64,000 bases of DNA from Candidatus Aquidulcis sp. (GCA_020723345.1 DYJA01000021.1:1-64000); one strand, 5' to 3'; shown: positions 1 to 64,000, counted from the first letter of the stretch. The notes: generated from the sequence alone by a model not told the origin. Program-made: numbers and translations.

Positions 1-26
1 GGTGTGCTTTGCAATACAAATTCGAT

Positions 27-590
27 TCAAGTTCGGTCATGGCTGAGTAGTAACGGACCGACGGTGATCTCGTTGAAACCCGGCTTGAGTTCCGCGACGG
101 AGGGCTTGCTTTCCGTCGCCGCGCTATTTCTGGGTGGAAAAGCCATCGCGATTTTGTACTTGCCTTGCGGCACGGCGGACGGTGGATTCGCGTTGCACAA
201 ACCCACGCGAAATTGGCGCGGGTCGTAATCCCAAATCAATGTGGTTACCGGTTGTAGGTACATCACGTAAATCCCGGCGGGCTTTTTGCCGATCATGCTC
301 GCGCACATCTGCGCCGCGCTCGGTGTCGCGCTGGGGCCCGCGGGGGTACGCGTCGCGGTCGCGATGCGCGTGTGCGCGGGCGTCGCCGTCGCGCTGGGGC
401 GCGGCGTCAGCGTTACCGTCGCGGTCAACGTTGGCGGATTGGTTGATGTTGCAGTCGGCATCGGCGTGATTGTCGCGGTCGCGCTCGGCAAGGCGGTCGC
501 AGTCGGCGCAGGAGTTGGCGTTGGCGGCACCGCGCACGCGCCGAGCAAAATCGGCAAACACAACAAAACGAACAACAGACTTGTTCTCAA
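27..590 (-). CDS. Lipoprotein of unknown function with Pro/Thr/Ala linker
   Basis: Predicted exported lipoprotein of 187 aa. The N-terminus is a hydrophobic signal ending in the lipobox LLGAC, so Cys19 should be lipidated and the protein anchored outside the cytoplasmic membrane. Residues 20-95 are a low-complexity Pro/Thr/Ala linker, and residues 95-187 form a small C-terminal region I cannot assign. The start is TTG, chosen because AGGAG lies just upstream and the signal peptide begins there. It is followed downstream on the same strand by nothing in this window. Linkers of this kind are common in Chloroflexota surface lipoproteins (family knowledge). Function unknown. Confidence 0.6.
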   Translation of the reverse strand: MRTSLLFVLLCLPILLGACAVPPTPTPAPTATALPSATATITPMPTATSTNPPTLTATVTLTPRPSATATPAHTRIATATRTPAGPSATPSAAQMCASMIGKKPAGIYVMYLQPVTTLIWDYDPRQFRVGLCNANPPSAVPQGKYKIAMAFPPRNSAATESKPSVAELKPGFNEITVGPLLLSHDRT

Positions 591-602
591 GTTACTCTCC
601 TG

Positions 603-680
603 GTAGGTAAGGGCGAAGCATTTTTCGTCCGGAGCAAAGCAAAGCGGGGTCGAAGGATCAGAAAAATGCTTCGCCCCTAC
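603..680. repeat. Palindromic element with 16-bp perfect arms
   Basis: Perfect inverted repeat: arm 611-626 (GGGCGAAGCATTTTTC) and arm 661-676, loop of 34 nt containing a degenerate TCGAAGG core. The element supplies the TAG stop (679-677) of the dehydratase gene read leftward. It could act as a terminator for that gene, but there is no T run. Confidence 0.85.
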
Positions 681-1645
681 ATCAATATCGAACTCAGCAA
701 CTCGCCGCTGATGTTGCCGCCGCTCACGATAACTCCGACGCGCCGCGCGCTCGCGGGAATGTGATTCTGCATCACCGCGGCAATCGGCACCGCGCCCGTC
801 GGCTCGACGACAATCTTCATGCGCGCCAGCGCGAAACGCGCCGCGTCCAAGATTTCGTCGTCGCTCACGATCACAATGTCGCTCAACAACGCGCGCATGA
901 TCGGAAATGTCAACGTGCCGATGGATTGCGTGCGGATGCCGTCGGCAATTGTCGTCGGCGGATCGATGTGAACGATCTCGCCGCGCGCGAGCGATTGCTT
1001 CGCGTCGTCCGCGCCAATCGCTTCGACGCCGTACACCGCGATTTGTGGTCGCAGCGCTTTCGCGGCAATCGCGCAGCCGCTGATCAAGCCGCCGCCGCCG
1101 ATTGGCGAAACGATGGCGTCGAGGTCGGGTACCTCTTCGAGCAATTCGAGCGCAGCGGTGCCCTGCCCGGCGATGATGTGCCGATCGTTGAACGGCGGCA
1201 CGAGCGTCGCGCCGCGTTCGGCGACGAGTTGACGCGCGATCGCTTCGCGGTTGCCGGTCAGCCGGTCGTACGTGATCACCTCCGCGCCGTAGCCGCGCGT
1301 CGCGTCGAGTTTGACGCGCGGCGCGTCGTCCGGCATCACAATCGTCGCGGGAATGTTCAGCAATTTCGCGGCGAGCGCGGTGCCTTGCGCGTGATTGCCG
1401 GACGAGAACGCGACGATGCCGCGTTTTTTCTCGTCCGGCGTCAGTTGCGCGAGCCGGTTATACGCGCCGCGAAATTTGAACGCACCCGCGCGCTGCAAGT
1501 TCTCGCATTTGAAAAACACCGCGCGCCCGGTCAGCGCGTTGAACGTGCGCGAAGTCAGCACCGGCGTCCGATTCGCGATCCCGCGCAAACGTTCCGCCGC
1601 CGCGCGCACATCGTCGAAGGTGACCGGAAGAGATTCGGTTGGCAT
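677..1645 (-). CDS. PLP-dependent threonine/serine dehydratase
   Basis: Fold-type II PLP enzyme of 322 aa that would deaminate threonine to 2-oxobutanoate or serine to pyruvate in the cytoplasm. Lys57 in the AFKFRGA motif is the Schiff-base lysine, SSGNHAQG at 81-88 binds substrate and cofactor, and the glycine loop GGGGL at 183-187 binds the PLP phosphate. It ends without a C-terminal ACT domain, so it resembles catabolic TdcB/serine racemase types rather than the feedback-inhibited IlvA. Two ATG codons are adjacent (1648 and 1645); the second has the better spacing from AGAAAGGAAA. Threo-3-hydroxyaspartate ammonia-lyase or serine racemase activity cannot be excluded. Confidence 0.88.
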   Translation of the reverse strand: MPTESLPVTFDDVRAAAERLRGIANRTPVLTSRTFNALTGRAVFFKCENLQRAGAFKFRGAYNRLAQLTPDEKKRGIVAFSSGNHAQGTALAAKLLNIPATIVMPDDAPRVKLDATRGYGAEVITYDRLTGNREAIARQLVAERGATLVPPFNDRHIIAGQGTAALELLEEVPDLDAIVSPIGGGGLISGCAIAAKALRPQIAVYGVEAIGADDAKQSLARGEIVHIDPPTTIADGIRTQSIGTLTFPIMRALLSDIVIVSDDEILDAARFALARMKIVVEPTGAVPIAAVMQNHIPASARRVGVIVSGGNISGELLSSILM

Positions 1646-1738
1646 CATTTTCCTTTCTGACAGGTCTAACGCAATTATAACACAATTGCCTGATTCATGT
1701 GGTAAAAGAGAACGCAAATTCCAAGAGGGAGGATTCTC

Positions 1739-2656
1739 GTGAACCATAAAATAGTTTTCAGTTTGCCTAGCGCGATGTTGGTCGCGTTGACGATAGTTGG
1801 ATGCGGCGTTCTCGCGCCCGCGCAACCGCCCGCCGCGCCACCTGTCGCTCCGGTTGCCACGATTGCGAACCCGACGAGCGCGCCGGTCACCACCATCGCG
1901 CGTCCGACGAGCGCGCCCGCGCCGACAACTGCCGCGCAACTATCGGCGGATTACAACGGCGAGTGGGAAGGTACGAGCGCAAAAGATAGCCCGCTGTCGT
2001 TTACGATTGAGAACAATGAACTGACTTTTCTCAACGTCAACTATCGCGTGGAGAGCGGACCGTGTCAATTTTTGAGCGGCAGTCGCGGCGAGACCAAGAT
2101 GAATCCGCCGATTGCGGTCATCCAGAGCAAGGACATTAATATCCAAATGAATTTTGACGGCGGCTACTTGCTGGCGTTGACCGGCGCGTTCAATTCCAAC
2201 ACCGATGCTGCTGGCAAATTGATTTTCAAAGGCAACAATTCTTCGTGCGGCGCGTTTGAAATCAACACAACCTGGACGGCGAAAAAAGCCGCCGCGTCGG
2301 CGAGCAGTTCGATTACATCATCCGCCACCGCGCCGATACCCGTCACCGGCGGCAGCGCGAGCAAAACTTTGCAATCATTCTTCGATGCAATCAACGCGAA
2401 GAATGTCGACGCCGCGCTCGCGCTCGTGGACGAATCCGTCGTCTTTAACGTCGGTTCGACCACGGGCATGGGCAAGGCGATGTTGAAAACGTACTTGCAA
2501 GGACAAATCAGTCGCGGCGTGACCTACACGTTGAGCAATCTGGACGATCAGGGCGACAGCGTTGATTTCTCGCTGCAAACCGGAAATGGTGAGGCGACCG
2601 ACGATAACAACGCGTCGTTCGCCGACAACAAGATCGAGTTCCTCATTTTCAAATAG
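1739..2656 (+). CDS. Lipoprotein with C-terminal SnoaL/NTF2-like domain
   Basis: Exported lipoprotein of 305 aa. The GTG start follows GGGAGGATTCTC. The signal peptide ends in the lipobox TIVGC (Cys22), followed by a Pro/Ala/Thr linker to about residue 65. The middle part (about 70-180) is a beta-rich region with two cysteines that may pair; a second short linker leads to a C-terminal domain of about 100 aa (SKTLQSFFDAINAKN onward) that resembles the SnoaL/NTF2 fold used for ligand binding or small-molecule catalysis. It lies divergent from the dehydratase and 5' of the murein cluster. No function can be given. Confidence 0.6.
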   Translation: MNHKIVFSLPSAMLVALTIVGCGVLAPAQPPAAPPVAPVATIANPTSAPVTTIARPTSAPAPTTAAQLSADYNGEWEGTSAKDSPLSFTIENNELTFLNVNYRVESGPCQFLSGSRGETKMNPPIAVIQSKDINIQMNFDGGYLLALTGAFNSNTDAAGKLIFKGNNSSCGAFEINTTWTAKKAAASASSSITSSATAPIPVTGGSASKTLQSFFDAINAKNVDAALALVDESVVFNVGSTTGMGKAMLKTYLQGQISRGVTYTLSNLDDQGDSVDFSLQTGNGEATDDNNASFADNKIEFLIFK

Positions 2657-2661
2657 GGGTT

Positions 2662-2785
2662 CAGAGGGGAGAAGAGGGCTTGAGATGGCATCAGAGGGAG
2701 AGAAGGCGTAAAGGGCGAAGAAGGCGCGCGCCCTCTCTGCCCTATTTGCCTTCTGATGCCTTCTTATCCCCTCTTCTCCCCTCTG
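2662..2785. repeat. Family A GA-rich word-repeat hairpin, copy 1
   Basis: A 124-nt palindrome. The outer arms 2662-2678 (CAGAGGGGAGAAGAGGG) and 2769-2785 are perfectly complementary over 17 bp. The interior consists of degenerate 7-8 nt words of the type AGAAGGC on the left and GCCTTCT on the right, with a GCGCGCGCC centre. It lies six nt after the lipoprotein stop and just before the regulator promoter. Confidence 0.9.
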
Positions 2786-2799
2786 CCTTTTTCCAACTC

Positions 2800-2828
2800 T
2801 TGACAATCCGGCAAATCCACCATATAAT
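2800..2828 (+). promoter_or_regulatory. Consensus sigma-70 promoter for the murein cluster
   Basis: TTGACA at 2800-2805 and TATAAT at 2823-2828, separated by exactly 17 nt: both boxes match the consensus fully. It reads into the GntR regulator and nagA. Confidence 0.85.
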
Positions 2829-2833
2829 CTGAA

Positions 2834-2847
2834 TTGGTCTAGACAGG
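2834..2847 (+). promoter_or_regulatory. DasR/NagR-like operator
   Basis: TTGGTCTAGACAGG lies directly after the -10 box. It matches the TGGTCTAGACCA core known for DasR and NagR/YvoA (HutC-type GntR regulators of amino-sugar genes) at 10 of 12 positions. Its place over the transcription start suggests that the adjacent GntR protein represses its own operon. Only this copy was noticed. Confidence 0.7.
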
Positions 2848-2871
2848 TTATAATAGGTCAGAGAAAACGCA

Positions 2872-3627
2872 ATGGCGCGCCTGAAACGGAATCATCCCCT
2901 TCCCCTGTATGTCCAATTGTACGAGACGCTGCGCGCGGACATTCAAGCCCAGCGCCTCAAGCCCCATCAGCAAATTCCCTCCGAACGCGCGCTCTGCGAA
3001 CGCTTTCACGTCAGCCGCATGACGGTGCGGCAGGCGCTCGTCGACCTCGCGCGCGGCGGATTCCTCTACAGCCGCGTCGGCAAAGGCACTTTTGTCAGCG
3101 AACCCAAGATCGATCAGCAACTCAAAACGCTTACCGGTTTTTCGCAAGAGATGAAGAATCGCGGCAGTGTCTCCGCCAGCCGCGTCCTGGAAGCCAAATT
3201 GCAGCCCGCGCGCGACGACCTCGCGCAAATCCTCCGCGTTTCGGTCGGCTCTGAAATCGTACTGCTCACGCGCGTCCGGCTCGCCGATGGAATTCCGCTT
3301 GCCATCGAAACGGTTCACTTGCTGCACAACCTTTGCCCCAACTTGCTGCGTCACAATTTCGCGGTCGAATCGCTTTACGACGTGCTCGAGCGCGAGTACG
3401 GCTACCGGCTCACGCGCGCGGATCAAACGATTGAAGCCGCGCTCGCCGGTCCGCGCGAAATCGCGCTGCTGCAACTCGTTCCTCCGGCGGCGGTGTTGAC
3501 GATGGAACGCTTGACTTTCACCGATCAAAATATTCTGATCGAGTACGTCCAGTCAATATATCGCGGCGACCGCTACAAGTTCCGTTCGTCGCTCGCGCCG
3601 CGCGCCGATCAACAGGTGGTCGCGTGA
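2872..3627 (+). CDS. GntR-family (HutC/UTRA) regulator of amino-sugar genes
   Basis: Transcription factor of 251 aa. Residues 8-75 are the GntR winged helix (PSERALCERFHVSRMTVR at 36-53) and about 95-240 a UTRA effector domain. The homologues NagR and DasR bind phosphorylated amino sugars and release DNA (family knowledge). The gene heads the cluster, its stop overlaps the nagA start by four nt, and the site at 2834-2847 fits the DasR/NagR operator, so regulation by GlcNAc-6-P or GlcN-6-P is a reasonable inference. The ATG at 2872 is the first in frame; the ribosome site is weak. Confidence 0.85.
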   Translation: MARLKRNHPLPLYVQLYETLRADIQAQRLKPHQQIPSERALCERFHVSRMTVRQALVDLARGGFLYSRVGKGTFVSEPKIDQQLKTLTGFSQEMKNRGSVSASRVLEAKLQPARDDLAQILRVSVGSEIVLLTRVRLADGIPLAIETVHLLHNLCPNLLRHNFAVESLYDVLEREYGYRLTRADQTIEAALAGPREIALLQLVPPAAVLTMERLTFTDQNILIEYVQSIYRGDRYKFRSSLAPRADQQVVA

Positions 3628-4751
3628 AATCATTTTCGATTTCCGGTCGCGCGCTGCTCGGCGACGATTTTGTACAAGCCACACTCCGCATCGCCGATGG
3701 ACGAATCAGCGCGATCCAAAGCGGCATTGATCGCGCCGCCGACATTTGTGTCGACGGCTGGATCGCGCCCGGCTTGATCGATCTCCAGGTCAATGGCGCG
3801 TACGGTTTCGATTTCACCGCGGACAGTGCGACGATTCCCCAAGTCGCCGCGCGCTTGCCCGCGACCGGCGTCACCGCGTTTCTGCCGACGATCATCACGT
3901 CGCCGCTCGACGCGTACCCGCGTTTTTTGCGCGACGTGGAAAATGCCGCGCACGACGCGCGCGGCGCGCAAGTCCTCGGCGCGCATCTCGAAGGACCGTA
4001 CCTGAGTTCGCCGCGCGTCGGCGCGCACAATCCCAACTATCTGCGCGCGCCGAATCGCGCCGAATTGGAAACCTGGGCGGGTTCGTCGCTGGTGCGCGTC
4101 GCGACGGTCGCGCCGGAATTGCCGGGCGCGCTCGATCTGATTCGCGAACTCGTCGCGCGCGGCGTTGTCGCGAGCGCGGGACATTCGAACGCGAGTTACG
4201 CGCAAGCGCGCGCGGGTTTTGACGCCGGGATCACGTGGGGTACGCATCTGTTCAGCTCGACGCCGCCGTTCGCGCATCGCGCGCCGGGCTTGGTCGGCGC
4301 GCTATTGTCGTCCGACATACCGGTCGGTTTGATCGCCGATGGCGTCCACGTTCATCCCGCCACGCTCAAAATGGTGTTCCGCGCGAAAGGCGCGCGCGGC
4401 ATCACGCTCGTCACCGACGCGATGATGGCGATGGGGATGAGTCCCGGACGCTATACGCTCGGCGACCGGCAAGTGATCGTCGACGCAACGGTCGCGCGCC
4501 TGAACGCCGAAACTTTGGCGGGCAGCATTTTGCAAATGGACGCGGCGATCCGAAACGTGATCGAGTTTACCGGTTGCTCGCTCGCGGAGGCGATCACGAT
4601 GGCGAGCGCGACACCGGCGCGCGTCCTGGGTCTTGCAAATAAAGGTCGCCTCGCGGAAAATTGCGACGCCGATCTCATCGTCCTCGACAACTCGTTGCGC
4701 GTCGAGAAAACAATTGCGCGCGGCGAAATGGTGTACGAGAGACAATCCTGA
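3624..4751 (+). CDS. nagA: N-acetylglucosamine-6-phosphate deacetylase
   Basis: Cytoplasmic amidohydrolase of 375 aa that converts GlcNAc-6-P to GlcN-6-P and acetate. The metal ligands are visible: Glu123 in HLEGPY, His187 in GHSNA and His208 in THLF. Asp265 in TDAMMAMG is the catalytic acid/base. The usual first HxH is replaced by QVNG, as in Escherichia coli NagA, suggesting one catalytic metal. The GTG start overlaps the regulator stop (GTGA), implying translational coupling. It would receive GlcNAc-6-P from MurQ or from the kinase at 22.6 kb. NagB is not in this window. Confidence 0.93.
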   Translation: MKSFSISGRALLGDDFVQATLRIADGRISAIQSGIDRAADICVDGWIAPGLIDLQVNGAYGFDFTADSATIPQVAARLPATGVTAFLPTIITSPLDAYPRFLRDVENAAHDARGAQVLGAHLEGPYLSSPRVGAHNPNYLRAPNRAELETWAGSSLVRVATVAPELPGALDLIRELVARGVVASAGHSNASYAQARAGFDAGITWGTHLFSSTPPFAHRAPGLVGALLSSDIPVGLIADGVHVHPATLKMVFRAKGARGITLVTDAMMAMGMSPGRYTLGDRQVIVDATVARLNAETLAGSILQMDAAIRNVIEFTGCSLAEAITMASATPARVLGLANKGRLAENCDADLIVLDNSLRVEKTIARGEMVYERQS

Positions 4752-4752
4752 G

Positions 4753-4862
4753 TGTCATTGCGAGGACGGTTTTTGTCCGAAGCAATCCCCAACTCACGAA
4801 TCGGAGATTGCTTCGTCGCATCGTTCGACTGCGCTTCGCTCCGCTCACGATGCTCCTCGCAA
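4753..4862. repeat. Family B palindrome (TGTCATTGCGAG type), copy 1
   Basis: Begins TGTCATTGCGAGGA two nt after the nagA stop. It contains GAAGCAATC and the complementary GATTGCTTC, then a derivative of the TCGAAGG/TGAGCGG core on the reverse strand, and CCTCGCAA. The expected right end (ATGACA) is missing; the sequence runs instead into the 32-nt element at 4863. Confidence 0.8.
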
Positions 4863-4894
4863 CCCTGGCACTTGCGTTCCCGCCAGAGCAAGTG
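4863..4894 (-). repeat. 32-nt interleaved inverted repeat, copy 1
   Basis: Read on the minus strand: CACTTGC pairs with GCAAGTG, and CTCTGGC with GCCAGGG (one mismatch). The two arm pairs interleave, overlapping by one nt. Same layout as 45189-45220 and 61675-61706. It lies just upstream of anmK. Confidence 0.75.
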
Positions 4895-4912
4895 TGACGC
4901 AGAAAACAAACC

Positions 4913-6079
4913 ATGAACGTCGTCGGACTAATTTCAGGCACATCGGCGGACGGCATCGAAGCGGTCGTCGTTTCGCTCCGCGGCGCGCCGCCGCAACTCG
5001 AATGGAAATTGCTCGCGCACGAGTCCGTCCCTTTTGCGTCTGCACTGCGCGAACGGATCTTTGCCGCGTTTCGTCCTGAGACTGGAACTGTGGATCGCAT
5101 TTGCCGCCTGAATTTTGATCTGGGCGACGCATTCGCGAACGCCGCACGCGTCGCGATTGACGCCGCGCATCTCGCGCCGGACGACATCGCGCTGATCGGT
5201 TCGCACGGGCAAACGATCTGGCACGATCCGCCGACCGCCGATCAGCCCGGCGCGACGCTGCAAATCGGTTCCGGCGCAGTGATCGCCGAGCGCACCGGCA
5301 TCACGACGATCAGCAATTTGCGCGCGCGCGATGTCGCCGCCGGAGGACACGGCGCGCCGGTCACCAGTTTTCTCGATTGGCTGTTCTTTCGTCATCCGAC
5401 GCGCACGCGCGCGATTCAAAACATCGGCGGGATCGGCAACGTCACATTTTTGCCGCCGCTCGATTCGTCGGACACGGTCATCGCGCTCGACACCGGACCC
5501 GGCAACATGCTGATCGATTATTGCGCGACGCGCGCGAGCGCGGGCGCGCAATCGTTTGATCGCGATGGCAAGATCGCGGCGCGTGGACGCGTGAGCCAAA
5601 CTCTACTCGACGAATTACTCGCGCATTCCTTTTTGCGTCTGCTGCCGCCCAAGACGACGGGACGCGAACTTTTTGGCGCGCAGTTTGGCGCGCAAGTTTG
5701 GGAGCGCGGCAAGCAAATGAATTTGTCCGACGCCGACATTGTCGCGACGGTGACCGCGTTTACCGCCGAATCGATCGCGCGTGCGTATCGCGATTTTGCG
5801 CCCGCGTCGATTGACGAGGTGTATCTTGCCGGAGGCGGCGCGCTCAACCCGGCGCTCGTCGAAATGATTCGCGCGCGGCTCGCGCCGACGGAGATTCATC
5901 AACACGACGAACTGGGTTTAGCGCCTAGCGCGAAAGAAGCCGTCGTGTTTGCAGTGCTCGCGTACGAAACGTATCACGGACGTACCGGCAATCTGCCGAG
6001 TTGCACCGGCGCGCGGCGCGCGGTCATCCTGGGCGACATCACGCCGGGTAGAGCGGGCAGGCTGCCCGCAGCGGGCTAG
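4913..6079 (+). CDS. anmK: Anhydro-N-acetylmuramic acid kinase
   Basis: Cytoplasmic sugar kinase of 388 aa, family usual length about 370-390. It opens and phosphorylates 1,6-anhydro-MurNAc to MurNAc-6-P using ATP. The ATP-binding signature GLISGTSADGIEAV is at 5-18, and GPGNML and the late LAGGGALNP motif fit AnmK. MurQ, encoded 24 nt downstream, takes the product. The last residues (PGRAGRLPAAG) and the TAG stop are encoded by the palindrome at 6048-6092, so the native C-terminus has been replaced or extended. The presence of AnmK suggests uptake of anhydro-muropeptides made by lytic transglycosylases. Confidence 0.93.
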   Translation: MNVVGLISGTSADGIEAVVVSLRGAPPQLEWKLLAHESVPFASALRERIFAAFRPETGTVDRICRLNFDLGDAFANAARVAIDAAHLAPDDIALIGSHGQTIWHDPPTADQPGATLQIGSGAVIAERTGITTISNLRARDVAAGGHGAPVTSFLDWLFFRHPTRTRAIQNIGGIGNVTFLPPLDSSDTVIALDTGPGNMLIDYCATRASAGAQSFDRDGKIAARGRVSQTLLDELLAHSFLRLLPPKTTGRELFGAQFGAQVWERGKQMNLSDADIVATVTAFTAESIARAYRDFAPASIDEVYLAGGGALNPALVEMIRARLAPTEIHQHDELGLAPSAKEAVVFAVLAYETYHGRTGNLPSCTGARRAVILGDITPGRAGRLPAAG

Positions 6080-6092
6080 CAGCCCGCTCCAC
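6048..6092. repeat. GC-rich palindrome at the anmK stop
   Basis: Arms GTAGAGCGGGC (6048-6058) and GCCCGCTCCAC (6082-6092) match at 10 of 11 positions. The left half also holds an almost perfect inner palindrome, GCGGGCAGGCTGCCCGC. The anmK TAG is inside the element. Confidence 0.85.
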
Positions 6093-6103
6093 ATTGGAGA
6101 TTG

Positions 6104-6988
6104 ATGCGACTGACTGAGACAATTAACCCGCGCACGCGCGACATTGATCGCGTGCCGACGCTCGAGATGGTGCGACTGATCGCGGAAGAAGACGCGCGCG
6201 TCGCGCCCGCGGTCGCGGCGGAAGCCGAAAATATCGCGTGCGCGATTGATGCGATTGCCGAACGTCTCCAGCGCGGCGGCAGATTGATCTACATCGGCGC
6301 GGGAACGTCGGGGCGACTCGGCGTGCTCGACGCCGCGGAAATTCCGCCGACCTTTGGCGCGCCGCCGGGGCGCGCCATGGCGATCATCGCCGGCGGTGCG
6401 CGCGCGATTACGGAATCCATCGAAGGCGCGGAGGACGACGCAGACGCGGGCGCGCGCGATTTCGCGCGCGTGAACGTCGCGGACAACGACGCGGTTGTCG
6501 GCATCGCGGCGAGCGGCGCGACGCCGTACGTGCTCGGCGGGATGCGGGAAGCGAAACGACGCGGCGCGTTCGTCGCCGGAGTCGCGTGCAATCGTCCGTC
6601 GCCGATGCAAGAAATCGCGGAGGTGATGATCGCGCCGCTGGTTGGACCCGAAGTGATCGCCGGATCGACGCGGCTCAAGTCCGGCACCGCGCAAAAAATG
6701 GTGCTGAACATGCTGAGCACCGGCGCGATGATCAAGCAAGGGAAAACGTTCGGCAACCTGATGGTAGATGTGCAGGCGACGAACGCGAAACTGCGCGAGC
6801 GTGCGCGGCGGATCGTCGAAACCGCGTGCAATCTTTCGTCGGACGAAGCGGGCGCGCTGCTCGCGCGCTGCAACGGCGAAGTGAAGACGGCGATTGTCGT
6901 CGCGCTCGCGCGCGTGTCGCCGGAGGAGGCGCGTCAACGCTTGCGCGCGGCGAAGGGATTCGTGCGTGAGGCGCTGAGGAATGCGTGA
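6104..6988 (+). CDS. murQ: N-acetylmuramic acid 6-phosphate etherase
   Basis: SIS-domain lyase of 294 aa, family usual length about 300. It removes the D-lactyl ether from MurNAc-6-P, giving GlcNAc-6-P and D-lactate. The signature [19 protein letters not shown] lies near residues 65-85, a second SIS block is [10 protein letters not shown], and the late signature [15 protein letters not shown] is present. The ATG at 6104 is preferred over TTG 6101 because GGAGA sits just ahead. It acts between AnmK and NagA. The D-lactate released could feed the 2-hydroxyacid oxidation genes at 60-64 kb, which is inference. Confidence 0.93.
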
Positions 6989-7273
6989 TTATGTTGCGGC
7001 TTTGTGCGCGTCCATATACGCGCGCAACAAAGCATTGATTCGGGTTTGATAGCCCTGTCCTTGTTTCTTAAACCAATCCAGCACATCACTATCCACGCGC
7101 AGTGTGACTTGCGACTTGGGCGGAATCGGTTTCAAGCCCTTTCGTACGATGGCTTTGGCGAACATCTGTGGCGTAATTTCTGGCGTATCGGACAGGTCAA
7201 TGTCTTTTTCTCTTAGCGCGTCGAGCCGCGCCCAATTGGTTCGTGATTTGCTCGAAATACGAGACTTGTTCAT
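6989..7273 (-). CDS. brnA: BrnA-type antitoxin
   Basis: Small protein of 94 aa expected to neutralise BrnT and, as known for this family, to bind the operon promoter. The conserved block EITPQMFAKAIVRKGLKP is followed by the ribbon-helix-helix-like part VTLRVDSDVLDWFKKQG and QTRINALLRAY. Its start overlaps the end of brnT by 77 nt, more than usual. It lies on the opposite strand to the murein genes, between murQ and namZ, with its stop touching the murQ stop. Confidence 0.85.
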   Translation of the reverse strand: MNKSRISSKSRTNWARLDALREKDIDLSDTPEITPQMFAKAIVRKGLKPIPPKSQVTLRVDSDVLDWFKKQGQGYQTRINALLRAYMDAHKAAT

Positions 7274-7511
7274 AGTTGGTTGCCTTTCTAGCCGAAATAA
7301 TTCGAATTTTCTCTCCACGTTCCGTGTGGGCTACGACGAGCGCGTGTCCCTTGAGCAGTCCAATTGTGATGTAGCGTGGTTCGTCGTAGGTGAAGCGAGT
7401 ATCTTCTATCGTGACAATGTAGCCGTCGAATAGAGGAGGCACATCGACGAAATCAATACCATGCTGGCGGATATTTGCCTGCCGCTTATCTTCGTCCCAC
7501 TCGAATTCCAT
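7197..7511 (-). CDS. brnT: BrnT-type ribonuclease toxin
   Basis: Toxin of 104 aa in the BrnT family (RelE-like RNase that cleaves RNA; family knowledge). The N-terminal signature MEFEWDEDKRQANIRQHGI, the middle YITIGLLKG and the core RIISARKAT are all present. The sequence continues about 20 residues past the usual end near ISARKAT, which makes the long overlap with brnA. The ATG at 7511 follows a consensus promoter at 7518-7546. Confidence 0.87.
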   Translation of the reverse strand: MEFEWDEDKRQANIRQHGIDFVDVPPLFDGYIVTIEDTRFTYDEPRYITIGLLKGHALVVAHTERGEKIRIISARKATNYEQVSYFEQITNQLGAARRAKRKRH

Positions 7512-7517
7512 AATACC

Positions 7518-7546
7518 ATTGTAGTTACAAATTGTATTGCTGTCAA
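7518..7546 (-). promoter_or_regulatory. brnTA promoter with overlapping inverted repeat
   Basis: On the minus strand TTGACA (7546-7541) and TACAAT (7523-7518) are spaced by 17 nt. An imperfect inverted repeat ATTGTA/TACAAA (7518-7531, plus strand) overlaps the -10 box and is a candidate BrnTA operator. The -10 box is only 6 nt from the brnT ATG, so the transcript would be nearly leaderless. Confidence 0.7.
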
Positions 7547-7578
7547 GTGCGGGCGCGTCACGCATCACGAGTGAACCC

Positions 7579-8736
7579 ATGATCCAAACCGGTCTCGAAA
7601 TTCTACTGCACGAACAGCTCGCGTTACTCAAGAATCAACGCGTCGGTCTCATCTCGAATCCAACCGGCGTCACGCGCGATTTACGTTCCAACGTCGACGC
7701 GCTGCGCGACGCGGGCGTCAGTCTCGTCGCGCTCTTCGGACCTGAGCACGGTTTCAGCGCGGCGGCGGCGGACGGCGCGGCGGTCGCATCGGGGCGCGAT
7801 GCGCGCACGGGCTTGCCGGTTCATTCGCTCTATGGTAACATTCGCCAGCCAACGCGCGAGATGCTCGCCGATGTGGATGTGCTGCTGTTCGATCTGCAAG
7901 ATGTCGGCGTGCGCTTTTACACGTACACCGCGACGCTCGGACTCGCGCTGCAAGCGTGCGCGGAAAATCGCGTACCGCTCGTCGTGCTGGATCGACCGAA
8001 CCCGATCATCGGCGAAATCGTCGAAGGCGCGGTGCTCGATCCCGCGCTGCAATCGTTCATCGGACACGGCGCGCTGCCGATTCGGTACGCGATGACGCTG
8101 GGCGAACTCGCGCAGTTTTACAATCGCGAACACAACATCGGCGCGGAATTGCGCGTGATCGAACTGCGCGGCTGGCGGCGCGCGATGTGGTACGACGAGA
8201 CGGACCTGACCTGGGTCACGCCTTCGCCGGGGATTCCGCAATTCGCGACGACGATCCCCTACCCAGGAATGTGTTTTGTCGAAGGGACGAATCTTTCCGA
8301 AGGGCGCGGCACCGGACTGCCATTTGAAATCGTCGGCGCGCCCTTCCTCGACGGCTACGCGCTCGCGGAATCGCTCAACGCGCTGAAACTTGCCGGCGCG
8401 CGCTTTCGTCCGATCGCGTTCACGCCTTGTTCGAGCAAACACGCGGGTGTCGAATGTTACGGCGTGCAAGTTCACATCGCCGACCGCGCTACGTTTCGCC
8501 CGGTCACGGTCGGGTTGCACGTCATCGCCGCGTGCCGCGCGCTCGCGCCGGATCGTTTTGAGTTTTTGCCGACGAGTTGGGAAGGTCGCCCGCCGCATTT
8601 CGATCTGCTCACCGGCGACGCGCGCGTGCGCGAGGGTTTGCTTGCCAATCGATCCATCGAAACGATCATGCGCGCGTGGACAGATGATCTCGCGCGATTT
8701 GAAAAGACGCGGAAAGAGTATCTGCTGTATGAATGA
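7579..8736 (+). CDS. namZ: Exo-beta-N-acetylmuramidase NamZ (DUF1343, GH171)
   Basis: Member of the former DUF1343 family, 385 aa, shown in Bacillus subtilis (YbbC/NamZ) to release MurNAc from the non-reducing end of murein fragments (GH171). Conserved segments include GLISNPTGV, LFGPEHGFSA, LFDLQDVGVRFYTY, LDRPNPI and FVEGTNLSEGRGT. No signal peptide is evident, so the enzyme appears cytoplasmic here, unlike the secreted Bacillus protein. It is encoded with NagZ and an AmiE-like protein in the same cluster, as in Bacillus. The ATG at 7579 gives the family N-terminus; there is no clear ribosome site. Confidence 0.9.
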   Translation: MIQTGLEILLHEQLALLKNQRVGLISNPTGVTRDLRSNVDALRDAGVSLVALFGPEHGFSAAAADGAAVASGRDARTGLPVHSLYGNIRQPTREMLADVDVLLFDLQDVGVRFYTYTATLGLALQACAENRVPLVVLDRPNPIIGEIVEGAVLDPALQSFIGHGALPIRYAMTLGELAQFYNREHNIGAELRVIELRGWRRAMWYDETDLTWVTPSPGIPQFATTIPYPGMCFVEGTNLSEGRGTGLPFEIVGAPFLDGYALAESLNALKLAGARFRPIAFTPCSSKHAGVECYGVQVHIADRATFRPVTVGLHVIAACRALAPDRFEFLPTSWEGRPPHFDLLTGDARVREGLLANRSIETIMRAWTDDLARFEKTRKEYLLYE

Positions 8737-8738
8737 CC

Positions 8739-8790
8739 GTAGGACAAATCTTGCCCTGAGCGCAGTCGAAGGGTTCCAAATTTGTCCTAC
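8739..8790. repeat. Family C palindrome (GTAGGACAAAT), copy 1
   Basis: Arms GTAGGACAAAT (8739-8749) and ATTTGTCCTAC (8780-8790) are perfectly complementary. The loop carries the core CCTGAGCGCAGTCGAAGG at 8755-8772. It starts two nt after the namZ stop. Confidence 0.9.
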
Positions 8791-8796
8791 ACTCGC

Positions 8797-8806
8797 AAGG
8801 AGGTGA
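8797..8806 (+). promoter_or_regulatory. STAB-SD-like sequence upstream of sugar-binding protein
   Basis: AAGGAGGTGA matches the complement of the 16S 3' end, yet it lies 76 nt before the true start, which has its own AGGAGGAG. An ATG follows at 8806 (11 codons) but only 2 nt from the AGGAGG, too close for normal initiation. Compare 17256 and 51887. Confidence 0.6.
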
Positions 8807-8872
8807 TGTTCGAACACTCTATTCGATTCACTCGACGATGATTTCCGTTTCCAAAATTTACAGGAGGAGAAA

Positions 8873-10345
8873 ATGAAACGCTTTATCGTTCTGTTCGCGT
8901 TGGTCGTCGCGTTCGCGCTTTTGGTTGCGTGCGCCGCGCCAACGCCGGAACCGACCAAGCCACCGGCGCCCGCGCCGACGACCGCGCCCGCGCAGCCCAC
9001 TGCCGCGCCCGCGCAACCGACGAAAGCGCCGGAAGCGACCAAACCGCCTGCGCCGACGACCGCACCCGCGGCAACAGTCGCGCCAACTCAACCGCCCGCG
9101 CCCGCGCGCACAGCAAAGGGTGGCATCCGCAAAAGCACGAGCGGCTACAAAGGCACGCTGAATTTGTGGGTGCTCGGTTACACGCCGGGCAACGCGTTCG
9201 CGAACCCGTTCGACAACGCGGTCTCGCAGTTCATGGTGGACAACCCCGACATCAAAGTTGACATCACCGGCTATCCACCGAACGACGAGGGCTTTGCGAA
9301 ATTGACTGCCGCGCTCCAATCGGGTCAAGGCATCGACTTGTTGCGTATGGCGTCGGATCGGTTGCCTCAGTACGTCGCCGAGGATCTGGTCGAAGCGATC
9401 GATCCCTACTTGACTGCCGACGACAAAGCCGACATTCTGTCGAACGTTCTCGACGTGACGCGCTTGAAAGACGGCAAGGCGTGGTCGTGGCCCCTCTGGG
9501 TCGTTCCGATGGGCATCTACGTGAACAAGGATGTCTTCGCGGAAGCGAAAGTGGATCTGCCGCCGCAAAACTGGACCTGGGAACAGTTCGTCGACGTCGC
9601 GAAGAAAACGACATTCAAACGCGCGAACGGCGAACAGGTCTACGGCTTTAGCGGGTACATCGATCCCGGCGTCGTCAATACCTGGGGCTTGTGGATGAAC
9701 GAAGATCCGAGCGTGCGTCCGGTGAACAAGGATGGCAAGTTCGGGTTCAACCATGCCGCCGCCTACAAGGGCTTGCAGCGCTTTGCCGATCTCGCGCTCG
9801 TCCACAAAGTGACGCCGCCGGACTTTGGCTCGCAAAAAGACGCGGATGTCAAAGGTGGTTTCACGAACAAACAGTACGCGATGATCGTGGACGCGACCGG
9901 TCCCGCCGCGCAGTTCGTCGCCGCGAAAGTGAACTTTGAAATCTATCCGCACCCGACGGTCAATGGCAATAAACTCACCGTCGGCGCGGTCGGTTTGATC
10001 GGCGTGGCGAAAATGAAGGACAATGTCAAACGCCAAGCCGCGATGGACCTGGGTCGCTATTTGACGAGCAGTGAAGTCCAAGCCGATGTGCCGCCCGGAT
10101 CGAACGTGCCGACCGGTTTCTATCTCGCGCCGGGCGCGCGCAAGTCCGTCAAGATCGTCGCGCCGCTCGACAAGTTCATCCCGATGCTGCCGGATATGTG
10201 GGTCACGCCGCTGATGGTGAACTGGGCGCCGCTCACGCGCCTGATCCATCCCGAGTACCAAAACATCATCTTCGGCAAGATCAAGCCGGAAGATTCGATG
10301 AAGAAAATCGCGCCGGAAGCCGACAAGTTGATTTCAGGCAAGTAG
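8873..10345 (+). CDS. ABC sugar importer, substrate-binding lipoprotein
   Basis: Extracellular solute-binding lipoprotein of 490 aa, SBP family 1 (UgpB/NgcE-like). The lipobox LLVAC gives Cys20, then a Pro/Ala/Thr linker to about residue 80; the binding fold starts at GTLNLWVLGYTPGNAF. Two permease genes follow directly. No ATPase is encoded near, so a shared MsmK-type ATPase encoded elsewhere is likely (inference). Its position between namZ and the other murein enzymes suggests a GlcNAc/MurNAc-containing sugar as ligand. AGGAGGAG precedes the ATG, with a second, remote anti-16S sequence at 8797. A palindrome begins right at the stop. Confidence 0.88.
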   Translation: MKRFIVLFALVVAFALLVACAAPTPEPTKPPAPAPTTAPAQPTAAPAQPTKAPEATKPPAPTTAPAATVAPTQPPAPARTAKGGIRKSTSGYKGTLNLWVLGYTPGNAFANPFDNAVSQFMVDNPDIKVDITGYPPNDEGFAKLTAALQSGQGIDLLRMASDRLPQYVAEDLVEAIDPYLTADDKADILSNVLDVTRLKDGKAWSWPLWVVPMGIYVNKDVFAEAKVDLPPQNWTWEQFVDVAKKTTFKRANGEQVYGFSGYIDPGVVNTWGLWMNEDPSVRPVNKDGKFGFNHAAAYKGLQRFADLALVHKVTPPDFGSQKDADVKGGFTNKQYAMIVDATGPAAQFVAAKVNFEIYPHPTVNGNKLTVGAVGLIGVAKMKDNVKRQAAMDLGRYLTSSEVQADVPPGSNVPTGFYLAPGARKSVKIVAPLDKFIPMLPDMWVTPLMVNWAPLTRLIHPEYQNIIFGKIKPEDSMKKIAPEADKLISGK

Positions 10346-10421
10346 TACGTGAAACGTGAAACGTGATGCGTGAGTCACCCTGAGCGGAGTCGAAGGGTCA
10401 CGCATCACGTATCACGCATCA
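10346..10421. repeat. Family D word-repeat hairpin (ACGTGAAACGTGATGCGTG), copy 1
   Basis: Left arm made of ACGTGA-type words starting directly after the TAG stop; right arm CACGCATCACGTATCACGCA. The loop holds the core CCTGAGCGGAGTCGAAGG at 10379-10396. The permease ribosome site AGGAGAT begins where the element ends. Confidence 0.85.
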
Positions 10422-10429
10422 GGAGATCT

Positions 10430-11326
10430 ATGACCGCAATCCGCGAGTTTTTTCGCAAGTACGGTTGGAGTTATCTCTTCATCCTTCCCAGCATGACGAC
10501 CTTTTTTGTGTTCGTGTTTTTCCCGGTCGTGTGGTCGTTCGTCATCTCGTTTCAAAAATACAGTATCGCGCGCGGCGGGATGTGGATGGATCCATTTTAC
10601 GCGAATTACATCCAGGCGTTCACGATGCTGCAGGGAATTTTTGTCACGGCGATTCGCAACACTGTCGTGTACACCCTGTTCACCGTGACGACGAATATCT
10701 TCGTCGGTCTGATTCTCGCCAGTTTGATCCAACCCCTCAGCCATCGCCTCCGCACGTTTTTTCGCGCGGCGTACTATCTGCCCGCCGTCACGAGCGCGAT
10801 CATCGTCGGCATGACGTGGGCGTACATTTTCAACGGGCAGTGGGGTTTTGCGAATTATTTGCTGCGCCTGGTCGGTCTCGCGCCGCTGCGCTGGCTCTCC
10901 GATCCCGATATCGCGCTGGTGAGCGTGACGTTGTCGGCGATGCTGACGATTCCCGCGACTGCGGTCGTGCTGTACAGCGCGGCGATGGGCGGCATCCCGA
11001 CCGAATTCTACGAGGCGGCGGAACTCGACGGCGCGACCGGCATTCGCAAGTGGTGGCACATCACCGTGCCGCTCATCAAATCCACGACGCTCTATCTCGT
11101 CGTGCTGTACACCATCGCGAGTTTCGAAGTGTTCGAGCGCATCTACATCATGGTGCCGAGCGGCGTCGGCAATTCGACGCAGACGATTGTCACGCAGATT
11201 TACAACAACGGCTTCAAGGATTTCAATTTCGGCGTCGCCTCGGCGCAGGCGTTCGTGTTGTTCCTGATCATTGCGAGCATCGCCGTGTTCCAATTCCGCT
11301 TTTTGCGGAGCGACGTGGAGTATTGA
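10430..11326 (+). CDS. ABC sugar importer, permease 1 (MalF/UgpA type)
   Basis: Inner-membrane permease of 298 aa with about six membrane segments. The cytoplasmic EAA loop that contacts the ATPase is seen as EFYEAAELDGATGIRKWWH. The N-terminus starts with a short basic stretch before the first segment (WSYLFILPSMTTFFVF). The ATG at 10430 follows AGGAGAT. It forms the transmembrane pore with the next gene for the ligand delivered by the lipoprotein at 8873. Confidence 0.92.
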   Translation: MTAIREFFRKYGWSYLFILPSMTTFFVFVFFPVVWSFVISFQKYSIARGGMWMDPFYANYIQAFTMLQGIFVTAIRNTVVYTLFTVTTNIFVGLILASLIQPLSHRLRTFFRAAYYLPAVTSAIIVGMTWAYIFNGQWGFANYLLRLVGLAPLRWLSDPDIALVSVTLSAMLTIPATAVVLYSAAMGGIPTEFYEAAELDGATGIRKWWHITVPLIKSTTLYLVVLYTIASFEVFERIYIMVPSGVGNSTQTIVTQIYNNGFKDFNFGVASAQAFVLFLIIASIAVFQFRFLRSDVEY

Positions 11327-11327
11327 G

Positions 11328-12155
11328 ATGTCAAAACGATTCAACACCGGCGCCGCGCTCGTCTGGTTCACACTGATCTTCACCGCCGTCATCGCGCTCT
11401 TTCCGATGTACTGGCTCTTTGCCAACGCGTTTACGCCGATCACTTCCATTCCGCCGCTCACGCCGATTCTCGTGCCCGCGTTCCAACTCGATAATTTCGA
11501 GCGGCTGCTGGTCAACAACAAATTCTATTTGAATTGGATGGTCAACAGTCTGTTCGTCGGATTGGTCGTGACCGCGTGGCACATTCTCTTCGATACGTTG
11601 TCGGGTTACGCGTTCGCCAAGAAACAATTTCCTTTCCGCAACCTGCTCTTTTGGATGATCATCAGCACGATGATGATCCCGATTCACGTGACATTCATGC
11701 CGCTTTACATCATCAATCGCCAACTTGGTTTGATTGATTCGTTGTGGGCGCTCATCCTGCCCGGCACCGCGAACGCGTTCGGCATTTTCTTGATGCGGCA
11801 GTACATTCAAACGCTGCCGTCGGAATTGGAAGACGCGGCGCGCATTGACGGGTGCAGCGAAATCGGCGTGTTCCGAAACGTGATCATGCCGCTATCCACG
11901 CCCGCGATTGCCGCGCTTGCGATCTTCACCTTCGTCCGCAGTTGGAACGACTTTTTGTGGCCTGTCATCGCGCTGAACAAGCCGCAAAATTACACGCTCA
12001 CCGTCGGCGTCGCGAATATGCAAGGCGAATTTATGACCGACTGGGGGATCATTTTCTCCGGCGCCGCGCTCGCCGCGCTGCCGATGATTATTTTCTTCCT
12101 CGTCTTCCAAAAATATTTCCTGGAAGGCGTGCGGATGGGCGCGCTGAAAGGGTAG
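11328..12155 (+). CDS. ABC sugar importer, permease 2 (MalG/UgpE type)
   Basis: Second inner-membrane permease, 275 aa, starting one nt after the stop of permease 1, so translation is probably coupled. The EAA loop is ELEDAARIDGCSEIGVFRN; C-terminal FLEGVRMGALKG is the usual MalG-type ending. The TAG stop is also the first part of the GTAGGACAAATTT palindrome, so the final glycine and stop lie inside the repeat. Confidence 0.92.
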   Translation: MSKRFNTGAALVWFTLIFTAVIALFPMYWLFANAFTPITSIPPLTPILVPAFQLDNFERLLVNNKFYLNWMVNSLFVGLVVTAWHILFDTLSGYAFAKKQFPFRNLLFWMIISTMMIPIHVTFMPLYIINRQLGLIDSLWALILPGTANAFGIFLMRQYIQTLPSELEDAARIDGCSEIGVFRNVIMPLSTPAIAALAIFTFVRSWNDFLWPVIALNKPQNYTLTVGVANMQGEFMTDWGIIFSGAALAALPMIIFFLVFQKYFLEGVRMGALKG

Positions 12156-12179
12156 GACAAATTTACAAATTTGTCCAAC
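12152..12179. repeat. Family C palindrome, copy 2
   Basis: Arms GGACAAATTT (12155-12164) and AAATTTGTCC (12167-12176) are perfect, loop AC. The stop codon of the upstream permease is formed by its GTAG end. Same family as 8739 and 17291, but without the loop core. Confidence 0.9.
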
Positions 12180-12192
12180 AGGGGCAGACAAC

Positions 12193-13224
12193 ATGACAAA
12201 GTTGAAAGTCGCCGTCATCGGCGCAGGCATCCTGGGTTCGCGGCACGCGCGCGTGTTCCACGAACAACCGGAAACCGAATTGGTCGCTATCGTGGATGTC
12301 AACCCCGCGCGCGTCGAGGTCGCGCAAAAGTACGCGTGCAAGTTCTATCCCGATCTCGACGCGCTGCTGAAACTCGAAGAGGTTGACGTGATCGCGATTG
12401 CGACGCCGGATCATTTGCACCGCGCGCCGGTACTCGCCGCGCTCGCCGCAGGCAAACACGTCTTCGTCGAAAAGCCGCTCGCGACGACGCGCGATGACGC
12501 GCGCGCGCTCGCGTCCGCCGCCGCGAAATCAAATCGCGTCGTGATGGTGAATTACAGCCAGCGCTTCGTCAGCGATCATTTGTGGATCAAGCACGCGATT
12601 GCCGACGGCATGATCGGCAAGCCGCAAATCGTCATCTCCGTCAAGTTCGACACGCTCTTCGTGCCGACCGGGATGATCCGCGCGTGGTCGGCGCACACGT
12701 CGCCGTTCTATTTCATGTCGAGCCACGATCTCGATCTGACGTACTGGTTCCTCAACGCGAAACCGGTTGAGGTGTTCGCGCACGAAACGCGCGGCACGCT
12801 CGACGCGCAGGGAATCGCGGTTCACGACGGTTTGAACGCGCTGATCAAATTCGACGGCGGCGTCAGCGCGAATTTCCACGCGTCGTGGATTCACCCGAAC
12901 ACGTACCCGCGCGTCGCCGACGGCTATTTGCAAATCATCGGCTCGGACGGCGCGCTGATGTACAACAATCGTACGCGCACTGTCGAGTTTTTCAACAGCA
13001 AGGGCGGACAGAAAATCGAGTTCACCGGACCGCACACCGCGGACGAAGCCGGCGGCAAAATCACCGGCGCGTTCACCGAATCAGTGCGCCATTTTCTCGC
13101 GTGCATCGCGGAACAGCGCGAGCCGCAAACCTCGCCGCAGAATACGCTGATCGTCACGGAGACGCAGGCGGCGGTCATCGAATCGCTGAAGACCGGACAG
13201 CCGGTAGTTCTGGAGAAGGGATAA
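12193..13224 (+). CDS. Gfo/Idh/MocA-family NAD(P)-dependent oxidoreductase
   Basis: Cytoplasmic oxidoreductase of 343 aa. The Rossmann motif VAVIGAGILGSRHARVF is at the N-terminus, acidic residue in VAIVDVN, and the family signature EKPLA near residue 95. The C-terminal alpha/beta domain is complete. Members oxidise sugars or cyclitols, so a role in processing an imported sugar is inferred from the adjacent importer. The terminal residues EKG and the TAA stop belong to the family A hairpin. The substrate cannot be told from sequence. Confidence 0.88.
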   Translation: MTKLKVAVIGAGILGSRHARVFHEQPETELVAIVDVNPARVEVAQKYACKFYPDLDALLKLEEVDVIAIATPDHLHRAPVLAALAAGKHVFVEKPLATTRDDARALASAAAKSNRVVMVNYSQRFVSDHLWIKHAIADGMIGKPQIVISVKFDTLFVPTGMIRAWSAHTSPFYFMSSHDLDLTYWFLNAKPVEVFAHETRGTLDAQGIAVHDGLNALIKFDGGVSANFHASWIHPNTYPRVADGYLQIIGSDGALMYNNRTRTVEFFNSKGGQKIEFTGPHTADEAGGKITGAFTESVRHFLACIAEQREPQTSPQNTLIVTETQAAVIESLKTGQPVVLEKG

Positions 13225-13342
13225 GAAGGCATAAGAGGGCTTGAGAAGGCAAAGAAGGCACAGACGGCGATAAGGCGCGCCCTCTCTCCCTTCTGCGCCT
13301 TCTTCGCCCTCATCGCCTTCTGATGCCCTCTTCACCCTTCTG
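13213..13342. repeat. Family A GA-rich word-repeat hairpin, copy 2
   Basis: About 130 nt. Left arm GAGAAGGGATAAGAAGGC followed by further words of that type; right arm of GCCTTCT and GCCCTCTT words; GGCGCGCC centre. It contains the stop of the oxidoreductase and ends six nt before the next start codon. Confidence 0.9.
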
Positions 13343-13347
13343 TGTTT

Positions 13348-14565
13348 ATGACCAGCCGCGAACGCGTCGCGCGCGCGATGCGCCACCAACCCATAGACCG
13401 CGTGCCCGTGATGTGCCAACTTTCGTTGGGGCATTACTTTTTGAACGCCGGTCTGCCGCCGCATCGCGTTTGGTTCACGAGCGAAGGATTCGCCGAGGCG
13501 CTCGTCGCGTTGCAACAGCGTTATCGTTTCGACGGCATTCTCATCAACATTCCGGGGCGTCCCGCGAATATTCTCGATGATGTGATTCGCATTGAAACGC
13601 GATCTGACGGCGAACGATTGACGTGGCGCGACGGCGGCGTCACGTTCGTGCCGCACGACGACAGCCCGCAACATTATCCCGCGACGCGCGCGAATTTCGA
13701 GACGATTGATCCGGACAATCTCGATGGCATTGGCGATTTGCCGGGCTACATCTGGAACACGTATCACATTCCGCGTCTCGCGGAAACGCGCGGCGTGTTG
13801 CGCGAAATTCCCGATTACTTTTTTCGCACGATTGATCTCGTCCGGCGCGCGGTCGGCGACACGGTTTCGATTCACGGCGAAGTGTTTTCGCCGTTCACGC
13901 ACTATATGGAGTTGTTCGGCTACGAGCAAGCATTACTTTCGCTCGTGACTGATCCGGCAAAAGCGCGCGCGCTGCTCAACCGCTTGACCGACGCGTCAAT
14001 CGCGTGGGCAGTCGCGCAAGCGCGGCGCGGCGTGGACGCGGTGCTGATTTCGTCTGCGTTTGCGGGCGGCTCGTTCATCTCGCGCGCGATGTATCGCGAG
14101 TTTGTTTTGCCGTACGAAAGGCGCGTTGTAGAGACGTTGCATCCTGAGCGGAGCGCAGCGGAGTCGAAGGAAACGTCTCTGCAACCTTCGCAAGGTTGCG
14201 GCGTGCCGGTGTACACGCACACTTGCGGACGCATCGGCGACCGGCTGGAATTGATGGCGGGGACCGGGACACAAGGGATTGACACGCTCGACCCGCCGCC
14301 GCTTGGCAATGTTGAACTCGCGGAAGCGAAACGGCGCATCGGCGACAAGTTGTTCATCAAAGGAAACATGAATTCGGTCGCGCTCCTCGCGTACACGACG
14401 AAAGAACAAGTGATCGCGGAAGCGTCCGAGTGTATTCGAATCGGCAAACCGGGTGGCGGATACATTTTGAGTACCGCGTGCTCGGTCGCGCCGCGCGTCG
14501 AGCCGTGGAAATTGGAATTGCTCGTACCGCTCGCGGAAGAATCAAGAGGGGATGAGAAGGGATAA
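13348..14565 (+). CDS. Uroporphyrinogen decarboxylase (URO-D) family protein
   Basis: Protein of 405 aa in the URO-D superfamily, which includes HemE and the corrinoid methyltransferases MtaA/CmuA. The N-terminus MTSRERVARAMRHQPIDRVPV is typical. Its place among sugar-import genes argues against haem synthesis, and the reaction is unknown. Residues 261-284 are encoded by a palindromic repeat inserted in frame between PYERRVV and GVPVYTHTCG, where homologues are normally continuous. The C-terminal GDEKG and stop come from the family A hairpin at 14543. No ribosome site is visible, because the start follows the previous hairpin directly. Confidence 0.82.
   Translation: MTSRERVARAMRHQPIDRVPVMCQLSLGHYFLNAGLPPHRVWFTSEGFAEALVALQQRYRFDGILINIPGRPANILDDVIRIETRSDGERLTWRDGGVTFVPHDDSPQHYPATRANFETIDPDNLDGIGDLPGYIWNTYHIPRLAETRGVLREIPDYFFRTIDLVRRAVGDTVSIHGEVFSPFTHYMELFGYEQALLSLVTDPAKARALLNRLTDASIAWAVAQARRGVDAVLISSAFAGGSFISRAMYREFVLPYERRVVETLHPERSAAESKETSLQPSQGCGVPVYTHTCGRIGDRLELMAGTGTQGIDTLDPPPLGNVELAEAKRRIGDKLFIKGNMNSVALLAYTTKEQVIAEASECIRIGKPGGGYILSTACSVAPRVEPWKLELLVPLAEESRGDEKG
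14125..14199. repeat. Composite palindrome inserted in frame in a coding region
   Basis: Arms GTTGTAGAGACGTT (14125-14138) and AACGTCTCTGCAAC (14172-14185) match except for one base; between them is CCTGAGCGGAGCGCAGCGG and AGTCGAAGG, an expanded version of the loop core. It is followed by a perfect hairpin GCAACCTT-CGC-AAGGTTGC (14181-14199). The reading frame stays open through all of it. Confidence 0.88.
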
Positions 14566-14671
14566 GAAGGCATAAGAGGGCAAAGAGGGTGAAGATGGCG
14601 TGGAGGCGCGTCTTCTCTGCCATCTGCGCCTCCTCCGCCATCACTGCCTTCTGATGCCTTCTTCACCCTTG
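14543..14671. repeat. Family A GA-rich word-repeat hairpin, copy 3
   Basis: Left arm CAAGAGGGGATGAGAAGGG followed by ATAAGAAGGC words; right arm ends CCTTCTTCACCCTTG. It contains the UroD-family stop (TAA at 14563). The left arms of copies 2 and 3 share GGGATAAGAAGGCATAAGAG. Confidence 0.9.
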
Positions 14672-14692
14672 AACGAATAATCTGTGTCCAAT

Positions 14693-15166
14693 ATGAACGA
14701 CTTGGTAACCATCCGCCCGCTCGCGCTCGCCGACGTTCCTGACATCGCGCGCTGGGTCGCGGCGACGCCGTTGTGGCAGCGCTATCGCGCGACCGAAGCA
14801 AGTTTCGCGGAACGACTGACGAACGGACTCGCGAACGGCGCGACGATTTTCGTCGCGGAACGCGCGAGCGCGGTGATCGGCTTTGTGTGGCTCGTCGCGC
14901 GCGGCGCGTTCAATCGCAGCGCGTACATTCAACTGATCGGCGTGCGACCGGAGGCGCGGAGCGGCGGCGTTGGTCGCGCGCTGATGGAGTTTGCGGAAGC
15001 GCGCGCCGAATCGCGCGACATTTTTCTGCTCGTTTCCGATTTCAACACGGACGCGCAAAAGTTTTACGCGCGGCTCGGATACAAGCAAGTCGGCAAACTG
15101 GACGATTACGTTGTAGAAGGCATTGCAGAATTGATTTTCTGGAAGCGCGGCTCCTCTCCCCACTGA
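14693..15166 (+). CDS. GNAT-family N-acetyltransferase
   Basis: Acetyl-CoA-dependent acyltransferase of 157 aa. The acetyl-CoA loop is GVRPEARSGGVGRALMEFA (motif R-x-x-G-x-G variant), and the C-terminal YARLGYKQVGK is typical of GNAT proteins. The Bacillus mur operon also carries a GNAT gene (ybbJ), so association with murein salvage recurs, but the substrate is unknown. A GTG at 14684 is an alternative start three codons earlier; neither has a clear ribosome site because the family A hairpin lies just upstream. Confidence 0.82.
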   Translation: MNDLVTIRPLALADVPDIARWVAATPLWQRYRATEASFAERLTNGLANGATIFVAERASAVIGFVWLVARGAFNRSAYIQLIGVRPEARSGGVGRALMEFAEARAESRDIFLLVSDFNTDAQKFYARLGYKQVGKLDDYVVEGIAELIFWKRGSSPH

Positions 15167-15269
15167 CAGAAAGGATCACGGACGCTTGATCTCCGATTCA
15201 TTTTTCCGTGTTCCATTCTAGCGGTGTGGAAATCCGACATTTCCAAAGTAGTTGCAACGAGGAATACGA

Positions 15270-16223
15270 TTGAACCGCTACATCTTTCGTCGGCTGATGC
15301 AAGCCGTTCCAACCTTGCTCGGCATCACCGTCATCGCGTTCGCGCTGATTCACCTCGCACCCGGCGATCCGCTCGCGCGCTTTGAAGATCCGAACGTCAG
15401 CAAAGCGACCATCGAGCAATTGCGCGCGAACCTGGGTCTCGATCAGCCGGTGCCGGTGCAGTACCTGATCTGGCTGCGGCGACTCCTCGTGCTCGACCTG
15501 GGTCGCTCGTTCGTCACGAAAGAGCCGGTGCTGAGCATGATCGCCGAGCGCGTCCCGGCGACGCTCGAACTTTCGCTCGCCGCGCTCGCACTCGGCTTGT
15601 TCATCGGCGTTTTGGCGGGCGTCATAGCGGCAGTGCGACGCGGCACCTTGCTCGACGCGGGCATACGTTTTTTCGCGGTCGTCGGCAACGCGGTGCCGCA
15701 CTTTTGGCTCGGCTTGGTTTGCATCATCATTTTCGCGGTTAATCTCCACTGGCTGCCCTCCGGCGGTATGCGTTCGATTCGCGCGGAAGAAGCCGGACCG
15801 CTCGATCATCTCTGGCATTTGTTTCTGCCCGCCGTGATCACTTCGACTAGTTGGATCGCGGTCTTTTCGCGTTACGTGCGAACCGAAGTGCTCGAAGTCG
15901 TGCGGCAGGATTACATTCGCACCGCGCACGCGAAAGGATTGGCGCAGCGCACAGTTTTCTTCGTTCACGCGTTACGCAACGCGCTGATTCCGTTGATCAC
16001 CGTGCTGGGCGGATCGCTCCCCGCGTTGTTGAGCGGCGCGGCGATTTCCGAGTACGTCTTTTCGTGGCCCGGCATGGGACGCATGGCGGTCGACGCGGTA
16101 TTTTCGCGCGACTATCCCGTAACGATGGGTTTGCTCTTGATGAGTTCGTTCCTGATCGTGCTGGGCAATCTCTTGAGCGACATCGCGTACGGGTGGGTTG
16201 ACCCGCGCATCCGGCTTCAATAA
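15270..16223 (+). CDS. Peptide ABC importer, permease 1 (DppB/OppB type)
   Basis: Inner-membrane permease of 317 aa. The N-terminal NRYIFRRLMQAVPTLLGI, followed by APGDP, and the EAA region ending AHAKGLAQRTVFFVHALRNA are hallmarks of DppB/OppB. The TTG at 15270 is chosen because GAGG lies six nt ahead and it gives the family N-terminus. It is the first gene of a second importer, expected to bring in di/oligopeptides, perhaps murein stem peptides. No ATPases (DppD/F) are encoded in this window. Confidence 0.92.
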   Translation: MNRYIFRRLMQAVPTLLGITVIAFALIHLAPGDPLARFEDPNVSKATIEQLRANLGLDQPVPVQYLIWLRRLLVLDLGRSFVTKEPVLSMIAERVPATLELSLAALALGLFIGVLAGVIAAVRRGTLLDAGIRFFAVVGNAVPHFWLGLVCIIIFAVNLHWLPSGGMRSIRAEEAGPLDHLWHLFLPAVITSTSWIAVFSRYVRTEVLEVVRQDYIRTAHAKGLAQRTVFFVHALRNALIPLITVLGGSLPALLSGAAISEYVFSWPGMGRMAVDAVFSRDYPVTMGLLLMSSFLIVLGNLLSDIAYGWVDPRIRLQ

Positions 16224-16225
16224 AT

Positions 16226-16371
16226 TGAGAAGGGAGAAGAGGGGATAAGAAGGCAGAAGAAGAGAGAGAAGGCGAAGAAGGTAAGAGGGCGAAGAAGGCG
16301 CGCCCTCTCCGCCCTCTCCGCCTTCTGATGCCGTCTCTGCCCTCTGATGCCCTCTCAAGCCCTCTAATGCC
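16226..16371. repeat. Family A GA-rich word-repeat hairpin, copy 4
   Basis: The longest copy, about 146 nt. Left arm GAGAAGGGAGAAGAGGGGAT and further AGAAGGC words; right arm of GCCCTCT and GCCTTCTGATGCC words, ending near GCCATCT directly before the next ATG. It sits between the two peptide permease genes. The next reading frame is open through the right arm, so start choice is uncertain there. Confidence 0.9.
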
Positions 16372-16375
16372 ATCT

Positions 16376-17242
16376 ATGACTTCTGCATCATCAAGTTTAT
16401 GGTCATCCGCGCGGCGGCGTTTGCGGCGCGATCCGGTCACGCTTGCTGCCGCCGCGTTCCTGCTGCTGTACACCGCGGCGGCAATCGGCGCGCCAGTGAT
16501 CGCGCGCGAAGTGTTTCACACAACGCCGGAGAAGATCGATCTCGTCAACGCGCTGCAATTGCCGAGCGCGCAGCACTGGCTCGGCACCGACAATTTCGGA
16601 CGCGATCAGTTCGTGCGCGTGCTGTACGGCGCGCAGGTGAGTTTGCTGATCGGTTTCAGCGCGGCGTTCATCAATTTGACGATTGGCATTTTGCTCGGCG
16701 CGCTTGCGGGCTTTTACGGCGGACGCGTCGACGACGTCGTCGTGTGGCTGATCAACACGATGCGCGGCATCCCGACATTTTTCTTGCTGCTTTTCTTCGG
16801 CGCGCTCTTCTCGCCGAGCGCGCTCGGACTCGCGGTCATCATCGGCGTCACGAGTTGGATGGGCGTCGCGCGGCTCGTGCGCGGTCAAGTGTTCGCGATC
16901 CGCAATCGCGATTTTGTGTTGGCGGGGCAAGCGCTGGGCGCGCGCGACGATCGCCTGATCTTTCATCACATCTTGCCGAACGTTTTGCCGATCGTGATCG
17001 TGTACATGGGCATGGATGTCGGCGGCGTGATCCTCACCGAGTCCGCGCTCAGTTATCTCGGCGTCGGAATTCAAGAGCCGCTCGCGTCGTGGGGCAACAT
17101 GCTCACCAAAGCGCAGACATTTTTCTTCCGCGCGCCGTGGCTCGTTTTTCCGCCGGGCTTTTTCATCTGGAGTACCGTCCTCGCGTTGTATCTGCTCGCC
17201 GATGGTTTGCGCGACGCGTTAGATCCGCGTCTGAAAGAATAG
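16376..17242 (+). CDS. Peptide ABC importer, permease 2 (DppC/OppC type)
   Basis: Inner-membrane permease of 288 aa. The start region RRRLRRDPVTLAAAAF, the GTDNFGRDQFVRVLYGAQVS block and the EAA loop GQALGARDDRLIFHHILPN are typical of DppC/OppC. The frame is open upstream to 16328 through the family A hairpin; ATG 16376 is chosen as the first codon outside the repeat words. No ribosome site is seen, suggesting coupling or use of the hairpin sequence. Partner of the permease at 15270 and the binding protein at 17337. Confidence 0.9.
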   Translation: MTSASSSLWSSARRRLRRDPVTLAAAAFLLLYTAAAIGAPVIAREVFHTTPEKIDLVNALQLPSAQHWLGTDNFGRDQFVRVLYGAQVSLLIGFSAAFINLTIGILLGALAGFYGGRVDDVVVWLINTMRGIPTFFLLLFFGALFSPSALGLAVIIGVTSWMGVARLVRGQVFAIRNRDFVLAGQALGARDDRLIFHHILPNVLPIVIVYMGMDVGGVILTESALSYLGVGIQEPLASWGNMLTKAQTFFFRAPWLVFPPGFFIWSTVLALYLLADGLRDALDPRLKE

Positions 17243-17255
17243 ATCGCGCGCGGCA

Positions 17256-17265
17256 AAGGAGGTGA
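17256..17265 (+). promoter_or_regulatory. STAB-SD-like sequence upstream of peptide-binding protein
   Basis: AAGGAGGTGA preceded by A, complementary to the 16S 3' end, located 81 nt before the ATG at 17337, which has its own AAGGAGGAG. A nine-codon frame (ATG 17265 to TAG 17294) follows with unworkably short spacing. Confidence 0.6.
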
Positions 17266-17290
17266 TGCAAGTTCTGCGCGCACAAATTAC

Positions 17291-17315
17291 GTAGGGCAAA
17301 TTTGCAAATTTGTCC
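17291..17315. repeat. Family C palindrome, copy 3
   Basis: GTAGGGCAAATTTG followed by CAAATTTGTCCCCC, one mismatch to the family pattern. It lies between the remote anti-16S sequence and the real ribosome site of the peptide-binding protein. Confidence 0.85.
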
Positions 17316-17336
17316 CCCAACTCAAGGAGGAGAAAA

Positions 17337-19070
17337 ATGAATCGCGTAACTGCTTTGTTTGTTTTGCTCGTTTTGCTCGCGCTCGTCGCGTGCGCCGCGC
17401 CGACTGCCGCGCCGCAGGCAACTGTCGCGCCGCAAGCGACGGCGGTACCTAAAGCAACTACTCCGCCGCAAGCAACGACCGCGCCGCTTGCAACCGCCGC
17501 GCCGCCGACAGCCGCACAACCCGGGCGCGGCGGCACCATCGTTCACGGCACGTACGCCGACGCGAAAGTTTTGAATCCACATCTGACGACCGATGTGCCG
17601 TCGAGCGAAATTTTCACGCGCGTGCATGAACCGCTGCTCGACACCGATCCGACAACCGGCGCGCCGATTCCCTGGTTGGCGGACAAGTGGGACATTAGCG
17701 CGGACGGTTTGACGTACACTTTTTATTTGCACAAAGATGTGAAATGGCACGATGGCAAACCGTTCACCGCGAACGACGTCAAGTACACTGTCGAGGCGAT
17801 CCTCGATCCGAAGACTGACAGCCCGCGTAAATCGTTGTTCGATCAAGTCAAGGGCGCGAAGGATCGACAAGACAAAACCAAGAACGTCACCGACACCGCG
17901 GGCGTACAAGTCGTGGACGATCTCACGATCAAATTCGTTTTGACCGAACCGTACTGTCCGTTCCTCGTTTCGACGATGCCGGCATTGCGCGTGCTGCCCA
18001 AGCATTTGTACGATGGCACGGACGTCAACACCAACGAGTACAACAAAAAACCGATCGGCACCGGCGCGTGGAAATTCAAAGAGTGGTTGAAGGACGATCA
18101 CATCACGCTCGTCGCGAACAAGGATTGGTGGAAACAGTCCGGCGGTCCGATGCTGGACACGTACATTTACAAAACGGTGAAAGACGCGACCGTGATCATG
18201 GCGCAACTGAAGAGCGGCGAAATGGACATGGGCGGCATTTTGCCGCAAGACATTCCCGAAGTCGAAAAGTCGTCGTCGCTGCAACTCTACAAAATTCCCG
18301 GCTTGAGTTACGAATACATGGGCTTTAATGTCACGCGCGTCACCGACAAAAAAGTCCGCCAGGCGATCACCTACGCGCTCGACCGCGCGGCGATCGCGCA
18401 AAAGGCGATGGGCGGCTTGTCGCCGGTGCGCGATAGCCACTTGCCGCCGACTTCGTGGGCGTTCAAAGCCGGCGATTTCCCGGCGTACAAATTTGACGTC
18501 GCTAAAGCCAAGTCGCTGCTCGATGAAGCCGGATGGAAAGTCGGCGCAGACGGAGCGCGCGCGGACGTGTCCGGCAAACCGGTCACGCTGCACCTGTGGT
18601 ACAACTCCGGCGACACGCAGCGCGAAGGTACCGCGTTGATCGCGCAGCAGCAACTCAAAGATGTCGGACTCAAAGTCGAGATTCACTCGCAAGAGTGGAA
18701 CGCGTATCTCGACCGCTTGAACAACAGCCGCGACTATGACATGTTCCTCAACGCGTGGATTCTCTCGCCCGAATTCGGTCCGCACACCAAAAACATTTTC
18801 TACACCAAGGGGCGTTTCAATCGCTGGGTGTGGAGCAACGAACAAGTGGACAAGGCGCTCGATGCCGCGCTCATCGTGCCCGGCTGCAAGGAAGCCGACC
18901 GCGCCAAGTACTACCAAGAATTCGAGCGCATCCGCGCCGAAGAATTGCCGAACGTCGCGCTGTACGATGTCGTCTCGCTCACTGTCGTCAACAAAAAGTT
19001 TCAGGGCGTCGACCCCAAGCCCGTGGGTGGCTTGACCTGGAACTTTTATCAGTGGTCGATCAAGAAGTAG
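17337..19070 (+). CDS. Peptide ABC importer, substrate-binding lipoprotein (SBP family 5)
   Basis: Extracellular binding lipoprotein of 577 aa, DppA/OppA/MppA class. The signal ends in LALVAC, followed by a Pro/Gln/Ala/Thr linker to about residue 63; the binding fold includes LADKWDISADGLTYTFYL and VKWHDGKPFTANDVKYT, a diagnostic block. By context the ligand may be a muropeptide or stem peptide (inference). AAGGAGGAG precedes the ATG. The TAG stop is directly followed by a family D hairpin, exactly as in the sugar-binding gene at 8873. Confidence 0.92.
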   Translation: MNRVTALFVLLVLLALVACAAPTAAPQATVAPQATAVPKATTPPQATTAPLATAAPPTAAQPGRGGTIVHGTYADAKVLNPHLTTDVPSSEIFTRVHEPLLDTDPTTGAPIPWLADKWDISADGLTYTFYLHKDVKWHDGKPFTANDVKYTVEAILDPKTDSPRKSLFDQVKGAKDRQDKTKNVTDTAGVQVVDDLTIKFVLTEPYCPFLVSTMPALRVLPKHLYDGTDVNTNEYNKKPIGTGAWKFKEWLKDDHITLVANKDWWKQSGGPMLDTYIYKTVKDATVIMAQLKSGEMDMGGILPQDIPEVEKSSSLQLYKIPGLSYEYMGFNVTRVTDKKVRQAITYALDRAAIAQKAMGGLSPVRDSHLPPTSWAFKAGDFPAYKFDVAKAKSLLDEAGWKVGADGARADVSGKPVTLHLWYNSGDTQREGTALIAQQQLKDVGLKVEIHSQEWNAYLDRLNNSRDYDMFLNAWILSPEFGPHTKNIFYTKGRFNRWVWSNEQVDKALDAALIVPGCKEADRAKYYQEFERIRAEELPNVALYDVVSLTVVNKKFQGVDPKPVGGLTWNFYQWSIKK

Positions 19071-19125
19071 TACGTGAAACGTGATGCGTGTTGCGTGAGA
19101 CGGAACACGTAACACGCATCACGTT
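19071..19125. repeat. Family D word-repeat hairpin, copy 2
   Basis: Left arm 19078-19097 (AACGTGATGCGTGTTGCGTG) and right arm 19106-19125 pair at 19 of 20 positions. The first bases TACGTGAAACGTGA are the same as in copy 1, and both start immediately after the TAG of a binding-protein gene. Confidence 0.9.
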
Positions 19126-19149
19126 GTTGCAAGACGGAATCTACGAAAC

Positions 19150-20262
19150 ATGAATTTTGCCCCGGTCGAAAGTGTCGTTCAATCACATCTTGGCAAAACC
19201 TTTCCCGCCGCGCAACTCGCAATTTGGATGCGCGGCGAATTGGTGTACGAAAACGCGTTCGGCTACCTCGATCCCGAAACGAAATTACGTAGCACGCAAC
19301 ACGCAACACGTTTCGATTTTGCCTCGGTGTCCAAACTCTTCACCGTCGCCGCGTTCATGACTTTTGTCGAGCAGGGACGCGTCGCGCTCGATCAACGCGT
19401 CTGCGAACTGCTGCCGGAATTTGTCGGCGCGCGCGCGATCACGCCGTACCCCGATCCGCTGAAACCGGGCGCGGTCGTTGAGGTTGTTCCCGGAACGAAC
19501 GCGCGCGCCGACGCGAGCCAGGTCACCTTTCAAAATCTGCTCGCGCACAATTCCGGCTTGCCCGCGTGGCTGCCGCTGTGGAAATCGGACACGCGCGAGG
19601 AACGCCGCGCGACCGCGCTTGCGTGCGCGTTCGCGTATCCGACCGGCGCGCGCGTCGTCTACAGCGACATCGGCTTGATCTTGATCGGCTTTGCGCTCGA
19701 AAAACTCGCGGGCAAATCGCTCGACGCGATCGTGCGCGAACGCGTGACCGCGCCGCTCGGTCTCGACTCCATCGGCTACGGTCCGATTCCGCCGGACAAC
19801 GTCGCGCCGACGGAATTTTACGCGCATCAAAATCGCCGGATGTGCGGCGAAGTTCACGACGAAAACGCGTGGTCGCTCGGCGGCGTCGCCGGACACGCGG
19901 GCGTGTTCGGCAACGCGCGCGATCTTGCCGCGTTCGGCGAAGCGCTGCGAACGAATCGTCTGCTGACGCGCGCAACGCTCGCGGAGATGACGCGTCTGCA
20001 AGCGCAAGACGGCGCGGTGCGGCGCGGCATCGGGTTCGCGTTGTGGTCGCCGGATCCCGCGGCAGCGAGCAACCCGCTCAGCGAGCAAGCGTTCGGGCAT
20101 CTCGGTTTCACCGGCACATCGCTCTGGATCGATCCGACGCGCGATCTCGCGATCGCGTGCTTGGCGAATCGCGTGTACTATGGACGCGACAACGCGGACG
20201 CGATGATGCGGTTTCGCGTCGCGCTGCATCGCGCGGTGAGGCAAGTGATAGGGGACAAGTGA
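19150..20262 (+). CDS. Serine beta-lactamase-like hydrolase, probable AmiE-type amidase
   Basis: Peptidase S12/class C beta-lactamase-fold protein of 370 aa. The catalytic motifs are SVSK at 59-62 (Ser59, Lys62), Y-S-D at 171-173 in place of Y-x-N, and H-L-G at 317-319 in place of K-T-G. In Bacillus the similarly placed AmiE (YbbE) removes the peptide from MurNAc; given NagZ and NamZ here, the same role is likely but inferred. A GTGA-word repeat encodes about residues 46-55 in frame (LRSTQHATRF), just before SVSK. The last residues VIGDK and the stop come from the palindrome at 20245. No signal peptide is seen. Confidence 0.8.
   Translation: MNFAPVESVVQSHLGKTFPAAQLAIWMRGELVYENAFGYLDPETKLRSTQHATRFDFASVSKLFTVAAFMTFVEQGRVALDQRVCELLPEFVGARAITPYPDPLKPGAVVEVVPGTNARADASQVTFQNLLAHNSGLPAWLPLWKSDTREERRATALACAFAYPTGARVVYSDIGLILIGFALEKLAGKSLDAIVRERVTAPLGLDSIGYGPIPPDNVAPTEFYAHQNRRMCGEVHDENAWSLGGVAGHAGVFGNARDLAAFGEALRTNRLLTRATLAEMTRLQAQDGAVRRGIGFALWSPDPAAASNPLSEQAFGHLGFTGTSLWIDPTRDLAIACLANRVYYGRDNADAMMRFRVALHRAVRQVIGDK
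19286..19313. repeat. Family D word repeat inside a coding region
   Basis: ACGTAGCACGCAACACGCAA followed by CACGTTTC: three ACGCAACAC-type words like the right arm of family D, read in frame within the S12 hydrolase gene. The opposite arm is absent. Confidence 0.65.
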
Positions 20263-20338
20263 CAGGGGGAGTGAAACGTGATGCGTGATACGTGAACCAT
20301 CCCGTGTTTCTTGTCACCCGTCACCTGTCACGTTCCCC
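20245..20338. repeat. Palindrome with GTGACAGGGG and GTGATGCGTGA words
   Basis: Left part GTGATAGGGGACAAGTGACA then family D words GTGAAACGTGATGCGTGATA; right part TTGTCACCCGTCACCTGTCA then CGTTCCCC. The arms pair in an imperfect register. It holds the hydrolase stop (TGA 20260-20262) and ends just before the nagZ ribosome site. Confidence 0.8.
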
Positions 20339-20349
20339 AAGGAGTTGAA

Positions 20350-21399
20350 ATGACAATTGATGCTGCACTCGCGCGAATGACGCTGGAGCAAAAAGCCGGT
20401 CAAGTGATGATGTTCGGCTTCGACGGCGTCGCGCTCGACGCGGAACTGCGCGCGCTGATCGAGCAGGTGCATCCGGGCGGCGTCGTGCTTTTCGCGCGCA
20501 ATGTCGAATCGCCGCGCCAACTCGCGCAACTCGATCTGGATTTGCAACGCGCCGCAAAGTCGAACGGCGATCCGGGGTTGATTATCAGCATCGATCAGGA
20601 AGGCGGGCGCGTCGCGCGTTTGCGCCAACCTCAGGGCTTTGCCGAATTTCCGAGCGCGCGTGATGTCGGCGCGTCGCACGATCCGATGGAAACCGCGCGT
20701 GAAATTGCGAGCGCGATGGCAGCCGAAATGAAAGCGGCGGCGATCAACATGGATCTCGCGCCGGTGCTCGATGTCAACAACAATCCCACCAACCCGATCA
20801 TCGGAGATCGCTCGCGTTCGTTCGGCGCGGATCCGGCGCTCGTCACGGCGTGCGGTGTCGCGTTCATCGAAACGCTGCAAGCCGAAGGGATCATGGCGGT
20901 CGGCAAACATTTTCCGGGGCACGGCGACACGACGGTTGATTCGCACATCGCGTTGCCAATCGTGCCGCACGACCGCGCGCGTTTGGAGCAGATCGAATTT
21001 GCGCCGTTCAAGGCGGCGATTGCGGCGGGCGTCGCAGGCATCATGTCGGCGCACGTTGCGTTCCCCGCGATCGATCCGACGCCGAATCGCGCCGCGACGC
21101 TGTCGTCCAAGGTGATGACCGATCTGCTGCGCGACGAATTGAAATTCACCGGCATTCGCATGACCGATTCATTGGAGATGGGCGCGCTGCAAACGACCGG
21201 TTATCCCGTTCCGCGCGCGGCGACGACCGCGCTGAACGCGGGCGCGGACATGCTGCTCTTCAACTGTGGACACGCGTTGAACCGGCAAGCGCACGCGGCA
21301 ATCGTAGATGCAGTCACGCGCGGCGAGATTCCGCTGACGCGATTGGACGAGGCGGTGCGGCGCGTCTTGATCGCCAAAGAGCGATTTGGAATTTTGTGA
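20350..21399 (+). CDS. nagZ: Beta-N-acetylglucosaminidase NagZ
   Basis: Glycoside hydrolase family 3 enzyme of 349 aa that cuts GlcNAc from GlcNAc-MurNAc or GlcNAc-anhydroMurNAc. The loop KHFPGHGDT at 186-194 carries the His-Asp acid/base dyad characteristic of bacterial NagZ, and Asp273 in TDSLEMGA is the expected nucleophile. There is no signal peptide, so it works in the cytoplasm on imported disaccharides, unlike the secreted Bacillus enzyme. The ATG at 20350 follows AAGGAG. Products would feed the BadF-type kinase (GlcNAc) and AnmK/MurQ. Confidence 0.95.
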   Translation: MTIDAALARMTLEQKAGQVMMFGFDGVALDAELRALIEQVHPGGVVLFARNVESPRQLAQLDLDLQRAAKSNGDPGLIISIDQEGGRVARLRQPQGFAEFPSARDVGASHDPMETAREIASAMAAEMKAAAINMDLAPVLDVNNNPTNPIIGDRSRSFGADPALVTACGVAFIETLQAEGIMAVGKHFPGHGDTTVDSHIALPIVPHDRARLEQIEFAPFKAAIAAGVAGIMSAHVAFPAIDPTPNRAATLSSKVMTDLLRDELKFTGIRMTDSLEMGALQTTGYPVPRAATTALNAGADMLLFNCGHALNRQAHAAIVDAVTRGEIPLTRLDEAVRRVLIAKERFGIL

Positions 21400-21413
21400 C
21401 GCGCAAAATATGA

Positions 21414-21590
21414 TCCGCGAATAACGCTAATAGACATTATCGGAAATAAACCCAATCCAGAATTTCGACACAGATTAATACTGATTACCACTGATCTCTA
21501 GGTTTTCAATCTGTGCGCATCTGTGTTTATCAGTGTCCAAAATTATTGCCGATAAAGTCTAATGAGATTTAGATTCGCGTTATTCGCGGA
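21414..21590. repeat. MITE-like nested palindrome, copy 1 (family E, long form)
   Basis: A 177-nt element with perfect 14-bp terminal inverted repeats TCCGCGAATAACGC (21414-21427) and GCGTTATTCGCGGA (21577-21590). Inside is a second pair TTATCGG/CCGATAA, and at the centre CACAGATTAATACTGATTAC-type words facing AATCTGTGCGCATCTGTG. No open reading frame of its own. A related copy is at 61578-61740, a short core copy at 22579-22637. Confidence 0.82.
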
Positions 21591-21603
21591 CGACAAAATC
21601 ATC

Positions 21604-22608
21604 ATGGTTCTGGAATCATTTGCTGCGAACGATCCCGCGCATATCGCCGCCGCTGTCGCGATCTGGAACGCGGCGTGCGGCGACGATCTGGCGATCATGC
21701 CGCGCTTTGTCGAGTACAACACGCGCGCGGCGACCGGCGCGACGCAAGCCGGGCGCATTGCGATTTCCGACGATGCGCCGGTTGGTTTCGTGTTGGCGAG
21801 CGCGCTGCCAAACGATCCGCAGACCTCGCCGCGCGAAATGGGATGGATTGACGCGCTCGCAATCGCGCCAGAATTTCAGCGGCGCGGCGTCGGCGGCGAA
21901 TTGCTCGCGTGGGCGGAAGCTTGGCTGCGCGAACAAAGTTGTTTGCGCGCGCGACTCGGCGGCAGTTTGCGCCCGTTCGTCGCGGGCTTGCCGACCGAAT
22001 TGCAAACCGACGCGTTCTTTCGCGCGCGCGGTTACGCGCCGCGCTCGAACGGCGAACGCGTCTGGGACGTTGCGCGCGATTTGCGCGATTACGTTTCGAC
22101 GCGACCTCCGAGCGACGCGGTGATTCGCCCGGCGCGACCCGACGACGAAACCGCGCTGTTGGAATTTTTCGCGCGCGAGTTTCCCAATCGCTGGCGATTT
22201 GAGTACGAGGAATTCTTGCGCGTCGGCGGATGTATTTCGGATTGGATCGTATTGACGACGACGCGCGGCGTGGACGGTTTCGCCAAATTGTGTTTTGAAG
22301 ATTCAATTTCGCCGATCAATCGCGTGTATCCGTGGAAACTGCCGCGTCCCTGGGGACAACTCGGACCGATTGGCGTGAGCGCGGACGCGCGCGGCAAAGG
22401 ATACGGCGGCGCGCTGCTGGATACTGCGCTGTGTCATCTGCGCGACGCGGGCGTGCGCGGTTGCGTGATTGACTGGACGGATTTGGTGGATTTCTACGCG
22501 CGGTTCGGGTTCACGCCGTATTGTGAATACGCGATGCTGATCAAGAATCTGTTGTACGCAAATTCGAGGAGAATCAACGGGACACAGATCAACACTGATT
22601 CACACTGA
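21604..22608 (+). CDS. Double-domain GNAT acetyltransferase
   Basis: Protein of 334 aa with two GNAT domains, about 1-165 and 178-325. The first has the acetyl-CoA loop FQRRGVGGELLAWAE, the second ARGKGYGGALLDTALCH. Such tandem proteins include mycothiol synthase-like acyltransferases, but the substrate here is unknown. ATG 21604 is preferred; ATG 21562 would start inside the MITE-like element. The final residues (NGTQINTDSH) and the stop are encoded by the family E core at 22579, so the natural end was probably near RRI. Confidence 0.78.
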   Translation: MVLESFAANDPAHIAAAVAIWNAACGDDLAIMPRFVEYNTRAATGATQAGRIAISDDAPVGFVLASALPNDPQTSPREMGWIDALAIAPEFQRRGVGGELLAWAEAWLREQSCLRARLGGSLRPFVAGLPTELQTDAFFRARGYAPRSNGERVWDVARDLRDYVSTRPPSDAVIRPARPDDETALLEFFAREFPNRWRFEYEEFLRVGGCISDWIVLTTTRGVDGFAKLCFEDSISPINRVYPWKLPRPWGQLGPIGVSADARGKGYGGALLDTALCHLRDAGVRGCVIDWTDLVDFYARFGFTPYCEYAMLIKNLLYANSRRINGTQINTDSH

Positions 22609-22637
22609 TTTTCTAATCTGTGTTCATCAGTGTCCTG
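22579..22637. repeat. Family E core palindrome, short form
   Basis: GGGACACAGATCAACACTGA and TTCACACTGATT words on the left, AATCTGTGTTCATCAGTGTC on the right. The last ten codons of the GNAT gene are in the left arm and the stop TGA is part of ACACTGA. Confidence 0.85.
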
Positions 22638-22654
22638 TTTTCAGAGGAATGTTG

Positions 22655-23614
22655 ATGCAGGAAAACTCGCAGTCGTCGGCGGTCGGTGGTCCGCCGTCGT
22701 TCGTCATCGGCGTGGACGGCGGCGGCACGCGCACGCGCGCGCGTCTTGCGAACTTGCGCGGCGAAGCGCTGGGCAACGGCGAAGCGGGCATCGCGAATCC
22801 GAACGCGCGCGGTTTTGCCGCCGCGCAAACCGAAATTCTGCTCGCGATTGAGCGCGCGTTTCAAGACGCGCGCATCGAAAAACAAATGGTCGCGGCGGTG
22901 TGCCTCGGCATCGGCGGCGTGGATCGCGCGGACGAACGCGCGCGCTTTGCGGAATGGGCGCGGCAAACGATCGCGCCGCACGCGCAAATCGTGAACGACG
23001 GCGAAATCGTGCTCGCGGCGGGCTTGCCCGAAAATTGGGGTGTCGCGCTGATCGCCGGTACGGGTTCGATTGCATGGGGCAAAACGCGCGATGGTCGCAT
23101 CGCGCGCGCGGGCGGCTGGGGCTATTTGATCGGCGACGAGGGGAGCGGCTTTGAACTTGCGCGCGAGGCGCTGCGCGCCGCGACGCAAGCATCGGACGGA
23201 CGCGGCGAGCCGACCAAGTTGCTCAATGCGATTCTCGATCACTGGGATTTGAATTCCACGATGGAGTTGGTGCCGCGCGTCTATCGCTCCGGGCTTGCGC
23301 CCGCCGACATCGCGCGGCTCGCGCCGCTCGTCGTGCGCGCGGCGGAAGATGGCGACGCAGTCGCGCGACGATTGATCGAGCGTGCGGCGAGCGCGCTCGC
23401 GGACACAGTGATCGGCTTGGCGCGCGTGCTGCAATTGCGCGATGAAAAAATTCCGCTCGCGCTCGCGGGCGGGTTGCTGCTGGAAGCCGAATTACTGCGC
23501 GCGCATCTCCGCACAGAATTGACGCGGCGCGGCGATCAGTTTGCGCCGATTGTGCTAGTGCGCGAGCCGGTTGAAGGCGCGGTGCGGATGGCAATCGAGA
23601 CCCGTTTTCTTTGA
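22655..23614 (+). CDS. BadF/BadG-type amino-sugar kinase (GlcNAc/MurNAc kinase)
   Basis: ASKHA-fold kinase of 319 aa. The phosphate-1 motif DGGGTRTRAR is at 21-30, phosphate-2 region GTGSIAWGK near residue 130, and the adenosine part LALAGGLLLE near the end. Family members include human NAGK and Clostridium MurK, which phosphorylate GlcNAc and MurNAc. By context it should make GlcNAc-6-P from GlcNAc freed by NagZ and MurNAc-6-P from MurNAc freed by NamZ. ATG 22655 is chosen because AGAGGA lies six nt ahead; ATG 22649 would overlap it. The stop is in a hairpin loop. Confidence 0.87.
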   Translation: MQENSQSSAVGGPPSFVIGVDGGGTRTRARLANLRGEALGNGEAGIANPNARGFAAAQTEILLAIERAFQDARIEKQMVAAVCLGIGGVDRADERARFAEWARQTIAPHAQIVNDGEIVLAAGLPENWGVALIAGTGSIAWGKTRDGRIARAGGWGYLIGDEGSGFELAREALRAATQASDGRGEPTKLLNAILDHWDLNSTMELVPRVYRSGLAPADIARLAPLVVRAAEDGDAVARRLIERAASALADTVIGLARVLQLRDEKIPLALAGGLLLEAELLRAHLRTELTRRGDQFAPIVLVREPVEGAVRMAIETRFL

Positions 23615-23627
23615 GAGAACGGGTCTC
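23597..23627. terminator. Bidirectional terminator-like hairpin between convergent genes
   Basis: Arms GAGACCCGTT (23597-23606) and AACGGGTCTC (23618-23627) are perfect, followed by TAAATTTT on the plus strand. The kinase stop codon sits in the loop and the HAD gene stop touches the right arm. Confidence 0.75.
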
Positions 23628-24325
23628 TAAATTTTATCCACTAACTCCGTCAAACGGCGGACGCGTGGCACAACCGCGTAATCGGGGTACCAGTTGTCGC
23701 GGTCGAGCAGAATCGCATTCCAGCCCGCGTTGTGCGCGCCGTCGACGTCCGCGTGGATGCCGTCGCCGACAAACAAGAGATCGCGCGGCGACCGTTTGGC
23801 GGTGCGCGCCGCGTAATCGAAAATCGCGCGGTCGGGTTTTTCCGCGCGCACGATCGCGGAGACGGCGAAGACGGAAAAATAATCGCCGATGCCGAGCGCG
23901 CGCAAAACCTGTTCGAGATTCGCGGTAAAATTCGAAACGATGCCGAGTGGCAAACCGCGCGCCTGCAGCGCGTCGAGTGCGGGGCGCACATCGTCGAAGA
24001 CGTGGTTGAAATCGCCGCGGCGAAAGAGGGTGTACAAATGATGGATCGCCGCGTCGTCGCGCGCGAGCCCGAGACGTGCCCAGCCATCGGCGAAAAGCGT
24101 CGTCCAGAACTTCTTGCCCGCGCGCGCATCGAGCGAGAGCGGCGGCGCGGCGCGCGCACGCGCGGGAATTTCGTCGTCGAGCGCGCCGAACATGCGCAGC
24201 GCAACCGCTAGATCGAGCGTGACGCCACGCGCGTGCGCGAGCGCAACGTATTCACGCGCGACGCGTTCGCGCCCCATTTGCATCAACACGCCGCCGACAT
24301 CGAAAAAGACGCCGCGATATTTCAT
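23627..24325 (-). CDS. HAD-family hydrolase, subfamily IA
   Basis: Phosphatase-like protein of 232 aa. Motif I FFDVGGVL has Asp10 as nucleophile but a Gly where the usual second Asp (DxD) stands, as in 2-haloacid dehalogenase-like and some HAD-IA proteins. Motif II is IVSNFT, motif III the Lys in AEKPD, motif IV VGDGIHADVDGA. It faces the kinase gene across a terminator and may belong to the next minus-strand group. A MurNAc-6-P phosphatase role is conceivable from position only. Substrate unknown. Confidence 0.82.
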   Translation of the reverse strand: MKYRGVFFDVGGVLMQMGRERVAREYVALAHARGVTLDLAVALRMFGALDDEIPARARAAPPLSLDARAGKKFWTTLFADGWARLGLARDDAAIHHLYTLFRRGDFNHVFDDVRPALDALQARGLPLGIVSNFTANLEQVLRALGIGDYFSVFAVSAIVRAEKPDRAIFDYAARTAKRSPRDLLFVGDGIHADVDGAHNAGWNAILLDRDNWYPDYAVVPRVRRLTELVDKI

Positions 24326-24349
24326 AGAACCTCTGCTGATTCAGCGCGC

Positions 24350-25588
24350 TCATTCCTCAAAGCGACGGATGATGAGCACGGCGTTTTGTCCGCCGAAACC
24401 AAAAGCATTCACCATGGCGACGCGGACGTCCATCTGCCGGGCGACATTCGGCACGTAATCGAGATCGCACGCCGGATCGGGGTGTTCCAGATTGATCGTG
24501 GGTGGCACGAGATGGTCGCGGATGCTCAACACTGCCGCCAGCGCGGACGCCGCGCCCGCCGCGCCGACGAGATGACCGATCATCGACTTGGTCGCGCTGA
24601 TCGCCAGACGATAAGCGTGCTCGCCAAACGCGGCTTTGATCGCTTTCGTCTCCATCGCGTCGTTGAGCGGCGTGCTGGTGCCGTGCGCGTACAAAACGTC
24701 GATTTCCTCCGGCTTGACTCCCGCGAACCGGCAGGCGTTCTGCATCGCGCGCCGCGCGCCATCGCCTTCCGGATCGGGCGCGGTGATGTGATGCGCGTCG
24801 CCGGTCAGCGCGCCGCCGCCGACCTGGGCGTAGACACGCGCGCCGCGTTTGCGCGCGTGCTCTTCGGTTTCGAGAATCATCACGACCGCGCCTTCGCCCA
24901 TCACGAACCCATCGCGCTCGGAATCAAAGGGGCGGCTCGCGCGCGTCGGCTCGGCGTTGCGATGCGACAGCGCGCCGGCGTTGGCAAAACTCGCGAGGGC
25001 GACGGGCGTGAGCGCGGCTTCGGTCGCACCCGCGATGATCGTCTCGACTTCGCCGCGTTGGAGGATGTGCATGGCTTCGAGCAGGGCTTGTGAGCCACTC
25101 GCGCACGCCGAGGTCGAAGTGACAACCGGACCCCGCGCGCCGGTGTGAATTGAGACGAGGCACGCCGGGGCATTCGCCATTGTATTGGGAACGACCATGG
25201 GGCTGACGCGCCCGGGTCCTTTTTGCGCGAGAATCGGAGTCGCTTTTTCCAATTCGAGGATGCCACCGCCGCCCGTGTTGATGACGACGCCGACATTCTC
25301 CGATTCCTCTCGACTGATTGTGAGATTCGCGTCGTCAAGCGCCTGTCGCGTCGCCGCAACCGCGAAATGGGCTGATCGATGAGTGCGCCGCGCTTCTTTG
25401 GCGTCCATGCAAACCAGCGGATCGAATCCCTTGATCTCAGCGGCAATGCGGACCGGGTACGCGCTCACATCAAACTGCGTGATCGGACCGACGCCGGAGA
25501 CGCCTTGCGTGAGGTTGCGCCAGAAATCTTGCGCATTCAGACCAATGGGCGTGATCGCGCCCAAGCCGGTAATCACAACGCGCTGCAT
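24350..25588 (-). CDS. fabF: Beta-ketoacyl-ACP synthase II (FabF-type)
   Basis: Condensing enzyme of 412 aa that extends acyl-ACP with malonyl-ACP in fatty acid synthesis. The triad is complete: Cys162 in STSACASGSQ, His302 in HGTSTPLND and His339 in GHLVGAAGA. The start follows GGAGAGGAGG, seven nt ahead. No acyl carrier protein or other fab gene lies next to it, which leaves open a role in a specialised acyl chain. It is the third gene of a minus-strand row after an FAD oxidoreductase and a small zinc protein. Confidence 0.93.
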   Translation of the reverse strand: MQRVVITGLGAITPIGLNAQDFWRNLTQGVSGVGPITQFDVSAYPVRIAAEIKGFDPLVCMDAKEARRTHRSAHFAVAATRQALDDANLTISREESENVGVVINTGGGGILELEKATPILAQKGPGRVSPMVVPNTMANAPACLVSIHTGARGPVVTSTSACASGSQALLEAMHILQRGEVETIIAGATEAALTPVALASFANAGALSHRNAEPTRASRPFDSERDGFVMGEGAVVMILETEEHARKRGARVYAQVGGGALTGDAHHITAPDPEGDGARRAMQNACRFAGVKPEEIDVLYAHGTSTPLNDAMETKAIKAAFGEHAYRLAISATKSMIGHLVGAAGAASALAAVLSIRDHLVPPTINLEHPDPACDLDYVPNVARQMDVRVAMVNAFGFGGQNAVLIIRRFEE

Positions 25589-25671
25589 GATTTCCTCCTC
25601 TCCGGTAATTGTTGATTCGATATCAACAATAACAACACCGCTGGCGGCGATTCGATATGGAGAGGCGGCGA

Positions 25672-25927
25672 TCAATACACCATCTCTTCGGCGTAATGGT
25701 CTTCGTGTTCGCTTGCGATGTGCTCTTCGCAGACTAGTACTTGGCGTTGCTGCTTGTTCGAGCAATCAATGCAAATCCAGGTGGCGATCTCTTTCTTGCC
25801 CTCGGCTTTGCAGTGTTCGCAATAATGGTAACGCCGTTTGTTTTGTTCGACGATGCGCGGATACTTGATTCTCGGCTCGGCTAAGAAGAATTGCTTGGCT
25901 GCGCGAAAGCGCTTGTAACTTTGCCAT
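25672..25927 (-). pseudogene. Small zinc-ribbon-like protein, frameshift after the start codon
   Basis: A good start (ATG at 25927 with GGAGGG six nt ahead) opens a frame that soon looks non-coding, while the neighbouring frame reads YKRFRAAKQFFLAEPRIKYP, then YHYCEHCKAEGKKE, WICIDC and VLVCEEHIASEH, ending at 25672. That frame has no start codon of its own after its upstream stop. Removing one A from the AAA run at 25920-25922 (plus-strand TTT) would join the two into an 84-aa protein beginning MASYKRF with paired CxxC motifs and a His-rich end. It may be a sequencing error, a real frameshift or programmed slippage. Function unknown; metal binding likely. Confidence 0.6.
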
Positions 25928-25963
25928 CGTCATCCCTCCGTTTGCATTTTCGGCGAAAATCAC

Positions 25964-27148
25964 CTACAAGACCATTTTCTCTCCGACTCGGAAATCTCGA
26001 TCAACGCGGAAAGAATTCTCTGCAACGCTAATCTTACCACCTAACCAATCCACAAACAACCGCGCCCCTGCCGCGCTCATCATCACGCCGTGACCGCCGT
26101 ACGCGCAATTGAGCCACAGCCCTTCGATCTGTGTCGCGCCGATGAGCGGATTCAGGTCGGGCGTCTCGGTGTACTGACCCGCGACGAGACCCAGGTCGGC
26201 GCGTTTGAGATGCGGAATGACGTCGTTCCAAAACGGCGTGATGCGCGCGACGCCATCGAGTACGCGCGCGGGAAATTCCCAATCGGTCGGGACGTACTCG
26301 AGCGGTTCGCTCGGCGGTTCGGGCTGCGACCAGCCAAAGACCGCGCCTTGCCCCTCGGGTCGCCAGTGCGCGCCCGTGTCCAAATCCACGACCATCGGCG
26401 CGTCGCGCGGAATCAGTGAATGCTTGCCGAGTGTGAGTTGATGCCGCCGCGTGTTTTGCAGTTCCAATTCGACGCCCGCCATTTGCGCGAGCGGTGCGGC
26501 ATACGGTCCCGCGCAAATGACGACGCGCGCCGCGCGAATTTCGCCGCGCGGTGTGACGACGCCGACGATTTTCGCCTCGCGTCCGTCGCGACAAAATCCG
26601 ATCACAGGCGTATCCACGAAAAACTGCGCCGCGCTCGCGCGCGCGTAGCCGTACGTCAGTTCGTGCGACGAGAGCCAGCCATCGCGCTGACGAAAGGTCG
26701 CGGCGGTGATCTCCGGCGCGAGGTACGGAAAGCGCGCGCGCGCGTCGTCGCCCGTGAGCAGTTCCACGTCGTCAAGCCCGTTCGCGCGTTGCAGTTCCAC
26801 GCGCGCTTTGCATTTTGCGTACCCGTCCTCTGCCGTCGTCACGAACAAATAGCCCTGCTGGTGCAAACCGATGTCCGCGCCGGTCAGCGCGGCAAAATTC
26901 TCAAAGACCGCGATCGATTCTTGCATCATCGCGATATTTTCGGGTTCGGCGAATTGCGCGCGGAACGCGGCGAGACTCGCGCTCGTCGTCAGTTCGCCGA
27001 GCGCGGCGCGTTTCTCGACGACGATCGCGCGCATGCCCGCGCGCGTCGCGTAAAACGCCGTCGCCGCGCCAATCACGCCGCCGCCGATGATGACGAGATC
27101 GGCGGTTGCGGGAAAGTTGGTTGCGTCGGGGATGAAGATTTGGCTCAT
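25964..27148 (-). CDS. FAD-dependent oxidoreductase of the DAO family
   Basis: Flavoprotein of 394 aa resembling the sarcosine oxidase beta subunit, glycine oxidase and dimethylglycine dehydrogenase. The dinucleotide motif GGGVIGA is at 22-28, the flavin-linked acid in VVEKR follows, and the C-terminal GLWLNCAYGGHGVMMSAAGA closes the FAD site. It should oxidise a secondary or primary amine in the cytoplasm; the substrate is not evident. GAGG lies four nt before the ATG. A word-repeat hairpin lies directly upstream. Confidence 0.88.
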   Translation of the reverse strand: MSQIFIPDATNFPATADLVIIGGGVIGAATAFYATRAGMRAIVVEKRAALGELTTSASLAAFRAQFAEPENIAMMQESIAVFENFAALTGADIGLHQQGYLFVTTAEDGYAKCKARVELQRANGLDDVELLTGDDARARFPYLAPEITAATFRQRDGWLSSHELTYGYARASAAQFFVDTPVIGFCRDGREAKIVGVVTPRGEIRAARVVICAGPYAAPLAQMAGVELELQNTRRHQLTLGKHSLIPRDAPMVVDLDTGAHWRPEGQGAVFGWSQPEPPSEPLEYVPTDWEFPARVLDGVARITPFWNDVIPHLKRADLGLVAGQYTETPDLNPLIGATQIEGLWLNCAYGGHGVMMSAAGARLFVDWLGGKISVAENSFRVDRDFRVGEKMVL

Positions 27149-27154
27149 AAAACC

Positions 27155-27229
27155 TCAGTATCCAGTATTCAGTGTTCAGTATTCAGTTTCCACGGGCTAC
27201 TGAACACTGGATACTGAATACTGAATACT
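27155..27229. repeat. Word-repeat hairpin of CAGTATTCAGT words
   Basis: Left arm TCAGTATCCAGTATTCAGTG then TTCAGTATTCAG; right arm CTGAACACTGGATACTGAAT and ACTGAATACT. It lies between the transglutaminase-like gene, whose TAG stop (27230-27228) is formed by the TAGTATTCAG end, and the FAD oxidoreductase start. Confidence 0.9.
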
Positions 27230-28247
27230 ATGCGTTGGTGACTATTTGTTCTACGCGATACCCTGCCGCGAGAAAGAATTGCAAATCGAACGCGTTGTCG
27301 TCGAGGTCGATCGGCGTGGTGCCGGTGAGCATCATAAACGCTTTTTCGATTTCCGCTGCCTCGCCGCGCGGACGCCGGTAGGTTGGGTCGTCGCCGTGCA
27401 GTTGCCAGAACGCGCGCCACAATGCTTGCGCGTCGCGCGGCAAGTTGTTGGCGTTGACGAACGGCTTGCCCTGCGCGTCGATCTCGATCCATTTTTCTTT
27501 CAGCGCGCGGATCACGGGATACAAATGGGTCGCGGCTGAATCGTCGTTCAAATAATGAAACCGCCACGTGTCGTCAATGTACGTGTAATAAATGTTCCAC
27601 AGCGGCGCGTCCGCCGCGATCCATTCCACGCCAAACTTGGCGATCAGATCGAATTCATCCGAGTAGCCGACAATCGTAAGATCGTTCGGATCGCGCGTGC
27701 GGTCGCTGTAATAGTACGGCACGTACGATGCCGCGAGCGCGCGAATCGTCGCGTATTGCGCCGGGCGACCATCGAGATGCGGGAACGCAGAATGCGCGTT
27801 GCAGCCGTACAAGCCGGCGCGCGCGTCGCGCCACACGACCAGATTGTGCTCCGAATCCTGACTCGCCTCGAGCAGAACCAGGCGCGGATTATAGCCGTGC
27901 AAAAAATTCACCGCGTACGCAAAGAGCGCGCCTTCAAAACAATGCGCGCGTCCGGTCTGCAACACGCGGCGCGGCGGCAGCGCGGTCTCTTCGAGTTCGA
28001 CCGACGCGTGATCGTCGTTGTAGTAAATCTGAGTGTTGAGAAATTCCTGTACCTTGTCCGGATGATCGAGCGCGGCGATCACGCTGAGTTCGTCCTCCGA
28101 AAAGCGCAAACCGAATTTGTCCGCGCGCGCTTGCACGCGCGCCAGCGCATCGCGATTGAGCGACGCGCGATACGCGTCGGCGAAATATTTTACTTGCTCC
28201 GACGGCGAACGACGCGCGATGCCGGACGCGGGAATCGGTTTGCTCAT
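27228..28247 (-). CDS. Transglutaminase-like protein, paralog 2
   Basis: Protein of 339 aa without a recognised name. The core GRAHCFEGALFAYAVNF (Cys103), SEHNLVVW (His134) and Asp141 is arranged like the Cys-His-Asp triad of transglutaminase/NlpC-like cysteine hydrolases, about 30 residues between Cys and His. Other striking blocks are YYNDDHASVELEETA and NIYYTYIDDTWRFHYL. No signal peptide. The gene immediately upstream is a paralog of similar length, and the two overlap by four nt, so they are translated together. Function unknown. Confidence 0.72.
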   Translation of the reverse strand: MSKPIPASGIARRSPSEQVKYFADAYRASLNRDALARVQARADKFGLRFSEDELSVIAALDHPDKVQEFLNTQIYYNDDHASVELEETALPPRRVLQTGRAHCFEGALFAYAVNFLHGYNPRLVLLEASQDSEHNLVVWRDARAGLYGCNAHSAFPHLDGRPAQYATIRALAASYVPYYYSDRTRDPNDLTIVGYSDEFDLIAKFGVEWIAADAPLWNIYYTYIDDTWRFHYLNDDSAATHLYPVIRALKEKWIEIDAQGKPFVNANNLPRDAQALWRAFWQLHGDDPTYRRPRGEAAEIEKAFMMLTGTTPIDLDDNAFDLQFFLAAGYRVEQIVTNA

Positions 28248-29254
28248 CGCCTGACCAATTGCTCCACGCGATAACCCGCCGCGAGAAACCACTGCAAATC
28301 GTCCGCGTGATCGAAGAGGTCAATCGGCGTCGTGCCGGTGAGACGAAAAAATTCCGCTTCGATTTCGCTCGCCGCATCGCGCGGACGTTTCGTCGCGTCG
28401 GAATGGATGCGCCAGAAATCGCGCCACAGCGTTTGCGCCGGTTTGGGCAGCGCGCGCACGCTGACAAATCCTTCGCCGTCGGCAATTTGGATCCAGCGCT
28501 CTTTCAACGCGCGCACGAGCGGATAAAGATGCGGCGTTCCCGGATCATCGCGCAAATAATGGAACGTCACCGAATCGTCAATGTACGTGTAGTAAATGTC
28601 CCAGGGCGGTTCGAGAGACGCCATCCACGCGATTCCAAATCGTTCGGTCAGATCGAATGGATCGGAGTAACCGATCAGCACAATGTCGCCGAGGTCGTTG
28701 CTGCGGACGCTGTAATAGTACGGATAGTACGATTCGGCGAGCGCGCGGAGTGTGGAAAATTGCGCGGCGCGACCATCGAGTCCGGGGTAGGTTGAGTGCG
28801 CGTTGCAGCCAAAGAGTTTCGTCTGCGCGTCTTGCACGACGACGAGATTGTGTTCGATGTCTTGAACGGTTTCGAGCAAGACGAAACGCGGATCGTGCCC
28901 GTGCAAAAAGTTGACCGCGTACGCAAACAACGCGCCCTCGAAACAATGCGCGGCACCAGTCTGCAGCACGCGGCGCGGCGGCATCGCCGTCTCGTCCTGC
29001 TCGACCGAGATGTGATCGTCGTTGTAATAGAGTTGCGTGTCGAGAAATTGCCGCACCTTGTCGGGCGTATCGAGCGCGGCAAGGACGATCAACTCGTCGT
29101 CGTCGAAATGCAAACCCAGGTCGCGCACGCGCGACTGCAAGCGCGCGAACGCGGCGAGATCGAGCGTCGGACGATACAAGTCGGCAAAATATTTGACTTG
29201 CGCGGCGGGTGAGAGACGCGCCAGCGGTTGATCGTTTGGAAACGGCTTGCTCAT
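28244..29254 (-). CDS. Transglutaminase-like protein, paralog 1
   Basis: Protein of 336 aa, paralog of the next gene downstream: VLQTG then AHCFEGALFAYAVNFLHG is nearly the same in both, with Cys104, His135 and Asp142 in matching places. The ends differ more (RVEQLVRR against RVEQIVTNA). A tandem duplication followed by divergence is the simplest explanation. The stop overlaps the start of paralog 2 (ATGA-type). The start MSKPFPND matches MSKPIPAS in the paralog, which supports ATG 29254 over longer frames. Neighbouring ABC-2 permeases may be unrelated. Confidence 0.72.
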   Translation of the reverse strand: MSKPFPNDQPLARLSPAAQVKYFADLYRPTLDLAAFARLQSRVRDLGLHFDDDELIVLAALDTPDKVRQFLDTQLYYNDDHISVEQDETAMPPRRVLQTGAAHCFEGALFAYAVNFLHGHDPRFVLLETVQDIEHNLVVVQDAQTKLFGCNAHSTYPGLDGRAAQFSTLRALAESYYPYYYSVRSNDLGDIVLIGYSDPFDLTERFGIAWMASLEPPWDIYYTYIDDSVTFHYLRDDPGTPHLYPLVRALKERWIQIADGEGFVSVRALPKPAQTLWRDFWRIHSDATKRPRDAASEIEAEFFRLTGTTPIDLFDHADDLQWFLAAGYRVEQLVRR

Positions 29255-29259
29255 AACAC

Positions 29260-29331
29260 CAAAGTATGAAGGCAGAAGTATGAAGTATGAAGAAATCTCT
29301 TTCATACTTCTGCCTTCATACTTCATACTTG
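29260..29331. repeat. Word-repeat hairpin of AGTATGAAG words
   Basis: Left arm AAGTATGAAGGCAGAAGTAT then GAAGTATGAA; right arm TTCATACTTCTGCCTTCATA then CTTCATACTT. The same word order as in the hairpin at 58690, but with GTATG in every unit where that copy has GGATG. The stop of the permease at 29323 lies in the right arm. Confidence 0.9.
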
Positions 29332-30108
29332 GATTTGGATTGCGCTGCCGCTTTCGTACCGTCGCAAGCCGCGGCGAAAAACGACGAGCGCGAGCACAAG
29401 CAGCAGCAACGCCGCGCCGACGAGTTGCGCGAGCGTCTCCCACGAAAAGGATCGAATGAATTCGGCGGGCACCGCGCCGATGAGCGCGGCGGGGATGATC
29501 GTGAACAGAATAAAGCGCGCGCCGCCTTCGAACAAAGTTGTTGGGTAAAGCGAAAAGGTGATCAGCGCGTTCGACGCTTGCTGGCTGATTTGCGCGGCGT
29601 TGCCCAGCCAGAACGCGAGCGATTGCACCAAGATCATAAACGCGATGAAGATCGTCGTCGCGAGAACGACGCCGAGAATGAAGCGCGCGATCGTGTCCGG
29701 CGCAAACTGGCGCGCGACGATGAAACTCAACACGCCGTACGTGAAATCGCCGAGACCGCTCGTGATGCTGCGACTCGCGAGGACGTGCAAGAGTACCGGG
29801 CGCGGCAGCGACAAGTAATAATCGAGCCGTCCGTTCGCGATGATGTTTGCCAAATCGAGCGCGTTGCCGAACAGAAAAACGCCCAAGCCAAAACTCGCCG
29901 CGACGACGCCGAAAAGGAAAAATATTTCGTCGAGACCCCAGCCGCGAATTTGTTTGAACCGTTCGAAGAAGATGACCCAGAAAATAAAATAGACCGCGTT
30001 GTTCAGCATCATCCCGACGACTTGCGAGACGAACGACACGCGATATTCCATCGCGGCGAGTAGATTCGCTTGCCAGAGCGCGAGGAGGAAGGTGAGTTCG
30101 CGTTTCAT
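29323..30108 (-). CDS. ABC-2 type exporter permease
   Basis: Integral membrane protein of 261 aa with about six hydrophobic segments, of the ABC-2/DUF990 type. The segment RLDYYLSLPRPVLLHVLASR is the typical amphipathic loop of this family. It is the second of two permeases on the minus strand, as in two-permease ABC-2 exporters, but the ATPase gene usually found beside them is missing. Substrate unknown. The C-terminal SAIQIQV and stop are at the edge of the AGTATGAAG hairpin. Confidence 0.85.
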   Translation of the reverse strand: MKRELTFLLALWQANLLAAMEYRVSFVSQVVGMMLNNAVYFIFWVIFFERFKQIRGWGLDEIFFLFGVVAASFGLGVFLFGNALDLANIIANGRLDYYLSLPRPVLLHVLASRSITSGLGDFTYGVLSFIVARQFAPDTIARFILGVVLATTIFIAFMILVQSLAFWLGNAAQISQQASNALITFSLYPTTLFEGGARFILFTIIPAALIGAVPAEFIRSFSWETLAQLVGAALLLLVLALVVFRRGLRRYESGSAIQIQV

Positions 30109-30119
30109 CTTATCGATTC

Positions 30120-30190
30120 GCGCAGAGGTGCGGGGGGGCAGAGGAACAGAGGAGAATTCTCCCTTGCTCCCGCGCTCCCTTGCTCCCCTG
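30120..30190. repeat. Word-repeat hairpin of GGGAGCAA/CAGAGG words
   Basis: GCAGAGGAACAGAGGAGAAT on the left faces TCTCCCTTGCTCCCGCGCTC and CCTTGCTCCCCTGCGGC on the right, between the two permease genes. Pairing is imperfect. Confidence 0.65.
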
Positions 30191-30195
30191 CGGCT

Positions 30196-30990
30196 TTATC
30201 CGCCGTTGATCGTCAACCGCGTCACGCCGCGCCGATACACGAGCGTCAGCAAGAGCGTGAGCGCGCCGAGCCAGAGGACTTGGGCCAGGATGAGCGTCGC
30301 GAAACGCGCGAGATCGGGCTGGACGAAAAAGCGCGCGGGATGGTACGTCGCGTACGCGAACGGGAGTGCTTGCGCGACGTTGCGGAGCCAGTCAGGAAAA
30401 AAGTCGAGTGGGATCAGGACGCCGCCGAGAATCAAAACGAACTTGCTGTAGATCCAATCGAACGCGGCGACATCTTCGGTGACGAACGCGGCAAGTCCGA
30501 GCGTCGCGGTGAGTGAGCAATCAATCAGCCACGCGCAAACAATCGCGACCAAGACGAAAGGAACGCCGAGCAAATTCGGCGGCGGACCGATCATCAGCCA
30601 GACGACTGCGCCGCCTGCCAGCGCGTTGAAGATCATTCGAATCAAGCCATCGCCGAGCGCGACGGAAAAATGGTACAGCAAAAAGTTGTACGGCTTGTTG
30701 AGCAGGTACGCAATCGAACCATCCTTGACTTGCTCCGCGATCGTGTTTGTCAAGCGCGGCTTGCTCAACACAATCGTCTCCGCGAGCATCAGGTACCACA
30801 TCGTCTCATTCAGCGACAGCCCCGCGATGTCCGTTTGTCCGAGGGCGCGATAAGTCGCTTGCCACAGTTGCATGAACACAAACATGAACATCACGATCAA
30901 CAGACTGCGCGTGGCGAGATCGAGCGGATACGCCGCGCTGTTGATGATTTGCGTGCGCGTGATGGCGAGATATTTGGCGGGTGTTTTCAT
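30196..30990 (-). CDS. ABC-2 type exporter permease (first of pair)
   Basis: Integral membrane protein of 264 aa with about six hydrophobic segments. DGSIAYLLNKPYNFLLYHF is the conserved loop of the ABC-2 permease family of two-permease exporters. It should pair with the product of the gene at 29323. In related loci an ATPase gene precedes it; here the upstream 100 nt lead into a broken NrfD/cytochrome locus, so the ATPase was lost, moved or never present. Substrate unknown. Confidence 0.85.
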   Translation of the reverse strand: MKTPAKYLAITRTQIINSAAYPLDLATRSLLIVMFMFVFMQLWQATYRALGQTDIAGLSLNETMWYLMLAETIVLSKPRLTNTIAEQVKDGSIAYLLNKPYNFLLYHFSVALGDGLIRMIFNALAGGAVVWLMIGPPPNLLGVPFVLVAIVCAWLIDCSLTATLGLAAFVTEDVAAFDWIYSKFVLILGGVLIPLDFFPDWLRNVAQALPFAYATYHPARFFVQPDLARFATLILAQVLWLGALTLLLTLVYRRGVTRLTINGG

Positions 30991-31079
30991 GGTTGCTCGA
31001 ACGCCATTTTAGCATAACCCTAGCACGGCAACAAGTCTCTTGGAGATGAAGTTGACGTCGGGGACCGGCGCCCAGATGG

Positions 31080-31422
31080 TCAACATCCCATATACGCAAT
31101 TGGCGTAACGCGATCTACGTGGTTCTGTTCCTCATCCGCGTATCCGCCGTGACAATTCGCTTGCCCGCGCGATTGCGCGGCGACGCTGGGATCGGATGGA
31201 TTGCGCCCGCCGCGCAGCGTCGCGTGCGCGCGATCCTTGTCGAGCGCGAGCGGATCGCCGCCGTGACAGACGACGCACCCAAACGCTGCCGGTCTGCGCG
31301 ACGCGGCGAAAGTGCGGTCCGCCGATGTACGTCGCGAAACTCGAAATCGCAAACGCGCCCGCACTCAGCCCCGCGAGAAAAAGATAGTTGACGACGAGTA
31401 GATTCCATTCGATCTGTCCCAT
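31080..31422 (-). pseudogene. NrfD 5' end fused out of frame to a cytochrome c fragment
   Basis: The 5' part (ATG 31422, GAGG six nt ahead) reads MGQIEWNLLVVNYLFLAG and on to GPHFRRVAQTG, the start of an NrfD/PsrC-type quinone-interacting membrane subunit. Near 31275-31305 it shifts frame into FGCVVCHGGDPLALDKDRAH, a CxxCH haem site, and further ANCHGGYADEEQNHVDRV, ending at 31080. No functional protein is expected. It looks like the result of one deletion joining two neighbouring respiratory genes, or of an assembly join. The 60 nt beyond (31015-31080) hold another short piece I cannot name. Confidence 0.7.
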
Positions 31423-31583
31423 TGAAAACCTCATTGGCGCGTATTGCGTGCTACGTGATATAGAAAATCTTCGGCTCCGTGCGGTGTGCCACACACCTTT
31501 GGTGTTGACGGGGGCGGCTTTGTGCGTTAGCACCATACAATCCGAAGATGCTTCGTCACATCTCCCGGCTAGAGCAAAACAGG

Positions 31584-31952
31584 TTACTTGGATTCCGCTT
31601 GAGGACTGGGATACCGATGTTGTTTGTGGTCGAGCGTCTGAAAAAGTTGGACTTGCTGCGCCATTTGTTCTGCGAGTACTTCGCGCATCAAATCGCAAAC
31701 GCGCCCGATTTTTGGATCAGCAATCTGATAAACGGCTTCGCCGTTCGCGCGCTGCGCCGCCACGATGCCGCGCGAGCGCAAGATCGCCAAGTGCTGCGAC
31801 ACGGTCGGTTGCGCCAAGCCGGTCATTTGCGCGATATCGCCGACGCAGCGCGGCGCTTGGCGCAAACAATGGAGGATTTTCAAACGAGTTGCGTTCGACA
31901 TGGTCTTGCAGAGGTCGGCTTGCAAATCGAAAACCGATTGCTTCGTCGTCAT
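31584..31952 (-). CDS. ArsR-family transcriptional regulator
   Basis: Winged-helix repressor of 122 aa. The DNA-binding part is CVGDIAQMTGLAQPTVSQHL around residues 36-55, with MSNATRLKILHCL ahead. No CxC metal site of the ArsR alpha-3 type is present (a lone Cys35 lies there), so the signal may be redox or sulfur species rather than metals. The ATG overlaps the stop of the PocR-domain gene (four nt), so both are made from one message. Probable target: the respiratory genes of this island. Confidence 0.87.
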   Translation of the reverse strand: MTTKQSVFDLQADLCKTMSNATRLKILHCLRQAPRCVGDIAQMTGLAQPTVSQHLAILRSRGIVAAQRANGEAVYQIADPKIGRVCDLMREVLAEQMAQQVQLFQTLDHKQHRYPSPQAESK

Positions 31953-32725
31953 GGCGTTACCACTCCCGCGATCTCGGCTACTTTTTTCAAGCGCGTCAAT
32001 AGATCGAGTCGCTCCTGTCCGATGTGCGAATAGGTATCGGCAATCTTTTGGAGTAATTCGAGTAGACGCTCCGCGCGCGTTTTGGGGAGGACACGGATCG
32101 CGGCAGCGGCGCGTTTGAGCGCGTGGCGATCTACGCCGCACGCTTCCGCCAATTGCGTCAAATGCGTTTGAGTGCGGAACGCTGCCGCGCTGCCTGTAGC
32201 AAATTGTCCGACAAAAAACATGGCGACGAACTGATCTTGGACGACGACGCGTCCGCGCGCGTAGGTGAGTCCGGCGTGACATTTCTCAAGGCGCGGTCGT
32301 TTGTCAGTTTGGTCGGCGAGTTTTCGCCACGAGGCTTCGCAGCGCGCGCGACCTTTCTCCATTGCCAGAATCAAATTGCAAAACGCGCACGAATTGCTTA
32401 CGGGCGTCAGGGGCTTGCCGCTCAGATCGGTAGTCACCGCGCCGACATCGCTGATCTGCGCGAAGACTTCCTGGATCGGTTGAAGACAATAAACCGGCAG
32501 GACTTCGATTGGCGCGAGCGGCGTTGGATTTGCATTAGGATTCGATTCAATGGCTTTGGTAGGGTTTTGCTCGCCGAGCCATTTGTCGATGGCTTGACGC
32601 TGAAAACGCCACTGTCCGCCCACGCGCACCGCGGGGAGTCGTCCGTCGTTGAGCATCCGATAGATCGTCGTGCGGTCGACGTGGAGCAAGTCCATCAGTT
32701 GTTTGGTCGTCAGTAGGTCACTCAT
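31949..32725 (-). CDS. Regulator with excisionase-type HTH and PocR sensor domain
   Basis: Protein of 258 aa. Residues about 3-52 form a MerR/excisionase-like helix-turn-helix (TTKQLMDLLHVDRTTIYRML), and about 75-250 a PocR ligand-binding domain with the conserved cysteines NSCAFCNLI, RARCEASW and KCHAGL. PocR domains sense small hydrocarbon derivatives or bind a metal/Fe-S group through these cysteines (family knowledge). It forms an operon with the ArsR gene. ATG 32725 is preferred to the GTG two codons earlier. An inverted repeat at 32734 may be its own operator. Confidence 0.85.
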   Translation of the reverse strand: MSDLLTTKQLMDLLHVDRTTIYRMLNDGRLPAVRVGGQWRFQRQAIDKWLGEQNPTKAIESNPNANPTPLAPIEVLPVYCLQPIQEVFAQISDVGAVTTDLSGKPLTPVSNSCAFCNLILAMEKGRARCEASWRKLADQTDKRPRLEKCHAGLTYARGRVVVQDQFVAMFFVGQFATGSAAAFRTQTHLTQLAEACGVDRHALKRAAAAIRVLPKTRAERLLELLQKIADTYSHIGQERLDLLTRLKKVAEIAGVVTP

Positions 32726-32733
32726 GCGCACAA

Positions 32734-32757
32734 TTTACCATATTTTGCAATAGTAAA
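32734..32757. promoter_or_regulatory. Candidate operator upstream of the PocR regulator
   Basis: Imperfect inverted repeat with outer arms TTTACCAT and ATAGTAAA, 8 nt before the start codon, in an AT-rich stretch. One-site evidence only. Confidence 0.4.
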
Positions 32758-32920
32758 CAATATTAAATTTGGTCAAAAAACTCACCAATTCGGTAGCCGT
32801 GCGTGTTCATACAAACGCGGCGGAGGTTTTGGATTGGCACAGGATAGATTATCAGGTATGTCAGCCAAGTGACCAGTCTATTCATCAATCGCACTTGCTC
32901 ATTCAAGCGATGAATCGAAA

Positions 32921-32972
32921 GAGCGGAGTGTGAGTCTTTCCTATAGCATTTGGATTGACTCACACTCCGCTC
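32921..32972. terminator. Hairpin with 16-bp perfect arms
   Basis: GAGCGGAGTGTGAGTC (32921-32936) and GACTCACACTCCGCTC (32957-32972), loop of 20 nt. It lies after the XRE-cupin gene and before the PocR gene on the minus strand, so it may end the former transcript. The 250 nt between these genes otherwise shows nothing convincing. Confidence 0.6.
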
Positions 32973-33010
32973 GGCGTTTGTGATCAGAATTGGCGCGGCT
33001 CAGGATTGTG

Positions 33011-33667
33011 CTAATTGCCTGCGCGTACGCGCGCAGGCCGCTCTCCGCGTTTTTGTATCGCTTGGCGCGACTTGGTCGTCGCGAGATGATGATTCAGCGA
33101 TTCCGTCCGGTCTTCTGTCGTCTGCAAAACATAGATGGCGGCGGCTTCGCTATTTCCAGCATTGTGCCAGCGATGGGATAGTTGTGCCTCAAAAAGAATG
33201 CTATCTCCCTTTTGGAGGAGATAACGCCGACCGTTTACCTCGCAGTCAATTTCCCCTTCCAAACAGAAGATGAACTCGTGGCCTGAATGGGACGCCCGTT
33301 TAGTCCCACTTTTCGCTTTGACATCAAGTTGCAGAAAAATAAGTTCCATGGTTTGGTCAGCCAGACCAGTCCCCAGATTCTCCATCAGAATGCCGTCACT
33401 CCTTACCTGGTCGCGCTGATTGGCTTTGACAAAACTGACCCCTTTGTCTGCTGGCTCCTCAAAGAAGAACGAAATCTTGACTTCCAGAGCCATCGCCAAT
33501 TTCTGCAAGGTCACAATACTGGGCGCCATCTGCCCGCGTTCGATTAAACTGATCGTGTTGGCGGAGAGGTCGCACGCGTTTGCCAAGTCGCGTATGGACA
33601 GCCCGCGCTGCTGCCGCATCGCCCTCAATTTGCTCCCCACATCGAGGAGAATTCCTTTTTCTTTCAT
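33011..33667 (-). CDS. XRE-family regulator with C-terminal cupin, copy 1
   Basis: Transcription factor of 218 aa: helix-turn-helix at about 10-65 (LSIRDLANACDLSANTISLI) and a cupin_2 barrel at about 120-190 (SHSGHEFIFCLEGEIDCEV, GDSILFEAQLSHRW). Proteins of this layout bind a small ligand or metal in the cupin (family knowledge). It is transcribed away from the NifX-like gene and could control it and the Hmc-like operon. Two related regulators lie at 40050 and 48334. Confidence 0.88.
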   Translation of the reverse strand: MKEKGILLDVGSKLRAMRQQRGLSIRDLANACDLSANTISLIERGQMAPSIVTLQKLAMALEVKISFFFEEPADKGVSFVKANQRDQVRSDGILMENLGTGLADQTMELIFLQLDVKAKSGTKRASHSGHEFIFCLEGEIDCEVNGRRYLLQKGDSILFEAQLSHRWHNAGNSEAAAIYVLQTTEDRTESLNHHLATTKSRQAIQKRGERPARVRAGN

Positions 33668-33857
33668 GTCTTGTTCCTATAACTGCCTGCTGTCTTGTTC
33701 AAAGTCAATGAAGTAGGTAGTCGTCGGTTGTCTTTCATCCATTCTACAATAATCAGAGAGTTAATACAAATCTGGTCGCGGCGACTCGAAATCCTTGAGA
33801 CGGCAGGTCGGAATACACAGCATAATGGTACAGTATTGTAGTTATGGTACTAAATAC

Positions 33858-33886
33858 TTGACAAAATGACTAATGCACGATATAAT
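33858..33886 (+). promoter_or_regulatory. Consensus sigma-70 promoter before the NifX/Hmc-like operon
   Basis: TTGACA (33858-33863), 17 nt, TATAAT (33881-33886). Just upstream GTATTGTAGT and ACTAAATAC form an imperfect inverted repeat that could bind the XRE-cupin regulator. The leader to the ATG at 33989 is about 95 nt. The 320-nt gap between the divergent genes holds no gene. Confidence 0.82.
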
Positions 33887-33988
33887 ATAGGTGCAACAAT
33901 CGAATACTGACACACTATACTATCTACAAAAGAAATAGATGTCCAATTTTGTGTATCAGCGGTGTCCTGGAACCGGGAAGGAGGAAAA

Positions 33989-34675
33989 ATGAAGATCGCG
34001 GTCAGTTCATTTGGAACCAACCTGGATGCCTGGGTGGGTAGCAGTCTCGCTCGATGCCGGCAATTCGTCTTGGTGGATAGCGAGACGATGCAGTACGTTG
34101 TGATCAGTGTTTCCCCGGCTCAGACAGTCCTCGACGCGACCCTGGAGGCGATTCGTGCCCTGGCAGTTCACGGCGCGCAAGTCGCCATCGTCAGCCAAGC
34201 CCGGCAAGAGTGTATTGACTTTTTGGCTGAAATGGGGATCAAGGTGATTTCCGGAGTTCATTCGCTTACCGTGCGCGAAGCGGTTGAACGTTACCTGCGC
34301 GGCGAATTGGAGCGTCCAGAGGGACGGACTGGCGGTCCTCTGCGAGTAGCCGTTGTTGCTTCCAGGGAAGGTTTGGATGCGACGGTGACGGCAAATCCAC
34401 GGACCAAGCCGCGCTTTCTACTCGTGGAACCAGAAAACCTCACCTACACTGTGGTTCACCTCGACTCACTCGACTCCACAGGCGAAGTCGATCCTCAAAC
34501 GATCCAGACGCTGATTCAACAGCGGGTCAGCACAGTGATTGTCCCACGCCTCAGCCGCAACGCTTGCCAAGTCCTCTGCACATTGGGAATTCAACCCCTC
34601 TGCGTACCTCGGAACCTGACAGTCCGCAAAGCCGTCGAGCGCTACAAAAAAATGCGAGAAGCGACGACAGATTAG
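33989..34675 (+). CDS. Tandem NifX/NifB-like (dinitrogenase iron-molybdenum cofactor) protein
   Basis: Protein of 228 aa made of two NifX-like domains, about 1-105 and 118-225. Each has the same plan: MKIAVSSFGTNLDAWVGSS and LRVAVVASREGLDATVTAN at the beginnings, and VREAVERYL / VRKAVERYK at the ends. Single-domain relatives bind Fe-S or FeMo-cofactor precursors; here no nif genes are near. It precedes a PadR gene and the Hmc-like complex, perhaps as a cluster carrier or sensor (inference). GGAGGAAAA precedes the ATG. Confidence 0.8.
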   Translation: MKIAVSSFGTNLDAWVGSSLARCRQFVLVDSETMQYVVISVSPAQTVLDATLEAIRALAVHGAQVAIVSQARQECIDFLAEMGIKVISGVHSLTVREAVERYLRGELERPEGRTGGPLRVAVVASREGLDATVTANPRTKPRFLLVEPENLTYTVVHLDSLDSTGEVDPQTIQTLIQQRVSTVIVPRLSRNACQVLCTLGIQPLCVPRNLTVRKAVERYKKMREATTD

Positions 34676-34696
34676 ATTCTTCGGAAGGGGAACCGT

Positions 34697-35143
34697 ATGC
34701 CTGACGTTCATCCTGTGCGACAAAAAAGGCAACCCTCTTCAAGTCGGTTGGTTGGATACCTTGAACCTTGTTTGCTCTTGCTCCTGAGCAGCAAACAAAG
34801 CCATGGTTACGATCTGATTGATCGGCTTGCGTCGTGCGGTTTCTGGGGCAGCGACTGTGAGCCAAGTCTGGTCTATCGGGTTCTGCGGAAAATGGAATCG
34901 GCTGGCGCGGTGTCTTCTGTATGGGACACCATCACGGCTAGCGGTCCCCCGCGGCGTGTCTATTCCATCACAGCGAATGGGCGAGAGGCGCTGACCGGCT
35001 GGACGAGTTATCTTCAGGAAACCGATCAAATCTTGCATCGTTTTCTGGCAGCGCATGAGAAACTGGTTCGGAACGAGAGAGTCGCGGCGAAGAAAATGGA
35101 GGAGCAGCATGATCACGACAAAAGAAGCGGAAGGCAAAAGTAG
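34697..35143 (+). CDS. PadR-family transcriptional regulator
   Basis: Winged-helix regulator of 148 aa. LEPCLLLLLSSKQSHGYDLI is the PadR opening, LVYRVLRKMESAGAV the recognition region, and RRVYSITANGREAL the wing, followed by a dimerisation helix. The 3' end overlaps the Fe-S subunit gene by 35 nt. Likely regulates the respiratory operon it heads. The signal is unknown. Confidence 0.85.
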   Translation: MPDVHPVRQKRQPSSSRLVGYLEPCLLLLLSSKQSHGYDLIDRLASCGFWGSDCEPSLVYRVLRKMESAGAVSSVWDTITASGPPRRVYSITANGREALTGWTSYLQETDQILHRFLAAHEKLVRNERVAAKKMEEQHDHDKRSGRQK

Positions 35144-36491
35144 GAAATCGCCTTATCCTTTTTACGTGGAGCAAGTCCCAAAATCTGGGGACAAGGTGGA
35201 ACGATTTCTCTCCGCCTTCGCCGTCATTCTTCATCATAGCAACTATCGTTTCTTGCTGGATATGTACATCCAGGTGACCGCTCACTGCGCGCGTTGCGCG
35301 ACCAGTTGCCAGGTCTACCAAGCGTCTGGCGATCCGCGCGATGTCCCCTGTTATCGGACAAGTTTGTTGTTGGATGTCTATCGGCGCTATTTCACTCCCC
35401 AGGGTTGGTTCACAGGCAAATTGTGGGACGTTGGCAATCTCACCGAAGCGCGGATTGACGAGATGGCGAAGTTGTTCTACCGCTGCACCGCTTGTCGGCG
35501 CTGCAAACTCGAATGTCCGATGGGAATCGATCATGGTTTGATGACGCGACTGGGGCGTTACATCCTCAGCGAGACTGGGATCGCGCCGAAAGGACTAGTC
35601 GTCTCGGTACGCGAACAACTCGAAGGCAAGACAGGCAATACTTCGGCGATTCCTCTGCCCGCTTTGATGGATAACCTGGAATTCCTGCAAGATGAATTGC
35701 GCGAGAGCAAGGGGATCACCATTCCTTTCCCGATTGACCAAACGGGCGCCGAGTACATTTTCTTTCCAGCCGTGAGCGATTATCTGATGGAAGCGGATAC
35801 GTTGATGGGGAATGCGGCTGTGTTGCACGCGGCGCGAATTCCCTGGACGATTGGATCGCAGTACTTTGACGGCATCAACTATGGTTTGTTCTACAATGAT
35901 TGGATCTTGGGGCGAATCATCCAGAAACTATTGGCGGAGACCCAACGATTGGGAGCAGACAAGATTCTGATCGGCGAATGTGGGCACGCGGCTCGCTCCG
36001 CCAGACAATTCGTGCCGACGTTCAGTCAGAATGGCGCGCCGCCCGTGGTCAGCGTTATTGAGTTGACTTGGCAGGCGATCCAATCCGGCAAACTCGATTT
36101 GGATCCGGCCGCGATCCCAGAGCGCGTCACCTATCACGATCCGTGCAACATTTCGCGCTCGGGTTGGATCGTGGATCAGCCGCGCAACATCTTGCGGAGT
36201 TTTGTCAAGAACTATGTGGAGATGCAGCCGAATGGCAAGGAAAATTACTGTTGCGGTGGCGGCGGGGGGCTTGTCTCTCTGGACGAGATGCACGATTTGC
36301 GGATGCAGGTCATCGCGAAAACCAAGGCGGAGCAAATCCGCGCGACGGGCGCGGACATCGTCGTCAGCCCGTGCGCCAACTGCAAGAAACAACTGCGCGA
36401 GATCGCGACCTACTACAAGTTGCCCGTCCAGATTGTTGGACTGCACGATCTGATCCTGCGCGCGATTCAGTTCAAACCCGAGAAGGCGTAG
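35109..36491 (+). CDS. HmcF/HdrD-like iron-sulfur subunit (CCG domain)
   Basis: Cytoplasmic or membrane-associated Fe-S protein of 460 aa in the HdrD/DsrK/HmcF family. The N-terminal ferredoxin-like part has Cys60, 63, 67 and Cys126, 129, 132, 136 for two 4Fe-4S clusters. The C-terminal CCG domain has CCGGGGG at 381-387 and SPCANCKKQ (Cys422, 425), which in HdrB/D hold a special cluster acting on disulfides. The first CCG repeat is degenerate (GECGHAAR). GGAGGAG precedes the ATG. With the next three genes it forms a transmembrane electron-transfer complex. Confidence 0.85.
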   Translation: MITTKEAEGKSRKSPYPFYVEQVPKSGDKVERFLSAFAVILHHSNYRFLLDMYIQVTAHCARCATSCQVYQASGDPRDVPCYRTSLLLDVYRRYFTPQGWFTGKLWDVGNLTEARIDEMAKLFYRCTACRRCKLECPMGIDHGLMTRLGRYILSETGIAPKGLVVSVREQLEGKTGNTSAIPLPALMDNLEFLQDELRESKGITIPFPIDQTGAEYIFFPAVSDYLMEADTLMGNAAVLHAARIPWTIGSQYFDGINYGLFYNDWILGRIIQKLLAETQRLGADKILIGECGHAARSARQFVPTFSQNGAPPVVSVIELTWQAIQSGKLDLDPAAIPERVTYHDPCNISRSGWIVDQPRNILRSFVKNYVEMQPNGKENYCCGGGGGLVSLDEMHDLRMQVIAKTKAEQIRATGADIVVSPCANCKKQLREIATYYKLPVQIVGLHDLILRAIQFKPEKA

Positions 36492-36519
36492 GCGGAAAAT
36501 ACGAGAGGAAAGAACTACT

Positions 36520-37224
36520 ATGACGGACTGGCTTGAGATTGCTCAAGGTCCCATCTTTCGTTTCGCGCTCGCGATCTTTGTCTTGGGCTTGGCGCGGCAA
36601 GTTGGACTGACGGTGAGTGGCGCGCTCACCGCGATCCGCCGGGCGAAAGACCGGCGGTTGCCCTATCGGGAGATCGCCAAGGAAACCCTCAGTTGGATTT
36701 TTCCCATTCGCGCGTTGCGCCGCGCCAGACCCTTGCAAAGCGTCGCCTCGTTCGCCTTTCATATCGGCGTGATCTTGGCAGGACTCTTTTTGCGCAATCA
36801 CATTGATATTTTTCAATCGAATGTTGGCATTGCTTGGATCGCGTTACCGCGCCCGCTTTTGGACTGCTTGACTTTGCTTGCTATCGCCGGGGCAACGATT
36901 CTTTTGCTCTATCGCGTTTATTCGTTGTCAGTCCGTACACTGAGCACGGCGATGGACTATATTCTTCTCGTAATGATTCTCGGCTTGATGATCTCTGGCT
37001 ACATCGCCGGGCAATCCTGGAATCCGATTCCCTACAATACGCTGATGCTCTTCCACACCTGGGGAGGCATACTCTTGGTCATCCTGATTCCGTTCACCAA
37101 GATCGCGCACTGCGTTCTCTTTCCGTTAACCCGGTTTTGTACCGAGATCGCTTGGCATCTCACTCCCGAAGGTGGGTCAGAAGTCATCCACACACTCTAC
37201 GGATCCGACGGGAGGAAAGTATGA
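36520..37224 (+). CDS. HmcE/NarI-like membrane cytochrome b subunit
   Basis: Membrane protein of 234 aa with about five hydrophobic segments, of the NarI/DsrM/HmcE type. Histidines in SFAFHIGV, LMLFHTWGG and KIAHCVLF are candidate haem b ligands. It should move electrons between the quinone pool and the CCG subunit encoded just upstream. The stop overlaps the start of the ferredoxin gene (ATGA). Confidence 0.82.
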   Translation: MTDWLEIAQGPIFRFALAIFVLGLARQVGLTVSGALTAIRRAKDRRLPYREIAKETLSWIFPIRALRRARPLQSVASFAFHIGVILAGLFLRNHIDIFQSNVGIAWIALPRPLLDCLTLLAIAGATILLLYRVYSLSVRTLSTAMDYILLVMILGLMISGYIAGQSWNPIPYNTLMLFHTWGGILLVILIPFTKIAHCVLFPLTRFCTEIAWHLTPEGGSEVIHTLYGSDGRKV

Positions 37225-37988
37225 TCGGCATCTTGGTAGATGTGACGCGCTGCATCGGTTGTCGTGAGTGCGTGGCAGCGTGCGTGAACGCGAACCGCCT
37301 CGGGAAAAATATTCCTCTGCCGCAACACTCGGCGGATGGGTTGTCGTCGCAGCGATGGGTCTCTGTGATTTCCCGACCTGGCGAACGCTATGTTCGCAAG
37401 AGTTGTCTCCATTGTTTAGAGCCCGCGTGTGTGTCCGCCTGTCCAGTCGGCGCGATGCAGAAAACTCCGGCGGGACCGGTCGTCTACGACGCCTCTCTTT
37501 GTATGGGTTGTCGCTATTGCATGATGGCGTGTCCGTACGGCGTGCCGCGCTATGACTGGGATCATCTTGTTCCTTATGTCCGCAAGTGTACGCTCTGCTA
37601 CTCCAGATTGAAGGAAGGCAAGTTGCCGGCTTGTGTCGAAGCATGTCCGACTCAGGCGCTCGCCTTCGGTCAACGCTCTGAGTTGCTATCGCAAGCCCAC
37701 CGGTTGATCCGGAGCGAGCCGATGAAATTCGTTCAAACGGTCTATGGTGAACACGAAGCCGGGGGGACGTTAATCCTCTACATTTCCGATATTCCTCTGG
37801 ACTGGCTGGGCTATCATGTCGCCCCCGGTCCCACGCCGCTACCCGATTACACTGCGCTTGCGATGTCACTCGTTGCGCCAACTTCTCTAGGCGTGATGGC
37901 TTTGATGGCAGGCACCTGGTGGGTTATCCAGCGACGGATGAAACTAATGGGAGCAAGAGCCGATTCATCGGAAGGCGAAACACAATGA
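37221..37988 (+). CDS. HybA/HmcB-like ferredoxin with C-terminal membrane anchor
   Basis: Protein of 255 aa with four cysteine clusters: CIGCRECVAAC (from Cys11), CLHCLEPACVSACP, CMGCRYCMMACPYG and CTLC with CVEACP, enough for four 4Fe-4S clusters. A single hydrophobic segment lies near residues 215-240. No Tat or Sec signal is seen; the first cluster begins at residue 11, so the clusters would face the cytoplasm unless exported with a partner. It overlaps both neighbours by four nt. Electron wire between the NrfD and HmcE-like subunits. Confidence 0.87.
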   Translation: MIGILVDVTRCIGCRECVAACVNANRLGKNIPLPQHSADGLSSQRWVSVISRPGERYVRKSCLHCLEPACVSACPVGAMQKTPAGPVVYDASLCMGCRYCMMACPYGVPRYDWDHLVPYVRKCTLCYSRLKEGKLPACVEACPTQALAFGQRSELLSQAHRLIRSEPMKFVQTVYGEHEAGGTLILYISDIPLDWLGYHVAPGPTPLPDYTALAMSLVAPTSLGVMALMAGTWWVIQRRMKLMGARADSSEGETQ

Positions 37989-39811
37989 GCCAGCGCAAGG
38001 CAACCATCGTCAAAGATTTTCTGTGGGCTTGTACCGCCGCCGGTTTCGTCGCGATCATCCTGCGCTTTGCGTACGGGCTGGGCGCTACCACCGGACTATC
38101 CGATACGACTCCCTGGGGATTCTGGATCGGGTTCGATTTATTGGGAGGCGTCGCGCTGGCAGCCGGTGGATTCACGATCGCGGCGGCAGTCTACATTTTT
38201 CACTTGGAATCGTATCGCCCTTTGCTCCGCTCCGCGATCCTCACCGCGTTTCTCGGCTATCTCTCGGTGATCTTCGCTCTGCTCTGTGATCTGGGTTTAC
38301 CCTGGCACATCTGGAAGCCGATGGTCAATTGGCAGCCCCATTCGGTAATGTTCGAGGTGGCTTGGTGTGTGATGTTGTATACGACGGTCTTGTCCCTTGA
38401 GTTTGCTCCGGTCGTGCTCGAGCATCCTTGGTTTCGATTGCCGATTTTCCGCGCCGTGTTGACTCTGCTCAAACGACTGACTCTTCCCTTGGTGATCCTG
38501 GGTATCGCGCTTTCGACTTTACATCAATCCTCACTCGGCTCGCTCTTTTTGATTGTGCCGTACCGTTTGCATCCGCTGTGGTACAGCCCGATTCAGCCGA
38601 TCCTCTTTTTCGTCTCAGCAGTCGCGCTGGGATTGTTGACGGTGACCTTGGAGGCATTCGTCTCGGCATATCTGTACGATCACGAACTGCCGCACGGTCT
38701 TTTGGCGGGGCTTGGAAAAGTTGCGGCTATCGTGCTTTGGGTGTACCTCGCGCTCCGCATCGGCGATTTGATTTTTCGCAAACTCATTCTCGCGCCTTTC
38801 AATGGATCGTGGCAGGGTGTACTTTTCCTCATCGAACTTGGATTGGGCGCGCTGATCCCGGCAATCTTGCTTTCGATCCCGCGCGTGCGTCGGAGCCCAA
38901 TCGGATTGGGAACCTCGGCGATCCTGGGAGTCTCGGGCATTATTCTGAACCGGCTCTCAGTCAGTGTGATTGCCCAATATCGTCCGCCAGAGACCGCGTA
39001 TTTTCCGTCTTTGAGCGAGTTGCTGATCAGTCTGGGTGTGCTCTCGGCGATTGGCTTGGTTTTCCTTTTCATCGTGGAGACCTTCAACGTTTTTGGCGCG
39101 CCAGAGAAACACGAACTAGATCAGAGTGTTTCAAGTCCAGTCTCCTATGCCTTTCAAGATGATCTCTGGCGCAACCATATATTGCGTCGTTCATTCGTTG
39201 TGGTACTCGTGATCGCAGCGACATTTGCGTTGCTTCCTTCCCAGATCGTCGAGGGACGGATGATGCCCTCTACCGAGGTGAGAAGCGCGGTGGGCGGCGA
39301 CATACTCTGGATTGATGGCAACCGCAACGAAGAAGGGGTACGCTTTGAGCACCAAAAGCACATTGAGCGCCAACGGCAACAGGCAACGAATGAGGAGACG
39401 GCTTGCGCGGTTTGCCATCATCTGAGCAAGCCGGGTGACCAAGCCACTCCTTGTTGGGAATGTCACCGCGATATGTATTTGCCTACCTCGATTTTTGATC
39501 ACACGTTCCACCAGCAAGCGCTTGGCGGGAATGTTTCTTGCAGCGAATGTCATATTGGGGAGCACATCGCAGACAGCGCTGTAGGTTGCAACGAGTGTCA
39601 CGAGACGATGGCGTCTAAAGAAAGTACAACAGTCAAGTTCAATTACGCTGCCCGGGGATACGTGGATGCTCTTCACGATCAATGTGTCTCCTGCCACAAG
39701 CGCGAGGCGACGGCCCAGAACAAGGAGAACCTCCCTCGTTGCCCAACGTGCCATCGCGCGGAAGGTGCGCCTCCAGGTGTTAGAAGGCTGCTTTCTCTAT
39801 CGAATCCGTGA
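37985..39811 (+). CDS. NrfD-type membrane subunit fused to a hexaheme cytochrome c domain
   Basis: Protein of 608 aa. Residues 1-400 are an NrfD/HmcC-like quinone-interacting membrane domain of about ten segments (TTPWGFWIGFDLLGGVALAAG is diagnostic). Another segment near 425-445 leads to a C-terminal domain with six CxxCH haem sites starting at Cys474, 490, 519, 535, 567 and 586, with many extra His as in class III cytochromes. In Hmc complexes the cytochrome is a separate protein; a fusion is unusual. The haem domain should lie outside the membrane. It ends the operon, and a terminator follows 40 nt on. Confidence 0.87.
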   Translation: MSQRKATIVKDFLWACTAAGFVAIILRFAYGLGATTGLSDTTPWGFWIGFDLLGGVALAAGGFTIAAAVYIFHLESYRPLLRSAILTAFLGYLSVIFALLCDLGLPWHIWKPMVNWQPHSVMFEVAWCVMLYTTVLSLEFAPVVLEHPWFRLPIFRAVLTLLKRLTLPLVILGIALSTLHQSSLGSLFLIVPYRLHPLWYSPIQPILFFVSAVALGLLTVTLEAFVSAYLYDHELPHGLLAGLGKVAAIVLWVYLALRIGDLIFRKLILAPFNGSWQGVLFLIELGLGALIPAILLSIPRVRRSPIGLGTSAILGVSGIILNRLSVSVIAQYRPPETAYFPSLSELLISLGVLSAIGLVFLFIVETFNVFGAPEKHELDQSVSSPVSYAFQDDLWRNHILRRSFVVVLVIAATFALLPSQIVEGRMMPSTEVRSAVGGDILWIDGNRNEEGVRFEHQKHIERQRQQATNEETACAVCHHLSKPGDQATPCWECHRDMYLPTSIFDHTFHQQALGGNVSCSECHIGEHIADSAVGCNECHETMASKESTTVKFNYAARGYVDALHDQCVSCHKREATAQNKENLPRCPTCHRAEGAPPGVRRLLSLSNP

Positions 39812-39850
39812 CGTCGCAAAACACTCCAGCGGTAGCAAATAGCAAACTGA

Positions 39851-39883
39851 CACGAGCGCAGAGGCAAAAACTCTGCGCTCGTG
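39851..39883 (+). terminator. Intrinsic-terminator-like hairpin after the Hmc-like operon
   Basis: Arms CACGAGCGCAGAG (39851-39863) and CTCTGCGCTCGTG (39871-39883) are perfect; only a short mixed tail follows. Confidence 0.7.
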
Positions 39884-39989
39884 CAATTAGCGACATCCCG
39901 ATGCGCACATTCTCACAGCCGCGATTGTATGCCACAAATTTGATCATCCATCATTATTGGTATATTAACTAATTATTTAGTAACAAACG

Positions 39990-40018
39990 TTGACAAAACG
40001 AGGAAAATATACTATAAT
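39990..40018 (+). promoter_or_regulatory. Consensus sigma-70 promoter before XRE-cupin copy 2
   Basis: TTGACA (39990-39995), 17 nt, TATAAT (40013-40018). An inverted repeat TTAACTAA/TTAGTAA at 39964-39982 lies directly upstream of the -35 box and may be an operator. Confidence 0.82.
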
Positions 40019-40049
40019 ATTGGTGAAGTAATGGAGTGTGGAGTTGAAG

Positions 40050-40751
40050 ATGCCCCCCAAGCATTTTGGACCAAGACATCACAGTTCATTCGGCAAGCGA
40101 CACAGATTGCGCGGCGGAGGCGCATGTCCCGCGCCATCGAGCGCCGCGCCCGTGTCTCAAGTCAACGTTGGTCGTTGTCTGCGCGTGTTGCGCGATGAAC
40201 GCGGCTGGTCTATTCGCGAATTGGCGGAACGAAGCGGCTTGGCGATGAACACGCTCAGTCTGATCGAAAATGCCAAGACTTCACCCAGCGTCAGCACGCT
40301 GCAACAGATCGCGCGCGCGCTCGACGTGCCGATCACGGCTTTCTTTGAAACCGGCGCGCCGAAGACAGGCGTTGTGCACATCAAAGCCAGCCACCGCACG
40401 CGCGCGGCGTTCGCGCATGGCGCGTTAGAAGACTTGGGCGTCGGACTGCCCAACCGCGTCGTGCAACCCTTCGTCGTCACATTAGAGCCACACGCGGGCA
40501 GCGGTCCCAATCCAATCGTTCACACCGGCTACGAGTTCGTCTACGTGCTCCAGGGTCGTTTGACGTACACGATTCAAGACCGCACCTACTTGTTGGAGCC
40601 GGGCGATAGTCTTCTCTTTGAATCGCATTTGCCGCACCATTGGCAAAACGTGGAAGCCGAACCCTCTCAGACCTTGCTCGTACTCTTTCCAGCGGATTCA
40701 CGCGATCGCCCGACTGAAAGTCATTTCGTACCCAAGCCGGTGTTGGCTTGA
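40050..40751 (+). CDS. XRE-family regulator with C-terminal cupin, copy 2
   Basis: Transcription factor of 233 aa. A basic, low-complexity N-terminal tail of about 40 residues precedes the helix-turn-helix (SIRELAERSGLAMNTLSLIE), and the cupin follows (HTGYEFVYVLQGRLTY, GDSLLFESHLPHHWQN). It is clearly a paralog of the gene at 48334, sharing KTSPSVSTLQQ and VPITAFFET. GGAG six nt ahead supports ATG 40050 over GTG 40038. It heads a row with a NifX-like protein, DUF5320, ferredoxin and Mrp remnants. Confidence 0.87.
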   Translation: MPPKHFGPRHHSSFGKRHRLRGGGACPAPSSAAPVSQVNVGRCLRVLRDERGWSIRELAERSGLAMNTLSLIENAKTSPSVSTLQQIARALDVPITAFFETGAPKTGVVHIKASHRTRAAFAHGALEDLGVGLPNRVVQPFVVTLEPHAGSGPNPIVHTGYEFVYVLQGRLTYTIQDRTYLLEPGDSLLFESHLPHHWQNVEAEPSQTLLVLFPADSRDRPTESHFVPKPVLA

Positions 40752-40782
40752 TATTCTGATTTCACATCCTACAGGAGATAAC

Positions 40783-41181
40783 ATGAAGATTGCAGCAATC
40801 ACCGATGATGGGAAAACCATCAGTCAACATTTTGGACGCGCGCCGTACTATCTCGTCGTGACGATTGAGAATGGGCAAATCGTCAATCGCGAAATGCGCG
40901 ACAAACTCGGGCACACGCATTTTGTGAACGATCCGCACAAGGAAGACCAACCCGGTCAACCGCACGGGTTTGGACCTGCCGCGCAAGATCGACATACGCG
41001 GATGGCGGAAGCGATTGCCGATTGCCAGGCGCTTTTGTGCGGCGGAATGGGACGCGGCGCGTACGAGAGTATGCGCGCGCGCAACGTTCAACCCATCGTC
41101 ACCGACCTTGTTTCGATTGACGAAGCCGCGCGCGCATTTATCGAAGGACGTCTGACCGATCAGACCGATCGACTGCATTGA
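40783..41181 (+). CDS. NifX/NifB-like (dinitrogenase cofactor domain) protein
   Basis: Single-domain protein of 132 aa. The beginning MKIAAITDDGKTISQHFGRA and the glycine-rich CGGMGRGAYESMRARN near residue 87-102 are typical of the DiNase_FeMo_co family, which in anaerobes often goes with Mrp/MinD ATPases and small Fe-S proteins. AGGAGATAAC precedes the ATG. Possibly an Fe-S or Mo carrier; no nitrogenase genes are present. Confidence 0.85.
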   Translation: MKIAAITDDGKTISQHFGRAPYYLVVTIENGQIVNREMRDKLGHTHFVNDPHKEDQPGQPHGFGPAAQDRHTRMAEAIADCQALLCGGMGRGAYESMRARNVQPIVTDLVSIDEAARAFIEGRLTDQTDRLH

Positions 41182-41241
41182 TTGGCAAAGTGTGGGAAGT
41201 TTGGAAACCATAATGAACGATGTCGAAGGGAGGTGAAAAAT

Positions 41242-41559
41242 ATGCCACGTGGAGATGGCACGGGACCGATGGGCGCTGGTCCGATGACCGGACGCCGCGC
41301 GGGACGCTGCGCATGCGCGGGCTACGACGCGCCTGGGTTTGCCAACCCAATGCCACGTCGCGGGCTGGGTTTTCGCGGCGGCGGGCGCGGTTTCCGCAAT
41401 ATGTTCTACGCGACCGGCTTGCCGGGTTGGCAGCGCTTTGGCTACGTACCGCCAACGCCGCAGCAAGAAAACGACGCGCTGAAAGCGCAAGCCGAATCGC
41501 TCAAGCAGGAACTCGACGCGATCAACAAGCGCATCGAAGAGATGGAAGGCAAGTCGTAG
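41242..41559 (+). CDS. DUF5320-type small protein
   Basis: Protein of 105 aa. The glycine-rich opening MPRGDGTGPMGAGPMTGRRA followed by two cysteines (CACAG) is the DUF5320 signature, and the C-terminal third is a coiled coil (LKAQAESLKQELDAINKRIE). It is commonly found next to NifX-like and Mrp genes, as here. GGGAGGTGA precedes the ATG. The function of the family is not known. Confidence 0.85.
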   Translation: MPRGDGTGPMGAGPMTGRRAGRCACAGYDAPGFANPMPRRGLGFRGGGRGFRNMFYATGLPGWQRFGYVPPTPQQENDALKAQAESLKQELDAINKRIEEMEGKS

Positions 41560-41624
41560 GTGGTTGAAATGTGCGACGCGCTGACAAGGTGCGCCGCACA
41601 TTTCAAGTGAGAAAGGAACGCAGG

Positions 41625-42050
41625 ATGTACGTGGACGCGACACGCTGCACGGGCTGCGGCGCGTGTCTGCAAGTCTGCCCGTCCGACGCGATTCGCTTGG
41701 TGAACGACTGCGCGCAGATTGACGCCGCGCGGCGCAACGACTGCCAGGCGTGTGCGGAGGTTTGTCCCTCCGACGCGATCATGACGACGTTGCCGGCAAT
41801 CGTCCCCGCCGCGCAAATTGCTCCTATCGTCGAGACGAAAATAGTGCCGGCGCGCTCGCGCGTGGTCGCGCCAGCAGTCGGCGCGGCGCTGACTTTTCTG
41901 GGACGCGAGGTCGCCCCGCGCGTCGCGTCGGCGGTTGTGGAGACGATGCTCAACCGCGCCGCGGAGCGAACGCGGTTGCAGTCACCTCCATCTGTTCGAG
42001 AAAATCGCCCACGGCGTTTGCGCCGGCGCGCCAGGAAAAGTGATCGGTAG
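41625..42050 (+). CDS. Two-cluster ferredoxin with C-terminal extension
   Basis: Protein of 141 aa. CTGCGACLQVCPSDAI and a second, variant site CQACAEVCPSDAI near residue 40 would bind two 4Fe-4S clusters. The second half (about 55-141) is Ala/Arg-rich without clear fold. In similar loci a ferredoxin of this type serves the Mrp/NifX set. AGGAACGCAGG lies before the ATG. Confidence 0.82.
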   Translation: MYVDATRCTGCGACLQVCPSDAIRLVNDCAQIDAARRNDCQACAEVCPSDAIMTTLPAIVPAAQIAPIVETKIVPARSRVVAPAVGAALTFLGREVAPRVASAVVETMLNRAAERTRLQSPPSVRENRPRRLRRRARKSDR

Positions 42051-42096
42051 TCACACAGACCGATCGAGGGGAAACGAGAAAGGATAAATAAAAAAC

Positions 42097-42550
42097 ATGG
42101 GTTTTGGCGAAAGCAAGCCGGGGGCGGCGGAGCATCTGAACGACATTCGCCGCGTGATTGCGGTGATGAGCGGCAAGGGCGGCGTTGGCAAGTCCTTGGT
42201 CAGCGCGCTGCTAGCCGTTGCCTTGCGACGCGAGGGCCATCGCGTCGGGATCCTGGATGCCGATATTACGGGACCCAGCATTCCTAAAATGTTTTTCGCG
42301 CACGCGCCGCGACCGGGGGCTAGTCCTGTCGCAATCCTGCCTGTCGAAAGTCGAACGAGGATCAAGGCGATGTCCATCAACTTGTTGTTGGAGGGTGACG
42401 ATCAGGCGGTCAACCGATTGATCCTGAGATCGCGCGGCTGTGCGATGCGGGTCACATCGAGGACTACGCCGGCGAGCCGTTTCACCCGATGGCGCAACGG
42501 GTCGTGGAGTTGGCGACTACGCTTCGTCCTCCCACCATGCCAGTCGCCTG
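42097..42550 (+). pseudogene. Mrp/ApbC P-loop ATPase gene with internal deletion and frameshift
   Basis: The first part reads as a normal Mrp/NBP35 ATPase: [20 protein letters not shown] with the Walker A, then [11 protein letters not shown] and [14 protein letters not shown]. Near 42405 the frame changes and the rest reads [20 protein letters not shown] to PPTMPVA and a stop at 42550, which is the normal C-terminal part. About 100-130 residues containing the Walker B and the CxxC region are missing. An Fe-S cluster carrier in its intact form. Real deletion or assembly join. Confidence 0.75.
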
Positions 42551-42565
42551 ATCTGGTCTGCGATT

Positions 42566-43177
42566 ATGAGGCATGGACAAGACTATCCTGATCTCTTTCG
42601 CCCGCGCTACGTGGCGCGCGACAACGCGTACAAATCCATCGGATTGACGATGACGCGCGAAGATTTGGCGCGCCGCGTTGATTTGCGGCTCAGCGCGACG
42701 CCCGCCGAGATCGTTCCTGGTCTGTGGACGACCGGCGAGATCACCGACCGTTCCGAGCCGGAAGGGCGCAGCAATCGCCACGTTGTGCGCGGCGAGAGTG
42801 GTTGGCAACCTGACACCTACCGTGACGATATGTCACTCGTGATGGAAACTGCGCGCGGTTTGGCTGTCGTCTGCGGATGTTGCCACGCGGGTCTGCTGAA
42901 CACACTTGCGCGTGTTCGTCAGGCGTTCCAGTCGCCGATTGTTGCCATCATCGGCGGCGCGCACTTGGTTGATGCGGACGCAACGCATTTGCGGCAGGTG
43001 ATTCAAGTGTTGCGCGAGGTGTATGGCTCGCCGCGTCTCCATCTCAACCACTGCACGGGCGAGCGCGCGGTGATCGCTCTGACAAACGCCTTCGGCGACC
43101 GAGTCAAACCGTTCCCAGCCGGGACAGTGCTGGAGCTGACCGGCATTGATTGCAGTGAGGCGGAGAGAAAGTGGTAG
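42566..43177 (+). pseudogene. MBL-fold hydrolase, N-terminal third missing
   Basis: The frame encodes the C-terminal two thirds of a metallo-beta-lactamase-fold protein of the type next to Mrp/NifX genes in anaerobes: LFRPRYVARDNAYKSIGL, VPGLWTTGEI, DDMSLVMETARGLAVVCGCC with CHAG, IIGGAHL and LHLNHCTGERA. The N-terminal HxHxDH metal site that should precede LFRPRY is absent, with the end of the Mrp remnant in its place. It starts at best at ATG 42566, without ribosome site. Probably not functional. Confidence 0.7.
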
Positions 43178-43271
43178 GCGAAGACTGGTAGAGTTCCAGA
43201 GAAATTGGAGAGTACGTGCATGTCGGAAGTGGAAACATTCGTGAATGCGAGTTCCGACTTTGGGAGGATCC

Positions 43272-44474
43272 ATGCGAGAAAAACGAGATCGCCAAGTCGC
43301 CACAGCAGTGTTTGTTGTGGTGGCATTCATCATTGCCCTGACGATTGTGGCGCAACTGTTTTCGACGCGTCCTACTAAAGTGCCGCTCCAAGAACGCGCG
43401 GCGGATGACACGCAGACCGTCGAGGCGCGCGTCGTGCGTGTGATCGAAACAAGCCGCGTGGAAACGAGTCCTGGCATCACGCAGCCACTTCAACGATTGG
43501 AACTCGAAATCGTCAGCGGACCTCTGCGCGGACAGCGCGCCCAAGTCGAACACGGCGCGACGGATTTGTCCAGCGAGGAGACGCTATTTCGCAAAGACGA
43601 TCACGTGTTGGTGACAGTCGCTGCGCGCGCGGAAGGCGGTTACGCGTTTATGATCACCGATGTGGTGCGGACGGGCGCGCTGGCATTGCTCGGCGCGATC
43701 TTTCTTGGTTTTGCCGTGATGGTGAGCGGATGGAAAGGGGTGCGCGCGCTGATCGGCTTGGCGGTCAGTTTCGTCGTGTTGCTCGGTTTCGTCCTGCCAC
43801 AAATTCTAGCAGGGCGCAATCCAGTTTTGGTCAGCGTCATTGGCTCGTTGGGGTTGCTGGCAGTCACGCTCTACTTGACCCAGGGCTGGGCACTCAAAAC
43901 CCACGCCGCGCTGCTCGGCGTCTGCATCACGCTGATCTTGACTGGCGCGCTCGCGGCGTTTGCCGTCAACCTGTCGCGCCTGAGTGGTTTTGGATCCGAA
44001 GAAGCAATGTTCTTGCAGACCGCTGGCACATCCGTCAATCTGCGCGGGTTGTTGCTCGCGGGCATCATCGTCGGCACCCTGGGTGTGCTCGATGACGTGA
44101 TTGTGGGGCAGGCGTCCGCCGTGATGGAGTTGGCAGACGCCAACCCTGCCTTCGGCTGGCGCGATCTGTACCAGCGCGCGATGAACATCGGACAGGATCA
44201 CATCGCCGCGACGATCAACACGCTGGTTTTGGCTTACGTCGGCGCGGCGATGCCTGTGTTATTGCTGTTCCAACTCTATCCCGAACCGTGGATGCAGACG
44301 CTCAACCGGGAGATGATCGCCGAGGAAGTTGTGAGAACGCTCGTCGGCAGTCTGGGCTTGATCGCGGCAGTGCCGATCACCACGTTCATCGCGAGTGTGT
44401 TGCGTTCCCGCGCGCGCTCGATGCCGAGCGGTGAACCCGAATCAACTCCCGAGTCAATTTTGAATCGAAGATGA
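43272..44474 (+). CDS. YibE/F-family membrane protein
   Basis: Integral membrane protein of 400 aa. One N-terminal segment, an extracytoplasmic region (about 35-135), then about seven segments. The conserved blocks GTLGVLDDVIVGQASAV and NTLVLAYVGAAMPVLLLF are those of YibE/F. The role of the family is unsettled; it often accompanies thiol-redox genes. GGGAGGATCC precedes the ATG. The DUF2085 gene follows four nt after the stop. Confidence 0.87.
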   Translation: MREKRDRQVATAVFVVVAFIIALTIVAQLFSTRPTKVPLQERAADDTQTVEARVVRVIETSRVETSPGITQPLQRLELEIVSGPLRGQRAQVEHGATDLSSEETLFRKDDHVLVTVAARAEGGYAFMITDVVRTGALALLGAIFLGFAVMVSGWKGVRALIGLAVSFVVLLGFVLPQILAGRNPVLVSVIGSLGLLAVTLYLTQGWALKTHAALLGVCITLILTGALAAFAVNLSRLSGFGSEEAMFLQTAGTSVNLRGLLLAGIIVGTLGVLDDVIVGQASAVMELADANPAFGWRDLYQRAMNIGQDHIAATINTLVLAYVGAAMPVLLLFQLYPEPWMQTLNREMIAEEVVRTLVGSLGLIAAVPITTFIASVLRSRARSMPSGEPESTPESILNRR

Positions 44475-44478
44475 ACTG

Positions 44479-45177
44479 ATGGAATGGCTGCTCAACGCGG
44501 CGCACTGGTTCGGTTCGGCGGTGTGTCACCAATTTCCTGAACATTCGCATCACGTCGCAGGTGTGCCACTGCCGTTGTGCGCGCGCTGCACGGGGTTGTA
44601 TCTCGGCGCGCTGCTCACGATGATCTTTCACGCGTGGCGCCGTCCGCGCGCGATGGGTGTGCCGCGTCCGTGGGTTCTTTTCGCGTTGGCGCTTTTCTTC
44701 TTCGCGTGGGCAGGCGACGGCGTCAACTCGTTTTTCTCGATGATCCCAACTCTGCCGCATCTCTACCCGCCGCAGAATCTTTTGCGACTGATCACGGGGA
44801 CGCTGACGGGGATCACCATCGGCAGTTTGATTTTTATTGTGTTCAATTCGATGCTCTGGCGCGCGCCCAATCCCGAGTCCATCTTCGCAACGCGCCGCGA
44901 GTTTTTCGCGCTGCTCGGGTTGAGCGCGCTGTTGGTGCTCATCGTTCACAGCGAGTTCGCGCTGTTGCTGTATCCGCTCAACTTCGCGATCTTGTTTTCG
45001 ATGCTCGCGTTGCACACGACGCTGGTGACCGCGTTTGTCGCGGATCTGACGCGCCCCGCGCTGGACTGGCGACAGGCGTTGCCCGCGTTCGCGCTCGGCG
45101 CGCTCATCGCGCTAACATATCTCTCGGCGATTGCGCTCTTGCGCGCGCTGCTGTTGCCGATGCTGTTGAGTTGGTAG
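44479..45177 (+). CDS. DUF2085 membrane protein
   Basis: Membrane protein of 232 aa with about six segments. VCHQFPEHSHH and LCARCTGLYLGA are the two cysteine/histidine signatures of DUF2085, which suggests a bound metal or a redox-active thiol pair near the membrane surface. Function unknown. It is cotranscribed with YibE/F. Confidence 0.85.
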   Translation: MEWLLNAAHWFGSAVCHQFPEHSHHVAGVPLPLCARCTGLYLGALLTMIFHAWRRPRAMGVPRPWVLFALALFFFAWAGDGVNSFFSMIPTLPHLYPPQNLLRLITGTLTGITIGSLIFIVFNSMLWRAPNPESIFATRREFFALLGLSALLVLIVHSEFALLLYPLNFAILFSMLALHTTLVTAFVADLTRPALDWRQALPAFALGALIALTYLSAIALLRALLLPMLLSW

Positions 45178-45188
45178 CGCGCGATTCA

Positions 45189-45220
45189 CACTTGCACCTG
45201 CGGTTACGCAAGTGCAGGTG
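45189..45220 (+). repeat. 32-nt interleaved inverted repeat, copy 2
   Basis: CACTTGC/GCAAGTG (45189-45195, 45208-45214) interleaved with CACCTGC/GCAGGTG (ending 45220); both arm pairs are perfect. Compared with 61675 the second pair has changed on both sides, keeping complementarity. Confidence 0.85.
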
Positions 45221-45271
45221 TCGCGCTAAAGCGCGTATTACGGAGACTGTAGCATGTCCGCCGATTCACTC

Positions 45272-45326
45272 ACCGCAGAGGCGTAGAGTCTATGCTTTTT
45301 CTCTGCGTCTCTGCGTTCTCTGCGGT
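45272..45326. repeat. Word-repeat hairpin of CTCTGCG words
   Basis: ACCGCAGAGGCGTAGAG on the left (45272-45288), CTCTGCGTCTCTGCGTTCTC then TGCGGT on the right (45301-45326). Part of the 230-nt gap before the ABC exporter, which also contains the GCGCTAAAGCGC palindrome at 45222-45235 and no gene. Confidence 0.75.
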
Positions 45327-45406
45327 TTAAGCAAGATGATTCGCGGTCGTCACGCTACACGGTCGTATTACGAACCTATTTTCAAGAGAGGAAATAGAGA
45401 ACCAGA

Positions 45407-46336
45407 ATGAACATCGTCAAAGTCTCGCAATTGACCAAGGTTTACCAAATCGGCAAGGACAAACCGCCGCTGCGCGCAGTAGACGGAATTGATTTTGCCG
45501 TGCGCGAAGGCGAGGTGTTCGGCTTTTTGGGCCCGAACGGCGCGGGCAAGACGACGACGATTCGGATGCTCACGGGTCTCGCGCGTCCGACCGCAGGCAA
45601 CGCGTCGGTGATGGGATTGGATCTAGCAACGGACGGGACGCGCATCAAAAAGAAAATTGGCGTCGTGCCTGAAGCGTCGAATCTGTACGACGAGTTGTCC
45701 GCGTTCGACAACCTGGTTTTCGCGATGCAACTCTACGGCGTGACGCGCGCCGAATGCCAAGCGCACGCGGAAGAATTGCTGGCGCGCTTTCGGTTGAGCG
45801 AGAAACGCGACGCGCTCTTCGCCAAACTCTCGCGCGGGATGAAACGCGCGTTGACGATTGCCGCCGCGCTCGCGCATCGTCCGCCGCTGATTTTCCTGGA
45901 CGAACCGACGACGGGCTTGGACGTGATGAGCGCGCGCAACTTGCGCCAGATGATCGCGGGCTTGCGAAAGGAAGGCGTCACCGTTTTCCTGACGACACAC
46001 TATCTCGAAGAGGCGGAGCGCTTGTGCGACCGCATCGCGATCATCGTCAAGGGGCGCCTCGTCGCACTCGATACGGTGGAGAACTTGAAATCTGCCGCGC
46101 AAAGCAAAACAGTCGTCGAGATGACGCTCGCGGATGCAAATAACCAGGTCGAGACCAAGCGCGTCGAAGGCGAGAATGTTGAAGCGGCGGCGCGCGCCGC
46201 GCTCGCGCAAACCGATGGACGGCGCGTGCTCGCGATCAATACACTGCGTCCGACGCTCGAAGATGTGTTCGTCAAATTGACGGGCTTGAGCGCAGATGTG
46301 ATGTTAGCCGAAAAAGGTGGCAAGAGTTTATCCTGA
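45407..46336 (+). CDS. ABC exporter ATP-binding protein (DrrA/ABC-2 type)
   Basis: ATPase of 309 aa. Walker A GPNGAGKTTT, a signature variant LSRGMKRAL, Walker B PPLIFLDEPTTGLD and the switch His in LTTHYLEEAE are all present. A C-terminal extension of about 80 aa is usual in DrrA-like exporters. It energises the permease encoded next. The stop TGA lies inside the repeat core at 46332, which also supplies the ribosome site of the permease. Confidence 0.93.
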   Translation: MNIVKVSQLTKVYQIGKDKPPLRAVDGIDFAVREGEVFGFLGPNGAGKTTTIRMLTGLARPTAGNASVMGLDLATDGTRIKKKIGVVPEASNLYDELSAFDNLVFAMQLYGVTRAECQAHAEELLARFRLSEKRDALFAKLSRGMKRALTIAAALAHRPPLIFLDEPTTGLDVMSARNLRQMIAGLRKEGVTVFLTTHYLEEAERLCDRIAIIVKGRLVALDTVENLKSAAQSKTVVEMTLADANNQVETKRVEGENVEAAARAALAQTDGRRVLAINTLRPTLEDVFVKLTGLSADVMLAEKGGKSLS

Positions 46337-46349
46337 GCGAAGTCGAAGG
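46332..46349 (+). repeat. Loop-core repeat CCTGAGCGAAGTCGAAGG between two cotranscribed genes
   Basis: A lone copy without palindromic arms. Its TGA is the stop of the ATPase gene, and its 3' end plus AG gives AAGGAG, eight nt before the permease ATG at 46360. Confidence 0.85.
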
Positions 46350-46359
46350 AGAGGCGGCA

Positions 46360-47091
46360 ATGCTGGCGGATGATTTGCGCGGCATATTTTACATCGGGCT
46401 CAAAGATCTGCGCGCGTACTATTTGAAACCGCCCAATATCAGTTGGGGCATCTTGTTTCCGTTCGCCTTCGTCCTGGCGTTCGCGATTCGCAACCCAGGC
46501 GATTTGCGCGCACTGGTGCCTGGGCTAATCGCGCTGACACTCCTGTTCGGCACGAGTTCGATGGAAGCGATCGTGATCGCGTTCGAACGACGGATCGGTT
46601 CGCTGGAACGATTGTTTCTCGCGCCCGTGAGTTTGCCCGCGCTGTTAGCAGGCAAGTTACTCGGCGGGATGGTTTTTGGACTGACGGTGACGCTGGTCGT
46701 GTTGGTCATCGCGCTCGGCGTTTTTGGCGCGGCGAGCGTCAACTGGCTTTTGCTCGCGCTCGCGATTCTGCTTTCGGCGGCGGCGTTTTCTGCGCTCGGC
46801 GCATTCGTCTCGGTTGCCGTGAAAGAAGTGTTCGAAGCGCAGACGCTCGCCAATTTCATTCGCTTTCCGATGATGTTTCTCGGCGGCGTGTTCGTGCCTG
46901 TGGACTCGATGCCGTTCGCGCTCCAGGTCATCGCGCGCGTTTTACCGCTGACCTACGCGGTCGAAGCATTGCGCGCGGCGTTGGTTGGAGGAGTACAGGT
47001 TGACGCGGTCTTCGATTTGCTGGCGCTGGGATTGTTCGCCGCAGTGTTTTTCGGATTGGCGGTGAATCGTCTGGCGCGATTACTGGATTGA
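46360..47091 (+). CDS. ABC-2 exporter permease
   Basis: Integral membrane protein of 243 aa with six hydrophobic segments. RRIGSLERLFLAPVSLPALL and the later FPMMFLGGVFVPVDSMP are conserved in DrrB/ABC-2 permeases. It pairs with the ATPase encoded 23 nt upstream. Substrate unknown. By neighbourhood the exporter could serve the thiol-redox genes, which is only a guess. Confidence 0.9.
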   Translation: MLADDLRGIFYIGLKDLRAYYLKPPNISWGILFPFAFVLAFAIRNPGDLRALVPGLIALTLLFGTSSMEAIVIAFERRIGSLERLFLAPVSLPALLAGKLLGGMVFGLTVTLVVLVIALGVFGAASVNWLLLALAILLSAAAFSALGAFVSVAVKEVFEAQTLANFIRFPMMFLGGVFVPVDSMPFALQVIARVLPLTYAVEALRAALVGGVQVDAVFDLLALGLFAAVFFGLAVNRLARLLD

Positions 47092-47105
47092 ATAGGGGCA
47101 GAAAA

Positions 47106-48299
47106 ATGGCGCGATTCTTTCGCTATGCGTTTTCTGTGTCGGGATTCATCTTCATTTTGCTTGGCACGGTGCACGCGCTGCCTGCTTCGGCGGATAGTCC
47201 CGTGGTTCGCGCGGTGATCTTCTTCTCGCCGTACTGTGGACATTGCGCGCAAGTTATCAACGAAGATTTGCCGCCCCTGTTCAAGAAATACGGCGCGCGG
47301 CTGCAAATCGTCGGCTTGGACATCTCTCAACCAGAAGGAATAGCGATGTACGAAGCCGCGATGGAGCGATTCAAAATTCAGGACGTTGCCGTGCCCACCC
47401 TGATCGTCGGCGATGTTGTGCTGATCGGCTCGCTCGATATTCCGCAGCAGTTTCCTGGTCTGATCGAAAAATATCTCGCGCGGGGCGGCGTGAATTGGCC
47501 CGATATTCCTGGTCTTGCCCCAATAATCGCGGCGGCGATGCCGACGCCGACTGCCACCTCCGCGCCAGATCCAACGCGTGTCCCGTCGCTTGCGCCTTCG
47601 ACGCGGTCAATCTCTGTGACTATCGTTCCGACAAATGCGCCCGCGCCGAAGCCAACCATTAGCGCGCCTGCGGCTGGCGTGAGCATTCCTGACTATCGTC
47701 CGTTGTCTTGGCGCGACAAACTGGCGCGCGATCCAGCAGGCAACACCTTGGCGATTGTGGTCTTGCTGAGCATGATCTTCGTCGTGGGACGCACCGCGAC
47801 GATTTGGTTTGGTACACGCGCAGTCAACCAAGTTCCAGTTGCTTGGCAGGCAGGGGCAATCCCGGTAATCACCTTGATCGGCTTGGGAATCGCCAGTTAC
47901 TTGGCGTACGTCGAAACGATGCAGGTCGCCGCGGTCTGCGGTCCGGTGGGAGATTGTAACACAGTTCAACAAAGCGAATATGCGCGACTGTTTGGCTGGA
48001 TACCGATCGGCATGCTAGGGATAGTCGGTTATATCGCCATCTTGATCGCGTGGACGATTTATCGAATCAGCCACGGATGGTTCAGCAACTTGGCGCTGCT
48101 CGTCCTGTTCGGAATCACACTTGTCGGAACCCTGTTCTCGATCTACCTGACTTTTCTGGAACCGTTCGTGATTGGCGCGACTTGCGCGTGGTGTCTTAGT
48201 TCTGCCGTCGCCATGGCAGCGCTCTTGTGGCTAATCGCCGCGCCCAGCCGCCGCGCGGCAGCGCGATTGCGTTGGCTGGAACAGTATTCTGAACTATAA
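47106..48299 (+). CDS. Thioredoxin-VKOR fusion protein
   Basis: Membrane protein of 397 aa for oxidative protein folding outside the cytoplasm. Residues 1-30 are a signal/anchor, about 32-135 a thioredoxin-like domain with the site C44-G-H-C47, then a Pro/Thr linker (about 140-195), then a VKOR domain with four segments. Cys278 and Cys284 are the loop pair and C360-A-W-C363 the quinone-proximal pair. The domain order (thioredoxin first) is the reverse of many bacterial VKOR fusions. It could supply disulfides to exported cytochromes and binding proteins. Confidence 0.9.
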   Translation: MARFFRYAFSVSGFIFILLGTVHALPASADSPVVRAVIFFSPYCGHCAQVINEDLPPLFKKYGARLQIVGLDISQPEGIAMYEAAMERFKIQDVAVPTLIVGDVVLIGSLDIPQQFPGLIEKYLARGGVNWPDIPGLAPIIAAAMPTPTATSAPDPTRVPSLAPSTRSISVTIVPTNAPAPKPTISAPAAGVSIPDYRPLSWRDKLARDPAGNTLAIVVLLSMIFVVGRTATIWFGTRAVNQVPVAWQAGAIPVITLIGLGIASYLAYVETMQVAAVCGPVGDCNTVQQSEYARLFGWIPIGMLGIVGYIAILIAWTIYRISHGWFSNLALLVLFGITLVGTLFSIYLTFLEPFVIGATCAWCLSSAVAMAALLWLIAAPSRRAAARLRWLEQYSEL

Positions 48300-48333
48300 T
48301 TCTGGACAGCAACTCCAAATTATTGGTGATGAG

Positions 48334-48993
48334 ATGGCTGCACAAACATCGAGCGGTGTGAGAAAGCGCAAGCAGCGGAACGTAACAATCTCGAACGGAT
48401 CGCAGTCTGCTCCCGAAGTTGATGTGGGGAGCCGATTACGCGAACTGCGGACCGAGCGCGATCTATCCTTGCGTGCCCTTGCCGAGAAAAGTGGTCTAAA
48501 CATCAATACCTTGGGACTCATCGAGAATGGAAAGACCTCGCCAAGTGTTAGCACACTGCAACAAGTCGCCCTTGCGCTAGAAGTGCCGATCACGGCGTTT
48601 TTTGAAACGAATGTACCCGAGAGCAATATCGCGCATGTCAAGACAATCCAGCGCTCGCGCGTAGCATTTGAACATGGTACACTGGAGGATCTGGGCGTGG
48701 GATTGAAAGACCGCGCCGTGGAACCATTTGTCGTCCGACTCGAACCCTTTGCCACCAGCGGTCACAATCCGATTGTCCATACCGGATACGAGTTCGTCTT
48801 CTGCCTCGAGGGACGCATCGCATACATGATCGAGTCTCAAACCTATCTGTTAGAACCCGGTGACAGTCTTCTGTTCGAATCTCATTTGCCACATCGTTGG
48901 CAAAATGTGGGAGAGGTTCCTTCTCAATCTTTGCTTGTGCTTTTCCCCACTGACGCGCGTGATCGTCCAACCAAACATCACTTTGGATTGTGA
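48334..48993 (+). CDS. XRE-family regulator with C-terminal cupin, copy 3
   Basis: Transcription factor of 219 aa. Helix-turn-helix LSLRALAEKSGLNINTLGLI near 45-65 and a cupin with HTGYEFVFCLEGRIAYMI and GDSLLFESHLPHRWQN. It is a close paralog of the gene at 40050, without that protein's long basic tail. It stands at the end of the thiol-redox genes and converges on the rhodanese locus with a 16-nt overlap. Ligand unknown. Confidence 0.87.
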   Translation: MAAQTSSGVRKRKQRNVTISNGSQSAPEVDVGSRLRELRTERDLSLRALAEKSGLNINTLGLIENGKTSPSVSTLQQVALALEVPITAFFETNVPESNIAHVKTIQRSRVAFEHGTLEDLGVGLKDRAVEPFVVRLEPFATSGHNPIVHTGYEFVFCLEGRIAYMIESQTYLLEPGDSLLFESHLPHRWQNVGEVPSQSLLVLFPTDARDRPTKHHFGL

Positions 48994-49816
48994 GGGACAG
49001 GCGACAGAGCGAGCGTATCGGAAGATAGCGCTTCACACATCTCGGATACTTCCGTTCCGGGCGGCACCCGGTACAACGCGGTGAGAGTCACCAACAATTC
49101 TAGTGATATGCCTTCAATCCCGGTAAAGCCAGGGAAATGGGTGCCCAACCGTGTGGTGGGATAGCCCGCACTTGCCCATGCGCTAAATCCCCCGTACATC
49201 AATCGCAAATCACGATAGCGGCGTCGTTCCAAAATGGAAATCGCAACCGTCGAGCGGTCGCCGTGCCCGCAATGAACGACGAGCGGTTCGTCTCTGGCGA
49301 TGGGTAGATCGCCAAACGGCAGCCGCCCGCCTTCGACGTGAATCGCGCGCGGCAAATGTCCCGCGCGCCATTCCGCGTTCTGCCGCACGTCGAGTACGCG
49401 CGCTGAATCGCCGTGTTCGCGCGCAGCATAAAATTCTTCAACGGAAAGCGCGGGTACGCGCGACACAGGGAATCCTTCGGCTTGCCACGCTGCAATTCCA
49501 CCCTCAAGATAACCATGCAAGTCATCGAAACCAATGCGAATGAGTTGACGTACGGCATCCTCGCGTGCGACACGATCATCCGCGATCAAAATGATCGGCG
49601 CGCGAAAGGGCAACACCCAGCCCGCCCAGGTGCTGAGCGGCGCACCGACAGGAATGCCGTACGAGTTCGGAATATGCCCCTCGGCAAATTCGCGCGGCGC
49701 ACGTGCGTCCACAACGTCGCGTTCGGCGTCAATCACAACGGCTTGCGCGTTTGTTCCGATGCGACGAGGTACGACGAATTGCCGAGATTTTCGTCGACGA
49801 ACGGTTTGACGAGCAT
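48978..49816 (-). pseudogene. CstB-like persulfide dioxygenase-rhodanese gene, MBL domain deleted
   Basis: ATG 49816 with GGGAGG seven nt ahead starts MLVKPFVDENLGNSSYLVAS, the opening of an MBL-fold persulfide dioxygenase, but stops at 49733. The adjacent frame continues QAVVIDAERDV and jumps straight to VDARAPREFAEGHIPNSYG, a rhodanese-like domain without active Cys, then a second rhodanese domain with the site HCGHGDRS. MBL, pseudo-rhodanese and rhodanese is the order of CstB. About 200-250 residues with all metal ligands are gone, plus a frameshift. The rhodanese part might still be made. Confidence 0.72.
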
Positions 49817-50518
49817 GTCGGAACCTCCCTGCGATTCGGCAAGCGCAAGCGGGTAGCCGGCTTGCTGCCACTCGTGCACGCCTTCTTCCAGGCGCGCGAC
49901 GCGGAATCCTTTGCGTTGTAGTTTTTCAGCGGCTTGATCGGCAAGCACGCAGTACGGTCCGCGGCAGTAGGCAATGATGGCGCGGCGGCGCGGCAACTCG
50001 TTCAGACGTCGCTCAAGATCTTCGAGCGGAATCGAGATCGCGCTGGGCAAATGGCTTGCCGCGTATTCGGCGCTCGGGCGAACGTCGAGCAGCACGGCAG
50101 TGCCTTTTTCCATCCGCGCGCGCAGCTCATCGAGTGAAACGCGCTTGAACACGCGACGTTGCGCGCGGTAGGCGTCGAGTGTGACGCTCACTTCCGCAAG
50201 TTGTTGCGACGCGACCTCGCGGATTTCGAGCCACAAGCGCGTAACGAGCGGATCGGCGATCCGGTAGCGAATGTAAAACCCTTGTCGTTCGTCGATCACC
50301 AAGCGCGCGCGTTTGAATCGCTGGAGATGTTGCGAGGCGTTCGCGACGCTCAGATTCGCTTCGCGCGCGAGCTCCTCCACCGTGCGCGGACCTTGCGCCA
50401 GCAGGTTGAGCAGTTCCAGCCGATGCGGATTCGCCATGGCGGCGGCGATGCGCGCAAAGAGGCGGTAGAGGTCTTGCTTGCGCGCAAGCGTGCGGGGTAG
50501 TTTCTTTTCAGTCGCCAT
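49733..50518 (-). CDS. ArsR-rhodanese fusion regulator
   Basis: Protein of 261 aa. Residues about 15-95 are an ArsR winged helix (NPHRLELLNLLAQGPRTVEE, ANASQHLQRFKRARLV); about 130-225 a rhodanese domain with the loop YCRGPYC carrying a candidate persulfide-forming Cys. Such fusions are thought to sense sulfane sulfur (inference from family). The last 27 residues (from MLVKPF) are in fact the N-terminus of the following MBL gene read in the same frame, so either the two were one long fusion or the original stop was lost. Confidence 0.82.
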   Translation of the reverse strand: MATEKKLPRTLARKQDLYRLFARIAAAMANPHRLELLNLLAQGPRTVEELAREANLSVANASQHLQRFKRARLVIDERQGFYIRYRIADPLVTRLWLEIREVASQQLAEVSVTLDAYRAQRRVFKRVSLDELRARMEKGTAVLLDVRPSAEYAASHLPSAISIPLEDLERRLNELPRRRAIIAYCRGPYCVLADQAAEKLQRKGFRVARLEEGVHEWQQAGYPLALAESQGGSDMLVKPFVDENLGNSSYLVASEQTRKPL

Positions 50519-50604
50519 CGTTGGACAGATGTAGCGCGTGGGTTCGGCTAAAGTGCAGGTTGAGCCGGTCGGGGAAGCAACTCCCATCCAAGACACCGAA
50601 TCCT

Positions 50605-50634
50605 TGACAAAACATAATGTCTTGATATATAATG
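50605..50634 (+). promoter_or_regulatory. Sigma-70 promoter of the FadR-type regulator
   Basis: TTGACA (50605-50610), 18 nt, TATAAT (50629-50634). The following operator overlaps its downstream edge. Confidence 0.8.
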
Positions 50635-50656
50635 GATATTGGATACAATATCCATT
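50633..50656 (+). promoter_or_regulatory. Perfect inverted repeat, probable GntR operator
   Basis: ATGGATATTG (50633-50642) and CAATATCCAT (50647-50656) are perfectly complementary with a 4-nt spacer GATA. It overlaps the end of the -10 box and lies 37 nt before the GntR start, the usual place for autorepression. Confidence 0.75.
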
Positions 50657-50693
50657 AAACGTAGTTTTGCCAACAAGATTAAGGAAGTGGGCT

Positions 50694-51359
50694 ATGGTCT
50701 CCAACTATCGCACGATGCAGGAAATCGTCACGGACACCCTCCGCGACGCGATCCTCAACGGCAAGTATCCGCCCGGTCAGCGCCTAGTCGCCGACGAACT
50801 CGCGAAAGAATTGGGCGTCAGCCGGATGCCCGTTCGCGAGGCGCTGCACCGACTTGAAGTAATCGGCTTGGTGACGATGGTGCCGCACAAAGGCGCAGTC
50901 GTCAGCGAAGTTTCGGAAGAAGAGATCGTCGAGATCTATCACATCCGGGGCGCACTGGATGGACTCGCCACGCGCCTCGCCGCGCCAAACCTCATGCCAC
51001 AGAATCACGCGCGCTTGAACGAAATTCTCGATCAGATGGACGCGGCGGTGCAAGCGAAGGACAATGATCGCTTGCTCGTCATCAATCGCGAATTCCACGA
51101 AGTGATCTGGCAAGCCGCGTGCGCGCCGCGTCTCCAAGCCCTGTTGCAAAATCTGTACGACGCGAGCCAGCGTTTTCGCAACATCAGTCTGCTCCTCCCC
51201 GGTCGCATCGATCAGATCACGCAAGACCACCGGCTGATCGCACAAGCCCTCGCGCAAAACAACATCGCCGACGCCGAACGCTTTGCAATCGAACACCACG
51301 AAGGCACCGCGCGGCGTCTGCTGCGCACCTTCGAACGCAAAAAGAAACTCGCGGAGTAA
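50694..51359 (+). CDS. GntR-family (FadR/FCD) transcriptional regulator
   Basis: Transcription factor of 221 aa. The GntR winged helix is at about 5-72 (LAKELGVSRMPVREALHRL), the all-helical FCD effector domain at about 80-210 with metal-ligand candidates in NREFHEVIW and IEHHEGTARR. FCD regulators respond to acids such as gluconate, galactonate or lactate. It precedes a cupin and a sugar importer and should control them and itself via the palindrome at 50633. AAGGAAG precedes the ATG. Confidence 0.9.
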   Translation: MVSNYRTMQEIVTDTLRDAILNGKYPPGQRLVADELAKELGVSRMPVREALHRLEVIGLVTMVPHKGAVVSEVSEEEIVEIYHIRGALDGLATRLAAPNLMPQNHARLNEILDQMDAAVQAKDNDRLLVINREFHEVIWQAACAPRLQALLQNLYDASQRFRNISLLLPGRIDQITQDHRLIAQALAQNNIADAERFAIEHHEGTARRLLRTFERKKKLAE

Positions 51360-51367
51360 ACACCATT

Positions 51368-51449
51368 TGTCATTGCGAGCGCAGCGAAGCAATCCCCAAA
51401 TCGCAAGCAGGAGATTGTTTCGTCGCAGAAGACGCTCCTCGCAATGACA
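51368..51449. repeat. Family B palindrome, copy 2
   Basis: Arms TGTCATTGCGAG (51368-51379) and CTCGCAATGACA (51438-51449) are perfect; inside, GAAGCAATC faces GATTGTTTC. It lies eight nt after the GntR stop. Confidence 0.92.
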
Positions 51450-51469
51450 CGTCACCCAGCGGAGCAAAG

Positions 51470-51838
51470 ATGCCATTCTACACCTGGCGCGAAATCGTCA
51501 AAGACTTGAATCCCAATCCGACTCTGCCCGCCGGAATGTCGCGGCAAAGCATCGTCGGCGAAAACGCGATGCTGTGCATGCACGAAGCGTTTCCCAATTT
51601 GAAATGTCAGCCGCACATGCATCCCGCCGAACAATTCAGCATCATGCTCAAAGGCAAAATGCGATTCGTGATCGGCGGCGAGGCGCGCGTGCTCGAACCC
51701 GGCGAGGTCGCGCATATTCCCGGCGGCGTCGAACATTCCATCGAAAGTCTCGACGAGTACGTTCTCGTACTCGACGTTTTTGCGCCGCATCGTCCAGACA
51801 TTCTTGCGCGTCTCAAAGAAATCGTACCCAATCTCTAA
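51470..51838 (+). CDS. Small cupin-domain protein
   Basis: Single cupin_2 barrel of 122 aa. Metal ligands are visible in the first motif, PHMHPAEQFSIMLKGKMRF (His, His, Gln/Glu), and in the second, PGGVEHSI. Such proteins are sugar isomerases, dioxygenases or binding proteins; by context it may handle the sugar or sugar acid imported by the following transporter. GGAGCAAAG precedes the ATG. Confidence 0.82.
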   Translation: MPFYTWREIVKDLNPNPTLPAGMSRQSIVGENAMLCMHEAFPNLKCQPHMHPAEQFSIMLKGKMRFVIGGEARVLEPGEVAHIPGGVEHSIESLDEYVLVLDVFAPHRPDILARLKEIVPNL

Positions 51839-51846
51839 TCTCCAAT

Positions 51847-51864
51847 CCTTCGACTTTGCTCAGG
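51847..51864 (-). repeat. Loop-core repeat CCTGAGCAAAGTCGAAGG, lone copy
   Basis: Reverse-strand copy of the core seen in palindrome loops, flanked by short CTCCAAT words (TCTCCAATCC, TCTCCAATTT) on both sides. Confidence 0.75.
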
Positions 51865-51886
51865 ACAAGTCTCCAATTTCTAAACG

Positions 51887-51896
51887 AAGGAGGTGA
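51887..51896 (+). promoter_or_regulatory. STAB-SD-like sequence upstream of sugar-binding protein 2
   Basis: AAGGAGGTGA, complementary to the 16S 3' end, 81 nt before the ATG at 51968. A GTG within it is in frame with the binding protein, so an N-terminally extended form (25 more residues, before the signal) is possible on paper but unlikely. Confidence 0.6.
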
Positions 51897-51912
51897 CCCA
51901 CATAAGCATTTC

Positions 51913-51926
51913 ACACAACGTTGTGT
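51913..51926. promoter_or_regulatory. Perfect 14-bp palindrome in a leader
   Basis: ACACAACGTTGTGT, fully self-complementary, between the remote anti-16S sequence and the true start. It could be a LacI-type operator or an RNA hairpin. Confidence 0.45.
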
Positions 51927-51967
51927 CCATTCAAACGATCCCAATCATTTACAAGGAGAGAGAAGAA

Positions 51968-53374
51968 ATGTCCAAACGATTGTCACTCGTTTTGCTCGTA
52001 GTGATTTTGCTCGCGGTAATCGCCGCGTGCGCGCCCGCGCCCACGCCGATCCCGCCGACTGCCGCGCCAAAACCGACGGACGCGCCCAAGCCAACGACCG
52101 CGCCCGCGCAACCGACCGCCGCTCCGGCGACCAAAGCGCCCGAACCGACAAAAGCCGGTTTCGCGTTCCCCACCGAAAATATCACCATCGAAGTTTGGTG
52201 GCACGAATACGCGCCGATGACCGCGTACGTCAAAGAATTGATCGAAGCGTACAAAAAAGTTCGCCCGAACGTGACGGTCAACGCGACGGTCGCGTCTTCG
52301 ACTGACATGAATACCAAACTCACCGCCGCGCTCGCCGCCGGCACCGGACCCGACGTGATGGACGCCGACGCGTCGTACTACGTCGCGTACTACACCAAGG
52401 GCGTGCTCGAACCGGCGAACCTCGACGTGTTTGGCGTCAAGACATATCAAGAACTCGCCGACAAGTACGTTCCCGGCGGTCTTGCCTCCGGCACGTTCGA
52501 CGGAAAAATCTACACGCTGCCCTACCAGGGCAATTCGATGTCGCTCTTCCTCAACAACAAACTCTTCGCCGCCGCCGGACTCGACGTGAAAAAAGACGCG
52601 CCCAAAACCTGGAACGATTTGATGGCGCTCTGCACAAAATTGAAAAAAGTCGAAGGCAATCGCACGAGCCAAAAAGCGTTCGAGTTCCCGTACCACAGCC
52701 CGCGCTGGCAATTGCAAGACCTCCAGCCGATGACCGAACAATTCGGCGGAAAATTGTTGAGCGACGACGGCAAGACGGCGTACCTCAACAGCCCCGAAGC
52801 CGTAAAAGCGTTGACGCTCTGGCGCGATGTGACCAAAGCGTGCGGCGATCCCAAGAATACCAAGAACACCGCGAGCGATCCGAACAAGGATTTCCTCGAC
52901 GGCTTTACCGCGATGTGGATCACCGGTCCCTGGGCGACTCCGCAAGTCACCGCGTCGCCGGTCAAGAACGATTTCACCGTCGTCGGCTTGCCGCAGGTTG
53001 ATCCCGCCAAACCCAAGACGATGGTGTACGGCTGGGCGTGGGGCGTGTACAACAAACGACCCGACAAGAACAAAATCGCCGCGTGGGATTTCGTCAAGTT
53101 TATGCTGTCCAAGCCGGACGAATGGCTCGGCAAAGCCGGTTTCGTGCAACCCGTCAAAGGCGTGAGCGATTCGGCGACCGCGAAGAATTTCCCGTTCTTC
53201 GACGTCCACATGAAGGACGTGCAGACCGCGACCTGGTACATCCGCTCCGAGTTCGTCAATGAAATCGCGCAAGCGGTTGGGCGCGCGGTGGATAGCGTCG
53301 TGTACGACGGCAAGGATCCCAAAGCCGCGCTCGACGAAGCGCAAGCCGCCGTCGAAAAAGTTCTGAAAAAGTAA
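51968..53374 (+). CDS. ABC sugar importer 2, substrate-binding lipoprotein
   Basis: Extracellular binding lipoprotein of 468 aa, SBP family 1. The lipobox is VIAAC with Cys21, the linker Pro/Ala/Thr to about residue 58, and the fold starts at NITIEVWWHEYAPM. YQGNSMSLFLNNKLFAAAGL and AMWITGPWATPQV are typical of UgpB/MalE-like proteins. The permeases follow. The ligand is probably a sugar or polyol, given the dehydrogenases downstream. ATG 51968 follows AAGGAGAGAG. Confidence 0.9.
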   Translation: MSKRLSLVLLVVILLAVIAACAPAPTPIPPTAAPKPTDAPKPTTAPAQPTAAPATKAPEPTKAGFAFPTENITIEVWWHEYAPMTAYVKELIEAYKKVRPNVTVNATVASSTDMNTKLTAALAAGTGPDVMDADASYYVAYYTKGVLEPANLDVFGVKTYQELADKYVPGGLASGTFDGKIYTLPYQGNSMSLFLNNKLFAAAGLDVKKDAPKTWNDLMALCTKLKKVEGNRTSQKAFEFPYHSPRWQLQDLQPMTEQFGGKLLSDDGKTAYLNSPEAVKALTLWRDVTKACGDPKNTKNTASDPNKDFLDGFTAMWITGPWATPQVTASPVKNDFTVVGLPQVDPAKPKTMVYGWAWGVYNKRPDKNKIAAWDFVKFMLSKPDEWLGKAGFVQPVKGVSDSATAKNFPFFDVHMKDVQTATWYIRSEFVNEIAQAVGRAVDSVVYDGKDPKAALDEAQAAVEKVLKK

Positions 53375-53384
53375 TCGCGCGAAT

Positions 53385-53492
53385 TGTCATTGCGAGAGAA
53401 GCGAAGCAATCTCCAGGCAACTTGGGGATTGCTTCGCATCCTTCGACTACGCGGCACAAACCGCCGCTCCGCTCAGGATGCTCGCAATGACA
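53385..53492. repeat. Family B palindrome, copy 3
   Basis: Arms TGTCATTGCGAG (53385-53396) and CTCGCAATGACA (53481-53492) perfect; inside, GAAGCAATCTCC faces GGGGATTGCTTC, and a reverse-strand form of the TGAGCGG...TCGAAGG core sits in the right half. Confidence 0.92.
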
Positions 53493-53511
53493 CTTGATAA
53501 TGGAGGTTCGT

Positions 53512-54429
53512 TTGAGCGCGCTCACCTCGACCCAAACTCGTCCCATCTGGAAACGTCTCAACTGGAATGTCACCACGAAGCAAGCCCTCTTCGCTTACGC
53601 GATTCTTTTTCCAACCATCGCGATCCTCGCGCTGTTTCGCTTCTTTCCGATGTTGCAGGCGTTCTACGTCAGTCTGACGGAGTACGATCTGTTACGCCCG
53701 CCCAAGTTCATCGGTCTGGAAAATTTTATTGACCTTGTCCAAGATCCGCTTTTTCTCAGTTCCGCGCGCATCTCGATCATGTACGTCGTGTTGAGTTGCG
53801 TGCCGGTCTGGGTCTTGTCGCTCGGACTCGCGGTGCTGTTCAACCGCCACATCGTCGCCAAGAATTTCTTTCGCTCCGCCGCGTTTATGCCGGTCGTGAT
53901 GCCCGCGGTCGTCAACGCGGTCGTCTGGACGTTCATGTACCACCAGGATGGCGTCGTCAACACGGTCATCGGCTGGTTCGGCGTGGATCCGATTCCCTGG
54001 TTGCGTAGCAGCGCGTGGGCGTTGTGGGCAGTGATCATCATCGGCATCTGGCGCGCGACGCCGTACTATATGGTCATTTTTCTCGCGGGCTTGCAAGCGA
54101 TTCCCGAAGAATATTACGAAGCCGCGCAGATCGACGGCGCGAGTGCGTGGTCGCAGTTCCGGCACATCACCCTGCCGTTGTTGAAACCGACGACCTTGCT
54201 CGTGATGGTGATGAGCGTCATCGTCGCGATGAAAGTCTTTGCCGTGCCGATGATCATGACCGGCGGCGGTCCCGCCGATTCGACGCGCGTTTTGCCGCTG
54301 ATGATCTACCAGACCGCGTTCGAGTTCTTCAAGATGGGACGCGCGGCAGCGATGAGCATTTTCTTGTTTGCCGCCGTGATGATCTTTACCGTCTTCCAAA
54401 TTCGCTTGTTCGCGCGCGGGGAGGAGTGA
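53512..54429 (+). CDS. ABC sugar importer 2, permease 1
   Basis: Inner-membrane permease of 305 aa with six segments. The EAA loop is EYYEAAQIDGASAWSQFRH. A TTG at 53512 is chosen because GGAGG lies five nt ahead; an ATG at 53500 overlaps that site. It pairs with the next gene, two nt after its stop. Confidence 0.9.
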   Translation: MSALTSTQTRPIWKRLNWNVTTKQALFAYAILFPTIAILALFRFFPMLQAFYVSLTEYDLLRPPKFIGLENFIDLVQDPLFLSSARISIMYVVLSCVPVWVLSLGLAVLFNRHIVAKNFFRSAAFMPVVMPAVVNAVVWTFMYHQDGVVNTVIGWFGVDPIPWLRSSAWALWAVIIIGIWRATPYYMVIFLAGLQAIPEEYYEAAQIDGASAWSQFRHITLPLLKPTTLLVMVMSVIVAMKVFAVPMIMTGGGPADSTRVLPLMIYQTAFEFFKMGRAAAMSIFLFAAVMIFTVFQIRLFARGEE

Positions 54430-54430
54430 G

Positions 54431-55261
54431 ATGAAAAACATTTTGCGCCATCGCTCCAACCTGATCGTTTATCCACTCCTGCTCGTCGTCGCGTTCATCG
54501 GACTTTTGCCGTACTATTGGATGGTTTCCTGTTCGTTCAAGTTGAACGAAAATATGTTTGCGTACCCGCTCCAATGGTTTCCCGATCCGATCAATTGGTT
54601 AGCATATCCGGCGGCGTGGAAGGCGCAGGATTTCACGCGCTATTTTGTCAACAGCGCGTTCGTCGCGATCGCGATCACACTTGGCAATTTGCTGCTGGCG
54701 TCGCTCGCCGGGTACAGTCTGGCAAAGTTTCAGTACAAGGGTCGCAACATTTTATTCTTGCTCATCCTGAGTACGATGATGCTCCCGCTCGAAGTGACGA
54801 TGGTGCCGCTCTTTCTCATCATCAAACAATTCGATTGGGCGAACACGTACGAAGGTTTGATCGTGCCGTTTTTCGTGGACGGCTTTGGCGTCTTTTTGAT
54901 GCGCCAATATTTGTTGAGCATCCCGAAGGATTTGCTCGAAGCCGCGCGCATGGACGGCGCGTCCGAGTTTCGCATTTACGCGCAGATCGTGATGCCGCTC
55001 TGCAAGCCCGCGCTCGCCGCGCTCGGCGTGTTCACTTTCCGCGAGGCGTGGGACATGTACATCTGGCCCCTCATCATCGTGACGAAAGATTCGCTGAAGA
55101 CGGTCCCACTCGGCATCTCGCTCTTTATGAGCAACTTTGGCGTCGCGTGGGATCAATTGATGGCGATTGCGGCGATTGGCACGCTGCCGATGCTGCTGCT
55201 CTTCTTCTTCCTGCAACGCTCGTTCATTCAAGGGATCGCGATTACGGGGTTGAAGGAGTGA
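54431..55261 (+). CDS. ABC sugar importer 2, permease 2
   Basis: Inner-membrane permease of 276 aa, MalG type. The EAA loop is DLLEAARMDGASEFRIYAQ and the C-terminal IQGIAITGLKE is the usual ending. GGGGAGGAG precedes the ATG. The stop TGA overlaps the start ATG of the dehydrogenase by one nt (TGATG), so the catabolic gene is coupled to the transporter. Confidence 0.92.
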   Translation: MKNILRHRSNLIVYPLLLVVAFIGLLPYYWMVSCSFKLNENMFAYPLQWFPDPINWLAYPAAWKAQDFTRYFVNSAFVAIAITLGNLLLASLAGYSLAKFQYKGRNILFLLILSTMMLPLEVTMVPLFLIIKQFDWANTYEGLIVPFFVDGFGVFLMRQYLLSIPKDLLEAARMDGASEFRIYAQIVMPLCKPALAALGVFTFREAWDMYIWPLIIVTKDSLKTVPLGISLFMSNFGVAWDQLMAIAAIGTLPMLLLFFFLQRSFIQGIAITGLKE

Positions 55262-56277
55262 TGCGCGCGGTCGTCGTCGCGCGGTACGGCGGCGCGCTTG
55301 AGTTGATGGAGCGTCCGCTGCCGCGCCCCGCGCCGAACGAAGTTTTACTGCGCGTGCGCGCGAGCGGTCTGTGCAGTACCGATCTGCATTTGCTCCAAGG
55401 TCGAATGCCACTCGGCGGTTTGCCGCGCATTGTCGGACATGAGATTGCGGGCGAAATCGTACAAGTCGGCGCGGCGACGCGCGACTGGAAAATCGGCGAC
55501 CGCGCCGTCGTCGCGATTGATGTCGTCTGCGGCAAATGCCGGCACTGCTTGACCGGCGAGACGCAGCGCTGTACCGCGATGTTGCGCATCGGCTTTGAGC
55601 GCGATGGCGGGCATGCGGAGTACGTCGCGGTGCCCGCGTCGAACCTCGTCGTGATTCCGCGCGAACTCGCCGACGATGCCGCCGCGATTTTGCCGGACGC
55701 GGTCGCGTGCATGTACCACAGTTTGATTTGCCAGGGCAAAGTTGGCGTTGGGCAAAAGGTTTTGATTCTCGGCGTCGGTGGCTTGGGAATCCACGGCGTT
55801 CAAATCGCGCGCATCGCCGGAGCCGACGTACTGGCAACCAGTCGGCGCGCGGAACGCCTGAAAATCGCGGAACAGTTCGGCGCGCTGCCGGTGAACCCCG
55901 CGACGCAATCGCTCAAGGAAATCGTCGCCGAATTCACGCGCGGCGAAGGCGTGGACGTCGTCGTGGACAACATCGGCACGCGCGCGAGCGTGCGCGAGGG
56001 CTTGGCGCTGCTGCGTCCCGGCGGAAAATTTCTTGTCATCGCGTACCTCGACGAGTCGTTTGAAATTCCTTCGCTGCCGCTTTTCAAAACGGAACAAGAA
56101 ATCATCGGTTGTCGCGGCAGCACGAAGCAGGATTTGACCCAGGTTGTCCAACTCGTACAATCAGGGCGTTTGCAGCCGATCGTCGGCGCGCGTTATCCGC
56201 TCGCGGAAATCGGCGCGGCGGTCGCGCGCTTGGAGCGCGGCGATTTGATCGGACGGATTGTGTTGACCTGTTCGTAG
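55261..56277 (+). CDS. Zinc-dependent medium-chain alcohol/polyol dehydrogenase 1
   Basis: MDR-family dehydrogenase of 338 aa. Catalytic zinc ligands are Cys in SGLCSTDLH and His-Glu in VGHEIAG; the structural zinc site is CGKCRHCLTGETQRC. The NAD(P) motif is GVGGLGIHG. It should oxidise an alcohol, polyol or sugar brought in by the preceding importer. The start is coupled to the permease stop. The stop TAG lies in the GTAGTGTGCGCTT palindrome. Confidence 0.9.
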   Translation: MRAVVVARYGGALELMERPLPRPAPNEVLLRVRASGLCSTDLHLLQGRMPLGGLPRIVGHEIAGEIVQVGAATRDWKIGDRAVVAIDVVCGKCRHCLTGETQRCTAMLRIGFERDGGHAEYVAVPASNLVVIPRELADDAAAILPDAVACMYHSLICQGKVGVGQKVLILGVGGLGIHGVQIARIAGADVLATSRRAERLKIAEQFGALPVNPATQSLKEIVAEFTRGEGVDVVVDNIGTRASVREGLALLRPGGKFLVIAYLDESFEIPSLPLFKTEQEIIGCRGSTKQDLTQVVQLVQSGRLQPIVGARYPLAEIGAAVARLERGDLIGRIVLTCS

Positions 56278-56313
56278 TGTGCGCTTCAGCGCGCTCAAGC
56301 GCGCACTACGAAC
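56270..56313. repeat. Palindrome at a dehydrogenase stop codon
   Basis: Arms GTTCGTAGTGTGCGCTT (56270-56286) and AAGCGCGCACTACGAAC (56297-56313) pair at 16 of 17 positions; loop CAGCGCGCTC. The TAG stop at 56275 is in the left arm. Confidence 0.9.
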
Positions 56314-56341
56314 GCATTTTTATCATGCGGAGAATTTTTTC

Positions 56342-57421
56342 ATGCCAGAAGTGATTCCAACAACGATGCGCGCGCTGGTTTTGCCCGCGCCGGGAAAATT
56401 CGAAATCCAAACGGTGCCGGTGCCGCAGCCCGGCGATTATGAGGTGCTGTGCAAGGTGCGCGCCGTCGCGATCTGCGGCAGCGACCCGGAAATCTTGCGC
56501 GGCGATCTCGCCGGCACGTGGCCGTCGCAGTACCCGTTCACGCCCGGTCACGAATGGGCGGGCGAAGTCGTCGCGCTTGGTCGCGGCGTGATGGATTTGC
56601 AGGTCGGCGATCGCGTTGCGGGTCAGGCGCACAAAGGTTGTGGCGTCTGCAAAAATTGTCTGGAAGGGCGGTACACGATTTGTGAAAATTACGGTCGTCC
56701 TGAATCCGGACATCGTCATTACGGGTTCATCACGCCGGGCGCGTACGCGCAGTACATCGCAATTTCGATCAAGAGCGTGAACAAGACGCCGGACACGATG
56801 ACTTGGCGCGAAGGCGCGCTCGTGGACACCGCAGGCGTCGTGATGCACGGCTTGGAATTGAGCGGCGTGACGCCCGGCGGTACGGTCGCGGTGATCGGTC
56901 CGGGACCGATTGGGTTGATCGCGATGCGCTTGGCGCGCGCGCTCGGCGCGGCGCGCGTCATCGCGATTGGACGCGGCGCGCGGTTGCAAGCATCGCGGCA
57001 AGCCGGAGCGGACGTGCTGATCGATTTTGAGAAAACCGAGCCGGTGAAAGCGATCCGCGACGCGACCGGCGGAATCGGCGTGGACGAGGCGATTGAGTGT
57101 TCCGGCGCGGCGGGCACGTTCCGGCAAGCGGTCGAAATGGTGCGTAAGGGCGGGCGCGTCGCGCTCGTCGGCGTGCCGCCGAACAGCGTGATCGAGCCGC
57201 TGCCGTTCAAATACATCGTCCACAACGAGATCGCGATTTTCGGCTCGCGCGCGAATCCGAACGCGTCGCGCAAAGTGATCGCGCTGATCGCGGCGAAGCA
57301 ATTGCGCGTGGACGATCTCGTCACGCACACTTTTCCGCTCGAACAATTCGCCGACGCGCTCGATACGTTTGTGAATCGCCGCGGCGGCGCGATCAAAGTC
57401 GTCGTCGAACCAAATCAGTGA
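56342..57421 (+). CDS. Zinc-dependent medium-chain dehydrogenase 2 (sorbitol/threonine dehydrogenase type)
   Basis: MDR-family dehydrogenase of 359 aa. Cys in AICGSDPEI and GHEWAGE are the catalytic zinc site; CGVCKNCLEGRYTIC the structural site; GPGPIGLIA the NAD motif. It resembles L-iditol/sorbitol and threonine 3-dehydrogenases and differs clearly from the upstream dehydrogenase, so two oxidation steps on one pathway are plausible. GGAGAA precedes the ATG. The TGA stop is in the following word-repeat hairpin. Confidence 0.88.
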   Translation: MPEVIPTTMRALVLPAPGKFEIQTVPVPQPGDYEVLCKVRAVAICGSDPEILRGDLAGTWPSQYPFTPGHEWAGEVVALGRGVMDLQVGDRVAGQAHKGCGVCKNCLEGRYTICENYGRPESGHRHYGFITPGAYAQYIAISIKSVNKTPDTMTWREGALVDTAGVVMHGLELSGVTPGGTVAVIGPGPIGLIAMRLARALGAARVIAIGRGARLQASRQAGADVLIDFEKTEPVKAIRDATGGIGVDEAIECSGAAGTFRQAVEMVRKGGRVALVGVPPNSVIEPLPFKYIVHNEIAIFGSRANPNASRKVIALIAAKQLRVDDLVTHTFPLEQFADALDTFVNRRGGAIKVVVEPNQ

Positions 57422-57499
57422 ACAGTCAACAGTCAACAGTGAGCAGTATGTAGTCGAATGGGGTTTACTGTTGACTGTTCGCCGTTCACTGTTTACTGA
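57417..57499. repeat. Word-repeat hairpin of CAGTCAACAGT words
   Basis: Left arm CAGTGAACAGTCAACAGTCA then ACAGTGAGCAGT; right arm TTTACTGTTGACTGTTCGCC then GTTCACTGTTTACTG. It overlaps the stop of the dehydrogenase. The word structure matches the hairpin at 27155 (CAGTATTCAGT) with TCAAC replacing TATTC. Confidence 0.9.
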
Positions 57500-57513
57500 T
57501 TTCAAGGAGAATC

Positions 57514-58689
57514 ATGGATCTCGAACGCGTTGCGCGTTTACGCAAAATAATGGCGGAAGAAAAAATCGACGTGCTGCTATTGCGTTTGCCGGAAAACGTT
57601 TTGTACGCGACCGGCTATTGGCCCGTGATCGGCGCGTCGCTCGCGGTCTTTCCGGCGAACGGCGACGCGACCTTGATCATGCCATTTTCGGAATTGGATT
57701 ACGCGGCGGCGGGTTGGGTCGCCGACCAGCGCACGTTTCGCTTTATCAACATGCAGGCGCTCGCAAATCCGACCGCGCAAACGCAGGCATTACTGCGCGA
57801 TCTCGCCGCCGAAAAAGGTTTTGCGAACGCGGTGATCGGTTACGAAGGAAATTTTGAACTCGTCGCCGGAAATAACGTCGCGGCAGAGGCGCGCGTCGTT
57901 ACCGTAGCCACGATCCACGCGTTTCAAGCCGCGCTGCCAAAAGCAAAATTCATGGATGCGACGAACGCGATCAAAAAATCGCGCCTCGTCAAATCCAAAA
58001 TGGAAATCGAACAAATCCGCATCACGAACGAAGTCGCGTCGATGGGCTACGCCGCGGCGCGCGAAATGATCGCGGCAGGCGTGCGCGAAGCGGAAATCGC
58101 CGGCGCGGTCGAGGGACGAATTTACGGGCGCGGCGTCGGCTACAAGAACGTGACGCGCGCGCGCGGTTATTGCTTCGTCATGTCCGGCGTCAACTCGGTC
58201 AACTCATGGCGACCGTTTTGTGTTTCGACGGACAAACGCCTCGCGTGGGGTGAGCCGGTCTTGGTCGAACTCGACGCGATGACGAACGGCTATTTCAACG
58301 ATCTGACGCGCACGTTCTTCGTCGGCGCGCCAAACGCGCAAGCGAAAAAAGTTTTCGATGCGGTACAGGAAGCGGTGAATACGGTCATCGCCGCGAGCAA
58401 GCCGGGCGTGCGCTGCGCCGATCTCGACGCGATTGCGCGCAAGGTGATCGCGCGCGCGGGTTTCGGCGAATATTTCAATCATCAACTCGGTCACGGCGTT
58501 GGCTTGCAGTTTCACGAACCGCCGACGCTGCATCCCGCGAGCAACGATGTGCTGGAAGAAGGAATGGTGTTCGCCATCGAACCCGCGATTTACATCCCAG
58601 GTTTCGGCGGCGTGCGGCTGGAAGAAAATCTCGCGGTGACGAAGACGGGATGCGATAGCCTGTGTCCGTTCCCGCAGCGGGTGGACTAA
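57514..58689 (+). CDS. M24B metallopeptidase, aminopeptidase P/Xaa-Pro type
   Basis: Peptidase of 391 aa. An N-terminal creatinase-like domain (about 1-150) precedes the pita-bread domain. All five metal ligands are visible: Asp in VELDAMTNGY, Asp in NDLTRTFF, His in LGHGVGLQFHE, Glu in IEPAIY and Glu in RLEENLA. It should remove residues N-terminal to proline, or act as a creatinase-like hydrolase. AAGGAGAATC precedes the ATG. A cytoplasmic role in peptide use is likely. Confidence 0.9.
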   Translation: MDLERVARLRKIMAEEKIDVLLLRLPENVLYATGYWPVIGASLAVFPANGDATLIMPFSELDYAAAGWVADQRTFRFINMQALANPTAQTQALLRDLAAEKGFANAVIGYEGNFELVAGNNVAAEARVVTVATIHAFQAALPKAKFMDATNAIKKSRLVKSKMEIEQIRITNEVASMGYAAAREMIAAGVREAEIAGAVEGRIYGRGVGYKNVTRARGYCFVMSGVNSVNSWRPFCVSTDKRLAWGEPVLVELDAMTNGYFNDLTRTFFVGAPNAQAKKVFDAVQEAVNTVIAASKPGVRCADLDAIARKVIARAGFGEYFNHQLGHGVGLQFHEPPTLHPASNDVLEEGMVFAIEPAIYIPGFGGVRLEENLAVTKTGCDSLCPFPQRVD

Positions 58690-58755
58690 AGGATGAAGGC
58701 AGAAGGATGAAGGATGAAGCGCGCATTTTTCATCCCTCATCCTTCATCCTTCTGC
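58690..58755. repeat. Word-repeat hairpin of AGGATGAAG words
   Basis: Left arm AGGATGAAGGCAGAAGGATG then AAGGATGAAG; right arm TTCATCCCTCATCCTTCATC then CTTCTG. It begins one nt after the peptidase stop (TAA 58687-58689). Same word order as 29260 with GGATG for GTATG throughout. Confidence 0.9.
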
Positions 58756-58772
58756 TTTGACTTGGAGATGCG

Positions 58773-59777
58773 ATGAACATCGAGAAAGTTGCAGTCATCG
58801 GCACTGGGCAAATGGGACCCGGCATTGCGGCGATGATCGCGCTCGCGGATTGCGACGTGACGCTGATCGGCGAAAAGATCGAGTGGGCAGATGATGGCGT
58901 GAACAAGGCGCGCGCGACGATGGATTGGCTGCTGCAAAACGATCTCACGACGCGCGACGCGGTTGCGCGCGCGCAACCGTGCGTGCGCGGCACGACCGAT
59001 CTGGACGCGGGTGTGGGCGATGTGCAACTCGTCGTCGAAGCGGTCTCGGAAAATCTCGCGCTGAAACGAGAATTGTTCCAACGACTGGATCGCCTCACCG
59101 CGCGCGATGTGATTCTCGCGACGAACACGTCGGGCTTGAGCGTCACCGCGATTGGCGAACGCGCGCAACAGCGCGACCGGATCGCGACGACGCATTTCTG
59201 GAATCCGCCGCATCTCGTCCCGCTCGTCGAAGTCGTGATGAGTCCAGACACGTCGGAGCAAACCGCGCAGACCTTGCTCGAATTCCTGCGCCGCATCGGC
59301 AAACAGCCGGTGCTCGTGCGCAAAGATTTGCCCGGACAACTCGCGAATCGAATTTTGCAGGGAATGATTCGCGAGGCGACGAATCTCGTGCAAGAAGGCG
59401 TCGCGTCGCCGGAAGATGTTGACAGCGCGATCAAAAATGGTTTGGGGATTCGCTTGCCGGTGTGGGGCGTGCTCGAACACATTGACGCGGTCGGCTTGGA
59501 TATGTGCCTGACGATTCAAAACAGCGTCCTGCCCGCGCTGAACAACGAACCGCGCGCGGTCCAACTGTTCGCCGACAAAGTAAAGCGCGGCGACCTGGGT
59601 GTCAAATCGGGCAGAGGATTTTACGATTGGAATACCAAGAGCATTGATGACTTGAAAAAACTGCGTGACGATTTCATTGTACATGCGATTCGTTTCCAAA
59701 ACCGGCACGCGAGAGGCAAACCAGGAGTCGACGCGATCAACCGGTCAAATACGAAGACCTCACGCTCGATCGGCTGA
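58773..59777 (+). CDS. 3-hydroxyacyl-CoA dehydrogenase family protein
   Basis: NAD-dependent dehydrogenase of 334 aa. The Rossmann motif VAVIGTGQMGPGIAAMI opens the protein; LATNTSGLSVTAI and the signature HFWNPPHLVPLVEVV carry the catalytic His; the C-terminal domain ends near KSGRGFYDWNT (residue about 290). It is close to monomeric HADH-like proteins and L-gulonate 3-dehydrogenase. The last 25 residues (from RHARGK) look non-native, as if the frame ran into unrelated sequence. TTGGAG precedes the ATG. Confidence 0.85.
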   Translation: MNIEKVAVIGTGQMGPGIAAMIALADCDVTLIGEKIEWADDGVNKARATMDWLLQNDLTTRDAVARAQPCVRGTTDLDAGVGDVQLVVEAVSENLALKRELFQRLDRLTARDVILATNTSGLSVTAIGERAQQRDRIATTHFWNPPHLVPLVEVVMSPDTSEQTAQTLLEFLRRIGKQPVLVRKDLPGQLANRILQGMIREATNLVQEGVASPEDVDSAIKNGLGIRLPVWGVLEHIDAVGLDMCLTIQNSVLPALNNEPRAVQLFADKVKRGDLGVKSGRGFYDWNTKSIDDLKKLRDDFIVHAIRFQNRHARGKPGVDAINRSNTKTSRSIG

Positions 59778-60108
59778 TCGCGCTGCCAGGATGCGCGGCG
59801 CGATCAGCGTGCGTGCGGCGGCAAACACGCTGGCAGACGTCTTGCGGACGCGCGCATCCACTTTGATCACCGCTCGCCCGGCATGCAAAGGCGCGTTCAT
59901 GACCGCCGCGCGCGGCGCAAATCGGCGAGTCGGTTGGGATCACCTCCACTCAAAACGAAAGAACCGCCGGACCAAGCATGCGTTGGAATGGAGCATGTGT
60001 GGAACAGGTGCTCCCAGGCGTGCGGAAAACGCGAGCTAACGTTTTGGTGAAGTGTGGAAGGCAGCCCCCAGCTCGCTCCCAGGCTGTACACCCCCGAAAA
60101 ATGTGAGA
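59778..60108. other. Gene-poor stretch without recognised content
   Basis: About 330 nt. Short open frames occur on both strands (for example 59791-60039 on plus and 59897-60100 on minus) but none has a convincing start, ribosome site or conserved motif. A phrase KYEDLTLDRLIALPGC at about 59745-59795 looks protein-like and may be a gene remnant that also gave the odd tail of the dehydrogenase. Confidence 0.5.
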
Positions 60109-60137
60109 TTGACAAGATCGCGATTCTGTTGTATCCT
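60109..60137 (+). promoter_or_regulatory. Promoter of the larA-glcF-glcD unit
   Basis: TTGACA (60109-60114), 17 nt, TATCCT (60132-60137; four of six consensus bases). The leader to the start codon is about 135 nt. Confidence 0.65.
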
Positions 60138-60143
60138 ACTATG

Positions 60144-60158
60144 TGAAACACTGTTTCA
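60144..60158 (+). promoter_or_regulatory. Candidate operator TGAAACA-C-TGTTTCA
   Basis: Perfect 7-bp arms with a 1-nt spacer, extended outward by CTATG and TAG. It lies over the expected transcription start, so a repressor site is likely. The regulator is not encoded nearby. Confidence 0.6.
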
Positions 60159-60278
60159 TAGAATAAAACCACAGATCCCCTGCCGGGTTGATGAGACGTG
60201 TACTGCGGAACAGTCGGAAGAACGCGTCGCAAATCTCAGCGCACGGTTCCGATCCCGTCCTAGAGAAAGGTAGCAAAA

Positions 60279-61577
60279 ATGGAATCTCGAAACAAGTTTC
60301 ATCTTCCATACAGCAAATCGGAATTGGAGTTTGAGATTTCGCCGGCAATGCGCGCGACGGTGGTTGAATCGCGGCAAGTACAGCCATTGCTCGATGTGAC
60401 GCAAGCCATTGTCCACACGCTGCGCCATCCGATCGGCTCACCGCCGCTCCGCGCGATGGCGCGCCCCGGCGCTCGCGTGTGCATCGTCTTCACCGACATT
60501 ACGCGCGCCAGCCCGGACGATCTTCTGGTGCCGGCTGTGTTGGAAGAGTTGCGGCAAGCCGGAGTCCGCGATTCCGATGTGACCTTGTTGTGCGGTATCG
60601 GGATGCACCGCGCGTCGACGCGCGCGGAAAAGATTCTCAAACTCGGCGCGGAGATCGTCGAACGCTATCGCGTAATTGACAACGAACCGCAAAACCCTAA
60701 AATGCTGGTCGACCTCGGTACGACGCAAGGCGGCGTGCCCGTCTCGGTGCATCGCGCCGCGGTCGAAACCGATTTGCTGATCGCGACCGGCATCGTCGAG
60801 CCGCATCAATACGCCGGATATTCCGGCGGGCGCAAGACCTTAGCCGTCGGCGCGGCGGGCGAGGCGTTGATCGCGCACACGCACGGACCCGCGTTTGTCG
60901 ATCATCCTGGAACGCGCTTGGGACGCGTGGAAGGAAATCCGTTTCACGATGCGGTGACCGAAGCCGCGCGGCGCGCGAATTTGCGTTTCATCGTCAATGT
61001 TGTGTTGGACGATTACAAACGAATCCTGAAAGTCGGCGCGGGCGCGCCGGAGCCGGCATTTGAAGAACTCGTCGCGTTCGCGCGCTCGGTCTACGAAGTT
61101 CCAATCCCGCATCAGTACGATGTCGCCATCGGCGGCGTCGGTTTTCCGAAAGACACGAACTTGTATCAGGCGAGCCGCGCCGCGTCGTATCTTTTCTTCG
61201 CGCCGGTTCCAGTCGTGCGACCGGGTGGATTCCTCATCATTCCGGCGCGTTGTGAAGAAGGCGCGGGGGAAGGCGTGGGCGAGCAACGTTTTCTCCGCGC
61301 GATGCGCGACGCGCCGAACATCCAGTTTATTTTGGACGACGCGCGGCGCAACGGTTATCCACCGGGACAGCAACGTGCGTTCGTCATGGCGAAAGTTTTG
61401 GAAGAGGCGCGCGTCGTGATCGTCGGCAGCGAGTGTCCGGAACTCGTGCGCGACTGCAAAATGATTCCCGCCGCGACCATCGAAGACGCGCTCGCGCTGG
61501 CGCAACGCGAACTGGGCGGCAATTTGGATGTGCTAATCGTGCCGCACGCGTTGTTGACGCTGCCAGTCATCGCGTAA
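60279..61577 (+). CDS. larA: LarA-family nickel-dependent racemase (lactate racemase type)
   Basis: Protein of 432 aa, usual length of LarA. Residues matching the Lactobacillus enzyme's active site are in place: His110 (GIGMHRAST), His176 (EPHQYAGYSGG), Lys186 that would tether the nickel-pincer cofactor, and His200 (AHTHGP). It would interconvert D- and L-2-hydroxyacids. The cofactor genes larB, larC and larE are not in this window. The following GlcF and GlcD genes suggest that racemisation feeds an oxidase of one enantiomer. MurQ would be one source of D-lactate. AAAGG precedes the ATG. Confidence 0.85.
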   Translation: MESRNKFHLPYSKSELEFEISPAMRATVVESRQVQPLLDVTQAIVHTLRHPIGSPPLRAMARPGARVCIVFTDITRASPDDLLVPAVLEELRQAGVRDSDVTLLCGIGMHRASTRAEKILKLGAEIVERYRVIDNEPQNPKMLVDLGTTQGGVPVSVHRAAVETDLLIATGIVEPHQYAGYSGGRKTLAVGAAGEALIAHTHGPAFVDHPGTRLGRVEGNPFHDAVTEAARRANLRFIVNVVLDDYKRILKVGAGAPEPAFEELVAFARSVYEVPIPHQYDVAIGGVGFPKDTNLYQASRAASYLFFAPVPVVRPGGFLIIPARCEEGAGEGVGEQRFLRAMRDAPNIQFILDDARRNGYPPGQQRAFVMAKVLEEARVVIVGSECPELVRDCKMIPAATIEDALALAQRELGGNLDVLIVPHALLTLPVIA

Positions 61578-61740
61578 TAAGTGTTATCGGAAATAAACCC
61601 AACCCATTATTGGACACCGATTAACACTGATTAACACTGATTTTCAATTCTCTATCTGTGTTCATCTGTGTTTACACTTGCCCTGGCGGATACGCAAGTG
61701 CCAGGGTCAGCGTCCAAAATTATTCCCGAAAGTCTAATAA
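61578..61740. repeat. MITE-like nested palindrome, copy 2 (family E, long form)
   Basis: Starts right after the larA stop. It shares TTATCGGAAATAAACCCAA at the left and GTCCAAAATTATT near the right with the copy at 21414. The central words ATTAACACTGATTAACACTG face TATCTGTGTTCATCTGTG. It carries the 32-nt element as an insertion between GTTTA and TCAG. Confidence 0.82.
61675..61706 (+). repeat. 32-nt interleaved inverted repeat, copy 3
   Basis: CACTTGC/GCAAGTG interleaved with CCCTGGC/GCCAGGG, both perfect. It interrupts the family E element; the uninterrupted copy at 21414 shows the empty site. Confidence 0.88.
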
Positions 61741-61755
61741 CTTTGGAACTCAAAC

Positions 61756-63045
61756 ATGGCTGACGCTCGGAATATTTGGCAAGGCATCCAACTCCCCAGC
61801 GAAGAACAATATCTCGCGTGTATTCGCTGCGGCTTGTGTCTCTCGGTTTGTCCAACGTATCGCGAGACGCTGCGCGAAACCGATTCGCCGCGCGCGCGAT
61901 TGATGTTGTTCCGCAAAGTCATTGCGGGCGAATTGGAAATGTCGCACGGTTTCACCGACAAGATGTACCGCTGCCTCGATTGTCTCGCCTGCAACGCGAT
62001 TTGTCCGGTCGGCATCAAGCCCGGTGACCTCGCGCTCGCGGCGCGGTCCGTGATTCACCAAGCCAAACCGCAGCCGTGGATCAAGCCGCTGATCTTCGGC
62101 GGCTTGTTTCCAAACGCAAGTTTGATGGAAACTTGTATGATGCCGATGTTGCTCTATCAGCGTCTCGGCATCCAGCGCGTCGTGAACACGCTCGGGCTGA
62201 CGCGGCGATTGCCAACGCGACTGCGCGATTATGAACGAATGTTGCCATCGCTTCCCGTGCGTTCCCTACGCCATCGTCTGCCTGAAACAACACCGGCGCG
62301 CGGACCACGCAAATACCGCGTCGCTTTTTTTCTCGGCTGTTTCCAAAATATGATTTTCGCGGACGCGAGCGCGGCGACCGTGCGCGTGCTCGCGCGCAAC
62401 GGTTGCGAAGTGGTCACGCCGAAAAATGTAAAATGCTGCGGGATGCCGCACCTCGGTTACGGCGATGTGGCGACCGCGCGCGCGTTGGCGCGCCACAACA
62501 TCGACATCCTGGAGAAACTCGACGCCGACGCGATCATCACCGATTGCGCGACGTGCGGTTCCACGTTGAAGGAATACGGCGCGCACCTTCTTGCCGACGA
62601 CGCGGAATATCGCGACAAGGCGCGCGCGTTCAGCGTCAAGGTGAAAGACGTTGCCGAATTTCTCGGCGCGATTCCGCTGCGCGAACCCGAACATCCGTTG
62701 AAGACGCGCGTCACTTATCACGATCCGTGCCATTTGCGGCGCGGGCAGAATGTCTGGCGCGAGCCGCGCCGGTTGCTCCAACTCGCGGGCGCGGAATTGA
62801 TCGAGTTACGCGAAGCAGATTGGTGCTGCGGCTCGGCGGGCACGCAGGCGATCACGCACTATGCAAGTTCGATGCAAATTCTCGCGCGCAAAACAGAAAA
62901 CGTTGCCAAGACCAACGCCGCGATCATCACCGCGGGCTGCCCCGGTTGCCAATTGCAACTTGGGCTGGGCGCGCAGCGCGCCGGATTGAAAGTCCAAGTC
63001 CAGCATCCGATCCAATTGCTGGATCGCGCGTACAACGACCGCTGA
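61756..63045 (+). CDS. glcF: Glycolate/lactate oxidase iron-sulfur subunit (GlcF type)
   Basis: Fe-S protein of 429 aa. Two 4Fe-4S sites are at CIRCGLCLSVCP (from Cys22) and CLDCLACNAICP; two CCG domains follow, with KCCGMPHLGYG and WCCGSAGTQ plus CPGCQLQL. It accepts electrons from the flavin subunit GlcD, encoded next, and passes them on toward quinone. The pair oxidises glycolate, D-lactate or another 2-hydroxyacid; the LarA gene ahead favours lactate. The stop is inside the palindrome that begins near 63036. Confidence 0.9.
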   Translation: MADARNIWQGIQLPSEEQYLACIRCGLCLSVCPTYRETLRETDSPRARLMLFRKVIAGELEMSHGFTDKMYRCLDCLACNAICPVGIKPGDLALAARSVIHQAKPQPWIKPLIFGGLFPNASLMETCMMPMLLYQRLGIQRVVNTLGLTRRLPTRLRDYERMLPSLPVRSLRHRLPETTPARGPRKYRVAFFLGCFQNMIFADASAATVRVLARNGCEVVTPKNVKCCGMPHLGYGDVATARALARHNIDILEKLDADAIITDCATCGSTLKEYGAHLLADDAEYRDKARAFSVKVKDVAEFLGAIPLREPEHPLKTRVTYHDPCHLRRGQNVWREPRRLLQLAGAELIELREADWCCGSAGTQAITHYASSMQILARKTENVAKTNAAIITAGCPGCQLQLGLGAQRAGLKVQVQHPIQLLDRAYNDR

Positions 63046-63150
63046 CCACCGACGACCGACCGCTGTCATCCTGAGCGGACTCTGAGCGAGCGGAGCGAGT
63101 CGAAGAGGGAGTCGAAGGATCAGCGGTCTGCGGTCGGCGGTCAGCGGTCA
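63036..63150. repeat. Word-repeat hairpin of CGACCGCTGACC words
   Basis: Left arm CGACCGCTGACCACCGACGA then CCGACCGCTG; right arm CAGCGGTCTGCGGTCGGCGG then TCAGCGGTC. The middle has an expanded core, CCTGAGCGGACTCTGAGCGA to GTCGAAGG. The last codons and TGA stop of glcF are in the left arm. Confidence 0.9.
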
Positions 63151-63171
63151 TCTTTCGTTCAAGGAATCTCC

Positions 63172-64000
63172 ATGTTACCTAACACGCTTTGTAAAGAACT
63201 GTCAAGCATCGTCGGACGCGAGCACATTCTCACATCACCCGAAGATTTGGTCGCGTATTCGTACGATGGCACGTCGGTCGAGCATCGTCCCGACGCGGTT
63301 GTCTCTCCGCTTGATGTCGAGCAAATTAGCCGCGTGATGCAAATTTGTAATCGCGAAGCAATTCCTGTGACGCCGCGCGGAATGGGATCGGGGCTGGCGG
63401 GCGCGGCAGTGCCAATGTCCGGCGGAATCAGTTTGTGCCTGACGCGAATGAATCGCGTTCTGAACCTGGATGCTGAAAACATGATGGCGCACGTACAAGC
63501 CGGAGTCGTCACTGCCGACCTTCAAGCGCAAGTCGAAGCGCGGGGGTTATTCTATCCGCCCGATCCGTCTTCGATCAAACATTCGACGATTGGCGGCAAC
63601 GTCGCGTGCAATGCCGGCGGACCGCGCTGCTTAAAGTACGGCGTGACCGGCGATTACGTGATGGGACTGACGGTCGTCTTGGCGGATGGACGCATCTTGC
63701 AAACCGGCGGCAAAGCGATCAAGAACGTGACGACGTACGATCTCAAGAATCTTTTCGTCGGCTCCGAAGGAACTCTGGGGATCGTCACCGAAGTTTTGCT
63801 CAAATTGATTCCGCTGCCGAAATTCGCGCGCACGGCGATGGCGGTTTACCCGATGCTCGAAGGCGCGTCGGCGACCGTCAACAATGTTTTGCGCGCGGGC
63901 GTTCTTCCGGCGACGATGGAATTGATGGACCACACAACCATCGGGACGATTGAGGAATATTTGCGCCTGGGATTGCCGACGGATGCCGCCGCGATCTTGA
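63172..64000 (+). CDS. glcD: Glycolate/lactate oxidase flavin subunit (GlcD type), 3' end outside the window
   Basis: FAD-linked oxidase; 276 codons are visible and the frame is still open at the window end (family length about 460-480). The PCMH-type FAD domain shows TPRGMGSGLAGAAVP, PPDPSSIKHSTIGGNVACNA and KNVTTYDLKNLFVGSEGTLG, all diagnostic of GlcD/D-lactate dehydrogenase. It works with GlcF. AAGGAATCTCC precedes the ATG. Confidence 0.92.
   Translation, partial: MLPNTLCKELSSIVGREHILTSPEDLVAYSYDGTSVEHRPDAVVSPLDVEQISRVMQICNREAIPVTPRGMGSGLAGAAVPMSGGISLCLTRMNRVLNLDAENMMAHVQAGVVTADLQAQVEARGLFYPPDPSSIKHSTIGGNVACNAGGPRCLKYGVTGDYVMGLTVVLADGRILQTGGKAIKNVTTYDLKNLFVGSEGTLGIVTEVLLKLIPLPKFARTAMAVYPMLEGASATVNNVLRAGVLPATMELMDHTTIGTIEEYLRLGLPTDAAAIL

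Follow-up and report, generated by a model that had tools for sequence, protein, structure and literature searches.

How an NrfD-type membrane protein comes to carry six haems c of its own, and in which respiration such a protein would take part, are questions raised by a four-gene locus in a 64,000-nucleotide stretch of DNA from Candidatus Aquidulcis sp. (GCA_020723345.1, DYJA01000021.1:1-64000; here called the window, and the genome that holds it the host genome). The four genes, the fusion of NrfD to a hexahaem cytochrome, the cofactor motifs, a gene set conserved across phyla, and the association with dsrAB can all be read in the sequences. They suggest, with moderate confidence, a respiratory complex of four subunits in the membrane, of the Hmc/DsrMKJOP type, that works beside dissimilatory sulfite reductase.

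As an earlier note on this DNA had claimed, the four genes lie at positions 35109 to 39811, all on the + strand, and end with an NrfD fusion that has six CxxCH motifs. Subunit 1 (35109..36491, 460 aa) is a CCG / HdrD-DsrK-like Fe-S protein (Pfam CCG, 3.7e-15), subunit 2 (36520..37224, 234 aa) is an HmcE/TmcC/NarI-like cytochrome b (NCBIfam HmcE, 6.3e-35; TmcC, 2.8e-31), subunit 3 (37221..37988, 255 aa from the ATG) is a HybA/HmcB/FdnH-like protein (NCBIfam HmcB, 1.1e-72), and subunit 4 (37985..39811, 608 aa) is the NrfD protein of HmcC/HybB type fused to the hexahaem cytochrome. The description of the genes as overlapping holds for the last two junctions, cytochrome b/Fe-S and Fe-S/NrfD-cytochrome (4 nt each), and not for the CCG and cytochrome b genes, which are separated by 28 nt. 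The Hmc-like composition was borne out, with HmcE, HmcB, and HmcC as the closest models. All NCBIfam equivalog scores are below their cut-offs (bits/cut-off: DsrK, 297/400; HmcE, 121/275; HmcB, 245/420; HmcC, 291/550; HmcF, 207/750), which indicates that none of the four proteins belongs to a named family at the equivalog level. The operon contains no molybdopterin-like, ActA/ActB, or NiFe hydrogenase partner gene, no separate gene for a hexadecahaem HmcA, no soluble-cytochrome partner gene, and no HmcD gene.

The operon is flanked by PadR, Nitro_FeMo-Co, and XRE-cupin genes. The gene for the PadR-type regulator (34697..35143, + strand; Pfam PadR, 4.8e-14) overlaps the CCG start by 35 nt with its 3' end and is probably the first regulator of the operon. 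The gene for the Nitro_FeMo-Co (NifX-like) protein (33962..34675, + strand; Pfam, 5.7e-17) lies 21 nt upstream of padR and is probably an accessory gene of the operon. A Nitro_FeMo-Co gene is also found directly upstream of the CCG gene in loci L037 and L041 and, by gene clustering, upstream of it in L045, L046, and L048. A phmmer comparison of the window protein with homologous neighbours did not link it directly to the L037/L041 cluster; the Pfam domain is all that they share.

The fusion protein matches Pfam NrfD at residues 37-329 (2.3e-18) and Cytochrom_CIII at residues 503-590 (3.5e-12), scores 291 bits with HmcC and 270 bits with HybB in NCBIfam, and has in its six-haem tail a weak match to the HmcA model (7e-7). 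The AlphaFold2 model (pLDDT 78.6) contains ten helices and an additional one, TM11. The NrfD part (TM1-10; 37985..39100, residues 1-372) has the ten-TM fold of the HybB/HmcC branch of the NrfD/PsrC superfamily and aligns in VIA-align with ActC of alternative complex III (8k9e_C; Z 35.5, 360 residues, rmsd 3.2). It is followed by TM11 (39143..39232, residues 387-416) and by the hexahaem class III-type cytochrome (39293..39763, residues 437-593), which is delimited by invariant columns and by the Cytochrom_CIII and HmcA matches. The cytochrome part matches the structure of HmcA (2e84; Z 7.0, 93 residues, 23% identity), all other VIA-align and Foldseek rows below Z 8 being taken as common helix arrangements. 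In an alignment of 40 fusions (that of the window and 39 others), the six haem motifs are invariant, one of them being CX4CH in L033. Exactly six histidines outside the motifs are also invariant in the tail (H456, H459, H479, H506, H509, and H564), the number expected of bis-His ligation of six haems, and they are candidate distal ligands. The tail therefore has the class III (c3-type) features in its sequence, the ligation itself being predicted. The NrfD loops contain 11 K/R on the N side versus 5 on the P side, a bias that marks the N-side loops as cytoplasmic, so that TM11 would return the chain and place the haem domain outside, on the P side. This is also the side on which haem c is attached. 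Conservation in NrfD is higher in the P-side loops than in the N-side loops (0.72 versus 0.48).

An assembly error, frameshift, or read-through as the cause of the fusion is ruled out by the 39 independent fusions in other genomes, and by the same examples the fusion is not unique to this organism. Nor is it shared by near relatives, since the 40 nearest genomes are unfused, as are the three other NrfD copies of the host genome. Among 396 genomes of the class, the fusion occurs only in G324, G180, and G106 besides the host. A scan of GTDB species genomes yielded 36 more full-length fusions, for a total of 39 beyond the window in about ten phyla, as a count from which remote or separately evolved fusions may be missing because the scan used peptide patterns derived from the query. 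The fusions from the scan belong to Chloroflexota, Fibrobacterota, Myxococcota, Bdellovibrionota, Zixibacteria, Acidobacteriota, Bacteroidota/Ignavibacteria/Kryptoniota, and Calditrichota, and the rarity that the earlier note had implied is not supported. The 40 fusions group as a single clade (SH-aLRT 100) when 110 NrfD domains are placed in a tree, a pattern that one change accounts for, and the window fusion is nested in a Chloroflexota group (support 98). Judging by its nearest relatives, the lineage of the window is probably Chloroflexota. The order CCG-cytochrome b-FeS-NrfD/cytochrome on one strand is present in 25 of the 36 scanned loci (four with insertions after the CCG gene), several of the remaining loci being cut by contig ends, and also in the window, G324, G106, and G180, which makes about 29 loci altogether. 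The CCG and NrfD trees agree in outline, which indicates that the operon moves as one unit. In L068 and L071, an unfused NrfD gene is followed by a separate multihaem cytochrome gene, an arrangement that may resemble the state before the fusion.

The exchange with an external partner that the earlier note had read from the fusion has no counterpart among the neighbouring genes, where an outer-surface cytochrome is not conserved; what is conserved is an association with the Dsr pathway. DsrA was above the cut-off in 28 of 39 fused genomes (host included), in 10 of 42 unfused controls that the scan had also supplied (a broken fusion, L067, being left out), and in 14 of the 396 genomes of the class. 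Fisher tests, which ignore relatedness and are limited by the single origin of the fusion and by a control set unmatched by phylum, gave 1.5e-5 for fused versus unfused genomes (28/39 versus 10/42), 1e-7 without six operons that lack the CCG gene (28/33 versus 10/42), and 1.4e-4 within the class (3/4 fused versus 11/392 unfused). The association is incomplete in both directions, with 11 genomes of the class having DsrA without the fusion and with no DsrA in G180, which has a complete operon, or in G423, which is also fused. G397 and G420 have no DsrA match, yet they have a strong DsrO and G397 also has AprA, which suggests that dsrA may be missing from these assemblies. AprA was above the cut-off in 23 fused genomes, none of them in Chloroflexota.

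Seven fused loci are linked to dsr genes (L054, L055, L063-L065, G324, and G106). In L054, dsrA, dsrB, cobB/dsrN-like, and dsrL-like genes lie directly downstream of the operon, and by gene clustering such dsr clusters also occur in L055, L063, L064, and partly L065. In G324 and G106, the operon is on the same contig as dsrABC-MK, within about 20 kb. The host genome carries dsrA, dsrB, a dsrD-like ORF, dsrC, dsrM, and dsrK on another contig, no aprA was found in it, and its DsrC has both C-terminal cysteines. DsrD adjoins dsrAB in the host genome, G324, and G106; its model (PF08679) matched three Chloroflexota only, which is not taken as absence elsewhere. An HK/RR pair lies beside the fused operon in G324 and an RR alone in G106, and an orthologue of this NarL-type RR (55-60% identical) lies beside dsrAB in the host genome. 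Most other fused genomes carry a genuine DsrO, by which the complex is ruled out as a general stand-in for missing DsrJOP, and together with the DsrMK of the host this indicates that the need for the complex is not simply one of replacing DsrMKJOP. In Chloroflexota, the DsrO-like matches score close to the cut-off or fall short of it, and Psr-like enzymes may be their source; there, the complex may stand in for DsrJOP.

The CCG protein combines a pair of [4Fe-4S] motifs with a single CCG domain (C346 / C381 C382 / C422 C425), and its cluster cysteines are invariant in 25 orthologues. Its best NCBIfam model is DsrK (297 bits), followed by HmcF (207) and TmcB (201). In the CCG tree, the proteins of the operon group by themselves in a clade that excludes DsrK and the HmcF/TmcB-type rows, and the host genome carries both the operon CCG protein and a DsrK (L112). 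By homology, the CCG subunit would be cytoplasmic. In the cytochrome b, H81/H197 are the probable ligands of the N-side haem b and H94/H179 those of the P-side haem b, pairing and membrane sides both being inferred from loop charge. These histidines are present in nearly all orthologues; H81 and H197 are missing only where the CCG gene is missing, plus H197 in L049. The CCG gene is missing from six Myxococcota operons, which have lost H81 and H197 and kept H94 and H179, and the genomes of which have no DsrA. The CCG subunit was thus lost together with the haem that would face it, in one clade and hence in one or few events, which supports a route from the P side through both haems b to the CCG subunit.

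Besides its four [4Fe-4S] motifs, subunit 3 has a C-terminal TM helix, after which come the invariant residues W235, R239, and R240. Its nearest solved relative by PDB sequence match is FdnH (1kqf_B; 4.8e-32 over residues 4-232). The first cluster stands at the very start of the protein, which corresponds to position 37 of the HmcB profile, and no signal peptide or Tat signal was found on it in the window or in the fused loci with a readable start. The lack of an export signal had been noticed before and stands; it is not peculiar to the fusion, because about 37 of 67 unfused relatives lack the signal as well. FdnH of Escherichia coli formate dehydrogenase N itself lacks a signal and leaves the cytoplasm together with a Tat-bearing partner; no such partner is encoded in the operon. 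In the fused group, K/R average 4.5 after the C-terminal helix versus 1.2 before it, the same pattern as in the Tat-bearing group. Together with the conservation of the P-side loops of NrfD, this pattern favours a P-side Fe-S domain, with a cytoplasmic one as a possible alternative.

In the mechanism that we infer, the hexahaem domain, tethered by TM11, and the Fe-S subunit would exchange electrons on the P side with a menaquinone site in NrfD, with soluble periplasmic cytochromes as alternative or additional partners. During sulfite reduction, electrons would traverse the membrane via the two haems b to the cytoplasmic CCG subunit, by which a thiol/disulfide carrier may be reduced, the DsrC trisulfide being the likeliest candidate. 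The gene set of the host (dsrAB, dsrD, dsrC, and dsrMK, with no aprA) would correspond to sulfite rather than sulfate respiration, the complex presumably running in the reductive direction. The earlier view that the fusion fixes the path from quinone to haems was not borne out, since NrfD itself is without a redox cofactor (PMC8076601) and a tethered cytochrome alone does not set the path. A broader proposal, made tentatively and perhaps too bold, is that, outside Desulfobacterota, this undescribed complex with its single-origin fusion is a standard third module at the membrane in sulfite/sulfate respiration based on Dsr, with its Fe-S subunit either on the cytoplasmic side or on the P side without a Tat partner in the operon.

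The closeness of three subunits to HmcE, HmcB, and HmcC and the likeness of the haem tail to the class III cytochrome module of HmcA would also be expected of an Hmc/Tmc-type conduit, in which electrons from hydrogenase or formate dehydrogenase pass from a periplasmic cytochrome pool to the cytoplasm and the quinone site is secondary. This is rather unlikely, as neither the 16-haem HmcA nor a soluble-cytochrome partner is in the operon and the strong conservation of the NrfD core and P-side loops fits a quinone/FeS site in use. That the partner is another cytoplasmic disulfide or Fe-S system instead of DsrC, the co-occurrence with Dsr arising from a shared anaerobic lifestyle, would agree with the lack of DsrA in G180 and G423 and with a CCG clade separate from DsrK, but it is distinctly improbable given the dsr linkage in seven loci and the joint loss of CCG and DsrA.

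The direction of electron flow could also be oxidative, from DsrC persulfide or other thiols through the CCG subunit and haem b, with menaquinone or periplasmic cytochromes as acceptors, in sulfur oxidation or disproportionation. The position of DsrD, a reductive indicator (PMC10591310), next to dsrAB in the host, G324, and G106 makes this very improbable, although a dsrL-like gene lies beside dsrAB in L054 and type 2 DsrL has been described for either direction (PMC10591310). A conduit for extracellular electron transfer or metal reduction, suggested by a multihaem domain on the P side, by the fusion in an Anaeromyxobacter MAG (L038), and by an octahaem cytochrome gene after the operon in L066, is highly improbable: no outer-membrane or surface cytochrome cluster recurs among the neighbours, the association is with Dsr genes, and transfer from quinol to the surface has no need of a cytoplasmic CCG subunit.

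No characterized complex with an NrfD-hexahaem fusion was found, and in the complexes that PMC8076601 tabulates, the multihaem cytochrome forms a subunit by itself, as had been stated. The fusion is not mentioned in reviews of NrfD complexes and surveys of Dsr (PMC8076601, PMC10591310, PMC6338057, PMC10504309, PMC10564751, PMC13059093, and PMC13047784). The open-access papers that were searched yielded no description of the fusion or the complex, which is weak evidence of novelty because most subscription papers lie outside this scope. Most of the newly discovered Dsr lineages are uncultured, including those of Bacteroidota, Zixibacteria, Calditrichota, Myxococcota, Chloroflexota, and Acidobacteriota, and Desulfovibrio is the model from which energy conservation in their sulfite reduction is guessed. 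A conserved complex that accompanies Dsr across phyla is a concrete candidate for this energy conservation and a genomic marker. In addition, it offers a compact four-gene system for probing the connections among quinone, haems c, haems b, and a CCG site, and its Fe-S subunit without an export signal poses a clear topology question.

Compared with known systems, the complex is one that would work like Hmc or DsrMKJOP, yet fails the defining features of each. With Hmc (HmcABCDEF) of Desulfovibrio it shares the CCG protein, the NarI-like cytochrome b, the HmcB-type four-cluster protein, the HmcC-type NrfD, and a class III-type cytochrome on the P side. However, its six haems are fused to NrfD in place of a separate 16-haem HmcA, it has no HmcD gene, its Fe-S subunit lacks the N-terminal Tat signal whereas HmcB is exported, and its NCBIfam scores are all below the Hmc cut-offs. 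Like DsrMKJOP, it would link quinone, P-side haems c, an FeS/NrfD pair, haem b, and a CCG protein at the membrane, and it is tied in genomes to dsrAB and DsrC. In contrast to DsrMKJOP, in which the small cytochrome DsrJ is a subunit on its own and DsrO carries a Tat signal, its CCG protein forms its own clade (DsrK score, 297/400) in a host that has a separate DsrMK. The CCG protein and cytochrome b resemble TmcB and TmcC, but the cytochrome of Tmc is a separate type II c3 and, to our knowledge, Tmc has no NrfD subunit. Qrc, alternative complex III, and Hyd-2 (HybABCO) have the NrfD fold (ActC, Z 35.5) with a four-cluster FeS partner, and HybB of Hyd-2 is a close sequence model of the NrfD part, but the operon has no molybdopterin-like, ActA/ActB, or hydrogenase subunit. 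In the CbcL-type fusion of Geobacter, a cytochrome b is joined to a multihaem cytochrome, the membrane part being a haem-b cytochrome and not NrfD, and by description CbcL is thus a precedent for a membrane quinone subunit fused to haems c.

DsrA was not found in the G180 genome, a member of the same class, although the complete four-gene operon occurs there, with all four genes on a short contig (L131). Within the class, G180 departs most clearly from the operon's association with Dsr. The dsr clusters of two other genomes of the class, G324 (L113) and G106 (L115/L116), contain dsrMK followed by genes for a Rieske/Tat-type protein, a Tat molybdopterin oxidoreductase, a ferredoxin subunit, and an NrfD protein; the genes after dsrMK constitute a second, Psr-like complex within the dsr cluster.

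In the window, the operon has an XRE-cupin type regulator gene on each side, one at 33011-33667 (−), read by eye, and the other at 40038-40751 (+), confirmed by Pfam. Past the operon, genes for another Nitro_FeMo-Co protein, a DUF5320 protein, and a small ferredoxin (40771-42050) adjoin an apparently split Mrp/NUBPL-type ParA gene (42097-43177). The ParA ORF at 42097-42591 spans only positions 2-89 of the 246-position profile, and an overlapping ORF (42440-43177) carries on in a different frame, which indicates a possible frameshift. Farther downstream, after ABC transporter genes, a 403-aa protein with a VKOR domain at its C-terminal end is encoded at 47088-48299 (Pfam, 1.9e-22).

At two loci with unfused NrfD, L068 (2561-3394) and L071 (6383-6745), the NrfD gene is followed by a separate multihaem cytochrome gene with 8 and 4 CxxCH motifs, respectively. 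Among the fused loci, extra genes separate the CCG gene from the cytochrome b gene in the operons of L050, L052, L056, and L061; together these inserted genes encode TrmO-type, DUF6125, and CGGC-domain proteins and, in two of the four loci, a TonB-dependent receptor. Outside Chloroflexota, the operon often has genes for a PAS histidine kinase and for one or two receiver-only proteins nearby (L033, L037, L045, L046, L051, L053, L057, and L066), an arrangement reminiscent of hmc, which rrf1 adjoins.
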